Shown piece after piece: positions 1-64,000 of a stretch of 64,000 nucleotides of DNA (position 1 is the stretch's first letter; every line of letters starts with the position of its first letter). The notes below the pieces were generated by a model. The model ran no database searches, was not told the DNA's origin, and saw only the letters and a program-made list of their open reading frames with translations. A program made the translations under genes and the position numbers. The DNA is from Prostheceraeus crozeri (taxonomy: Eukaryota; Platyhelminthes; Polycladida; Euryleptidae), in NCBI GenBank assembly GCA_907163375.1, contig CAJQUW010009001.1, forward strand, positions 1-64,000. Reading direction: 5' to 3'.

Positions 1-839
1 GAAATACCACTAAGTTTAAAATCACTGTAGCAACTTCAAGTAGAGTCCTAATCAAACAAGCTGCAATTGCATCTAAAGAAAAAATGGCTGAAATTAATTT
101 TTAAATATCAAGATGCAAAGTGCCCGTACATTCAAAGGACACCTCAGCACTTTTCGTCCCAATAGGCATGACATAGCTATCAGGATGGCTTATTCATAAG
201 TTGAGTACAATTTTTGCACGTATTAACCTATGTAGACAATAACCTCATATCGATGTACTCCTTTCGAACCCCCAGTTGCTGAGCGATTTTCGAGTTCTTT
301 TCCTTTTCCTGCGTTTCTCATCTCTTTCCAAAGAAAGCAACAGCATATTCTGGGCAAATCAGTCACGATATTTCGATTGAGCGCAAAGCCGAGAGTCTGA
401 TTCTCAATAAGGAAAATAACCTCGATCCTCCTACGCGAATATGCTGTAAATGTAATTCGACCAAGAATTAGGGATTGGTCGTCAGTGCTTGATTATCACT
501 GAGTGAATCCACTTCAGATAGGCAGAATAGACCATTGTGAGCCATATTTTAACTAATGAATGCAAATTAAGGCCGAAATATCCATTAGGAAAAATAACCC
601 ACAACACGCGGAATTTGAAATCTTTGATAGATGTTAAAATCGATGTAACAGACAGATGGAGCTTGTAACAGCCAGCTAATAGGCAGTAAATTGAATAGAG
701 CACATCAATTTATCTATATATGTAGCCAACACACTATACAGAAGCGTAGATTTGATAACCCTATTTTATGGGGTCAAGATGACTTAATTTATGGGGTCGA
801 AATGTCAGGGGGTCGAAATGACTTGACACCCGACGATCG

Positions 840-945
840 CGTTCATTGAACGTTCGTTGAGAGTTGGCACGCGAACCAAACTGATGGACAAAATTAGGTT
901 CGCGAACTTAGCAAATCCGAACCCTCAACGAACGTTCAATGAACG
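840..945. repeat. Perfect 22-bp inverted repeat (hairpin, possible MITE core)
   Basis: Bases 840-861 and 924-945 are exact reverse complements. Each arm contains TTGAACGTTCGTT, itself nearly palindromic. A second inner pair (GCGAACC near 871, GGTTCGC near 898) extends the symmetry. The loop is about 60 bases. It may be the core of a foldback element; no target duplication was identified. Confidence 0.75.
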
Positions 946-1768
946 TTCGTGCGCCGGTGGGGAGGAAGTCAACGAACTAGGCTTCATATATGCTAATAGG
1001 GTACAGCGAATATCAAGCGAGCAGCTAGCTTTTCAATGAAGTAAGCGATTAGCGCGCTACATTGGCATTCGAAAAGCATCGCCAATCGAGAGCGAACAGC
1101 AGCGTTTTTGCTCCTAAATTAGCAAGCTTTTCGCCAGCATTTTGCGAGACAAAACGGAAGCTATGCGCTCGTTATTCGCTCGAGATATGTGCCAGCTAAT
1201 CGCGAGCTTTTTTCCCAGTGGGGTACAATTATATACCTTGCAATATGGATAAAAACGTCTAAAATTATCAGTTTGATATAAAAATGTTGTTTTTCGTATC
1301 TATGTATCACAAATACATAGATATAATAATTATGTACATATAAAATATATACATAGAATAGAATTATAAAATAAAGTATAAATTAATAAATTATATAATA
1401 AAAACAATAAGATATCTTTTGGTATGAAAAACATAATTAACACATAGAAAATTAGATTTCGTCAAAATTGACGAAATGGCCGTTAAAAATAGGAAAATAT
1501 ACCGGACGTCCTATAGTGTTAATATTTTTCACCAACTTGTACTTCTTCAAAATTAATCGATCCTTTCTATGCAATAGAAATCCAATACATACAATTATGA
1601 TAAGTATGTAATATACTTATTATACTATTATACTTAGGGATAACATGAGCTATATCGACCTCCGGGGCAACGCCACGAAATTTCACTAAAGCTAGTCTCA
1701 CTGTTTCATTCTTTTTCGTATCTCATGCCAATGTGCCACATAATAGGATATCTGATTATATGCATCAA

Positions 1769-1823
1769 CCCGGTGAAAAAAAACTGTCGGCCAGACAATT
1801 TACCGAGTTTTTTTCACCGGGAA
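1769..1823. repeat. Hairpin with CCGGTGAAAAAAA arms
   Basis: CCCGGTGAAAAAAAACTG on the left pairs with the reverse complement of the stretch ending TTTTTTTCACCGGG on the right, with a loop of roughly 20 bases. No function is evident. Confidence 0.6.
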
Positions 1824-2548
1824 TATAGTCTACAAAAAATTTTTGCATTTTGAAAAGTGTAACAAGGCCTAAATTGTTGTCTGAATTTTGTAGGAAGTCT
1901 CAGGAGAGCAGCTCTTAACAAAATTGATTCTATTTTTTCAGGAAAAATAATTACAAGACCGACATATTATAAATCTGCAGATGAAGATCCAAAAACGATC
2001 GTGACCCCAGTTGACGGTATACGATTGTTTAGCATGATGCACCTAGCCCTTCTGACCTAGTAATAAATGAATTCGTTTCTATACCTCTGCCATTGTCGTT
2101 TTGAGATGTAGCCTACCAAATAACAACTGATATTGAGAATGGGATTTCGCATACATTTTTGGGATGTTTCATATATTTGCATCTACTGAAATTGGCAAAA
2201 TATGGATATCATGCAATACTTGACTTAAGTAAAAGTTCGACTACAGCAGTTTTATTGTCAATTTTGACACACTAGGAATAACTAATAATGGTAGCCGACT
2301 CCTAGTGCTCCTTTTGCCCTGCATTCTTGCTAGTAACATGCAGACGGCAGACATGAATGGGAGCTCTAATCTGCAATCCGAATGTCATGATTTTTAAGTT
2401 ATCAAAATACCGCATGAGAATCTGTCGACTTCTTAGATTACTGTTATTTGTCGATTGTTATTCTACGAGCACGCAATTTTTCAGTGTCCTTTCCATCTCG
2501 ATATATAAAGGAATTCACTGCAGTGTTATTCGAATTTACATGGAATCA

Positions 2549-2554
2549 TTTATT
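2549..2554 (-). promoter_or_regulatory. Candidate polyadenylation signal AATAAA
   Basis: On the minus strand, AATAAA occurs about 153 bases after the helicase stop codon. It is the first canonical hexamer found downstream, so it is a reasonable 3' end for the transcript. There is no transcript evidence, and a later site is possible. Confidence 0.4.
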
Positions 2555-2706
2555 TATCATGTTCGCAAAAGATTGAAATGAAAACATTTCATTTGATCAT
2601 CGATTTCGTGTACTTCGTTGAAAGTTCAACTCTTATACTGTCACTCAAAGGAGATTTACAAATACACAGACGAGACAGGTACATGAGAACTAGGGAACAT
2701 TAAAAA

Positions 2707-3395
2707 TCACTGCTGCCCCCATTGCGCAGGTCCCCAAGCACCGTATGAAGCTGCCTGAGGAGCCGCTGATTGTTGCGGTGGCTGTTGCTGATTTGTCTGT
2801 CCATAATTGTATTGCTCCGCACTATAATTACTACCATATTGCTGCTGTCCATAGTTATTATACGAACCAGTATGGTTTCCAGTTGCGTTAGAAGCTGGAG
2901 CACCTCCATAGCCCTGTGTCGACTGAACATTGCTGTTGTATCCTTGATAATTATTTCCCGTTGGTCGGGCCCACTGCTGATTCGCATTCGATTGTTGGTG
3001 TTCATTTCCTGCATTGCCATACTGCTGGTTCCATTGTTGAGAAGATCCGCTTTGCTGATTTCCGTACCCTGACCACTGGTTAGCCGTCCCATCGCCTTTC
3101 GGTGGCATTTGTTGCTGTGTGTTTTTCACTGGGTCGCCCCACCGCGATGCACGAGCATTTCCATTAGTTGGAGGTGGAGGTGGTCCGAAACGAGATCGCT
3201 TATCAGGAACACCAGAATTGATGGCACCTGGGGGTGGACGCTTATCGGAAAGATTTCCCATATTACCGCGTTTAGCAGCCCCGTTATCATACATGTGCAG
3301 GTTAGGTGCACTTGAAACTGGTTTCATCCCACGATTCATTCGACTTCCTGGAACTGACGGCAAAACCACCGCTGAAGTGAATCTGCCAGCCGCGT
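2707..3395 (-). CDS. DDX5/17: DEAD-box helicase last exon, Q/N/G/Y-rich tail
   Basis: The final exon encodes about 228 residues and the stop codon TGA. It starts after acceptor TTTTTTCAG. The sequence first shows basic and proline-rich stretches (DKRPPPGAI, RFGPPPPPTNGN). It then becomes a low-complexity tail rich in Gln, Asn, Gly, Tyr and Ser (NQQYGN, YGQQQYGSNY, GQTNQQQPPQQ). Such tails in DDX5/DDX17 relatives are disordered and support RNA binding and condensation; that role is inferred here. The tail is of the same type as vertebrate DDX17 but not closely alignable by eye. Overlapping frames on both strands are shadows of this repetitive composition. Confidence 0.88.
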
Positions 3396-5429
3396 CTGAA
3401 AAAACAAAAAAAGCAAGTTACCTAATAATGCAATTTAACCTCTATTCAAGAATATGTTGTCTTCAGTTCATGCATATATGAGCAAGTCGCATCCAAGGTC
3501 ACCACTCAATTCTAAATTAATTCAATTTCATATCCGCGATTTGATATCTCCAGTCGCCACGTTTTTCAGTAATCTATAGTTATCTAGACAATTTATGCGA
3601 CTCCCAACAAAATTACTAATTTTGGCACTACTTTGTTCGCCGAAGCAAAGGAAATCGCTGGAGAACGTCAGGAACTTCTCGTCTCGATACATACAAATCC
3701 CGGATGGGTGCAAACAGGGTGACCACTTCACGAGTCCAAAATTTGAACCACACTTTGGCATGGCAGAGGTAACGAATATTACAATTTACCACGAATACGC
3801 ACAAGTACGAGGTAACGAATACGCACAAGTTACCAATAAGTTATAATGATTTTAAGCCTACTTGCTTTTTGTCACCAATTGTAAAAATTTCTGCAATTCT
3901 ACGTCGGTGTTGCCACTTTCGTAAACGGAAAAAAATCCCCGATATGAAATACCCCTAAATCAGATGCAGAAATCTAGGAAAATGCATTTAAGCCACTGTA
4001 TGCATTAGGGGTGCACCGGATTTGGCATTTTTTGCAAATACGGCCTTTCTAGCACCTGTAATGGCATTACACCGACTATTGTTCTTAGCTATTTTAGTAA
4101 ATTTCATTTACATTTTCTTACAACTAATTTTTGTTTTCCTTAATTTATTCGTTTTTCCATTTTGTACATGCATGTTCTTCGGGATTTTTTAAGAGTTGAT
4201 GGTCAGGTTGGTTTTGTTTAATCTTCAACGTTGTCTTCAACCCAACCCTACCTAGCCCTAATTTATAATGAATTTATAATACAATGTAGCTCGTTAATGA
4301 ATACAATGTAAATGTAGCTCGTTAATGATTGGCGAAAAAATACTTATCATGTTTTCAGATATTACCTTACTGGCGGGCAGACACTTTTAGATCTTTTCTC
4401 TTAAATATATTTTGTTAAGAGAAAATTGTACCGGTACCAATACATACATGTACCATGACTGTTTGCATGTGTATTGTGTATTCTGCACGTACTGTATATG
4501 TGTAGACTAGTATGGAAACTTTTGCCATCAAAATTTAGCATCCTTCTAGTGACTAACCACTAGTTTTTTTATCAAATGGTATTTTGAAGGCATTATCATC
4601 TACATGTATAATTACAACCACTTCCACTGTTGCATGTATAATCGAAAGTAAACAACCAAACTGATAAACAAGCTCTTGAAGTTTGAACATCAAGAGTCAT
4701 TGCTTCACTTTATTGAACAATCATATTTGTAAATCAGAATATGATTGATAGGCTATCAAGAAAAATTACAACATGATTGATCATCTGTTAAAACGACGTA
4801 AAAGTCAAAATCCGCAACAAATTACGTAGTTCAGGTTCGTTCAAAAACCAACCTAACCACAACCCTGACACTGACCACAACCATAACTTTGACCCAAACC
4901 CCAAAACAAATTAATGTAATATCTTAAATGGTGGGCACTTTCTTTTTTGGTGGTCAGGATCCCTTGAGCTCGTAATACACACAGTAGGTTTCAGGGACAG
5001 CTAATATATATGTTCCTTACAAATCGTCACGTAAATTCGCCACGTATCATTTTTTGTTATAATTTTTTTCATCTCGTTGGATGTGGTCAGTATGTAACCA
5101 AGTATCCCGATTAATAATGCTCCAGAAGTCATTTATGGCTTTGCCAAAAGATATTGGCAAGATATCAATAACATGGGTATGACTGCCAAGGAATTTATCA
5201 ACTTTGTTTGGTTTTCTGAACGACTTTGTCATCTTCTAAAAAATATCTCATTATCTCCGAAATTTTCAGAATATCTCCGGAGAGATAACGCTGCTACATT
5301 GTTCATACACAGGACAGGGTAGACCAAATCGCATTTTAAATAGGTTTCAAGATTACGAGCATCGATATGTTAATGTTGTACCAGCACGCCTTTCAAAGCG
5401 TGTTGTCTTTAGATTATCTGCTTAAAGGC

Positions 5430-7084
5430 GCGTTTACACGTGAAACTTTATTGCTGCTACCTGCAATCAGATAGCAGAGTCCGTTTACACTTGATTGCGA
5501 GATCAGGATCCATGCCAGCTAGAAACTTTTCGAGAATGTTACCGACATTGAAGATCTTTTGTGGCGAATCGGATCGAAGATAAGAAAGGAGGACACTTCA
5601 ATGCGTGCAAGACTTCTAGAAAGCGATCGAGTCATGGCATGCCGCTACTATTGAATTTAAATTATTCTTTGACATGTTATTTTAAGACATTTTTTGAAAC
5701 GCTTTTAGAGCTTATCACGATTAAATTAAGCATAAGACTGCATGTAGCAACCATAACTCATGAATTGTTTTCACTTCACTTCAGTAAATGCAGTTATTGC
5801 ATACATCCTGACAATGCAAAACTATTGTACCACACTTGAAATTTAGGTAGCAGCATCGAGTAGCATGTATGTATAAGCCATTATATACATTGCAAATGAT
5901 AACGCATCAGTAGACTTAGACTAGACCTCCTCCCCCCCCCCCACTAGACTTCCCACTATTCTGCACCAAAATAATACGATAATGATACGATAAATGATAT
6001 AGGCTATCGGTGCTGAAATTAAACTCTTAATGCATCTGTTGACTCGCGACTTTCATCTGAACTTTGAATGACCTTCATTGCCTCACATTTCGTGACAAAT
6101 CTATCGCCGGCAACACTCCGCAACTTTTTTTATTGATTTCGTTGTGGACAGGAACTGAGTCATGAGGCTTTGCATCTTTCGCTACCTCCTTGTTGTCTAT
6201 TTTGAATTTCGCGGCAACCTTCATCCATGCGCCTTTCTTATTCTACCTCAATATTTGTGACTGTGCGCGTTCCACAAGCAGGGATACTGTTCGCATTCAC
6301 CGATCAGATCATCGGTCAACGTCCTTGTCCATTCACTTTTCGTTTGTGGCATTTCATTGTCAATGTCAGTCATTGTTGTAACAGCGATCATGCTTCCACT
6401 AAATGTTTGCTGAAATGTTGCACAAATTTGTCGATGTCAACATTACAACCAATCAATCAATGTTTCACTTTATTGGAGAAAGATGAGTCCCACCTACTGA
6501 TGTTTTTTATCTATTGCACAGTTGCCAAGTGGTCTAGCACTAACACACGACTGCAAAGTCGATTAAATTCCCACGCAAAAATAAGGATGTAAGTAATGTC
6601 TTGTGGTCAGGAATTCCAGATCAAATAATGCCAGATGATCCCACAAGCAGGCGGGGTTTCTTGTACAGTGATAAGTCAAGAAAACAAATTTTGTCCTGGT
6701 AAAATGAAGCTGAAATCGACGTAAAATGCATACACAATAGCACAATAGTGGTTAGTAGCATAGCAAAAGCAGAACATATGCATGTAAATGAATCATGCAT
6801 ATTAGCACATCATTAGTAATTCAATAGCTGATGATAATGAGGAAAGCAAGAACAAATCCAGCCACCAAGAAGTCAGGTCACTGTGGAATCACTGTGGGGT
6901 CACAGTCGTATGAGTGTCAGTAGAAGTGTAAGCTCTAAGTTGCGCCTCGATCAGGAACCGCTTACACGTGCAATTTTTCACTGACACTCGGTTGCAGCAA
7001 CTTCTAAAAATGTCAGCAATCTAGTGTCAGTAGCGTTTACACGGGAAATTTAGGTGACAGCAATAAAGTTTCATGTGTAAACGT
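5430..7084. mobile_element. Non-autonomous DNA element with GTTTACAC terminal inverted repeats
   Basis: The left end reads CGTTTACACGTGAAACTTTA and continues TTGCTG. The right end, reversed, reads CGTTTACACATGAAACTTTA and continues identically, so 25 of 26 bases agree. Extra copies of GTTTACAC lie just inside each end (near 5482 and 7035). The interior of about 1.6 kb has no transposase. The superfamily is not established; hAT-like is a guess. No clear target-site duplication was found. Confidence 0.65.
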
Positions 7085-7893
7085 ACAAACCATAAGCTCT
7101 GCAAAATATTTGCCGCAATGAAATGCTCAGTTATCTGTTTACAAAAATTTAGGTTTTATGTTAAATAGGCCACGCTCTAACAATGAATATTCACATTGTA
7201 CATTTCAACAAATCAGAGCAGGAAGCACTGAAATTCTTTTCTATAATAGTTGGTCAAGCACAGACATATGCATATGATAGGCCAATGTTGATTATTTTGA
7301 TTTTGGCAAATAGGAACAATCAAGTGGTCTCAAGTGGTGTACAATCATTGATCTATATTGATTCTTAAGGCAGTAAAACAGTATCCCAACAGCAGTAAAC
7401 CCTTCAATGTCCTAACAATTGCGAAATTGGATTCCGTCGGAGATCTTATCTATGTGATCATGCTCATGCTCTGTCTAGTCAGTTCCGCATCAGGAGTTTA
7501 TTTGTCCGCTGCATCGATCTTTCTGATATCTTTATTCGTCATTCTTTTAGAGATTCCAACCTCTTATGAGAGATAAAGCAACCAAATCTTTCTCGTGAAT
7601 TTATTTCTTACAAAACGCTTTATATTCCTGAATGATATGCGCAACACTATAATGCGTAAGTTGGGCATATTCATCCCGTATGTCGACCGCATCAGACACT
7701 TCAAGCTTCCAATTGAGTTGTCTAAATGAAGTGACTGAAATTTTTGATTAAAACAAAACACCTAGTTGACCGAGGGCAGCAGGAAGAATGACTTTGAATT
7801 TTAGTTTTCACTGCAGGAAAAAATATTTAGAAATATAGAGTAATGGAAGGTAATCCTAGCTGCTACTAAGCTTTTTTGTGAAAGATTTTCTTG

Positions 7894-8018
7894 AGCTGGA
7901 AAGAGTCAGGTTTTTAGATAGTGATTTTTTTCAAGATGTACTAAATTTTTCGATTGCTATCATCTATTACTCTTTGAAAAAAATAACATCTCTAAAAACC
8001 TGACTCGCTCCAACTCAA
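7894..8018. repeat. Imperfect hairpin, arms of about 42 bp
   Basis: GAGTCAGGTTTTTAGA at 7904 onward is mirrored by TCTAAAAACCTGACTC near 7992, within arms of about 42 bp that differ at several bases. It is probably a small foldback element. Confidence 0.55.
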
Positions 8019-8089
8019 AAAATATTGTACCATGAATAGTCAGGGCATCTTTCAAGTACTTTAAGGCAACTTATCCGAAATTTTTTTAT

Positions 8090-8415
8090 CATCCCTACCC
8101 CATAGCACAAAGCCATGCTAGCAAGCTTGTGGTGGGGCGGTCTTTACATGCTCACAACTATCACCAGGTTAGGGTCGGCAACAGGGGTTTGCAATTCACC
8201 CAAGAAAAAACCCGGAAAATCGGGAAAAATCAGGGGTTGAATGCATAAATTTGAAATATCTACATTAGATTAATTTCGCATAAAAACCGGAAAATTGCGA
8301 TCCCTGGTCGGCAACCTCCAGTGAGAGCGGTGGCACCTCCTGATGCGGACAGACTCGAACCTTGGACCTTCTGAACCTCCGCACCGAAGTGCGACCCTTA
8401 GGCAAATGACACAAA
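8090..8415 (-). repeat. Probable tRNA-derived SINE, split by a hAT MITE
   Basis: On the minus strand the sequence carries a box B-like AAGGTTCGAGTC, as in the T arm of a tRNA, followed by a unique body. The body continues on the far side of the 125-bp hAT insertion at 8182-8306. Box A is weak. The outer limits are approximate. Confidence 0.4.
8182..8306. mobile_element. 125-bp hAT-type MITE with 8-bp target duplication
   Basis: The element starts CAGGGGTTTGCAATT and ends with the complement of CAGGGATCGCAATT. It is flanked by exact 8-bp copies GTCGGCAA at 8174-8181 and 8307-8314. The 8-bp duplication and CAG termini are diagnostic of hAT. It has no coding capacity. Confidence 0.88.
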
Positions 8416-11400
8416 CCCATTTAGGTTGAAGTTGGATATTAAGCAGAAATTTTATCAAAGGCATTAATGTTCTGATCGCTACGGGACAGTATTGCTAGGC
8501 AACGTTTATTCAAATCAATGGGCAGAGAAGAGAAGTTGAAACTTCACATAAAATTAAACGAGTGCCTAACACATCGTGTACAGTTGTGCTGCGATTGCAT
8601 CATTTCAATGTGTCAGGAATCACGATCGTTACTCTGGTGGAAAATCCCACACATCAAAATGTATGAAGACCCTTTTCTGAAAATGTTATAATAAACAGAA
8701 TAGATAAATCAATCGGTACGATACGATATCTCCTTTAAATAACGAAATAATGAATACTACATCGTCTAACATCGAAAGTTCGAATTTTTGGAAAAAGATT
8801 TGATAATTTTTTACGTTGTAGACCCTGCACGTTTTCGCCGCTGATGAAGAGTTAATGCCTTTTCTAGTGCGAGGCAGACAGTTGATTAGGTGATAAGCTA
8901 TGTTGCACCAACTATGTCTTAGCTTTTGAGAGCACGGCTGTGCAGCCATCGGCGAGTGGATATGTATGTTGCATGCCGCCTCCAACATAGCCTACAAAGA
9001 TCAATTTCAGCTGTGTCACTGCTCCAAATGTCGGATGATGCGTGATTTGTGACTATCTGATCGCTATCTGATGTACAGTAGCGATTTCCATTAATGACTG
9101 ACTTCTTAACTAAGATTTCCAAGAATGAGCATTTACATGAAATCAAATTCGAATGTGCTTGTAAATGTTGTAATTATAAAATAGATTTCAGAAGTCCTAA
9201 ACAGACGTGCATCTGAAGTCCTGCAACACTCATTATAATAAATTTTACAAACCATAAAAAAGATGAATACTGATATGAATGCAGCTTGTAATGCCACTAT
9301 GATCACAAATTTCAATAACCGGATTGCTGAATCTTCTCATCGCTTGTCACCTGTCTGTTATACAACGCTTCTAATGGTTCTAAGCATTTGCAATCAATGA
9401 CTGATGCAAGATAAAATCCATGATGCGCTACCATAATCCATCATCTTTATCCTAATCCTGTTTTAAGTATTACAAAGAAATCAACAGGGAATATGTTTGA
9501 CTGGCTTTTTAAACCTGATCAAAAGAAATATTTAACAGATTAATTGTCTCGTTTGTTTGATTTATTCACGTTATCACATTATGTTTGATTTGATTATCAC
9601 GGATAAATATCAGACCATCATTTGATTGTAGGCCTGCATACATGATAAGTTATACCTCAACTAACAGTACTTCAGATCTGCGAAAAGTTCTAACCGATAA
9701 TCCTCATATTGAGCAGCGCCTAACATTCAGCAACATAAATGCTCTCCTGGATACTCGATAGCTCTCATAATTCGGATGCGGATTTGCCAACAACAAAAAA
9801 AGCCTTCAATTGAAGCCGATGCAGAATACATACTTGTACCAATGTTTGACTATTTGTGTTTCACCATTATAGAACTGATTAAATAAGTTGAATTCATTAA
9901 GTAGGCGTGAATGCACCTACACTCTACATTCGACTTACTTATAGTATTCATCAGGCTTGTATCTAAGCTTACATTTCGACTTCGAATACGATGCATGTTT
10001 AGGCAAATATATCATTGACTAACAAAGCCGTAAAACATTTCGGTCAAATATAAGGCTTTTAACATAGTAAGAACAAAAATTGAGGATATTTTCGGTTTTC
10101 AGGTCACCGCGGCAGGCCTTCAATAGTTGCATAACGAACATCTGGAATTATAACGTCGATAACAAGTAGAACAAAGTACTTAGATACTTACTTTTGTCAT
10201 AATCTGAAATTTAAAAAATGGACTGATGGGTACACAGTGACTCAAAACCAATACTAAAAAAATTGCTCGACTCCACGTTAAAATGTAGACGCAACGCTTT
10301 CATAGCGAATCACACTTGTCAAATTTAAGTAGCCTCAGCTCTGGCCATTACAAGAATATGTACTGCTATAGCCATCAAGCGTGTCGCAACTTGATGTGGC
10401 TTGGAATAACAACTGCCGATCCTTATCGTATCACTCAAAAAGTCAACATGTATTAAGCACCGAAATCCACTGGCTTGGAAATTGACTTCTATTCCCTTTG
10501 AAGCATGTAATGCACAAACGCATGCTCGTTTTACTACATTTGACATTTGGTTTTGGAGTATGCTTTTGATACTTATCTTGATACTCTTGATAATTATCCA
10601 AAACTCATTCTAAAACTTCTAATGTCCTCTAGTGCCGAGAAATTGGGGATTCAACTATTGGCCAAAATGTTTTTTAAATTGTTCAAGCGAAATAGGAGCA
10701 TATTGTTGGTATTTTTGGTCTGTGTAACAAACGTCATTGAATAATTGATGTCATTATCCATGCCCTTCGCAGCCCGAGAGCACGACAATCTAATGAAGGA
10801 CCTTTCGAAACCATTTTCAAGTTATGGCGTGCAAACAGAGCGATGACGAGAAATCGGTAAAGCATTCTTACTTCAAACTAACTGATGTCACTCTTCGAGA
10901 TTCAAGGATCATGAAAAAATGTTGCGAATTTGTAGATGAATTGATCGACATAAAATGCCACAAAACGACACCACAGGTTTACATTTGTATGCGGCATTCG
11001 CTTTGTTGTAGACATCTCTTAAAAAACTTAATTCAAATATAGCAGTTACTTTCCTTTTATGATTATTACTTCTTTCTCGTTCATAGCAATTGCACCTGCA
11101 ATGCAGTAATTCAACTGATCAGGACACTCTATTCACCGGTAACTGCGCACATTGAGTATCCTTGCCGAAACGAAGCAGAAGCTATGAAACCAGTTATCCA
11201 ATCAATTGATGACAAAGACAACACTTCAAATTGACAGATTCTGAAGTTTTTTTCATAGCCCCTGACTTGGACCAAACTCGCATTTTGCAGAGAAAATGGT
11301 TTATTTTATTATTATTATTTTTTTTATTTGGAGACTTGACTTATCCAATGCATTCTAAATAAAAATTTGATAGGTTTATCAGCATTACCTGATTTACAGG

Positions 11401-11575
11401 ATGAAAACAAGAAACAATTGTTATCTAAAAATTGATTTAAAGAATAGAGTAAATTTGAAATGTACCCACTTTTTGAGAAACATGCAAAATTAAAGGATGA
11501 TCAGTTCCTTATGAAACAATCTGCAGTTGTTGCTGAGTAGTTCTGTTATTTAAATTTAGTTTTGACAGATTTATC

Positions 11576-13580
11576 CAGTGATGCAACCTCGATTAGATTT
11601 TAATCGAGGTCGTCCTCGAAATAAGTTATATTTTATTGACCTTGTTACCGGGCACCTGTATGAAAGGAAAACAAAATATGTGTTTATCATGGAATTAATC
11701 ACGCTGTATCAACACACTGAAAATATGATTGTAATCTATAATAGTTTTAATTAGTGAATTACCAAATCCATCGAGTATGTCTATTAGGTAGAATGGTAAC
11801 CCCGTATCTATTAAATTCCCAAATGTGTATACACTTTCGATTTTATTAAATGAACTCAAGGGAGATGCAGGTGTTATTTTCACCAAATGTGAGATATGCA
11901 AATTCTTGCAGTTTTGCAGAAATTACAGCGGAGTTGAGCTATCATGATAGTAATGCAGAAGGAATGATGGTATTTTGCAGATTCCCAGTGACATGACAGC
12001 CTTGGAGATCTAATGTTTGTTAAATTGGCAATTCGATGTTCTTATTACTTTCATGTTCAACCTCAAGAGTATTTTCTTGCAACTGGCAGAGCAAAATCAC
12101 AATTAAAGACTGACTTCAATTAACTTTGAAAGATGTAAATGGGTCCACATCACTATTCAGATTCTAGAAATGAAACATAAGTTTTGTGAATCATGAAATG
12201 ATGCCGGTGAAAATTGAAGTAAAAACTTGAAATTTCAGCCAAGAAAGCACGAATAATATTCACTTTTTCATGAAGACTTTCATTGTAATACAATTCATGA
12301 AATTCCCTTTGAAATTAGCTTTATTTCCACTTAGGATGCTTATTAGTAAACATTCATTGCTTTTGATATCCAACTTGTTTCATGCTACTTATATAGGGGA
12401 GTCATCTCGGTAGTATATAAATTGGCAAATTTTGACTTTTTCAAAACTGCACAAATAATTTTTTAAACCACGGGAACGTAATCTCCGCAAAAAAACTGAA
12501 TCTTTTGATATAAAATTTTTCACTGTATGCAGATACTTTTTCGAGTCGACACCTCCTATATATCCCTACTCTATGACCACATCATAAAGTATTACTCAAT
12601 ATATGACATAAATTCGCTGCAAAACAACGACCAATCTCAACAGGTGCTTTCTTTGGACACAAAGAATCTTGAATTCAAATTATGTATACACAAAATTTGA
12701 ATGATTACAACAAATGTTATGGAAGCATACAAATATACTTGCAGTACCGCCGCCAGGACGAGCTTCTGCATGGAATCAGACCGAATGAGACTTTCACAGA
12801 ATGTTCTACACCCTGTGACAAATACGAAAATGCGCATCTTCCGAGTTCTATCGAGTTCCTTTGATCTACAAACAATATCTAAGTAAAAGACATGTTATGT
12901 GAAGTTTCGACCAATATCACTTTGGTGTGTTTACTCCGACTATGCGACATCTATTAACTCTAGCTATATGATTTATGATGTCTTGATATCGTCTTATCAC
13001 TTTTTATCAAGTGCCAGATTAAACTTCAATGTGCGATATTTGCAAGAATGTGGTTAGATGCATTAGGTTTGAGCCAAAATTTGATCATGTTAACCTTACT
13101 AAAATGCTTGGTGAATCCAAATATGTTTGTAGGTGAAGGTATATGGTTATATGACTTCATGCCCTGACATCTTGCCAAAAACCATTGCGCTACAGTTAAT
13201 TGATCTCGCACAGTCGGAGTAAACACACCGAACTGATATTTTGGTCGAGACAATTTCCCTTCAATTAGCATGTCATTTTCTTTGATCTTGACCATATATA
13301 AATCAAAGGAAATAGGAAGGCGCGCATTTTCGTAGCAGTCATGGGTTGTAGAACATGTTGTGTCCATAGTATTTGCTACGATCATTCCAAAGTGTGATAT
13401 AAATAGGGGCGAAGGAGCAAATCAGCATGAATAAACAAAGGAATTAAATAAATTTGAAATGATGAAAAAATTATGTAATTATCTTACTACTTTTCAGTCC
13501 GACCTCGACCTCGATTAAAATCTGCTTAATCGAGGTGAGGTTAGACCATCGAGGCCTGCGAGGTCGAGGTTGCACCTCTA
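11576..13580. mobile_element. Possible decayed hAT element with TGCAACCTCGA ends
   Basis: The left end contains TGCAACCTCGATTAG and the right end, reversed, TGCAACCTCGACCTCG. Flanking octamers GATTTATC and AATTAATC agree at 6 of 8 bases, so a degraded target duplication is possible. The interior has no transposase, but holds the inverted repeat at 12796-13365. Confidence 0.4.
12796..13365. repeat. Long imperfect inverted repeat
   Basis: The arms (about 12796-12965 and 13197-13365) share blocks such as ACGAAAATGCGC, CCTTTGAT and GGTGTGTTTACTCCGACT in opposite orientation, with indels between them. The right arm lies in a 119-codon minus-strand frame of unknown nature. This looks like a foldback structure or two opposed copies of one repeat. 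Confidence 0.6.
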
Positions 13581-13652
13581 AATTAATCCAGATTGCTTTT
13601 GCTACTTTTGTAAATGAGACATAAAGGCGCCGGTGCTGAATATGTCACTTAC

Positions 13653-13773
13653 TTCGGTTGTGTCTTCCCCTTTTACGATTTCTCATGAATTCTTGACTGA
13701 CTCCAGCGAGAGCGAATAATTGAGGATTAACTTCTTGTTCAGCTTCATAGAGAATTTCGATCAGATCTTTGGC
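13653..13773 (-). CDS. DDX5/17: DEAD-box helicase exon after the RecA2 domain
   Basis: This exon begins after acceptor TGTTTCAG with AKDLIEILYEAEQEVNPQLFAL, which matches the helix that follows the helicase core in the DDX5/DDX17 group (the NxxL-xxL region). It goes on with a basic stretch MRNRKRGRHNR. The donor is GTAAGT, leaving one base that pairs with the first two bases of the last exon to give Asn. It marks the start of the lineage-variable C-terminal tail. Confidence 0.92.
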
Positions 13774-13831
13774 CTGAAACACAATTATCATTTTATATTT
13801 CAATGACTAATACAGTGGACGAAAATCTTAC

Positions 13832-13971
13832 ATTTTTCATGTTATTGCGAGTAAAGAAGGTGTGAGCTGTGCCTGTTTTATCACTTCTTGCAGTTCGTCC
13901 GATACGATGAACGTAGTCTTCGGTCTGTGCAGGGTAGTCAAAATTGACTACCAACGCGATATCGTCTATAT
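13832..13971 (-). CDS. DDX5/17: DEAD-box helicase exon with motif VI
   Basis: This exon encodes [13 protein letters not shown] followed by HRIGRTAR (motif VI, the arginine-finger motif of the second RecA domain) and the end of that domain ([13 protein letters not shown]). It starts after acceptor TTTTCTTACAG with two bases that complete the Asp codon begun in the 60-nt exon, and ends in phase 0 at donor GTAAGA. The next exon is only 58 bp away, in sharp contrast to the 29-kb intron upstream. Sequence and phase place it in the same gene as the exons at 43395-43454 and 13653-13773. Confidence 0.94.
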
Positions 13972-14769
13972 CTGTAAGAAAAAAATTCTTGCAATACATA
14001 TTTTGTTGACATCGTGAAGTTATCTTCATGTGGGGTTAAACAGTTATCACAGACCGGTCAAGCAATTTACAAGTCTATAGATAAAATCTTAACAGTGAAC
14101 GCTGCCTTATATAGTGGAACATTTTGAGAGACCGATTAATAAATTCAGAATCCAAACTTTTGTGCTTCTGACCAATCAAAAATATAAATGCACAATAGAA
14201 TTTCAGGGTTGTACTTTTAACAGCAGTCCACTGCATCATCCACCGACAGTCTCGCATCTAAGACTCTTTCGAAAGAACTTATAATTGTCAAGAACACTGT
14301 AATTAAAAGCGCGACGAATGCAAGTACTGTATGAGGAGGCACTATTTAGCGACATAATCGGTGATTTTCTGTCCATCAGAGGCTGTTGCGATGTTAAGCC
14401 TCTTGGATGTGCAGTAAAAGTTGGCCGGGCTGCGGTCTTAGCTGCATAAGGCCTCCATTTCGCATTTCTGATCAATTCAGCGGTCAAGCTCATATTTTGA
14501 AAACAACCATTTCACTAAGGCTACAAATTCCAATAAAGCAACAATCAAAAGGTCCTGTACGAATGCGCCCAGCGTTAACGAATGTGCCCCATGTCGTTAG
14601 CTGTAATTTAAATCAAATTTTCTTTATTGAAGGGATAATTTTTCTAAGGGGAAACATTGAATCCTTTTTGCACATAAAGACGAATTCATAGACCAAGCAA
14701 TGCACCAGAGGAACAAAACGATACGAAAAATTTCGGGTAAGGCAAATTTACATAACCGAGCATGAGCAG

Positions 14770-16864
14770 CAGTGTTGCCACTCCACCTAATAAGATTATT
14801 ATTGCCAGTTGATAAAAATATTGCCAAAAATATGCTCTTAGTAAAATCGTCTGTAAGTACATTAGCAGTCAGAAAAAAGTGATGAATTATAGGAAAATAG
14901 TTGTGTAGTACATGAACTGATGATTTTCAGCAAACGGAAGATTTGTGGAATGAATTACAAAAAATGTCTACATCACAGAAGTATGTAAAATTAATTTCAG
15001 CGAAATAAATCGTGTGGACTGAATTACAAAACTGCGTACATAACAAAAGTCAATACTGTTGATTTCAGCATAAGAGATCGTCTGGACTTAATGTTGACTC
15101 AAGTTTGATAATTTCAACAAAATTTTGGAACTTAGACCTACAAAATAATATATACACAAATACATTTATCACAAGCATACAAGTATCGAGAGCTTCAAAC
15201 AGTCACTTTTTGAAAAATTTGGGCAGTGAGAAGAAAAATTGCGCCTCTGCACGTTTCAAAGCGACAGCTGTTTCTGAAGCTTTTGCAATCGAGCGTTCAA
15301 CAGCTTCTTTCTCAATAGCTTTGCCATTCAATTCTTGCCATCCTTCGCTAATTGTTCCTTCATGAGGGTAACTTGTTTCAGTTCAGCAACAGCCTCCTGC
15401 AATTTCAATTCCGCTGCAGTTTGTCTAGCATCAGCTTCTTCCTTTTCTTTCTCCGCAGACAACTCCTCCTTTCTCAGGTCTTCCAATCTGTCTCTACGCT
15501 GTGGATCACTTTGTACAGCCTTCTTTATTTCGTCAGCTTCTAAAGCTTTCAGTTTTATAATTTTCTCACTCTCATGCTCTTTTCTGTTTGGCCAAAAAAG
15601 TGTATATTCTGCATGGACTTTAAATCCTTGATCGATCATATCAGTATCCAATTTGAATGACGCGCTGGTTTCTTTTCTGCAACGCAGGAAGGAACGACAT
15701 TGCAAACGACTCTTTCTAGTGTCATCGGACAACCGATTACGCTTCTCATTGTCATCGATGTCGTGCGACTTCCCGATGTCTCTTTCACAATCGGCATTTC
15801 CATGGAAAAGGGTCGAACAGGTTTTCATTACAGGTAAAGACAAGATCGTATGGCCTTCTGCAAGCTTCTCAATATGAAGTAAAAGTATTTATGAAAATGA
15901 TGTCAGTACGACACACAATGAACTTGACTAAAATAATTTAAGAAACATTTCTTAAATTCATATACATACATGTACATTGCAAAAAGGAATACAATATTAA
16001 TAGGAAACGGTGGCAACTGGCAATAATACTGTTCGCAAGATCGAGATAATTGATATTTCTGGTCTGCAAATATCGGTACGGGAAAGTTCATAAATGATTT
16101 GAGTAGGTCTACAAATTTCTCCCTGGATTATAAGCGAATATCGGTATTTATCGATTTTTCAACTCGCACGGTCAGCATTATCTTCGGAATTCTATCGACT
16201 GAAAAGGGAGGATTAACTTCGTTAAGTGGATATCCTGGAAAACCCGGTGATGTAGAACTATGCATGAGAATAAAACATAGCCTATGGCGTCCTTTCAAAA
16301 AATTATTTAACGCATTTGATAAAACTTAACTCAATTTTATTGGAACCGGATTTAAAAGGTTAATGAAATACTTCTCCCTCTCACACCTACGAGTAGAAGT
16401 TCTAACCCAGAATTTGAGAATGTTGGACTAGTATGTTGGAGTATCGATGTCATTCATTCACCAACACAAGAGGGGGAACAGGAGTGAACCCAACCTAATG
16501 CATGCGATCCAAGAGACACTCAGCTCAGAAAATACGATTAGAACGGTATCTGTAGTTAGAGGTCAATCATGACCACATAATGTTGTGGTACATTCTCGAG
16601 ACCAGCAATCAAGTATTGTGAATGATATTTTTTATGTGATTGCATTCGCTGCTAAAGTAAATCACAAGATTCTTTCCAACAAACCCAGTTTACTATCTCA
16701 ACACATGTACATCAAATCAAGAATTTTTCTTTGCACAAAATCATCAGCGCTTTAAATCTGACAAATAATGCCAACTATGATGAATTATCAGTTTATTACT
16801 GCATATTGCCACAAATTGTGAATATATTGCCAGACAATAATTACTGCCACAAGTGGCAACACTG
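14770..16864. mobile_element. hAT DNA transposon, 2.1 kb, with 8-bp target duplication
   Basis: Both ends read CAGTGTTGCCAC inward, and ATTGCCA-type repeats lie just inside them. Exact 8-bp direct repeats ATGAGCAG flank it at 14762-14769 and 16865-16872. The interior contains only the C-terminal remnant of a hAT transposase (15328-15843, minus strand), so the copy is internally deleted and non-autonomous. Confidence 0.92.
15328..15843 (-). pseudogene. hAT transposase C-terminal remnant
   Basis: A 171-codon frame contains LFHGNADCERDIGKS. This corresponds to the LSHGNADVERSFSEN hAT dimerisation motif seen intact in this window at about 60340, followed in both by a charged coiled-coil tail (EELSAEKEKEEADARQTAAELKLQ). 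The N-terminal zinc finger and the catalytic core are absent. It sits inside the hAT element whose ends are at 14770 and 16864, on the minus strand. I infer a shared ancestor with the 59877-62286 transposase; the two are clearly diverged. Confidence 0.6.
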
Positions 16865-17344
16865 ATGAGCAGCATGACAGATTTTACAGGGATGCAGAAT
16901 ATGAACCTCTGGTAGACCAACGTCAGCTACATGTGACGCTAACAAAGAAAACGTGCTTGCGGCAATTGCTGAAAATCCCGCAACATCTACTCGAGAAATT
17001 GCAAGTAATATGGATATTTCGTTTTAATCTGTTGACAGAATATCAAAATCAGAAAAATACCACGATTTCAAACCTAACTGCTGTCAGTTACTTCACGAAG
17101 AAGATTGTGACCGCAGAACTGAATTTTGCGTGATTATTCAAGAACGAATCAATGGTGACTGCGTTTATTAGAAAACTTAAATTTGTTGTAATGTGTATTT
17201 GCTCTATCTAGCCGAGTCAACACACAACATACATCCGCAGGCGACGGAAAATATATCTATACATATTAATAATAAAATTCGCCATCGGCCTATTAGTTCA
17301 AAATAATTTAACTATTTTATTGGCCTTGTCTACTTTAATTATTT

Positions 17345-17349
<5 letters not shown>

Positions 17350-17419
<70 letters not shown>
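17350..17419. repeat. (AT)n microsatellite
   Basis: About 70 bases of uninterrupted AT dinucleotide, immediately left of the Sola-like element A. Confidence 0.95.
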
Positions 17420-17420
<1 letters not shown>

Positions 17421-17773
17421 ATATAATATATCTATAATATAATCTATATATAAATATATAGCAATTCCACGGTAAAAACGACACGGAGGGCAAATTTTAA
17501 AACGCATTATTTTATAATCACAAAATTGATCGCTTAGACACACTTCTACTAATAAATTCAATTTTGGAATATCTTGCTATTTTTAAGATATTAAAAATAC
17601 AATCCCTTTGAATTTTTGAAACAATGTAGGCAGTGTTAGAAATGGAATTCCAAGTAGTCTATACTGCGTTATATTATTATTGATACTCCTTTGTCGAAGC
17701 TCAAACAATATTTTTTGTCAAGGAATTAATTTCTTCCGATTTTTTGACACGAGTTTGAATCTTAGTATAGATG

Positions 17774-17999
17774 TTCGTTCGTGACCAGATATCTACTATT
17801 TTTCTATCTTCTACTAGATCAATTTTATCTAGCACAAATTTATGCATATGTAAATGATGCCCTAGGCTACCGTGACCTTCGACTGAAACTGGATTATGAG
17901 GGGTTAATATTTACGACCGTCGGAAGAAAAGAGATGAGTGTTCGTTCGTGACTGTGCATTATGTTCGTTCGTGACTGTGATATTATTTTCGTTCGCGAC
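17774..17999 (+). repeat. Subterminal motif array of copy A, left side (4 copies)
   Basis: TTCGTTCGTGAC at 17774, 17941 and 17964, and TTCGTTCGCGAC at 17988, all in one orientation. Together with the right cluster they look like transposase binding sites. Confidence 0.8.
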
Positions 18000-18160
18000 T
18001 TGACCACAACTTCACAATTATCCCATCCCGCAAACTTGAACTAGGAAAAAGCTATGAAAACACCTTTCAGGTAACAAAGAGGACACTATATCAATTCAGG
18101 AGAGCTTAAAAAATATTGAATAGGCCTATATGCAACAGGAAAATATAAAATGTTTCATGG

Positions 18161-20113
18161 TCACTTCGGAGGAGATGAAAAAATATACCGATCACGACTG
18201 TCTATTGTGTAATCTGCTTCCACTGGTCGAATGTCAGATTTCTGTACCCATGCAACATCACTTGTATCAGAAATCATGTAGATTGATTGCGAGCATTCCT
18301 TGAGAAACTGCACCTCATAATCATTATCAGCTAGAGATTGGATGATTCCGATGAAGTTCTTGGTGGTGCCACGACTTGTGCGGACACTAGCGATGATCAT
18401 ATCACCGACACGAACCTCGTTGATAATGGATGGAGGATCACAATCTGCGTAGACGATTGAGAATGGCCGTCGAACTAGTTGCTGATTGTCTTTGGCTATC
18501 CACTGATGATCCGTCTGAACACCGGTCATCTTTGGCGCGTTCTCAATAATATTCTGTAACTGAAAAATAAGTACAATCAATGTCACCGGACGACACGACC
18601 GTGCCTACAATTTTAATGTTGCACTCGTTGAGGCAGGTAACGAACTGTTGAGCAATCTGCACCTGGTAACGTCTCGAGCGAACACAGTCCCAAACCATCC
18701 GTTTTGCAGAACCTTCGACTCCGTCAACACACCCTTTACCATGAGCTGTCGCAAAGAAGTTCCAGCTAATCCGCAGACCATACTTCCTCGCAAAATGATT
18801 CAGCAGCATGGCAGTGTACCGGTTCTTGAATTGGGATGCAGGTCCGTCACTCCAGAAGATCAGTTCTTGCACTTCCGATGTGACAGTTGATTCAATGATT
18901 GTCTGCAGATAATGAGACACTGATCGCTTTGAGTAATCCAGATCGTCACTGACCATCACACGGCAGCTAGGGCAGTCGTTGAACTTGAATACGCAGACAA
19001 CAAACAAAGACAACTGCTTCTGCTACCAGTGGGCGCTCTGAACCTCATCCTGGAAGGGACATGTTGCATTTTCACTGAAGTCAAAGTGAACCAGTACGCG
19101 TTCTGAGGATGCCAACTCTTTGTCCTTGCGGTACATGGCTTGTTGATTTCTTTTCAGTAGATGATGCAGCTGAAACTGTGGCAGTAAAGCTTGGAATGCC
19201 TCACTCACTTCCATTGCTGACATGATCGTGTCGTGGCAAGCAATAGTCTCGCCAGAGAAGCCTTTCTGCCATTTCTTGACTGTAACAGTCAAATCCACAT
19301 CCTGGTCGATCGCGTTCTCCGATATTCGTTGACCATTGGCACACTCGTCGCATGCGTTCTTCAGGCAATCTGGCTTAGCATCAGGACACAGTGCATTGTC
19401 AACAATCCAATTAGAATGATAACACGGTAATGTCGTCAATCCCGCAGATGAGGCTGCATTTAGCAAGCACAAAGTTTTCATGAAGCACACAGCAGCAAAC
19501 GTTGTGTGGAGTTTTGCCAATAGGGATGACGTGTTTGGGACGGTCATTATAGAAGAGAGACTTGCCAACTAATTTGCCGTGTTTTTCTACGAACATTCGA
19601 TAACACTCTCCAACTGTGTAGATCAACGAACGCTTTTGAACCTTCATCTTCTCGCCTTTTTCGCGCACAGTAACAGTCTTTGGTTCATGGACAGACACGA
19701 GATATTTCATCCTGATCGTAGAAATCAGCAATGGTGTCTTTGTGGCTTTCTGATAAAGATGTTCTCTTCCCTTTAATGAACGACGAGCTGCTGGAGACTT
19801 GGTATTCTTCAGCAATTGCTTGAGCTATGACTTTCCTGTGACGTGGCATTGCATTGATCACTCGCTGTTTTGCCTTCGATTCGGCCGCTTTTGTTTTGAA
19901 AACCGTGTTGGAATCATTCAACTTCCTCTTCTCTAGGAGATTTTTCATCCTTACTTTAGCCTTCTCACGATCACGTTCGAGGTCTTCTTGGGTCATTTTT
20001 GAACGTCTCACTCTCATCCGGTCAACTTCTCGGGAAAGATATGATGAATTTGTGGAACGATACTTCTTCGAGATTTCAGCTCGAGTCTTGCCCATTTTTC
20101 GGTCATGAATCAT
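18161..20113 (-). pseudogene. DDE-type transposase of Sola-like copy A (broken)
   Basis: In transcription order there is a basic N-terminal region (GKTRAEISKKYRS and Lys/Arg-rich helices, about 20113-19690); a middle region with the DFSEN motif (19072-19083), likely the first catalytic Asp; SDGPASQFKN (about 18825-18850), likely the second; HGKGCVDGVEGSAKR (about 18715-18745); and a C-terminal domain (VRVGDMIIASVRTS to AWVQKSDIRPV, about 18200-18430). The reading frame changes at least three times, and an in-frame TAG follows EVQSAHW at about 19022. The same motif set recurs in copy B. I recognise the motif pattern from unannotated transposon proteins of cnidarians and arthropods; the superfamily name is an inference. 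Confidence 0.75.
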
Positions 20114-20727
20114 ATTGAAATATATCTTCCATTGTTTTATATGTCACAGTCAAAAATATTCATGGAACGCCCACGACTACTAAAAATAGCGCAACTTATA
20201 CCCATGTTCATGGGAAAATCCTGGATACTTAAAATAGCTTATTTCTTTTACCCAATACATACATTTGCTCCCATTCCGTTAATCAGTCATGTCATGGGAA
20301 GCCCAAGGCTACTAGAAAAGCTTTACATTATGGTTGATGTGTGTTTCTCCACCTAAGACGTACATCTGTCTCCATATCGATTAAATCAGTCTTGAAATAT
20401 CATGGGAATCCCTGGACTGCTAAAAATAGAATTACTCGTTGAGTCAAGAAACTTCACTCTCTTGGAAACTTTGAGAATAACTTACGAGCAACTAGGACAT
20501 TGAAGTGCGTCAAAATTGTACCTAACCATAAGTCGTTTCTTTGTAAATTTGTGCCAGTATGACTAACTTTCGTGAATGAACTTGTATGCCAATAAATATT
20601 CGATGACCGACACGAAGCAAATGTTCCGAAATGATTTATTAACTTTATCTTTATACAAAGGAATTTATGGAGCGCGTTTGTGACATTTCTTTTTCGAGTA
20701 TGTTTTCTGATGAAGTTGGACAAAATG

Positions 20728-21109
20728 TTCGTTCGTGACCGCACTTCTCGAAACTTATGAACTGCTAGTAATCAAACGTTTCTAGATTTCTTTTCAGCAT
20801 TTAAGTTGATCAAATAGCATACTAATCTATTCAATCAGAGCAAATTTCGTGATGAAGAATCCAGAGCTTTGGAGGTTATTAACGTTTACATTTTTTTCGA
20901 AAAAGTCTTGTCGTTCTGTGTTCGTTCGTTACCACTCAAACTATTGTATTTTAAACCATCAAATACACATTTTTTCATCGGTTTGGCTAGTGTTTCATAA
21001 ACAGTGAATATTGCAGCAAATTCAAATAAAGTATGATCATCACCGGTTCAATAGGTTAGGAATGACAATCAGAAATGTAACAAAAAATCCTGCAAAGTTC
21101 GTTCGTGAC
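20728..21109 (+). repeat. Subterminal motif array of copy A, right side (3 copies)
   Basis: TTCGTTCGTGAC at 20728 and 21098, and TTCGTTCGTTAC at 20921, in the same orientation as the left cluster. The last copy ends a few bases from the terminal inverted repeat. Confidence 0.8.
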
Positions 21110-21447
21110 TGCGTGGAATTGCCCATATACATATTTATATGCACCGCATACATATGTCACTTTACACATGTTCTTCCCATGCACAGAAATATACAAAACC
21201 GCAGAAAGTCCTAGAATGGAAATTGCATAGAAATTATGGCATATGCCGGAGAAACTTACGGCAAAAAGCAAATTGGGCACTTTTCATAACTGAGTATTAA
21301 TGAAATAGTCATATGCTCACTGCTCAATGCCAACGCCCACCGTAGCTACAGTGGGAGCAAAGACTGGATCTATCAGAATTTGATGTGACTATTGTTAATG
21401 AAATTTTTTGTGATCATAAACATTTAAGCGGTTTAACCTGAAAAAAA

Positions 21448-21928
21448 TATGGAGTGACCAGTGGTCCTACGCGGCAAATTTCCATTTTTTATGCAGGCCG
21501 GGTAAATTTACGCAGGCAGACTATTGCGAATAATTGCCATCACCTTGAAACCAATGCTGTTGGGGATGAACGACCAGATAGAAATTATGCATTCGAAGAT
21601 AGATGCATTTCATCTCCCTATCTATTCAATATCCACTACTGGTAGAATATCATGAGAAAGGCATCACATGGCTTTGAAAGGGTACCTCCATTGGTGGACA
21701 CCATAAAACCGATCTCATATGCTGACCACATATTGCTCATAGCGTGCAGTATGAGGGAACTGTAGGAATAGGTAGACAGTAAGAGTTGAATGCGAAAGAA
21801 CCGGCTTGCTACGTAATGCAAAGAAAACGAAAACCATGAAAGCTCAAAGAAGGGATACGAATGGAAATGTTAGTGATATGGTCATCAAAGACAAAATCTC
21901 CAGTCAACCTGCTGAAAATGTTGCACAG
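21448..21928 (+). pseudogene. LINE reverse transcriptase relic, 5' part
   Basis: Broken frames show ISYADHILLIACS, a decayed form of the RT catalytic YADD box, and then RNAKKTKTMKAQ, the conserved block that follows it in RTE/jockey-type LINEs. The relic stops exactly where Sola-like copy B begins. A plausible LINE C-terminus (NRSRWRTMVWRAT) appears just after copy B at about 26380, so B probably inserted into it. Confidence 0.6.
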
Positions 21929-22290
21929 GGTCCATTCCACGCAAATGTCAACCAGGGGGTCGAAAAATAAATTGCATAGGACACCTCTAAACTGTGTTTC
22001 AATCGATGAAGAATACCCTTAAGTATTATAAATTCAACTTTAAATTGAACTCAACTTCTAAACAAAACAAAAAATCTTGTACTATCTGACGAGTTCAATT
22101 ATCGTCTAAATTACATGTAACCATGACAAAAAAGAAAATCTATTTTTTCCCTCAAATATATCACTATCGGTTGATTTACTATAATTCAGAGACCTCACTC
22201 ATATCAATAAGCAATTTAGAAAGGATAAAGTATGATTTCAAACTTTCGATGCATGACGTAGACATATATTTGAACTTGAGCATATTTCAT

Positions 22291-23171
22291 GTCACGTCAC
22301 TGAGATTTTGAGCATCATGTTAATCCTACACCGCAGCAAGAGTGAATTGGACCAAATCGTTCATAATCCTCTGTTTAGACGTTATTTCAATCAATATGCA
22401 CATAATTATTAAATTCAGATGTTTTGATAAGTTATATTTTTTCTCAGTGACGTGACATATGCTGATCTCAGTGACGTGACAAATTCTTTACTCAAACTTA
22501 TTTCTTGATATCGCATAGTTTTATCAGAATTTCCATCACAGTTCCGTTACTCCAACTACAATCTGTATTTTCACTGAGTAATTAGTATATTATTACATAT
22601 TTATTACGATTTTATTATTTAATTAATTGAAAAAATAATTTATTACATTTACATGTATATTAAAATATAAATTAGTGACTTACATGTATATACAATAATT
22701 TTATACTGTATAATTTAATATAATTGAATAATTATTAATTTACAATTTATTATTACGATTAATAGTAATAATAATAATAATATAACAACAACAACAATAT
22801 TATTGTTGTTAAAAAAACATATTCGCGCAATTTGTTGTTAAAAAAACAATAATATTAATTCTTTATTTGTATACCGCCTTCACGGAAGCTGTCCTTAGCG
22901 GTTTCTATGACATCAAAGAACATCGTTCGAAATGTACTACTTCTGTTGAAGTGCATGTTACTCAGTCAATACATAGGAAGTACTGAATAATTAATTACAC
23001 TATCATGTAATTAAAGTATTAATTGTAGTTGTTTAAGTATTAATTGTAGTGAATTGGACCAAATCGTTCATAATCCTCTGTTCACATGCAGACGTTATTT
23101 CAATCAATATGCACACAATTATTAAATTTAGATGCTTTGATAAGTTTGATATCTTTTCTCAGTGACGTGAC
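22291..23171. repeat. Subterminal motif array of copy B, left side (4 copies)
   Basis: GTCACGTCACTGAGA at 22291 (forward) and its exact reverse complement at 22442, 22466 and 23157. Confidence 0.85.
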
Positions 23172-23249
23172 AATTTCTTACACAAACTTATTTCTTGAAA
23201 TCGTATAATCATATCAGAATTTCCATCACAGTCCCGCTACTTCAACTAC
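22341..23249 (+). repeat. Direct duplication of about 210 bp inside copy B
   Basis: 22341-22559 and 23048-23249 are close direct copies starting AGTGAATTGGACCAAATCG; each contains motif sites. They flank about 490 bp of AT-rich sequence with (TAA)n and (CAA)n runs. Confidence 0.85.
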
Positions 23250-23499
23250 CCTTCGATTCCTTAGCTTACACATAGTAATTTCAGTGAATTCGATGAGTCA
23301 TACAATCATCAACAGTAGATGCTAATCGTGAGAATCATAGATATCTAAATGACCACACACATTGAAATAAGCTTTCTATTGTTGTCGCCGTTGAACGAAA
23401 TATATCTAAATTCAAATTTGAAATTGAATGAAGCATCTGATATATAAACTGGCCACACAACCACACACAGTCACAGTACCAACGCACGTACAAGTCTCG

Positions 23500-25654
23500 G
23501 CTTCAAGAGAGCGGTAGATGGTCGGAGGCAGAAAAGGCATTAAGGTACCACGAGCGTCAGAAGAAGAAGATACAAGGAATGGTCGACAATGCAGAGAAAG
23601 ATCTTCTTATAGCTAAGAAGAAAATGGATCAGAATGAAAGGAAGCGTCGTCAGCGCGAAAGGCTCAGGGAGCAGAACAAAGAAAATTCCACAGACACTTC
23701 AGAACCTAGTCAAAACAACTTCGGAAGTCGTTAAAGTCGGGGGAAGGCCCTGTGGAAAGTGCGCCGATCACTTCCGAAATCACCAATGCAACGAAGAGAA
23801 ATTTGCTCTGTCTTGGCCAAGGAATCGGGCATATCAATCATGACTGATAACCATTCTTCACAGAATCAGCGCCACCAAACTGACCTTGATGCGCGAATTG
23901 TCGGTTTCTACCGTTCAGACCCAATTTCCCGAGCGACTCCAGGGAAAAGAGACTCCAGATCCTTCAAATTACCCGATGGTAGCCGCGAGCGTCGTCAATT
24001 GCGCTATATGACAATGAGTATTGGTGAGGCTTACGAACAATTTATGGAGACGGAGGATCAACAACTTGGGAAATTAGCTAAATTAGCTTGACAAATGAAA
24101 GTGCTCGTAATATTCTTAGTGAATATGCATGGTTCTGTCAATGTTATGATTTAGATTTATTCAACAGCTTCGGATTTTATGCTTTTATTATTTTTTTATA
24201 TAGATTAATGAATTGATAAAAATTATATCATTTCAGTTAGGTCTTCTTCTAAATTTTTGTTTTCTTTGTTTGACTAGTAAAGCAAGATAATGTTGGTTCA
24301 AGATAGAAATTGATTTGTAAAATTAATTTGATATCAAATGTATGTTAAATATTTAATGCAAATTTTACTAGGCCCTACATGCAATGCAGTGTTTTTTTCT
24401 TCCAGGTAACCATTTTCACGTGTGCACTGTGGACCAAAGAAGTCACTGGGCGTCAGTTAGCCATCGTGTCTGGAGACCTCAAGCACGACGTCATGATCTA
24501 CTTGGAAGAACTGTTCTCCCTAATCAGGAATGAGTATCCCAACATCCAATCTGTCCGAATTTTTTCAGACGGGTGTGCAGCGCAGTTCAAAAACAAACGG
24601 ACCATTTCCTGTGCTGCCGGCACCTGTTTTTCGCTTACAGTGACCTCGTGGACGTTCTTTGCCACCGCTCACGGGAAAGGTCTGGTTGATTTCATTGGTG
24701 GCCGCGCCAAGTCCACGGTTTGGATGAAGGTTCGGGCTGGTAAAGTAGTGGTGAAGGACGCGACTGATTTTCTCAATGCCGCCAAGCTATTTTTACCAGG
24801 CATCACATTTCTTGATGTGCAAGAGCACGTCATTCGTGACCGGACAACCATCAAGAAGATCGACGAGATGTGGTCTGATACTCAAAATGTTGGCATCAGA
24901 GAGCACCATCATTTTGAGAAGAGTGATGACAATGACAATTCCATCTTGATGTCTCTCACGTCAACGTCGTCGAAGCAGTTGAAGGTCATTATCCGGCAGA
25001 GACATTGTTGACGCGGTAGAAGAGGAGGTGACCGCGCCGATCGCTGCCCCTGCTTTCCAAATGAATCTTGAAGTTGGAAAGTGGGTGGCATTTAACTACG
25101 AAGGCCAAGAATACCGCGGACTTGTCCGAGAAGTCACTATTGAAAACAGTTTTACAAACTCAGGATAAGTCAACATTGCGTTGTGTAAATCATTCTATTT
25201 ATGATAAGTTATGGACAAGTATTCATTGCTGTTCGATACATCAAAATTCAAATTTCTCAGTCATAAGGATCACAGACATCAGTTCACTCAATAACTAAAG
25301 ACATCTGAATGACCCATTACAACGGTGAAGCACATAGCGTGCATGTGTACACGTAGTAACATAGAATCTTGAAAGTCAGTAGATGATCAGTCACTTTGAT
25401 CAACGAACTATGACTGAATCATAGACATGCATACTCGCATCACACTGATATTACTCATCTCATCATACTCGTTTTCAACAGTCACTGTCCCTGGTCGGGT
25501 CATGGTGGCAAGTCTGGAGGCTACAAGTGTCGGTACATACAAATGGCCAAACAAGGAAGACATCCTTGACTACCCCATCGAGGACATCTTACGATTGTTG
25601 GACGACCCTATCCCAGTAGGCTGTGGGAGTCGTCTACAACTCCGATTTGTGTGA
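23500..25654 (+). pseudogene. DDE-type transposase of Sola-like copy B (internally deleted)
   Basis: An N-terminal basic region (EKALRYHERQKKKIQGM, RKRRQRERLREQNKEN) is followed by an in-frame TAA near 23734, then by FYRSDPISRATPGKRDSRS and MSIGEAYEQFMETEDQQLGK up to about 24080. The next coding block starts after an acceptor-like TTCTTCCAG at about 24405. It has FSDGCAAQFKN (24565-24597), FFATAHGKGLVDFIGG (about 24658-24705) and, after another gap, a C-terminal YKWPNKEDILDYPIEDIL region ending at 25654. The section that in copy A carries DFSEN is missing, so a likely catalytic residue is absent and this copy cannot transpose itself. Whether the gaps are introns or deletions is uncertain. Confidence 0.72.
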
Positions 25655-25831
25655 CCGCATGTAGACTTTCTTGATTTTCTAGTCTTCTTGATCACTGAAA
25701 TGATCCATCTATTGAATTAAATAAATGTATACACTATGGAAAACTGAGTTTTTTCATTTTGAATAATTATGATGCAAAATAGACGAATTTGATATCATTT
25801 ACAAATCCTTTTGTGTTAGCATTTTCAGAGG

Positions 25832-26194
25832 GTCACGTCACTGAGATGGGCCATCGCTAAATTCAACACGAAGTTTCAACTTTCTATCAAAATAAGTTTT
25901 ACGATGATGTTAAGTAGCGCTCTAGCATGGAAATCCTTATAACAGAAAAATTTCGACAGAATTTAGAAGAATTTCAAAATTTAGGAGATAGTATCAAAAT
26001 CTAGGGAAGAAAATGTCACGTCACTGAGACATCTTAAAACTGAAACTAATCAATGTCAAATTTGAAAAAATGTCCAGTTTCTTACAATTGATACTTGATG
26101 ACAAAGAGTAGATATAAATGAAATATCAAGCTCTAATTCACTATATTCATACTTTTATGTCATTTAAGGAATTTAATATGTCACGTCACTGATA
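25832..26194 (+). repeat. Subterminal motif array of copy B, right side (3 copies)
   Basis: GTCACGTCACTGAGA at 25832 and 26015, and GTCACGTCACTGATA at 26180. Orientation is opposite to most left-side copies, giving the two ends of the element overall inverted symmetry. Confidence 0.85.
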
Positions 26195-26207
26195 AATGGA
26201 ATGGCCC

Positions 26208-26445
26208 ACAGGTTTCATTCAACAGGAAGAAATTTGACATTCATTGGACATGTCCTATGTAGCACCAGCTATGATGAAACTCTGCTTAGTACAGTGGTAC
26301 ATGGACCAACGATAACGTGGTGACCGAAAACCCGCTACTCTGACGAACTGAACTGTGCGGCATGTTTACACTGACTCAAAATAGAAGCCGATGGAGAACC
26401 ATGGTGTGGAGGGCCACAGCTGGTCGCGACCGATCAATCCATCAA
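26208..26445 (+). pseudogene. LINE relic, 3' part (continuation of 21448-21928)
   Basis: A frame reading NRSRWRTMVWRAT at about 26375-26415 resembles the conserved C-terminal end of LINE reverse transcriptases. It lies just past copy B and is in the same orientation as the RT relic on the other side. The match is short. Confidence 0.45.
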
Positions 26446-26944
26446 TGATGTTAGATAAAAGATTTGCTTTGATCAGTTATCGCATGATAACGCCAAGAAA
26501 ATGTTGGGAGCATGTCTGATTGGATTGGGAAAGTTAGGGCATGCTGATTACAACTCAAATAGACTTTTGAAGATACATGAAAATTACAAATAGCACGGAT
26601 GGTCCGCTCCGATTATCAATTTCTCACAGCACAATTAACGAATTTCTCACATCAAATAATGAAGAATTTCTCTCAACGCCGATAACAATGATAGTGTTTG
26701 AAATACTCAGGAGTCATACAACAGCACAGGTTTCTTAAGATGTCTGTGATTGTCGCAACATTCGTCTTGAAACCAGAGATGATTATTGGGTCCAAATCTT
26801 GGACAGAGAACCAAGTTGAAATTAGGCTTGAAGAAGGGAGCATTACGCAAAGTATTATGTACTAGTAGGTCTGTTTGATTATTACATTATATAGCTGGCC
26901 TTACGGTATTGAAGCTGCTCGTATAGTAGTCTCACACCAACACG

Positions 26945-29900
26945 GGCCGAGAGTAAAATGGCACCTGGTAAATCTTGACATCGTTATTTAGATGTTGAGA
27001 TTTAATCTTAAGTTTAAATTAAAAAGAGTGTGTGGCGTAGATCTCAGCAGTAAGCTAGCGGAGGCCAACGGCAGGAGGAGGAGTAGCACCTTACCCCAGG
27101 CCTGGGCCCGATGGCACCGGATAAGTCCCGCTGGTAGTCCTGGTCTCCACTCCTGTCGTTGAAGTGCTTGTGCCAAGCAGGTCGTTTTGAGTAGATGGAT
27201 GATGTGGAAGAGAAGGTGCGAGTATGGGTAGGCTGGGCTCAATAGCCGTAGAGAAGGCAGTCAGCCTAGGAGATGGAAAACTCCGAGTAAAAACCCGGAC
27301 TGATGAAATCTGTTAGACTTTTAAGTTCATTTTCATCTAAGAGTTCCAGCTTGACAAAAACTGATTGGCGTCAGGAAGGGCATCCGGCCATGAAAACACT
27401 CGCTCCATAAGCATCATGATGGCAAGAAGAAATGATGGGCAGCAACCAGCCCGTAGGTTGCCGTGGGCGGCACCAGCCTACGATAAAAAGGAAGGTGCAA
27501 ACCCTCAGCAGACGATGCAGCGTCTTGTACCGCCATATGACGATCAACTGAGATCGGATGGGCGTCAGAAGCTGAGGTTCGGAACATGGAATGTTGGTTC
27601 CATGGTTGGCAGAAGTATGGAGGTGGCTGACGAAGTGAGGAAGAGGATGGTTGACATCTGCTGTCTTCAAGAAACGAGGTGGAAAGGTAACTCAGCTAGA
27701 TTTGTTGGACCCAAAGGTAAAAGATTCAAATTTTGGTGGAATGGAGAGGAAAACGGCGGAGTAGGAGTTTTGATAAAGGAAGAGCTGATTGATGGATTGT
27801 TAGAAGTAAGGAGATAAAGTGGAAGAATCATGGTAATTGTGCTATCTCTCGGAAGACAGGTGGTACGTGTCATCAGCTGTTACGTCCCCCAAGCTGGACG
27901 GCCTGAATCAGAGAAAGATGAGTTTTATAACGATCTATCAGATGAGGTTGCTCTGGTTGGTTCGGGAGAATTTCTGGTTGTCGGCGGTGACTTCAACGGT
28001 CATATTGGAGCAAATGTAGATGGATATGAAGGGATTCATGGTGGTTTCAGTATTGGTACACGTAACAGAGAGGGTTGCAGGCTTCTTGAATTCTGTGCTC
28101 AGTCAGAGCTGGTCGTTACCAACACGTGGTTCAAGAATAAGAGAAAGAACACTTTTCATTCCGGCAATACTTCATCACAGATTGACTACATGCTTGTTGG
28201 CAAATGTTCACGAAAGAAGGTTCAAAGAGTCCGAGTCATACCTGGAGAGCTGCAGCATAGCTTAGTCGTGATGGACGTATCGGGTATTCGTAGAAACAAG
28301 AAGACGGGGTTTTGGGAGAGGAAACCAAAGACATGGAAATTACGTGAACCTGAAACTCAAGCAAAATTTGAGGAGAAGATGAATGACCTGTGGCACCGTG
28401 ATCCATCAATGCCTGGCTGGTTGAAGTACAAGAAATGCGTCTCGGAAGCGACTGAAGAAGTTTGCGGCATCAGCAAAGGTAAACCACAGCACGGAGAGAC
28501 TTGGTGGTGGAACGAAAGCGTTCAAAAAGCAATTACAGAGAAGAAAACAGCATTTAGAGAGTGGTCGATTGGAAAAACGGAGATAGCTCATGTGAAGTAC
28601 AAAAAAGCGAAGAAAAATGTGAAGAAAACAATTGCAAAAGCTATGAAAAACGAAACAGAGAAAGAGCTAGACACCCTCGAACGAAACCGTCATAACATCT
28701 TTACAAAACTTCGAATGATGAAGAGAGATTCAGCGGACATAAATGAATGTAGATGCCTCAAGGATAAAGAAGGGCGGATCGTTTTTGAAGAGATTGAGCA
28801 AAGTAAAATGTGGAGAGACCACATGGAGAGCATCATGAACCAAGAGAACAGTTGGGATGGCATGGTGGAAGCAGATGTAGTTGAAGGACCAATTTTCAAG
28901 GTTGAAAAAGAGGAGATCGGAAAAGCATTGAGGAGTATGAAGAATGGCAAATCTAGAGGCCCTACCGCTGTTGTGAAGGAACACCTAGTTGCTTCTTCCC
29001 ACGGTTTGGAAGTGATGCACCAGATTACAAATGAAATCTTGCAAGGAGCCAGCATACCGAAAGATTGGAGGGAGAGCACCCTAGTACCGATTTACAAAGG
29101 CAGAGGTAGCAGAATGGAATGTGGTTCGTATCGGGGTATAAAATTGTTAGAACATGGTATGAAGGTTGTCGAACGTGTGTTTGAACGAAAGCTTCGAAGC
29201 ATCATTGACATCAGCGACATACAGTTTGGATTCATGCCTGGGAGAGGAGCGATTGATGCCATTTTTATCGCCAGAAGAATGCAAGAATGCTACATCGAGA
29301 AGAAAAAGGATCTTTACATGTGCTTTGTTGATCTTGAGAAGGCTTTTGACAGGGTTCCTCGACCAGTGATCGCTTGGGCACTCAGAAAACGCCTAGTGCC
29401 GGAATATCTAGTCCAAGCCGTTATGAAATTGTACGAGCATCCAGTGACGAAAATCAAGTTTGGCAGAAGTGCGAGTTTGTCGGACAGCTTTAGCGTTGGA
29501 GTAGGAGTTCATCAAGGTTCTGTTCTTTCACCGCTGCTCTTCGCCACTGTTCTGGATGTCTTATCTGAATCTGCTCGAAAGGAGGCGCTATGGAATATAT
29601 TGTACGCTGATGATCTGGTGTTAATGTCGGATTCTATGGAGAGTTTGGAAATTGCATTCAATGACTGGAAGAAAGTGTTCGAAAACAAAGGTCTGAAAGT
29701 AAACATCAAGAAAACGAAGGTGATGAGAGCGAGTGGTGGTCAAAAAGTAATTGATGAGGCCAAGCAAGATCCGTGTGGAGTGTGCCGCAAGCGTGTAATG
29801 AGAAATTCTGCACGATGTAATTCATGTCGAAAGTGGGTACATGCCAGGTGCGCAGGCGTAAAGAGATTCACGAAGACCAAAGGAGATGGATTTGTCTGTA

Positions 29901-30605
29901 AGTCGTGTCAGCGAAGTGACGGGGAAAGTGAGATGAACAGCACGAATGAAGAGTATATGAAGGGTATTGAGAAGGTGGAACGCTTTTGTTATCTCGGTGA
30001 CACAATCAACAGTGGTGGTGGATGCGAGATAGCAATTGACAGAAGATGCCGTCTTGGTTGGATGAAGTTTAATCAGCTCTCATCAGTACTATGTGGAAAA
30101 CGCTTTACTAACAGACTAAAAGGAAGAATTTATAAAGTATGTATCCGGCCAGTCATGACCTACGGCTCAGAGACATGGAATATAAGATCTGCGGAAGAGG
30201 GTGTCCTCCGAAGAACAGAGCGAGCCATGATAAGAAAAATGTGCGGAGTAAAACTTGCTGACAGAAAGAGCACTGACGAATTAATGAAGCATTTGGGTTT
30301 GACGGAGACGGTTGTTGAGGTGGTGAAAAGGAGTAGCTTAAGATGGATGGGTCACATCCTGAGAAGAGATGATACACATCCACTTAAGAAAGCATGGACC
30401 TTTGAGAAGGAAGGAAGACGAGAAAGAGGAAGACCAACCACGTGGAAGAGCATGGCGCTGAGGGAGTGCAAAAGAGCTGGTCTGAAAGCAGAAGATGCAA
30501 GTGATCGAGCGAGATGGAGGAATGGCGTGTCAGCGTGGTGCGAACGTCAGTAACCCCTCGCAAGAGGGAAAAATGCTGACGAAAATAAATGATGATGATG
30601 ATGAT
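26945..30605 (+). mobile_element. RTE/jockey-like non-LTR retrotransposon, nearly full length
   Basis: A GC-richer 5' leader (from about 26945, limit approximate) is followed by endonuclease and reverse transcriptase coding sequence (27416-30553), a short 3' UTR with AATAAA and a (GAT)n tail at about 30588-30605. It lies within the TIR element 26594-31856. Confidence 0.88.
27416..30553 (+). pseudogene. LINE polyprotein (endonuclease + RT + PHD-like finger), one in-frame stop
   Basis: The frame runs for about 1,045 codons with a single TAA at 27815-27817; reading continues in the same frame from 27818 to the stop at 30553. The apurinic endonuclease motifs are FGTWNVG, LQETRWKG, VGGDFN, SQIDYM and HSLVVMDV. 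RT motifs are LVPIYKGRG, GFMPGRGAIDAI, CFVDLEKAFD, HQGSVLSPLLF and the catalytic ILYADDLVLMSD (about 29600), then NIKKTKVM. A Cys/His cluster of C4HC3 spacing (CGVC, CNSC, HARC, CKSC; about 29771-29910) interrupts the region after RT, and a LINE C-terminus (TYGSETWNIR, RWMGHILRRD, RGRPTTWKSM) follows. The first ATG in frame is at 27416. Apart from the stop the coding sequence looks intact, so it is probably a recent copy. Confidence 0.9.
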
Positions 30606-33600
30606 AGCTTTGCAACAATATAGTTGTTAGCACAATATATCTAAGCTTGATTAATTGTGTAATATCTGCTGGACTAAACATTGGGTAGTTTCAGAATATC
30701 TAAAGACCATGATGTAGCTTCGGTTTACATCCACAAATCAACTTACAACAAAATGAAAGTCATGCTTTTCATCAGTTGTAGTATTTTTCTACCTATAGGC
30801 TTTTAAAGTAAATTTCTGAATAACTAGTTATATTTTAGGAATTTCTCTTTGTTCTAATAGTAATCTAGTTAGCTATATTGATCTGCAAACATTACTGAAG
30901 ATTCCGAGACAAGTGGGGAGATTCTGCCTCTTGTCCTTTCTTGCTCAACGACCGTACTGAATTAAGCGCTCGGATCGGGTGCTGGAAGTTTGGATTGACA
31001 AATATTTGTTTTGCAATCGCTAATAAGACAGGAAACTTGGGTCTGAATGGGTCCGGCCTCAGACCCAGCAGAGAAAAATAAAATTGTTGGATTCGAGACC
31101 CAAATCATCTGCTTCAGACAATTCAATAGTTTCATGTAAACCACAATCACTGCAATTCTACAACGCCTCAATGTTTTGAATATCATTCCTTTGGGCCATA
31201 ATTTGTCAATAATGCAACCACCGCTTGGGGTCTTATCTATCGTTGTACACTTTGCTTCCACTGCTTTGAATTGATTTCCATTTGTTTGTGAACCCTTGAT
31301 TCAAAAAATTAAATTTAAAATAAATGGCAAAGCACAAAAGAACATTAACGCAATACTCAGTACTGCGCATGAACACACGTTTTTAATATCCCAAATAGGA
31401 CTGTAGGTGTCTAAATAGGAAGAACTTTTGGTGGGTTATGCTCTGTTCTCAGGTGATATGTCCAAATAAAGCTGGGTGTCCAAATTATAGCCCCTCCAAT
31501 AGAGTAAGCACAAGGATTTACGGTATTTTGCAACTTAATATAAGCTGCATGAAGAAGGAAAACTGATACTCAACTATTGCGATTAAGGGAAGAAAAAATT
31601 GTACATTTTGTTGATCATCAACCTTACAACCAAGCACTTGATGATGATTGTCATATACCGCTGGCTGTATTGACCAATAAAGTTTCATTACTATTATTAT
31701 TGCCCAGATGTAGATCCGATCCAATGTTTTCACTGGGTAGAACTGAAGCCAAATTTTCTCTAAGATACATTTCTCACAATTCTCCCATTTCCTATTTCTC
31801 ACACCCAACCAAATTTCTCGCGTCTTTTCTAATTTCTCACGTGCGGACCATCCCTGAAATAGCCTGCTAGAATCGCTAGGCCTATACCTTGAACAGGAAA
31901 AAAACAGTAGTTCCTCATTCAAATAAATGAAGGCCTGATAACTATCCATATTTTGACCTTGGATGCACTAATTGAAGCACATAACTGACAGTGCTACATT
32001 ATAAGCTGTTGTAAGGAGTGTTTGCAGGCATTGCTATTATTCATATAATAATTACATACTTGCAGATGAATTCGTGGATGAATGAGCATGATAAGCATAA
32101 CTTCACTTTGTACTTTAATGGTCTATAAGTCAATTGAATTTATTAAGATGCTTAAATTTGTAAGAAATCGACAAAGCTTGATTTTAAAAAGTACCAAACG
32201 TTGAATTAAAAATCAAAATCTTAATCAGGATCCTGCATTCCCCTCGGTAAAAGAGAGTTAAGTCTTATTATGTTCTTGGAAGAGAAGCAATATCGAATCA
32301 AAAATATTTCTAGAAGGCTTTTATCTTTATTCAAATGAGCAAATAGTACAATCAACACCCTTGTTTCAAAATTCTAAGACGTTGCGCTTCAAAGGTAGAT
32401 AATCAAAAAGTATATTTACGCAACGCTTTCATCTATTACCCCATTTACGTAGGCGTAGGACCACTGGAAATGACTTAATAATCTGTTACCCTGTATATGG
32501 TAATACAAAATAGCATTATCTAACATTTTGCAATCTGCGACTCAAAGCTATATAAAAGAGGCCATGCACATCCGATCATATTGATATCATCATTGGCATA
32601 TGCAAAATGATGATTATGGATGCAGGCATTTTGCCTAGCTACAAATACACACACAGATTGAAAGTGACATGTTTTAAAAAAATCAATCCCAACCTACTTT
32701 CATTGCTAATATACTGTACAGTATATAATCACCTCAATAATTTCTTGGTCCTATGCACCAACACTATGCAGCACAATGCACACCGCACTCATTTGCCTAA
32801 GACAACTCCGTAATAGGCCTCCTTCGAGCATCAGACAAACCGATATTGATAAATGCCTCGAATTCCTTCACAGATAAATACGATGACATTAACTTGCAAC
32901 ATGGAACCCGTTTATACTTTCAGCATGCATCAGTACCAGCTGGCGCAAAAGCTATGGCACTATGGCCTCTGGGCTACTGTAAAAAAAGCACCAGAGGGCA
33001 CCACGAAGCATCTTTTTCTTGTTTTTCCAAAGAAATGAAAAATCAGGCATATTTCCGAAAAAAGCAAACTCTGGGTGACTGCAATTTTACACTTTGTTAT
33101 CATGCTACACTATCTTGTTTCTCAATAATGTACATGTGCATTGAAACCCACATTCTTCATAAAAAATGATTAATGGTATTTGTACATTACCTATATTACC
33201 TTTTGTTTATGCCTACTTGTTTAGACGCCGAAACTCATTCTTTAATAGCAGCGTTCTGTCTATTTGGGGCAGATGTGAGATAATAAGTCAATGCTGATTT
33301 TTGCTCTTTCATCTATAAGCAATGATCCTCGCTCTATGTATCCTTATTGGAGACTTCTTAAACTAATTGCAATGAGTCCGTCAATCGGTTACCTTCGTAT
33401 CCGCTGAAATCGTTTTTAAACATAATAGGATCTGTCAACTGCTTCTTTGACAAAGTTGAGGTTGGTGACCCCACTTCTCATTATCAGCATTGAATTATCT
33501 ACTTCGGGATTTTAGCTTATTTAGATTGAAAATCCGCTTAGTACCTGCGTCGCTCGCTACGTTTCCTGCCTCACATCATAACCGGATACGAGGAACTATG

Positions 33601-33619
33601 CTAGCATCACGCAGCAATG

Positions 33620-34084
33620 CAGTGTTGCGATTCTTGGCGTAGGGTAAAAAAAACGCGCAAGGTCGAAAAACACGCGCACATGTATTTCCTTACAAATAAG
33701 CCAAAATGGCAACTATGATCGCTAATATTTGATGAAACGAATTTTTACAAAGCTTAAATTTGCAGATCAGATAGTAAGAGCTTTGGTATTTTTCAGGACA
33801 AGTCAAATACACACGTGCCTTAAGTGGTAGATGCATACGAGCAGTGGGCCTATAGGCTATCCATTGAGTGAGATGTTAATGAACCTAAATGATCTTTGAT
33901 AGGCTATACAAGTGGCTTATCTAGAAACTGCATGTAATTTGAAATTTTGATATCTTGATTTTGATATTTTAGAACCAAAGTTTTCTATTATCAAAAATTA
34001 AAAATAGAAGTCGAAAACTTAAAAAACGCGCAAAATGGATAAAAATGGAAAAAAACACGCTTACACGCGCAAATCGCAACACTG
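33620..34084. mobile_element. 465-bp hAT MITE with 8-bp target duplication
   Basis: It starts CAGTGTTGCGATT and ends AATCGCAACACTG. Exact 8-bp copies CAGCAATG flank it at 33612-33619 and 34085-34092. Motifs like AACGCGCAA and AACACGCGCA occur inside both ends. There is no coding capacity. Confidence 0.93.
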
Positions 34085-35270
34085 CAGCAATGATAATGAA
34101 TATTCTAAAAAACAATGTTGTTAGGTAAAAAATTTAACTTTGGAAATTAGGCATCAAGAACATAAGAGGAGTATTATGAACACAGAATTAGATTCATCTC
34201 CGCGCGCTTTGGTTTCCTAGAAAGGAAGGGTTATATGTAGCCTTTATATCGGAATGGGACTTCACAGAATTAGACAACTTGCTCCTTCTCGAACGGATAA
34301 TTCGTGTATCGCTTGCTATTGGAAATGGCAAACAATAAGCTGTCAGCAGAGGACACCAGAGCCAGTCAGAGATGCGTGCGTGCTGTGATATCACTTCGCA
34401 CACACCAAAACACACATCGATGTCTTGGCTAACATTCGATTCAGTGTATGTACTCTGCAGTAAGGAATGGTGAGAAGACGATAGTGAAAACATCAAGAGA
34501 ACTAATTTTCGCACGCCTGTTACTTTTTTAATCATGATCGGAAGGGCCATCATTATGGGGAAAACTTGTGCGGAATGATATGAATTCTTCTAATCTGAAG
34601 GAATTTTGGCAATCGAAGCACTTCGCTGGAACTCACATTAATCCGCAAGTGACGCACGACTTTTATTCCTATCTCTGTAAGATGTTAGGAATTCCTTTTT
34701 GCCCACTTCTAGCAAACCGAAGCGGATAAACAGAACATGTAATTCTGTGATTATGAATAAGGACAATAAGAGTGCAATGTGTGCATCTTCGTGATTGCAC
34801 TGCTGTTGACATTGATGATTTCGACGTGAATGTCCATGAGAGAGCGCGAAGTACGGTTAACACTGCTTTGAGAGAGGTTCGCATGATTCAGGACAGATGT
34901 CCATCTATGAATCGTCGTCATGAGCTTGCTGGCTTGCAGGAGAACACAGGACGCGCCATATAGATTTTTATTCAGCCGTTACATACATGTGTCGAAATAG
35001 CATGTCTTTCTTTGCAGAAATTCAAGGGAGTGCGTTTCTCGAATACGTGCACAGCCTATAATTATGATCATCCCGCTTCCTGCCACTGCCATCACTTATA
35101 GGATGCAAGAAGATACTTCTTCACCCCTTTCCGGATTTCAGGCTTACATTCGTAAAACTTTATAATCGATCTTCTCGAAGATACTAGAGATTGACTTAGC
35201 TCATTCCGTCAATTACCCCTTTGGAGCCAGCTAGGCTATTCGAATTAATGACTTATATGCCATAGTCTCT

Positions 35271-35570
35271 GTGCCTGCGAGTGCTTCATCGCATGCCCAA
35301 AAAATTGCGAACGTTTATAAAACATTTAGCTCTTATAAAACTTCTCATTTCAGTAAAGAAAATTACTCGACAAATGATTGGGTCTCTGTCGATTACTTAG
35401 GCGATCAATATCCTGGACAAAGAATTTCTATTAGCGAAAGTGGGGCGGAAGTCAGCACGCTAACAAGAGCAGGACAATATCTCCGGCACTCCAAGTTTCC
35501 CGATATTCACAGATATCCAAGGGAGGACATCGTGAAGAAAACTAAACAACAATCACTGGTGAACTCCTGA
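35271..35570 (+). pseudogene. Possible transposase C-terminal domain remnant
   Basis: A 99-codon frame contains NDWVSVDYLGDQYPGQ and YPREDIVKK. This layout (a WV-V-Y start, a PG turn and a closing P-ED-I) resembles the C-terminal Tudor-like domain of the Sola-like proteins in copies A and B. No catalytic part was found nearby. A chance frame is possible. Confidence 0.35.
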
Positions 35571-36049
35571 GTATTTTACAGGTCATGCTAATTCTATGAG
35601 TTTCCTCGATTTGAAATAGATGCTAGAGTTAACTAAGTTCAGATGTTTTGCTTTAAAAATGAGTCACAATAATGAATGAACTTATTTCCTTTAGTCATCG
35701 AGTATATCCTTTCGTTCAGGTTAACAATCTGCTAATTACAAAGCACATGCTACTTATACATTTGATAGCAGCAGCACAAGAACTAATTTTACCACCTTTT
35801 CAAATCCAAAAAATCATACTTTGTCTTTGATTGCCATACTCAGTCGATTGTCTGGGAGTGCGCTACGCCACTGATTCTTTACTACATTTATATGAAAGCA
35901 TGATTAAATGAAGCAAATTAATTAAAGCAAAATTTATATTACTTAACAATACAATCGCTTCCAATGCTCTGACTGAAAATTTTCAATAAGTGACTTTGCA
36001 CTTTCTGCTATCTATTTACCTCTATAGAGTCTCGATAATATCTTCACAG

Positions 36050-36269
36050 AATAGGGCATCCTCCGAAGAACAGAAAGATCCATGATAGGGTGTGTAGAAC
36101 ACAGCTTGCTGACAGGACCACTGATGAGTAAATGGAACATTAGCGGTTGACGGAGACCGTTGTTGAGGTGGTCTAGGGTTAAGATGGATGGATCACATCT
36201 TGAAAAGTTATGACAGTCATCCAGTTAAGAAAGCATGAAACTTCGAAAAGAGGCAGACAAACCACGGGG
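36050..36269 (+). pseudogene. 5'-truncated fragment of the RTE-like LINE, left half
   Basis: The sequence follows the 3' coding part of the LINE at about 30196-30440 (shared blocks CATCCTCCGAAGAACAGA, GAGACCGTTGTTGAGGTGGT and AAGATGGATGG), with substitutions and small deletions. It breaks at the Transib insertion and resumes at 39644. Confidence 0.85.
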
Positions 36270-37099
36270 CACAGTGGGTCAGAAGCTGGCAAAACCTCAA
36301 AAAATTTTTTTGAAATTCTTCTTGAATCAGTGTATTTATTGTTACAGATGTTCTGGCTAGCACATATGCATAAGTTTTGGTTCACTTGTTTAAATCGTTT
36401 TGATTTTACAATATTTTAAATCTGTCTGTTGTATTCAAATTACGTTTCGGTTCGTGAAGTTTACAGATTGGGTCCTGGAGATCTCATCTATAAATCAGTT
36501 GGTAAGTGATCATTTTGATCATTTTTTACTTTAGTTTAGTCAACATATGTGTTAATTCTTTAAATCGGAGTGGTTAAATGGACTCTCATTATTTTTTAGT
36601 AGACAAAACTTAGTTTTCTCTAAAACAGCATGTGGAATTGATTAGTTAAATGTACTAAAATTCATAAAAACTATGCGCGCTTTCTGAGTTCTGTCGAATT
36701 CCGTCCTTAAATTACCTTTAAGATATGTAATTCAGTATACCAAACAATATTACGAAGAAATATTCTGCTAAGCAGTGCCTATTAACGTCTTATACCACAA
36801 TGATTGATCATCTTTACCAGGATGACATATGAGAAAAATAAGGAAAAATCTGTGTTGCTCATTGAGTTCGAACCCAAGCCCTGCTACACGCAAACCGTAA
36901 GCACTATCCGTTATGCCATACCGATGCTTATGACACGACAATGCAGCGCTTCACGTGAATCTTTCATCAAGTCACAACAACTACTACTCACAACACTATA
37001 GCTGCATATCAATTGTAGTGATAATTCGAAAAAAAAGCTGCGAGAAACCTAATTAAGGTTTTTATTCTTTCAGATTGAACCACCATTCGGTATGGACTA

Positions 37100-39160
37100 G
37101 AAAAGCCTGGTATCCTACCTTTTTGATAACAAGACATCTATTCAAAGCGAAAACGCAATAACACAATTGACACAACACATTAAAGAGACGACAAACTTAC
37201 AACTTCCTGATGATATCGATAAAGTCACTACTGAAATCATGTACAAGGTACGCATTAGATGGCAGAAGGCAAATAGAACGAAGAATGTTTTTCTAAAACA
37301 AAATGAATCCTGGCTTTCTGAAATGCTATTCAAGAGTGGTGCCGGTAATACGAGTAAGGGTGGAAGACCCTCTGTAGAATTTGAGTCGGCGTCCACCGGG
37401 ACAAAAAATCGAAAGGTCACGGGTATTGTGAGTGAATATTCTTCAAACGAACTCTTATACGCATAAAACAAGAGATTAACAATCGAACAGAACACTGAAA
37501 AAGCTAGAGAAGTGAGAAATTTCTGATGAACACCAGACCAGTCCAGAAGAGGCTCTAGCTCTCATACTAGACACTAATCTAACAAAATCGAGTTGTCAAC
37601 TACTGCGAAACCATGCAGTAAGACAAAACTGGAACATATATCCAACATATCATACTATCAAAGAAACTAAAGCCCAATGCTACCCAGAAGGCATCAGCGT
37701 GGCAGATTTCCTATCCGAAACTTGTTAGATCATACTCTTCAAAGGATATATCTGGCTCAGAGAGAAGTCCTGACATCCGAAAGTATTCCAGAATTTAATC
37801 GCTTGTCGTTCAGATGGAAAATCGGGTTCGATGGAGCTACCGGACGATCAGTTTATAAACAGACTTCACTCGAAGAACGACAACTTGCTAATGAAAGCAG
37901 TTTATTTCTAACATGTGTTGTACCTCTGGACATTTCTAGTTTTGCCAATGGAAATCGAACGATAATCTGGCGGAATCCAAAGCCATCATCTACAAACTAC
38001 TGCCGTCCGGTTAGATTCAAATATGAAAAAGAAACAAAAGAAGTAGTCCAACAAGAGTTTGAAAGGATAAAAAATGAAACGACTGAAGTACTTGAGACCA
38101 GAACTTCCATTAATGGCAAGGACATCACTGTTCATCACGTCTTGCAATTGACGATGATAGACGGAAAAATACCTACATCTCTGATGTGACCAATTCAATG
38201 CAGTGCTGTAGCATCTGCGGTGCTTCACCAAAAGAGATGAACGACATTGACAGACTGTTAGAAAAGTCTTATGACAGCAGCAATCTTAGATACAGGATTT
38301 CGATCCTGCATGCGTGGATACGATTTTTTGAAACTGTGTTGCATATTGCATATAAATTGCCGATCAAAAAATATCAGGCAAGAACATTGGCCGAGAAACG
38401 TTCTGTAGAAGAGAGAAAAAAGGAAATTCAGAAACAATTCCGAGAGAGAATGGGTCTTGTAGTTGATCAACCTCGAACAGGATGTTCTGGAACGTCAAAT
38501 GACGGCAACAGTGCGAGAAGAGTGTTCCAAAACTCGAATGTAGCTTCCGAAATCCTACAGATCGATCGCACACTTCTCGAAAAACTACATGTCATCGTCA
38601 TCACAATTTCATGCAACTTTGACATGGACTCAGAAAAATTCAAATCACACTGAATTCAAACAGCAAGATGTTACACGCAACATTACAAATGGTATCCCAT
38701 GCCACAATCAGTACACAAAATCTTATTACACGGACATGCAATCATAGAAGTGTGCAGTTTGCCTCTTGGGATGTACTCAGAAGAAGCGCAAGAGGCCTCA
38801 AACAAATATTTCAAGAAATGCAGGTATGTCTATAGATGAAATTCCGAAATTGCCATGTTGTGCTTCTGCACGAGCTCTTAATCTTAAAAATATATGTGAA
38901 ATTAGTTAATAATATTATTATACTTGTGCTATTACGGATGAATGAAAGTTTTTTTTTTAATTTCCAGAGAACAATTTGCGAGGAAGATATCAAGTTCATC
39001 GACTAACCATGATCTCATGAGAAGGTTGCTGTGCAGTTCGGACCCCCTGATCGCAACTTATCGCAATAATCGAAATACAAAGAAATTGGCTTTGTCATCA
39101 GATGTACTTTCCCTTCTAAAGGAGCCCAATGAGCTACATTTCATTTCATTTGATTTGATT
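37100..39160 (+). pseudogene. Transib transposase (decayed, RAG1-core relative)
   Basis: The order of motifs follows Transib/RAG1. First, an N-terminal part with SWLSEMLFKS and GGRPSVEF (37300-37380). Next, EEALALILDTNLTKSSCQLLRN and YPTYHTIKETKAQCYPEGI (37535-37700). Then LLDHTLQRIY and WKIGFDGATG with the first catalytic Asp (37830-37832), and WRNPKPSSTNYCRPVRF, which parallels the RAG1 EPKPNS block. The second Asp is in MIDGK (38160). A zinc-binding CCSICG follows, then RKKEIQKQFRERMGL, GNSARRVF, WYPMPQSVHKILLHG and SEEAQEASNK with the catalytic Glu (38780-38785). A short intron (donor GTATGT after 38835, acceptor TTTCCAG before 38968) leads to the C-terminal REQFARK and LLCSSDP. There are frame changes near 37465, 37710 and 38170, and an in-frame TGA at 38651. 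No RAG2-like gene is present. Confidence 0.9.
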
Positions 39161-39283
39161 GATCAAATTTTCCGTGCGTATGTTGTAGTCTACACAGTAA
39201 AATTGTTCCAAAAATATTGGTTTTACATGAAAGGTGTGGGTCAGTGAATATAATACGCTTTATACACAAAATCGCAAAGCTGT

Positions 39284-39580
39284 ATCTAACACAGTTTTCT
39301 GGTTGCTATGCAGAAATAGGCTCCCTAGCAACCGTTGCTAAGGGAAAACATCACCATTAAATCCGGCGCTGTCGATTTAGTTAGAATTCATGTCAAGTTT
39401 TTATATCTTGTGATAGCAGCTCAACAGCAAGTTTTGTACATACAGTTTTAATATCTATATCTAACATGGTTTTCTGGTTGCTATGCAGAAATAGACTCCC
39501 TAGCAACCGTTGCTATGGGAAAATATTACCATTAAATTCGGCGCTATCGATTTAGTCGGAATACATGTTAAGTTTTTTAT
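39284..39580 (+). repeat. Two direct copies of a 122-bp unit in the Transib 3' region
   Basis: Copies at about 39284-39407 and 39459-39580 share CCTAGCAACCGTTGCTA, itself a palindrome-like block, and TCGATTTAGT. They differ by a few substitutions. Period is about 175 bases. Confidence 0.85.
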
Positions 39581-39643
39581 CAACAGATGCTCATAGCCGG
39601 GGATAAGGTTTTGTCCCGTTTTGCGGGGTTTTGACCCACTGTG

Positions 39644-39800
39644 CGGGGATGAGAATGGTGCTAAGGGAATGCAAAAGGACAGATTTGATGGACAAGATTG
39701 TGTTGTGTCATAATGATGCATGCGTCAGCAACCTCTCGCAAGAGTTGACGAAAACAGTGACGATGACTCACCACTTGAATAATATGCGCTCAGATAGAAA
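39644..39800 (+). pseudogene. RTE-like LINE fragment, right half
   Basis: This resumes the LINE at the position matching about 30445 (AAGGGAATGCAAAAG parallels AGGGAGTGCAAAAG) and runs to its 3' end (AACCTCTCGCAAGAG, then a GATGAC tail). Confidence 0.82.
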
Positions 39801-40730
39801 TAATAGATCTCATGAATAATTCGAATTTTCGCAATTGTACTGAGGGATCTATTCGAGGGCATGTTACATTAATAACAGACATTGCGTACTTTGATGATGA
39901 GGCGGAATGCGGAAGGGGAGAAATCAAATTAAAATGTCACTGGGACAGTGACGACGAATCCGATGAAAAATAAGTGCAAGCAGTAGAACAAGACGCTTAA
40001 GAAGACTGACGACGTGGCAGCAGCAACTTCGTTAATTTTTGAGGTTGGTTGATACATCACCGATTTCATCATTTCTCTTCATTTTGATAAGATACTAGAA
40101 AGACAGCAATGATGCTATATTTTATGATGATTGACAGAAACACTCATTGGAGGCAACAAAATGTTCATGTGTAGTGACGATTTACAGCAGGGACCGATAA
40201 AACTTCCATCACCGCGGGTCAATTTCGAATCCAGATTTGTGGGTAGCAAGAATTGAAGCGATAGGACAATATGCCATTCCAATGATTTTGAAAACCTTGA
40301 CAGGATGCCGACTCCTTTCGAAAGTCAAGAAACACTTGTCATAATGTTAAGTGATATTTATATAGCGTTTTACACGGTAAAATTTCCTTCCGCTGCATTC
40401 ATGAGTCAGAATTGGCTAACTTTACGGCATATGACTATAGCGAAGACAGCCAGTGATGATGGGTTAAAAATTGCAACGCATCGAATTACAGTGGAGACTA
40501 GCTATAATGAACCCCTTTTTTCTTAACATCAGTAAGAACCGAAACAAAAACTAAATTGCTGCGGCTTGACCTACCGTCTAAAGCCTACACTGCCACGATT
40601 GATGTTGAATAAAGCATTCCATATAAAAGGTTATGAAACTAGAAAGGAACATACTGAAGACTAGTTTCTTCAAAATTTTAAGGATATTTGAGCCATATAG
40701 ATAGCGGTCAGACCAGCATGAATTTACATA

Positions 40731-41180
40731 CTGTAAACCTCTATTTGAACGGCATGCCGCTCAATTTTTCAAACCTTTCCCCGCACTGCCGTTTAATTAG
40801 AGGTGCGGTTCAATTAGAGAATTCCGTTTTATTTTTCGACTAGCTGATCAGAATTTAGAGATGAAAATTTCAGTAATTTTTATCTTAAATCTGTAAATTT
40901 TATAGATGAAAAGCGAAAACATGTAACATAAGAACTCTGCATATATCTATCTGACAAAAGTTAACAAACACAGGTTACCGGTAATCACTGGTTAGAAATC
41001 ACAAACTCACTAGTGAAAATCAAGTGACACGTCGCTGTTGTACCTGAAGATTATTTCAGTCATGTAATTGATGTAGGAGATGAATTCATCAAAGTGTCGT
41101 TAAATTAGAGGGTGCCATTCAATTTTTCAACTCCTCTAGACTGCCGTTATATTAGAGGCACGGTTATATTAGGTTTACGG
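40731..41180. mobile_element. 450-bp pogo-like MITE with TA target duplication
   Basis: The left end is CTGTAAACCTCTATTTGAAC and the right end, reversed, CCGTAAACCTAATATAACCG. TA flanks both sides. Ends of the form C-GTAAACCTC-AT-TAACG are characteristic of pogo/Tigger-type Tc1-mariner elements. Internal copies of AATTAGAGG/ATTAGAGGCACGG repeat the same motif. No coding sequence was found. Confidence 0.75.
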
Positions 41181-41609
41181 TATGCATAATATAAATTTTG
41201 CGAATAAATTATATTTTCATCACATGTAGTAACTGCCAAGTTTTCCATGAAGTGCACTGAATGTAAGCAACTCAAAAACAGGCTTACTGGGTCTATTATA
41301 GACTATAGGTAAATCTTATTCAGCTTTTTCAGTGAGTCTGTCCTTAAGTCTCGGATTCATTCTCAAGCTCATTACATTACCTCACATCTAATCACAAATA
41401 TGGCTTCCGACTGCTTTAGTGCCGTCCGCCAACTCAACCAATATGAAAAGACTCACTTCCTTCTGTCCAGCTATGAAGAAACTCCTGATTACCACTTGCT
41501 CCACTCCAGCCTCCTACACGGCCTACCAGTCCAGACAAAACAGTGAATACACCCTACTAACTGTCCTTCTCCGAATTTCTCCTGCGCCCGCTCCAGTTAC
41601 CATGTAACC

Positions 41610-41900
41610 ACACTGGTTCAATCACTGCAGTAGCTACCTATCCGCTATCGAAATCGAATTACTTACCATGTTGCTGTCAGGACTTTACTTCAGCCGTTGA
41701 GCTCCTTTCTGAAAGCTATCTACTCTTCCATCAGCGCTTTCCGGCCCGTCACACAGGATCTTCGATCCGCTTACACTGATTATCTCTTAACATCGACCTA
41801 CCGCCAGAAGTCCGTGATCCGGCTGCCCGCATCTGAAACAATCTACCAACAAAGGAAGCCTCAAGACAGCTTCTACAGTAGCCCCATAAAATAACGGATG
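41610..41900 (+). pseudogene. Weak CR1/L2-like LINE relic
   Basis: Broken frames read SLQ-LPIRYRNRITYHVAVRT, which resembles the LHWLPVRYRI-K block near the 3' end of CR1/L2 reverse transcriptases, and then PLSSFLKAIYSS. The match is short and frames are disrupted. Confidence 0.4.
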
Positions 41901-43394
41901 GTAGAAGTCCTGACCAATGCCCACCTTCAATTATGTACTGCAAATTCACACTCCTAGATTGTTGACTTATCATATGAATAGTGCCCTTGAAGCCAGGTAA
42001 ACGTCACCGTGATCAACGTTGAAAATGAGGATGACGAAGCCAATAGAGGCAAGAGGACTAATGCCCTCATGCCGACTGGATACATGCACAAAACGCAAGG
42101 ATGAATTATCGAACAAGCTTATTCAGGCAGAACACTTGAATCATCTTCTCAGCCACTTTCTACGTTATACGTACAATAAATACGAATAACTGACGATGAT
42201 GAGCTTCATTTGAAACACTTAGCTTGTCTTACGTTCAAGATTCCTGATAATCTCAGGATCTGAATTTCCTGCATCTCAATTAAGAAATGTTCATTTCCTG
42301 CAAAATACATCTTCCTAACACAAGTTTTGTTTTCTGAAAAGTCTGCTATTAAGATAACCAGGTTGCGAAAAAGGTTACCGTCTGAATAGGTGGTTAAGCT
42401 AAGCAAAGGAAAACTGGACGAGAAGAAATATTGATATTTCGACTGACGAAATTCCTCTAATACATATGCAGCAAAACAAAAAAAAACGTTACCGAACTGA
42501 TGCAATTGCATCAAAGAAGTTAGTTTATCGAACACACACATGAAATAAAAACGAAATGAACAACAGAAGTTTCCTGACCGACAAAATCGTAGTGTGATTA
42601 CACATGAAAAAGGAATACCGTGATCTGACCAAAATGGCTCTGTTGACGTAAATACATCTGCTTTATCATCAACGATTCACGGTATCTGATCCCGCTGCCA
42701 CGTAATCAAAGATCGCGCTGATGTCTTCGCTCTCCATGAGCCGGCATTAGAGAATGTATGAGGCCAGAAAATGCTGCCAAACGTACGAGGTTTTATTATA
42801 CCAATGGCAGCATTGCGCAAAACCCTCAAGATATCGTGTGGAGACAGTGCTCAACGACAGGCAGTTTTAGCAGCACTGTTGATGTAGCAACTTCAATGCC
42901 CCTAAGTATCTGGATTACAATGAACACTTATTGTTCTAATTCAATCACATTTGGCACTTATTTGAATATCACCACAATCACACAATTGGAAGCAGACAGA
43001 AAAAATTACTACTGAGCTACAATTCAGGGTAAAATGGAAAGACGTTAAGAGCATTCTTGTATTGTTGGCATTGAATTTAACGAACACGTTCTCGTTAAAC
43101 TCAATTGGGGCAAATAATTGTTAGCCAAATGTTTAATAACAATTGTCTCCAACACGATTTTGAACTGCGGGTTAGTGAGCTTACCTAGTGAGCTCTTATC
43201 CATTCTGGCCGCCAAAATATTCCCGTGGTGACACTACCGACTCGCATGAGACAGCGCAGACATAGCTAATTGGCAGCAGGAGAAACCACGCGTAACACCT
43301 GTACGGTTCTATCCTCGAACTGTCTTTATCTATCCGAGGTGTCGGCCATTGAAGGAAACTGGCACTTTTTTGAGTGGTTTAATTTATTACAAAC

Positions 43395-43454
43395 CTAATC
43401 CACGAGAGGCCACATCCGTAGCTACCATTATTGTTACTCTTCCAGCTCGGAATT
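43395..43454 (-). CDS. DDX5/17: DEAD-box helicase 60-nt microexon with motif V
   Basis: This small exon continues the helicase gene. It reads FRAGRVTIMVATDVASRGL, i.e. helicase motif V (ATDVASRGLD), which contacts RNA and couples ATP hydrolysis in DEAD-box proteins. It starts after acceptor TTGCTTTTCAG and ends at donor GTTTGT. Its phase (two bases, 19 codons, one base) joins the single G ending the upstream exon and the AT starting the downstream exon, giving the expected Glu and Asp at the junctions. It is too short for a normal ORF screen and is isolated by 9.4 kb and 29.4 kb introns. The exact fit of sequence, phase and both splice sites leaves little doubt. Confidence 0.93.
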
Positions 43455-45070
43455 CTGAAAAGCAACAATGAGGAATGTCAATATAAGGTTACTTCAGGGG
43501 AGGTCGCTTAGTTCAGGGTTGTCAAAAATAAATAGAAATTATATTGGGCCGAGGTTATTAAGTCCAATTCGTGCCAATTCACCCACAAATTCATGCACGA
43601 AATTACTAAAAGATTCCGGGCCTACAAGCAGAGCGTCCACACGCATGTTTTGAAAAAAATGAATGTATCCGAGTATATGACTGAACAAAATACGAGTACA
43701 AAATTACTGACTATGCCTCAGAAATTCTATCACATTTCATGTAAGGTGCACCGATTAATCGGCCGATTATTGACGAACTAGATCGTTAATCGACCGATAA
43801 GTTGCCAAATAATGGACTTTTGGTGATTTTTGTCAATTTATCATGAAAAGTGACTGATAGGATGACAAGATATTAATCTTGAGATGAAAATTTTCAGATT
43901 TTCACATGTACAATAAACTCCTAATCTAAATTTAAACGACTTCTTATTATGATTTAGATAATTGTAAACAACTGAATTCTTTTGCATGCACAAATCTATA
44001 GATAGTATTTTTTCGCTGCGCCTGGGTGGAGGAGCTCTCACATGGACCGGTGGGAACTGGGTCCGAGTTTTCGGTGCGGGTCCGTTAGCCAAGGTCCGGA
44101 TTTTTTCTGTCCCGTTGACGCTTTTTCCGAGAAGTACCCCACTCATGAGTTTCAATTACTAGGTATGGGTCACGCCCAGGTCCGCCATTTCAAATTAGTA
44201 ACTATTTGAATATGTTGGCAAATTCTGCTTGAATAATTAATGATCACATTTTCAAGATTCACTCTAGATGTTTTCTTGTTCAGAATGAAGATATAATGCA
44301 AAAGCATCGTTGAAGAGATTGACTGTAAAGAAATACATGATAATATGGACTGTGTTCTCCTTTAAATCAAAATCATGTGCCTTTTCAGTTGCAGTATATA
44401 TATTTATCAAATCATAATTATCCATCCAATACAGGGGTTTTCAACCTTTTCAGGGGCGTGTACCCCTTCTACCAATAACTGTGGGGCGCGTACCCCTTCT
44501 ACCAAAAAATGTGGGACACGCACTCCTACCGACAGATGTGGGACACGTAACACTTACTTCAACAAAATAACATGAAAATCTAGATGCTTAGAAATTGTGC
44601 AGATATTTCGAAATACCTAGCATAGTACGAAATACTGAACTCAGCATCTTTATTACCATTTCACTTCACTTCTCGTTTATGGCCCACATAAGCCCGTTAG
44701 CTAGGGATGGACAGCGTTACTCTCCTCCTCTTTCTGAACTTCAATTTCGAATGAGATTTAGGCCTATCATACACGTATAGTTCCAACATTCTTAAGACAC
44801 TTCTGGTCAGCAAGTCTTCTCATGCAGGAATTTCAATCTAACGGTGCCTATCGAGTGAACGAATTTTCAATTTTCGAATTAAGGAATTTGTATACAACTT
44901 ATTGACGCCTCAGTAATCCAGGTATAATGATTACCGTTGTATTTATCTACTGAAATAACTAAATAATAACTCATGGATAATCAGCTCTTTCTAAAGTTAC
45001 TTTTTTTCTTTTGAATACAAAGGATGTTTATCTAACAATCTGAGGCCAATTGTCAAAGTTCACAATAAAG

Positions 45071-47363
45071 TCAATGAGAAGGCTGAGGCTGCTTCGAAGA
45101 TGTCAGCTGCTTTATATTTGGTTCTGTCTTTGAAAGGCATACACGCAAATCGCTTTCTATGTTAAGCCGAGTTCTATACTTGCTCATTAAGCTAACCATT
45201 GAACTGAATCCTGACTCGCAAAGGTAGGTTGATGAAAACATCAATAATTTCTTCATAACTAGAAATGCGACACGAGCGTATTTCTCCGACACTTTACACC
45301 AGAAATCAGATAATGTAGCACTAGTTTCAAAAAAGTCTTGTATATGAGTCATTTTGAAGATCGATGAGTTCCTCTTGGTACGTATGGGGACATAACTGTG
45401 GTTCAATCGTGAAAGGGTTTCTGGCGATTCTCTGCGTAATGTCATCAATTTGTGGAAGGTAAGAAGAAACCTCGCTGTGAAGTGACTGTAAGTGAATACA
45501 AATATCTTCTTGCACCGACATAACTTCTTCCACCGAGGACTGTTGAGCATGCTCGTAGAAACAATCAAACATTGCGAAGTTGTTCTCACTAGCATTTGTT
45601 TCCCATAATTTCAGCTTGGCTAGAAATGCTGCAATCAAATTCATGAAATCCAAAACAGTTGCACTACCACCTTGCATGGATCGGTTCACAATATTAATTC
45701 TCCCAAATATATCTGACATATAGCTCAGTCGTAGCATCCATGTTCTGCCGTTCAACCTATCCACGAAAGCTGCAGTTCGAGCGTCACCTTGTTGTTGAAA
45801 GAAAAGGAGCAATTCTTCTGCTAAATGTAGCATTCGATTCAGCATGTTTCCGGCTGACAGCCACCGTACTTGTGTGTAGTAGAGAAGGTTTTTGTGTTCT
45901 GCAGACAGCTCTTGACAAAGAACGCGGAATAGGCGAGTGTTCGTGGCACTTCATTTGACAATATTCACCATTGCTATCACGTCCTTGAGGCTAGGACGTT
46001 TTCGAGGCTAGGGCATACCGGTGAATCATACAATGAAGAGCAACGCACGATGAGCTGACATCTTTGACTCTAGCTTGAAACCCTGAATTTCTACCAAGCA
46101 TGGCAGGAGCTCCATCCGTTGTTACTGCGCATAATTTTGACCAGTCTAACCCGGATTCACGAAAGAACGTATCAACTTCTCTGAAAATGTCCTCTGATGT
46201 AGTCGTATTAAGTGGACGACAGAACAGAAATTCCTCTTTTAAATGACAATCTGTCATGTACTTTACAAATACCATCAATTTATGGTGTCCGTGGCACAGT
46301 GGTTGCGTACTTGGACTAGCGATCTCATGGTCCAGAGGTCGAACCCGGAAAGTGTCACTGGAAGTCGGCAGGAAGGGCATCCGGACTACAAAGCACCACA
46401 ACGCTCCAAACAAAGTCTGACTTCAGTCAGCACCGTCCCAGGCCCCAGTAGGGGTAAAAAGTGACGTAAAAAAAAAAATTAACTGAGAATTACTTTTGAT
46501 ATCAGTTGACTCATCCAACTGTATTGCGAAAAAATCAAATGCAGAATGCTTTATTTTCACTTATGACTTGCGATTTTATGTCATCTGCTGTCATCAATGC
46601 GACGTTTGATAGTATTGTCAGAAAGGGACAGTGGTGCAAGTTTAGCGACATACTTATCTCCTATCATTGTTTCTATGATATCTCTACAACACGGTAATAT
46701 CAATCTCTCACCGATCGTATGGGGCTTCTTTTCCTTTGCTATGCGTAACGCTACTTTATATGAAGTTTCCACTGCTGCTTCATTCCCTTTAACGAACGTT
46801 CCGGACTCATCAAGACGCAATGCCATTAATGACTTAAGCATATGTCTGAAATAGTCACTGTCTTTCTTTGTCAACTCAGGGTGGCATCCACTCAAATGTC
46901 TTTTCAAAAGACTTGGCTTCATACTATGGCGTGACAAAACTTTCGCGCACACAACACACTGAGGGCATTCAAAGCCGTTGTGTAGGATTGATGTGAAACC
47001 AAATTCGATGTAGCAGTCACTGTACTGTCGGATTTTCGTGGAAACTTCTTCATTAACCACAACACTTGAAGAAACGGAGGAAACCTCTAAAGGCGCAGCA
47101 AACAACTCAGTTGAGGCACGAGGTGACGACGACGGTTCCGGCACATGTAGTCGAATAGATTCCAAAGGAACTTCAGTCGAGGCATGAGATGATGGCGATG
47201 ATTCTGGCACATGTAGTCGAATAGATTCCGAAGGCACTTCAGTTGAGGCACGAGATGATGGAGACGGTTGCGGACAAAAGAATCTACTTATTTTCGGTGT
47301 CGACATACTTGAATGTTTTAAGCTTCGATCCCTGTCACGTTTTCGTCTGTTTGCACCAGGCAT
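45071..47363 (-). pseudogene. hAT transposase, ZBED5/SCAND3 family, several frameshifts
   Basis: Minus-strand order: a Ser/Pro-rich leader with three imperfect repeats (SSRASTEVPSESIRLHVPE); a BED-type zinc finger (CPQCVVCAKVLSRHSMKPSLLKRHL); LPCCRDIIETMIG and LSLSDNTIKRRIDD; then after a frame change FFAIQLDESTDI with the first catalytic Asp. Beyond a SINE come VFVKYMTDCHLKEEFLFCRPL, TTDGAPAML (second Asp) and ALHCMIHRYALA. A further frame has the insertion region, and the last one the hAT dimerisation domain (SSTYLCESGFSSMVSLMSKYRTRL, about 45140-45240). At least four frame changes show that it is dead. The family is known both as transposons and as domesticated vertebrate genes; here the flanking TIRs show a transposon. 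Confidence 0.88.
46283..46478 (+). repeat. tRNA-derived SINE inside the hAT copy
   Basis: The head has box A TGGCACAGTGG (46292-46302) and box B GGTCGAACCC (46337-46346). The body contains CAGGAAGGGCATCCGG (46369-46384), and the 3' end is an A-run at about 46468-46478. It interrupts the hAT transposase frame just before VFVKY. The target duplication is short and ambiguous. Confidence 0.82.
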
Positions 47364-48237
47364 AGTTTATTCTTCTATAGAAGATTCCGGTAGTCTCTAA
47401 TTAACAACAGGAGACGTCACAGCAATGAAGTAAGTCAATCACTCTTGAACTCGCAGTACCTTAAGACAATTCAGTATCAACTACCAACCCGAAATCTCAT
47501 CTGTCTATTTCTCATTCCTGTGACGTAGTGTGTTAGTGTAACATAGCTACATCCCACGTTCCCCTATCCATCGACAGTGCCGCGTGCGTTACTGTGTCAG
47601 CATTCAAGCATGCGTTTCAGTTGGCAATCGATGCGTTCACTGAAAGCGCGTCGACCAATCGTGGATAGAGCGTGAATTCGACCATGTCATGCTGTGCAGC
47701 TTGTAAGTTGAAAACATCAGTGTACACTGTACAGTCACACTCACAACAGAGTTGAGTATTACAGCTAAATTACGAATGCTTATGCCTGTTTTTCACATCC
47801 TTCAGCTGCATGCTTAGTAAATATTTGAATTCTTAATTTCAAGACGCGTACCCCCATACAGAAGGGGCACGTACCCCCAGGGGTACGCGTACCTAAGGTT
47901 GAAAACCGCTGTGGAATCCAATATAATAGGCTGCATTAAAAAAAGTGGGTCCAGTAAACTGAGCCAGAATATTTTATTTACATACACGTACGTAATTATT
48001 CTGTTCATCGACTTTGATAAAGAAATCTAACAGCATAACTACAGCAAGTAAATCAAATTTTGTTTTTTGATGTGTCACACACAAAATTCGTGAGATGTCG
48101 CTCACGGTACACAAAATACTCTCGTATGACTTAATTATTTCTATTTACATATACCGTACTTATATACATGTACTTCAGAACGTCATCAAGATGTATGAGT
48201 AGAATTGAATTAGCAACAAATATTCGAGCCCAAACTG

Positions 48238-48252
48238 GGGGGGGGGGGGGGG
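48238..48252 (+). repeat. Poly-G run
   Basis: About 14 consecutive G within the intron. Its exact length may be unreliable in assembly. Confidence 0.9.
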
Positions 48253-48547
48253 AAAGCAGGCGTATTGACTAGAATCTGTGCCCAAAAAAGGAGTATCTCT
48301 CACGCGCTTATATCCCAAAAATTTTCAAAATCGACCAGCACCTCAGAACCGATATGTGAAATACAGCTATTTTGGTTAGTTAGCACAATGAAAATCCTAC
48401 TCACTTGTGCCTTATTTTAGGAGATGCTGCCCATTGAATGCCTATAAAAGTTGTGTCGCTCATGTTTGGAATGGCCCATGCAAATGTTGAACGCAACATT
48501 GGATACCCTTCACACCACCGTCCTAGTTCAGTGTTAAGCTCTATTAT

Positions 48548-51500
48548 CAGGGTGCCCGCGCATTTTCGGATAATTTTCAGACTTATGAAAAAAAGTCCAG
48601 TCATGATCCCAATTTACGCAAATTCACCCAAAAAATTGATTTGATTAACCTAAGGGAAGAAAAACGGCTGTATTCGGCAATCAGAGAGTCTACCGACAGA
48701 AAGGAATCACTCAGAGGACACTCCTACCTACGGATGGACATCAAAGTCGAAACATAGCAGACTACAGTCTGAAGAGAACATGAAAATACACAGGAGAGAG
48801 TACAATTAAGTTCGAAAGGCGGTACGAGCCGATATGAAAATATGGCTGTAATAGAAAACCCGACTGATTGTTCGAACAGAGTGCGCAGAGGCAGAGACTC
48901 GCCAAGCATACCTGCTGATCAGCGATATCAATGCAAAATGGGTACCGAAGAAACGATTTGCTAAAGATCGCGATGAAAAACTTAATCATCCGAAGAGACC
49001 AAGGAGAGATGGACTGAATACTGCCGAGACCTGCATGCGTAGGCGCATGATTATGACACCACAGTAGAGACGGAACTTGAAGACATGGTCGTCAGCGCAT
49101 TGGCATGGCATTCAGAAAGTTAACAGGTTTTGATAAAATACGGAGTAGTCACGTGATAAGCACAAAAACGGTGTTGTAATCGTGTGTTTCTAGCGTGCTG
49201 ATGCTTCCTACGGAAACGTGGACGCTGAGAAAGACGGATAAGCGGAGTCTCGATGCCTTTGAGTTGCGGTACTTCCGAACAGAACCAAAGTTACACCTTG
49301 TGTAAATGATTAATAATAAGCGCACAATGAGTCTGCTCGGCCACATATACCGCATAAAAGATCATTGCCCAGTGAAGATCGTGCTGCTTGGTATCGCGAA
49401 TGGCAAGTCGTAGAGTCGATCCATGATGTGGTGGACAGACAGCATCTAAGGTTGGTGCAAAGCTGACCTACACATGATAGCTACGATGACAAAAGAGACT
49501 GGTGGAATGTAACCGAACGCGAAATTGAGGACACCAACGGAAGATTCGACCTGCTCGAAAAATCAAGGTAAGTGAGCAAAATGATTTAAGGGACCAACAG
49601 TCTGTTTAGTTAGTAGTTCTAACCAGTGCATTAGACTTTTTGGTGTAAATGAACGATGTTTTTAGTCGTACACCAGCAAGCGAAGGAACTTTGCAAATGG
49701 CACTTCCTAGTAACTGCCGCGGAATTGAATATTTTTCAATTCATGAAACTGATGAACGAACTGAGCTGATACTTCTCAGTCATACATTTACTAGAGGGGA
49801 AATTAATTCTCACATCGCCTTACGCTGTTCAGACAAAGACAGCCCCGTTTAGAGCAACTTTCGCTCAGACAAATATGCACTGTTGTTTCTATTCTTTAAC
49901 ATGTTATGTATGATGTGTACAATGTAAATGAGTAGATTAAAGATCAGACCAGACAGGGATTTTTAATGTCATTCTAGCCGGCACAGTGCCGCACAGGAAT
50001 TTTCGTGCGCCTTATTGAATATTTCATAAAATTTCTCTCGATTTCTGCTGGGTAATAAACAAAAGGATGTGGTAAAATTCCAGGTAATTATGGCTTCTAG
50101 TATTTATGAGTTATATGCACGTGGGATATAGCCCAATCAACTACCTGATGAATTTAATGGTAGGCCTATAGGATTGCATTTTTCCAGGTATTCCAGAAAA
50201 ATCCGGGATTCGGAATTGGATGGCTTCCCTGTAGTAGCAGTTTTATGAGACAAAGGCAAGTCAAGTACAGTTTTATAAATTGACAGAATGACAAAGTAGG
50301 CTCATAAGAAAGAATGATGGACACTATGCAGAATAGTTTCTTTGATTCTCAATGTGGTCAACGAGCGGGGCCTTTCAAAGTGAACAAAAAGGAGGTGAAT
50401 GACTTGAATAACACCATAAGTGAGTGACTTGAATAACACCATAGCGCAAAATGAAATTGAATGGGCGAACTGAGTGAACGAGCAAAAAAGTTGAATGAGC
50501 GAAGAACTGAGTGAGCTGAATAAGTCATGGCCTTATTCGCCTTATCAGAATACAGTGGTGCCTTTGGATCCGGGAGCGATCGTTTGCATTGAAGTTTCGA
50601 ATATACGTGGGTGATTCCACGACGATTCACACAATTTTCAGAAAATTTTGTGGCATTCTCTGATTTTGCTGATTTTTGGGTATATGTTTGCTATGTGACA
50701 GACAACACCAAATCTGTCACATTAGCCTCCAATTTTGAATATAGCGGGATCTAGAGCCATTTTTAGAAATATGATTTTTTTCCAAAATTTGAATTTTTCT
50801 GCATATTCGTCACTCAGCAAAACTTTGCATGCAACATCAGCTCGGCAAGAAGGAATTCTTGGATGAATTTCAATGAGTAACTGGCATGCAGAACGGAGCT
50901 ACATGGCTCCAAATATGGTGAAAAAATAGGGTCCGCGAAAATACACAAATAATTTAAACTGACATCACAACTTTCATATTCTTGTTACCCGCAATATCAA
51001 TGATAATTGTGTTGCTATATATCAGTGTGGTTCACATCTGTGATCTTAAGCGGTAACCAGAATCAGAAAGCTACACCAGGCGTTCAAAAAACGTGATTTT
51101 TCAAAGAATGCCGAAATGACTGTTTTCAAGCTCGGCTAGCCTTTTTCCATATGCCAGTTTTGACTCCAAATTGATATTGAAACTCAGAAACATGCTCAAT
51201 TACTTGTAGAAGAAATTTGATCAGATAACCGATAGTTAAAGTGGTATAAAATGGCCAATTTTGATTTTGTATTATCAAATATATCATATAAGAAGCATCG
51301 AGAAGTACTATTTATAGTGATGAAAAGGAATAGACGCCACAGTCGACCATCCAACTTCTTATCTATATCAACCATAATTTTAATACTTCTATACGTCTTA
51401 CATAATTGACAAGATGGCTTCTTAATCAAGTTGCGTTTATTTTCTCCCTCATTATGTCTTCACTAAATATATGAGTCGGCTTACTAAAATGTTTTCCCAA

Positions 51501-51846
51501 TTACGATTTTGTCCACGTCGAGTTTTAGCACCTATGGTCATTTCAATTTTCTCAATGTATTGAAGTATCGCTCATGTAGTTCCAATCGCATTCAGTGCAT
51601 TCATTGAGATAAACTGCGCTACATTGCTTTCCCAGAGCTTGTCTTTTCTCAATTGGCCAAAACTAGCTAGAAACATTTGATAAGGAAAAGCGCCATGAAA
51701 GTTAGCAACAATGAACACACAACGCGATTGGAATAATGTGAGTGAAGCTTCAATACTTCGACTTATTTATCCTATATTTTTCCAGACTTACGACATTTTC
51801 TTAAAAATGATAATTTCCAGACTCTTCCAGACCCGCGGGCACCCTG
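48548..51846. mobile_element. Pair of opposed hAT-type termini bounding 3.3 kb
   Basis: CAGGGTGCCCGCG at 48548 and its inverse CGCGGGCACCCTG ending at 51846, with further similarity inside (TTTTCAGACTTATGAAAA versus CCAGACTTACGACATTTTC). ATTAT borders both ends, but no clear 8-bp duplication. It could be one non-autonomous hAT element containing older LINE sequence, or two separate copies. Confidence 0.5.
48650..49560 (+). pseudogene. Internally deleted LINE relic
   Basis: The first part includes RWTEYCRDL (about 48990-49020), typical of the region before LINE reverse transcriptase. Directly afterwards comes PTETWTLRKTDKRSLDAFELRYFR (about 49205-49280), the block after RT, then LLGHIYRI and MMWWTD, the LINE C-terminus. 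The RT core with its YADD box is missing. Frames are broken. Confidence 0.7.
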
Positions 51847-52789
51847 ATTATTTAAATCAGCATTGGAAATTATTACACGATTTCTCAGGAACAAATTCTT
51901 TTTCATTATCAACATCAACAAATTGCTGCATAAGCCTAAATGTCGCACCGACTATAGTGGGTCGTCATTTTAGATATCGTCGAAAACAACAAGTTGAAGA
52001 TAATAGTCGTCCAACTCACTCAGGGCAGACCTGACCAGCAGAGATCAATTTGGGAACTAATACGTATTTTCGCAACTTTTAGCACAATTTTGTTTGTTAA
52101 ATTGTCAAAATGCAGATTTATTAAACAATGATTCAGAAATTCAGATATACATAAATAAATTCCCAAATCCCAAACCTAAGTACTGGAAAACAGTACGTTA
52201 TTTTTTTCATACAATTTCATATCTACGAGTATTTCATACAAATGCATTTGGACATTAGTTCCGAGTCTGACAGAGATAGCCTACATTTTGCTCTTTAAGT
52301 CTCTGCATTTCAATGTGCTTTTTTAATCCTATCAGTAGTGAATGTTACATGTAAATAGAAAAAGGGGCCTGTTGAATAGTGTGTGTTCTTTGGGCGATTA
52401 CTCAAGGCCTGCGGGTTATAGACAAATCTGAAACCGTAGAGAAGACAAACTTCACGCACCCCTTATTTGAGGACTGCAAAAGCTGCAATTGCTATCAATA
52501 TAACAATAAAACTAATTAACCATATGAGAATAATGTGCTCATATCAGTTTTTTCCACTTACATAATGATCTTTATTCTTCTCAAAATTTCCCGGGAATAA
52601 ACTCGAAATTATCTGGAGTTCCATTTCCGAGAAATTCCGTGTTAAACCTTAAATAGGCCCAGCCAAGTTTGAAACAACCTCAGAGGCCTCATTTTCTTAA
52701 TCTACATGCACTTGCTGCTTGATATTTACTGACATTTCTGTCCATTTCAATTGGGAGGGTCAACTATAGAAAATACTTTTCTATGTTTA

Positions 52790-54025
<1,236 letters not shown>

Positions 54026-55319
54026 TTATAAAACAAATGCATTTTCAAGTGAAATCAATCTTTTGTTTTCAAATTGAACTGATCAATTTTCAAATGATTT
54101 GCTTTCAAATTGATATGAAAATTATTCTGGTATCTGTCAGATACCATGTTCACTGAGCTTTTATATTAATGAAAATATGAATGAATTGATGAAAGCACTA
54201 TGTATTAAAATTCTCCTACAGATGCGCTGCGCATATTGAAGACATTATAACCATGTAATATTTCTAACCTACATTAAATACCATGATGGTCACTAAGGTC
54301 TAGTAGGCTACCACGTCAGGTCACCGAGGACATTGCAAGATACCTGAAGTTAGTGGAATACCCAGCTACTCCTTGATGAGAACCTGGAACTAATTACTTG
54401 AAAAGCGAAATCAGAGAGGCGATGGAATGACTGATAAACATGAACCGGACGCTACGTGGAAATCCGAGTTGTTGTCCGATCCGTTGTCGAGTTGACGCGG
54501 ACATTGGAAATTGGCTTGAGACATTGGGAGTTTCTTCTGCTAGTATATATTAATTGCCTTAACTAGTTCAATCTTAATCTGATCACATGGATTCATACTT
54601 GAAATGAACTTAGCTAGCTATATTCAAATGCTGCAAGCAAACCCTAAAAATTCAGTATTTCTTTAAGTAACACATCCTGAATGTTTCAACTACGTAGGGA
54701 TAGGTGAATGGTGGGACCAAGCCCACCCTGCTGAATTCCTACGTCTGGGGTATTTTGATCTCAAAAAGTAGTCATATGTATCATGTTTCTGTATATTCAT
54801 ATATACATATATGAATTCATTCATGAAACAAGAAACAACAAAAACAAGAAGTAACATGTTTTGCAATAGCACTGCCTTTCGACGCTAGACCCGATGAATT
54901 AGAAATCAGCTACAGGTGTGTTAGACTACACCGTCAAGGCAATAACAGGCATCCAAACAAGCAATCATGTAAAACAGGAGGCCAAACTAAGTAAACATAA
55001 AAGTCTCCAAAATGAAGCTGTTTTTTCAGTAATTTGCTTGCTTTTGACAATTTTCATAAATTTTTGTCTCAATGAGTTGAAGAAAAATGCGAAGATTACA
55101 ACAATTTTCAAGCAAGCGGTGTTATACACTGGTGGCAAAATGTCTTACCCATCCCCTGCGAAATACCTGTTTTGATGATTTCGCAGTCTCTCATTACTCT
55201 CATTATTGGTTATTTCAGCGATTTTACTTTTATCAACGTCGAAACGCGACCAGGCGGGAACCTGTTGACGACTGGATGTTGTCTTGTTGGTTTTTATTCT
55301 TTTCACAACTATTAATTTT

Positions 55320-57425
55320 ATGTTCAGAAGGCGGAAGTCCATATTGCAATATTTTATTGATGGTTCGCTAAGCTCATCGCTGCCTCTTAGAGCGGACACG
55401 GCAGATCAAGTGACATCAGACTATCGGGAGTGAACACTACGCATTTGCATATCAGTCGAACAATGAAAACGGTGTCTGAATAAGGCATGTAACAATACAG
55501 TAAGATCACGTACGAAGTCAATAGAGTCAATCACAGATGATGAGATAGCGAAGGAAATAAAATTAAATAAAGGGAAAGAAAAGGAAAGTTAAATCAAAGT
55601 ACAATCATACAAATATTCTTTTTGAACACACAATACTGGTTTGGTAAAACGAATCTGTACAGCCTCTGCAACACGTAGCTCAAATGGTGAGCGGCACTGT
55701 CTCACTACTTTAAAAAGTCTTTGTTGGGAGGTATGGAGCAGGTTGAGGCATGGCGGGTAGCCGAACGGGGATCAGAACGGGTAGCCGTTGTTGGTTAAAA
55801 CACGTCTGAGCAATGCTTTCCATAGTCTTTCCCGCAAACTGGATGAGTGGTTTTTACAACCCATTTTATCATCCTTCAAAAGCAACTGCGTGCGGAATTC
55901 ATCTGCGTTCGCCGATGCTATGCGCCAGATGACTGTTGATGATCAGCACATCCTGATAGGTTTCGACTTGAGTAGTCTTTTCACGAACATCCCTGTCCAA
56001 GAGACTATAGATATAATATGTGATGAACTCTACCGACGAGGAAAACCACCTCCAAAAGTAGGCCGACTGCCTATTAGTGAAGTTAATGTCCGGCGTTTAC
56101 TCAGCCTCGTTACCAAGAATGTGAAGTTCGCTTTTGATGGTGAGACATACCGACAGGCCGCCGGCGACCGGGCAGTCCGCTGAGCGGCTCGTTCGCCGAT
56201 ATTTTTGTCGGTTTCTGTGAGTGGAGCCTACTCCGTAACTTTCGGCCAACTTCCTACCTCCGATACGTCGATGATGTCCACGTTATCATCAAGCAACAAG
56301 ACCTTGAGAAGTTTAGACTCTCTTTATCGTCGTTACATGGAAATCTCAAGTTCACCGAAGACAGTGGAGATCACTTCCTAGATGTCTCACTTCATGTTGT
56401 TGACGGCCGGATACAGACCTCGGTATACCGGAAGCCAACATTCTCTGGGGTATACATCAACTACTACTCCTTTTGCCCTAGAGTTTACAAGGTGAATCTA
56501 GTGAAGTCTCTGTTCCATCGTGCGCATCGCCTCTGCTCTCCGGCTCATCTTGAAAGGGAGTTTACGCTGCTCAGACGTGTTTTAACCAACAACGGCTACC
56601 CGTTCTGGTTCATCGAGAGACATTCAACTCCTGTAGTGCGTCCTCAGATACCCACTGTGCCCAAGAAAGAGGTATTCTTTGCGGTTCAGTACACCGGGAA
56701 CTCCTCAGCTCAGATAGCGAGCAGCATTGTGAAGATGGTAGAGCGCGCTTTTACTCACGTGCGGTTGAGAGTGTGGTACCGGACTCAATCACTAGCACCC
56801 AACGCCCCCAAAGTTCCGACGTTTCACCGTTCTTGTGTGGTCTATGCCTACAACTGCGCCTGCGGAGCAGGCTATTTGGGACGCACGGAACGTTCTTTGG
56901 GCACAAGGATAGATGAGCATTTACCGAAGTGGTGCCTACAACAACAGAGCCGACCACTGTCAAGGGCCCTCCCAACCTCTGCCGTGACACGCCATGCCTC
57001 AACCTGCTCCATACCTCCCAACTAAGACTTTTTTTAAAGTAGTGAGACAGTGCCGCTCACCATTTGAGCTACGTGTTGCAGAGGCTGTACAGATTCGTTT
57101 TACCAAACCAGTATTGTGTGTTCAAAAAGAATTTGTATGATTGTACTTTGATTTAACTTTCCTTTTCTTTCCCTTTATTTAATTTTATTTCCTTCGCTAT
57201 CTCATCATCTGTGATTGACTCTATTGACTTCGTACGTGATCTTACTGTATTGTTACATGCCTTATTCAGACACCGTTTTCATTGTTCGACTGATATGCAA
57301 ATGCGTAGTGTTCACTCCCGATAGTCTGATGTCACTTGATCTGCCGTGTCCACTCTAAGAGGCAGCGATGAGCTTAGCGAACCATCAATAAAATATTGCA
57401 ATATGGACTTCCGCCTTCTGAACAT
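55320..57425 (+). mobile_element. Penelope-like retroelement between 436-bp inverted arms
   Basis: Bases 55320-55755 and 56990-57425 are near-identical inverted copies. The right arm holds the 3' end of the coding region and the 3' UTR; the left arm is the same sequence in reverse. Beyond the left arm, 55773-55806 is an inverted copy of coding sequence at 56569-56606, so the upstream piece is a reversed, internally deleted copy of the same 3' end. Between them lies a 5'-truncated RT plus GIY-YIG coding region. Confidence 0.88.
55788..57025 (+). pseudogene. Penelope reverse transcriptase with GIY-YIG endonuclease (truncated, frameshifted)
   Basis: The first frame (to 56183) has the RT motif FDLSSLFTNIPVQETID, the Penelope form of the A box, and VKFAFDGETYRQ. 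After a frame change at about 56165-56171 the next frame reads GSPLSGSFADIF (B box), LRYVDDVHVII with the catalytic Asp pair (about 56256-56286), and HFLDVSLH, YRKPTFSGVYINYYSFCP. The C-terminal part has a Cys-rich segment (VVYAYNCACGAGYLGRTERSLGTRIDEH, about 56838-56920) typical of the Penelope GIY-YIG endonuclease. The N-terminal third of RT is missing. The indel and deletion fall where the conserved MGSPLSG block begins. This copy is not functional. Confidence 0.85.
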
Positions 57426-57544
57426 AATTTATCAACTATTAATTTTGCTACCTTTTTTAGATTAACGGGCTACACAAATGTTCCGACGCTAACCTCCAAA
57501 GGATTGGCATGCTAATTACTGGTGTCTATTTCTATCTAAGTTCC

Positions 57545-58475
57545 TATTAAATCGAGCTCGAAGAAACTTTGACGCAAGGGATCACTTGTTAAGTGACCTT
57601 GTACGATCTCATACACTTCAGGGTGAAGTCCAGCTCGTATAGCGAAATGTCATGGACCCCGGGAAGGTCCTACCGGCACGCCTTAGATCCCTTAGACGCC
57701 TTATTGCTTAACACTTGAAGAGGATCATGTGTATGATGGACCAATAGACCAATGGACCAACCAGCTCCACCTATGAGGCGCCAAGTGAGTCAACAAATGA
57801 ACTAGTGTTGTCACCTCTTCCAAACAGATGGAAATAGGGTTTCTCTCCTGAACGCCTGTGCAATAACCGCCGCTCATCCGGTGCATAGAGGTTAAAGCGC
57901 GATTCTTCGAAACAGAGGGATACGGCTGAAATGCTCGATCGACCATTTCTAATGCTCTCTAGTCCAACTGATTCTCGTTTTCTTCACATTCTTAGAGAGC
58001 AGTGGCTTCAATTTTGACTTGTGGGTGTTTGCAGGCCTACCCCATGCCTAGGAGCATGAGTCACAACCTCCTTCGACCATGGAAATACCCTGATGCTCCA
58101 TGGAGACCATTAGTCGATGACCATCATCGCTTACAGCTCTGTAGAAGCACGTCGACGACTCTCTGGTGATCGCTATTAAGTCTTCGATCGCTCATCGCCT
58201 TCGAGCAACCTGGACCTCTGGATAACATTACATTTCTTTGATAATTCGGTCGACAGCTCTGCGTTTGTAAGTTCTTTGAGATATTGGTGTGTTCGACAGT
58301 CCTTCATTTTTCAAAGCAGCGGTAATGCCGCGAAAATATATGCAGTTATTCCTACACGCGTTAACTTGAAGCGCTAAAGATGTGATGCAAAGAATCAGGA
58401 GAAATCTCAAAATATCTTGAAAAATGGGCATGGGCAAGACTTTGTGCCACCCGTGTATATGCACTATGAGCACGG
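57545..58475 (-). pseudogene. Tc1/mariner transposase relic
   Basis: Broken minus-strand frames show FRGITAALKNEG and TPISQRTYKRR, resembling the N-terminal helix-turn-helix. Downstream comes FEESRFNLYAPDERRLLHRRSGEK (about 57840-57910), which corresponds to the FSDESRFNLYAPDGRR block around the second catalytic Asp. In place of the conserved Asp this copy has Glu. Stop codons and frame changes are frequent, so it is old. Confidence 0.65.
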
Positions 58476-59876
58476 TGATTTCTGGGATTCGATTTCAAGG
58501 TGAAGCCTGCAAGGGAAACCAGGAAACCGCACAGATGTCACACATAGCATATTGATATATGTGGAATATAACATTTCACTCGATTTCAGACATATTTAGT
58601 CGAAATTCATCCGAAAATTCTGACAATCTTATCTTTTGAACTGTCTGATTGCATATAAATCAGGCGGCAATGTAGTGTCTTAATTTATGTTTTGAAAGGA
58701 TATCCCAGTAACTTATGAAGGATTCGCGAATTTCATCACGAAAAACATGCATTGCTATGTACTTGTGGTGATAATTGCCCTCAACTAATATCGTAAAGTT
58801 GCAAGGATGATCGACCACGAGCCTTAAAAACCATGAAAGAGCATGCACGCAACCGAGACTCTCCTTTCTTGATGAAATTATGAGGTTGCGTAATATGGGT
58901 CAAACAATGCTGTAGTCCAAAGAGAAATCATTTGCAATACAAGGATATTATTGCATATACCTTAGTCTAGTTATTAGACCTAGAAAAGCAAATTTGGTCG
59001 ATATACAATAACAGCTTAAGATGTGATGAAAGACCCAGAATCGCCACGGAATTAGAAGCTTGAGTCCTGGCCGCCACCCTGTGTAAATGGCCATTGATTT
59101 TGGAATTCTTTAATCGAAGGTGAAACAATGCTCAAGCAAGATAGGGTGACTTTTAGAAAAAATCAAAATCTGAGCATCATATCAAGTTGCTACTATATCA
59201 GAGGTGGTACGCCAGGGTCGGTGACATGTCACATCAGCATTTGCCGTGTCACATTGCAATAATAACAATAATAATATTAGTAATAATAACAATAATAAGT
59301 CTTTTCATACTCGAAGCATATTAGGAAAGTTTAGTTTTCAATATTATCGCACTAAATATGGGATGCAGGGGTTATCCAAGCACAATTTCCTCCCAAAAAT
59401 GATGTTCTCGCAACGAAGTACGGTACTAACAGTTTCAATTACGTTTCAATCACGTATGAATGAACTAATGATTTTATTCCATTCTAAATTTCGTACATGA
59501 AAGCCAATGACTTGCTGAGAAAACGAACTGCACCGGAAGTGTTCTTTATTACAAATGCAAAGCAAAATATTGAAAAATTACACTCAGTGAAATCGATTTA
59601 AAGAAAACAATTAGGCTTATTGTAGTATGGTATGGCGCAATATGACAAGGTGTGCATGATATGGTGTATTGAAGTCAATTAAAGCTTGTAATGGACGTAT
59701 TGCGTAACAGCAAGTTTTCTTTTTTACAAATACGAAACAAAATATTGAAGAATAACTCTGTAAAATCGATTCAACGAAAACAATAATTACAGTATGGTAT
59801 GGCGCATTGCAGTCAATTAAAGCTTGTAATGGACGTATTGCAGGACAAAAACAAAGTAGAACATATGTACAAAAAA

Positions 59877-62286
59877 CTAAGGCACCCGTTTTCTTTTTCT
59901 GCCAGCTTCCATTAGCTTCAACTTCTTCTCGTTGGCAGATTTCTTCATTTCCTGACTTCTCGTTATCAGGGCATTCGCGGCATTGATTTTGTTGATGTCA
60001 ACCCTCGAGCAGCCTTCAGTTAGTAACTTCGTTCCTTCATTCAACAAACCTTCAGCTTCAAGCAATTGACGCTGGACATCAGCCATGTCCTCATCACGCT
60101 TTGTGACTTTCTGCTCCTCATGAACGCTTTGTAGCAATTTCTTCTGCTGTTCAATCCTCTCGAGGTAATTGACTCTTGCACTCGTTACTGCCTTTCTGAG
60201 GGACTGTGTCAACGGCAATTTTGCCGGATTGCCTTTATGCTTTTTCATAAACGAACTAGTTGAACGATAACCGTTCAACGTTGCGCCAGTCATTCTTGTC
60301 CGTTTTGGAGTCAGCAACAGTTTGTTTTCGCTGAATGAGCGCTCCACATCAGCATTGCCGTGTGAAAGAGTCAAACACAATTTAACGAGCTTGGCTACAC
60401 TTGGATATTTGCATGTACCATTTGTAGCCTTGATCCTGAAGATTTTTCGCCAATAGTCTTCTATCCGTTGCCCAGCATTGGCATCAACGTCATCTTCATT
60501 CTCTTTCTCATCATCAGATTCCTCCGAGTCAACTTCCATCGGGATGCATTGCGAACTAGTGTCACCGAGATCTTCAACTTTCAAAGCCTTCCACTCATCA
60601 ACGACAGCATCTATTTTGTCCCGAGGGAATAGTTTGATGGCAACAGCCAAACGTCGCACAGCTTCAGACGACCACACAGTCTTCCTGGCAAGTGGGGGGT
60701 GCAACGCTTGCAAATCACGCAAAATGGGATTATTGAGGGGCAATTTTTTCAACAGGAGTGAGACAACATCGATGTAGAAGGTCTTTGCGCGATCAAGAAA
60801 ATCATCGAATTCTTCTTCATTTATCTTGCCTTCTGCCTTCAAAGAAGCCAGCGACTTGAGGCAATCATGGCCAATGTATGGACGCTTCAAATGATTTGCA
60901 GATGACTGATAAGTTACTTCGCAAAGCTGTAGACCTCGGGCCTCACCAATTTCCTTTTCAGTCACGAAGCGTCGAAGAAGTGTAAGAATCAAAGTTGACA
61001 ATTCATCATGTAGCACATGAATAAGAGGAGCTTCACTCTGGAGCATCCTTGTCACTCTCGTGAAGATTGGCATCGCTGATTTCATGAACAGAATTTCCGG
61101 TAGGAGGACTTTGTTGTTCAGGATTTCCACCAATTTCTTTATCCTGCTGTTCTTTCTCTTCTCGGAATCACTGATCAAACGTGAGCGAAGAAAATATTCT
61201 CTTAACGCCGGATATTGTTCCAACAGTCGCTTTGTAATATCTTCAATCGTCAGCCACCGACTAGGAACATGTCGCAAGAAGATATGCTTCTTTATTTCTA
61301 GCTTTTCTTGGACTTTTTCAAAGTCCTCCCGTCTGACTGATGAGTCTGAAAAGAAATAGTAAAGCTCCAGTCCCAGAGATTCAACATCATTGCCAAACTT
61401 GTCGTAGGCAGAGCAGAATGCATTGTGAACTTTGTGAATGTTGCAAGTGTCTATATCAACTAAATCAGGATTCAGCTTCTTCTTTGCCTCCTTTGTCAGG
61501 GCTTTCATGACGTTGGGGCACAGTTGAAATTTGCAACAATTTCTTTGTGTACAGAGGCGTGGCAACATCGGCAAGCTTCTGGTATAGCAATTTGTGATTT
61601 ACACGTCCCAGTGTCACACTTGAAAGATGATATACCACCACGCTTTCGTTTTCCTCCGAGTAATAGCGGGCCAGCACGTCCAATTGCCGCCAATGCTTAG
61701 CAGTGGTGGTTTCGTCAATTTCAAGAGTGTAGGCAAGAGCTGTGTTACGTATCTCGTTTTCAACAAGAGATTTGAAGTGTGGTCCAAGACCATCAGACAA
61801 TATACGTGTGGCTTTGTTCCTCTTCATTTGCATTCCTTTTGCAATTTCGGAATCGGGAAACATTGACGAAAATGACGGAACCATGGTATCACAAACATTT
61901 ACAGGTATGTTACAAACGGCTAATGAAGTACAAAACATAGCTTCCGCATTCACAATCTTTTCATCAAGTGACAATCCAGCTGATTTGCTACTCGATGATT
62001 TGATGGAACTTGTAAGGAGAGTTTGAGTACGTTTCAATTGCTTCAGCTTCTTATCACTATCACGGTGCCGTGCCGAGGCACTGATGTGACTTGCTGCTCC
62101 TCCATGTCTACTCAAAGCACTTCGACCATGTTGGCCTACATCAATTTCGATATCACAAATCAAACAATGAGCCTTATACAAGTCGTTTGTAGATGAAGAA
62201 GTGCACCAGTAAGAAATAGGATCATCATTTTCATCATTGCCTTGCAGCATGGTATTCTTAAACACTTGACGGTGCCTTCCTGACAT
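59877..62286 (-). pseudogene. hAT transposase broken at a catalytic site
   Basis: The first frame (62286-61465) has a zinc finger near the N terminus (AHCLICDIEIDVGQHGRSALSRH) and LEIDETTTAKHWRQL with a likely first catalytic Asp. The second frame (ending 59877) starts at PNVMKALTKEAKKK, then CNIHKVHNAF, HVPSRWLTIED and the dimerisation motif LTLSHGNADVERSFSENKLLLTPKRTRM (about 60290-60370). It ends in a long charged coiled-coil tail and a basic C terminus (GRKRKRV). The frames overlap at 61465-61574. They meet exactly where the family's DGPNV motif, with the second Asp, is expected, implying a small indel there. Both frames are otherwise open over 800 codons, so inactivation looks recent. 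No terminal repeats were found. Confidence 0.85.
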
Positions 62287-63018
62287 AGTTCATCCTGAAA
62301 GACGAAAGCAAAATCCTGCATAAGCATGAGTACGGCTGAAAACAAGGACATGCGAGTACTACATGCACATGCATAGCACTATCGTATGAGTGATTCATAC
62401 TTGTCCAAACAAGGGTTGCTCCATCTATGATTTATCATAGGCAGTGATGCAGTTGTTTCCTGATATTCTGGAATTTAGGCCTAAATACATAAATTCACAC
62501 ACTGCTAATTCAAAGGAATGGACTTGAAAGTATAATTTGGGTCCAAGGAAAAATCCGGCAATATGAATAATAATCCATGTGTAGAAAGTCTTTAACATCG
62601 GCGCTAGTCAAATCTGTTGGGTAAAAGCAAAAGAAATCTGAATCAAAATTTCATCCAGCCTTATTACACCTGCTTTTACGTTTTTTGTTGTATTTAATCT
62701 GACTAATTGATCCGAAAAAATCCTTACATTTGGACAAATATTAATCGTTCGGCACCGAAAAACATGAAAGAATAAGAATTCTGATAGAGACTCGTCAAAT
62801 ACATGTATGACAGATTTTCCTAGAGCAATTACATCATCCCTAAGACAATTCATTTTGCCTATCCAATAGTGATTATCTTTAACATGTGTTTCATAAATCA
62901 CGTGAAAATGATTAGCAGCTTAATGAGGAGTTTCAAATAAGTACATGTAGATTGTAGAGGTAAATCTTTTTAACGAAGCTGGTAGAAAGTATTACTATCT
63001 AAGCTTCAGGAAAAGTGC

Positions 63019-63098
63019 TGGTGATCGGTGGATTTGAACCACTGACTAGGCAGTCATGGCCTAGGCTCTAGGCCTACCAACTGAGCTATCACAACATG
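63019..63098 (-). repeat. tRNA-like sequence, probably a pseudogene or SINE head
   Basis: The minus strand reads TAGCTCAGTTGGTAG (box A) and GGTTCAAATCC (box B) at tRNA spacing, with a T-arm stem GTGG/CCAC. The D loop carries an insertion, the anticodon loop lacks the usual T33, and only about five acceptor pairs form (GTGAT/ATCAC). I do not call a functional tRNA. Confidence 0.5.
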
Positions 63099-63633
63099 AA
63101 GGTGGCAGCTGGGGTTTTCGAGCATCAACAATGTCAGTGATGCCACTCCAAGAAAACTATATCAATTGAGTTCATGGTGTCCGATATGTCTATCCATTTA
63201 ACTTTCCCCAACTAAAGAACTGAAAATTTGGATTTTCAGGACAGACATACTTTTATTTGAAGGACCGATTCATGTAGAAATACACTTGTCCTTGCAATCC
63301 ATACTTGCACTAATCAGCAATGGTGCCCCCGGCGGGATTGAAACCCGTATTAAGGTCAATAGGCCTATCGGTGGTAGGCCTATGTAACATGTCGGTACGT
63401 ATGTTATTGGCAGTGCTTTACACGCACAATGTACATGGTTTTAGTCAAAGCAAACAAAATAACAACTGAACAATTTATTGTCAAATCGAAATAGGTACAT
63501 TTGTTTTCATTTAGCACACATCACGTGTCGTATACGTAGTACGTTCCTGCACATTATCAGACATTGCAATGTCGAGGGGAGGGAAGGATAACAGGGAAGC
63601 AAGGACAAATGTAATGGAATCACAACAGTTATT

Positions 63634-63889
63634 GGGGATCTGACTTCTTTGTAGCCTTGAAATCCACTTCAATCACCGGACAGATTCTCGATAAAATTCA
63701 GATAAAAGTTTCGATAAAAATCCAGATAAAAAATCAATAATCACGAAATCCATAGAAAACTGGGGATCTGACTTCTTTGTATCCTTGAAATCCACTTCAA
63801 TCACCGGACAGATTCTCGATAAAATTCAGATAAAAGTTTCGATAAAAATCCAGATAAAAAATCAATAATCACGAAATCCATAGAAAATT
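63634..63889 (+). repeat. Two-copy tandem duplication, 128-bp unit
   Basis: Units start at 63634 and 63762 with GGGGATCTGACTTCTTTGTA. They appear to differ at only one base (AGCC versus ATCC), so the duplication is recent or under conversion. Each unit contains repeated GATAAAA-type blocks. Confidence 0.93.
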
Positions 63890-64000
63890 TACTGCTCCCT
63901 TAAGTTGAAATGAGGCATGGTAGTCTACATCCTGCAAGAAAAAGGCGAGACAAATCTTTCAGATCAAAATCTGCTGTAACTTCGCTGTGTCACATTTTGT

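Follow-up and report, generated by a model that had tools for sequence, protein, structure and literature searches.

Cut-and-paste transposition with hairpins formed on the donor side is established for RAG and is understood to apply to Transib as well. HzTransib, found in PDB 6pqn and related entries that name it only as a transposase, is taken here to be the Helicoverpa zea protein. With regard to the ends, PMC8355894 describes asymmetric ends for Transib5 of Drosophila melanogaster and for Transib2, N1, N2 and N3 of Anopheles gambiae, beside symmetric ends with 20-22-bp spacers, and both kinds are also reported in PMC9435367.

The DNA analysed here, called the window throughout, is a 64,000-nucleotide stretch of the polyclad flatworm Prostheceraeus crozeri (contig CAJQUW010009001.1, positions 1 to 64,000). 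It contains a Transib-type element of 3374 bp at 36270-39643, whose lineage is called family 1. Like HzTransib, the element encodes a DDE core with the FDG, MIDGK and SEEA contexts, CxxC and HKxLxH motifs and a short zinc-binding segment; unlike HzTransib, the window copy is broken in frame. The absence of the extra zinc-domain segment (alpha11-alpha12-like) and the presence of a GRP motif are shared with the Transibs that Tao et al. 2022 (PMC9435367) assign to subgroup II, and by these sequence features family 1 and a second lineage, family 2, would both be placed in subgroup II. With ProtoRAG, other RAGL transposons and vertebrate RAG1 the element has in common 5-bp duplications, a CAC heptamer and distant homology, whereas it differs from ProtoRAG and RAGL in giving no RAG2L match in the frames scanned, in its terminal inverted repeat (TIR) and in a much weaker match.

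Boundaries and insertion site of the element

The boundaries and the surrounding LINE sequences are as follows.

36265-36269, no strand assigned: left copy of the target site duplication CGGGG (5 bp, perfect)
39644-39648, no strand assigned: right copy of the target site duplication CGGGG (5 bp, perfect)
36050-36269, plus strand: LINE 3' fragment left of the insertion, from the flank alignment
39649-39750, plus strand: continuation of the LINE 3' fragment on the right side, its outer limit being approximate
30194-30474, plus strand: LINE copy continuous through the junction, a paralogous empty site, from alignment with the joined flanks

Both ends of the element read CACAGTGGGTCA (36270-36281 and 39632-39643), and the 36-nt arms (36269-36304 and 39609-39644, one duplication base included) are 78% complementary. 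From base composition, about 0.04 pairs combining a 12-bp TIR with a 5-bp duplication are expected by chance per window at distances of up to 5 kb. At distances of up to 6 kb the window holds two, this element and the stretch at 48548-51846, which is element-like and has an exact 12-bp TIR CAGGGTGCCCGC and the 5-bp duplication ATTAT. The exact 12-bp inverted termini, the CGGGG duplication and the interruption of a LINE fragment are as the preliminary description had reported them.

The joined flanks can be aligned with window 30194-30474 over 281 columns at 72%, and the alignment is gap-free where it passes the junction. The claim that the pre-insertion site can be read from this LINE holds for the gap-free passage through the junction, but the locus is a paralogous one and carries CGTGG opposite the duplication CGGGG. 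A genome search with the left flank, for which 40 of 130 candidates were scored, gave at least 40 matches, the window flank among them. Three LINE copies outside the window were read for the empty site: the alignment with L063 runs well beyond the junction, that with L064 stops about 14 bases beyond it, and L062 spans it, small gaps lying close by. What is read as the empty site therefore belongs to paralogous LINE copies and not to the same locus. In the LINE relative inside the window, a frame of 911 aa encodes a reverse transcriptase (RVT_1, E 3.8e-30) and is preceded by a 150-aa frame corresponding to an endonuclease; this LINE, at 27365-30553, also shows a PHD-like finger, below the Pfam cut-off, in the same frame as the reverse transcriptase.

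The transposase gene and its relation to RAG1

The transposase gene was located in the following pieces, the intron and last exon being predicted.

37101-37466, plus strand: N-terminal frame piece carrying GGRP, a match to the GRP motif of PMC9435367 that makes the piece nonamer-binding-domain-like
37516-37728, plus strand: frame piece that follows a frame-changing deletion of 5 bp (37518), which six other copies have as well
37671-38189, plus strand: frame piece with the catalytic Asp codons 37830-37832 and 38160-38162
38114-38653, plus strand: frame piece holding both CxxC zinc ligands (38207-38209, 38216-38218) and closed by the in-frame stop 38651-38653
38654-38823, plus strand: frame piece with HxxxxH (38714-38716, 38729-38731) and the catalytic Glu 38780-38782, exon end before GTATGT
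38824-38967, plus strand: putative 144-bp intron, GTATGT ... TTTCCAG, from splice signals and frame
38968-39247, plus strand: putative last exon with the C-terminal part, its frame staying open to 39247

Two of these pieces match HzTransib significantly (E 3.1e-21 and 8.8e-28), in agreement with the earlier assignment of the element to Transib. Both Asp codons share one reading frame, and the Glu, CxxC and HxxxxH residues lie in another, so that the decayed transposase does keep the Asp, Asp and Glu contexts and the zinc-binding residues first noticed in it, split over two frames. We take these residues to be the equivalents of RAG1 D600, D708 and E962 and of the RAG1 zinc ligands. A profile built from five genomic frames, L053 (family 1), L066 and L030 (family 2), L059 and L068, matched HzTransib with E 2.6e-125, amphioxus RAG1L with 6.8e-9 and RAG1 chains with 2.7e-8 to 1.8e-5. 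Six window pieces scanned against Pfam gave nothing significant (RAG1 E 0.16), the longer related frames L053, L066 and L059 had no Pfam match at E 0.01, and the whole-genome search with the Pfam RAG1 model gave none above cut-off (best E 0.381). The kinship with RAG1 that the preliminary description had put forward is therefore visible only through the profile of related genomic frames, at 2.7e-8 or weaker, and the window's own pieces fall short of it. Profile scans of bacterial and viral contigs confirmed no relatives among 171 and 289 pattern matches.

Taken with its ends, the element combines several features of the Transib superfamily, namely a homologous DDE transposase, the heptamer CACAGTG on both ends, a 5-bp duplication and, in the frames of the element that were scanned, a single gene without a RAG2-like partner. 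Outside the transposase pieces no frame is longer than 139 aa, and for eight frames there Pfam gave no match to RAG2, the best hits being to other families (E 0.08). This bears on the possibility that a RAG-like transposon (RAG1L-RAG2L, ProtoRAG-type) has lost its RAG2L, a reading compatible with the CAC heptamer, the 5-bp duplications and the RAG1-related transposase that RAGL and the element have in common. Such an origin appears very improbable: besides the shortness of the remaining frames and their lack of a RAG2 match, the sister lineage frame L030 scores 343.7 bits with HzTransib against 17 bits with the best RAG1 chain, families 1 and 2 are, by eye, without the extra zinc-domain stretch present in L059, and the ends deviate from the protostome RAGL consensus CACTWMCAAACKTYKBB, as given in PMC7204232. 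Large parts of the transposase frame are still readable, as in a domesticated RAG1-like host gene, but the three frame-changing deletions and the stop within the frame, the presence of TIRs and a duplication, and the dispersal of the copies leave that idea with a negligible chance. Short CA-type ends occur in several superfamilies, hAT, Chapaev and P among them, and the insertion of an element from one of these is just as negligible in view of the specific Transib matches over two large pieces and of the 5-bp duplications in 21 of 21 copies read. We conclude that the window element almost certainly belongs to the Transib superfamily of DNA transposons, as a broken and non-autonomous copy pasted into the 3' part of a LINE, presumably by a transposase acting in trans.

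Copies of the family and their history

A search with the 12-mer end found 97 exact ends against 98 in the control, single hits meaning little. Inward-facing exact-TIR pairs within 6 kb number 19 genome-wide, the window included, and a further exact pair, on C3665, lies 19 kb apart. The 21 copies that were read comprise all 19 pairs within 6 kb together with L057 and L058 from the protein search, a sample biased to intact ends; L055 among them is a diverged relative (67% where alignable), which leaves 20 copies in the family. At up to 3 mismatches the genome contains 28 matches to the 28-bp 5' end and none to the reversed-pattern control. Twenty of these, L055 included, belong to the sample read and eight lie outside it, L058 being absent with its degraded 5' end. 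The family size is about 20-28 copies. The genome search that had been proposed thus recovered the same ends in other copies, and not different ones.

Perfect 5-bp duplications flank 21 of the 21 copies read, the boundary in L058, where the 5' end is degraded, having been chosen with the duplication in view. C stands first in 17/21 and G last in 17/21, the palindrome CANTG makes up the duplication in 9/21, where 0.07 would be expected, and additional symmetric preferences, chiefly for T, extend into the flanks. The window duplication CGGGG is an outlier to the CANTG preference.

The window element differs by 1.2-4.5% from the other copies and by 10.6% from L046. Compared with the majority of copies it has three frame-changing deletions, counted with coding limits to 38826 and from 38969 that are 1-3 bases off the inferred splice sites, and the in-frame stop at 38651-38653. 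The deletion at 37518 is found in 7/20 family copies, the window included. The window copy and L044, which are 1.2% apart, both carry frame-changing deletions at 37518 and 38168 and are flanked by different duplications (CGGGG versus CTACG). Because lesions are common to copies at different sites, copies already broken have moved, presumably by transposase from elsewhere, and the window copy itself probably moved in trans; gene conversion could alternatively have spread the shared lesions. The earlier reading is thereby refined to that of a member of a multi-copy family, already broken when it moved. No intact family 1 frame was found among the copies read: in L048, L050 and L057 (3/20) the counted region is free of frame-changing indels, and at least one stop is present in each of these copies. 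Five copies (L040, L041, L042, L049 and L051), 0.2-1.5% apart, share an internal deletion (element positions 1349-1986) and make up a non-autonomous subfamily whose spread was probably later. Many small insertions relative to the other copies are seen in L046 (454-3990) and L058 (486-3981), which account for most of their 91 and 42 indel runs and may represent read error in those contigs rather than decay.

In the proposed sequence of events, the transposase of another copy would bind the two RSS-like ends of the window element, which would then be excised and inserted into the LINE 3' part with duplication of 5 bp of the target. This course would involve cut-and-paste chemistry with donor-side hairpins, a supply of transposase in trans and the pairing of one short-spacer end with one long-spacer end. 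The ends, the duplication, the pre-insertion LINE, the homology, the catalytic and zinc codons, the sister copies and the shared lesions are each shown by the sequences. On its own the window element is an ordinary broken copy, a new member of the already known Transibs.

Elsewhere in the window, frames at 55785-57025 within 55318-57427 look Penelope-like by eye, with no Pfam match at E 0.01, and this stretch is flanked by a 313-nt inverted repeat (97%). On the minus strand, hAT-like frames were recognised by eye at 45071-47366 and 59877-62289, the sole Pfam hAT dimerisation match among them lying at 59877-61598, below cut-off; an exon of a DEAD-box helicase (Pfam E 1.2e-50), likely a host gene, lies at 52787-54025, also on the minus strand. 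A separate contig of 100.7 kb (L070, G000:C6227) carries COX1, COX2 (recognised by eye) and seven tRNAs on a single strand, with TGA read within the frame of the COX1 match, and is either a large mitochondrial genome or a nuclear copy.

RSS-like ends in several Transib lineages

The protein search of the genome listed at least 96 stretches from 150 scored candidates. Family 2 is 46-49% identical to the window family and includes copies of 3347 and 3351 bp with the duplications CATTG and CCGTC, and a shorter copy with the duplication CTACG. L068 is 44% identical, and family 4 (L059, L060) about 34%. L059 measures 3982 bp, is flanked by the duplication CCTTG, and has the extra zinc-domain stretch as well as a frame of 742 aa that runs open between stops; L060 has the duplication AGAAG. 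These two (L059 351-4332, L060 550-4546) form a distant Transib lineage; the extra stretch of L059 aligns with RAG1, and L059 sits in a LINE reverse transcriptase (by eye). A search for ends in eight loci found a TIR pair with a duplication in six, L066 (stretch incomplete) and L068 being those without a TIR pair. That L066 is an intron-less retrocopy was considered and dropped; it is a fuller family 2 member, and L065 is without an internal stretch of L066.

The ends of the window element and its subterminal repeat are placed as follows.

36270-36297, plus strand: 5' end with CACAGTG, a 12-bp spacer and the nonamer-like GCAAAACCT
39606-39643, minus strand: 3' end with CACAGTG, a 22-bp spacer and the nonamer-like ACAAAACCT
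39280-39577, plus strand: 175-bp 3' subterminal repeat, present as two units (39280-39402, 39455-39577) that are 89% alike

The distance from heptamer to CAAAA is 13 bp at the 5' end and 23 bp at the 3' end in family 1, 13 and 23 in L055, 14 and 23 in family 2, and 13 (3' end) and 23 or 22 (5' end) in family 4. When the first 13 bp are set aside, the longest word common to both ends lies 9 or 10 bp further in on one end than on the other in all four lineages. Among 5000 shuffles its length was reached 33 times for family 1, 1105 times for L055, and 0 times for both family 2 and family 4, so that L055 alone is not significant. In the window CAAAA recurs 3, 13 and 23 bp after the 3' heptamer; across family 1 the 3' end has additional CAAAA words at 3 bp (20/20) and 13 bp (18/20), the 5' end has one at 21 bp (17/20), and L056 is without CAAAA at 13 bp of its 5' end. 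Similarity to the RSS nonamer ACAAAAACC in family 1 is 6/9 at spacer 12 and 7/9 at spacer 22, the 5' end also giving 6/9 at offset 20; the 5' end of L055 gives 6/9 at offset 20, equal to offset 12, and that of family 2 gives 7/9 at offset 21. With these extra nonamer-like and CAAAA words at 20-21, families 1 and 2 are also readable as having symmetric 20-22-bp ends, and the unequal spacing is clean only in family 4.

On the unequal reading, family 1 would resemble the asymmetric-end Transibs of PMC8355894, in which the spacers between heptamer and nonamer-like word are unequal and close to 12 and 23, but would differ in that its spacers are 12 and 22 (10 bp apart) and that the extra CAAAA words on both ends blur the difference. 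It resembles the symmetric-end Transibs of the same source in having CAAAA at 21 bp (5' end, 17/20) and 23 bp (3' end), and is unlike them in that the longest word common to both ends has unequal spacers.

The 175-bp units reach 5.7 copies in L050, and Tandem Repeats Finder reported no array at window 39280-39577. Over stretches of 64-92 bp, identity between the family 1 repeat and the 125-bp family 2 repeat is 75-89%, so that the subterminal repeat (window 39280-39577, L050 544-1542, L065 3992-4426) occurs across two Transib lineages. With L048 as query, blastn at E up to 1e-3 found no other similarity to L065 or L066, and L055, which shares coding DNA with family 1, has no match to the family 1 repeat. 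The repeat may reflect exchange, a common binding need or a host repeat. Among the papers listed by a literature search, no title concerned subterminal repeats of Transib, which does not prove that there is none.

The end asymmetry in four lineages recalls the 12/23 rule. It is conceivable, although we would not expect it, that several diverged Transib lineages in one genome all pair a short-spacer with a long-spacer end (12/22, about one helical turn) with no RAG2 in the element tested, that the V(D)J spacer rule would accordingly be ancient and belong to the RAG1/Transib transposase by itself, and that two lineages share a subterminal repeat by exchange or a common binding need. Its likelihood is lowered somewhat by the 5' ends of family 1, L055 and family 2, which also carry nonamer-like words at 20-21 bp. 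Transibs are RAG2-less relatives of the antibody-gene recombinase, and a genome that holds several of their lineages and many copies, with clean duplications and RSS-like ends, is a natural source of substrates with which to ask if the 12/23 rule predates RAG2.
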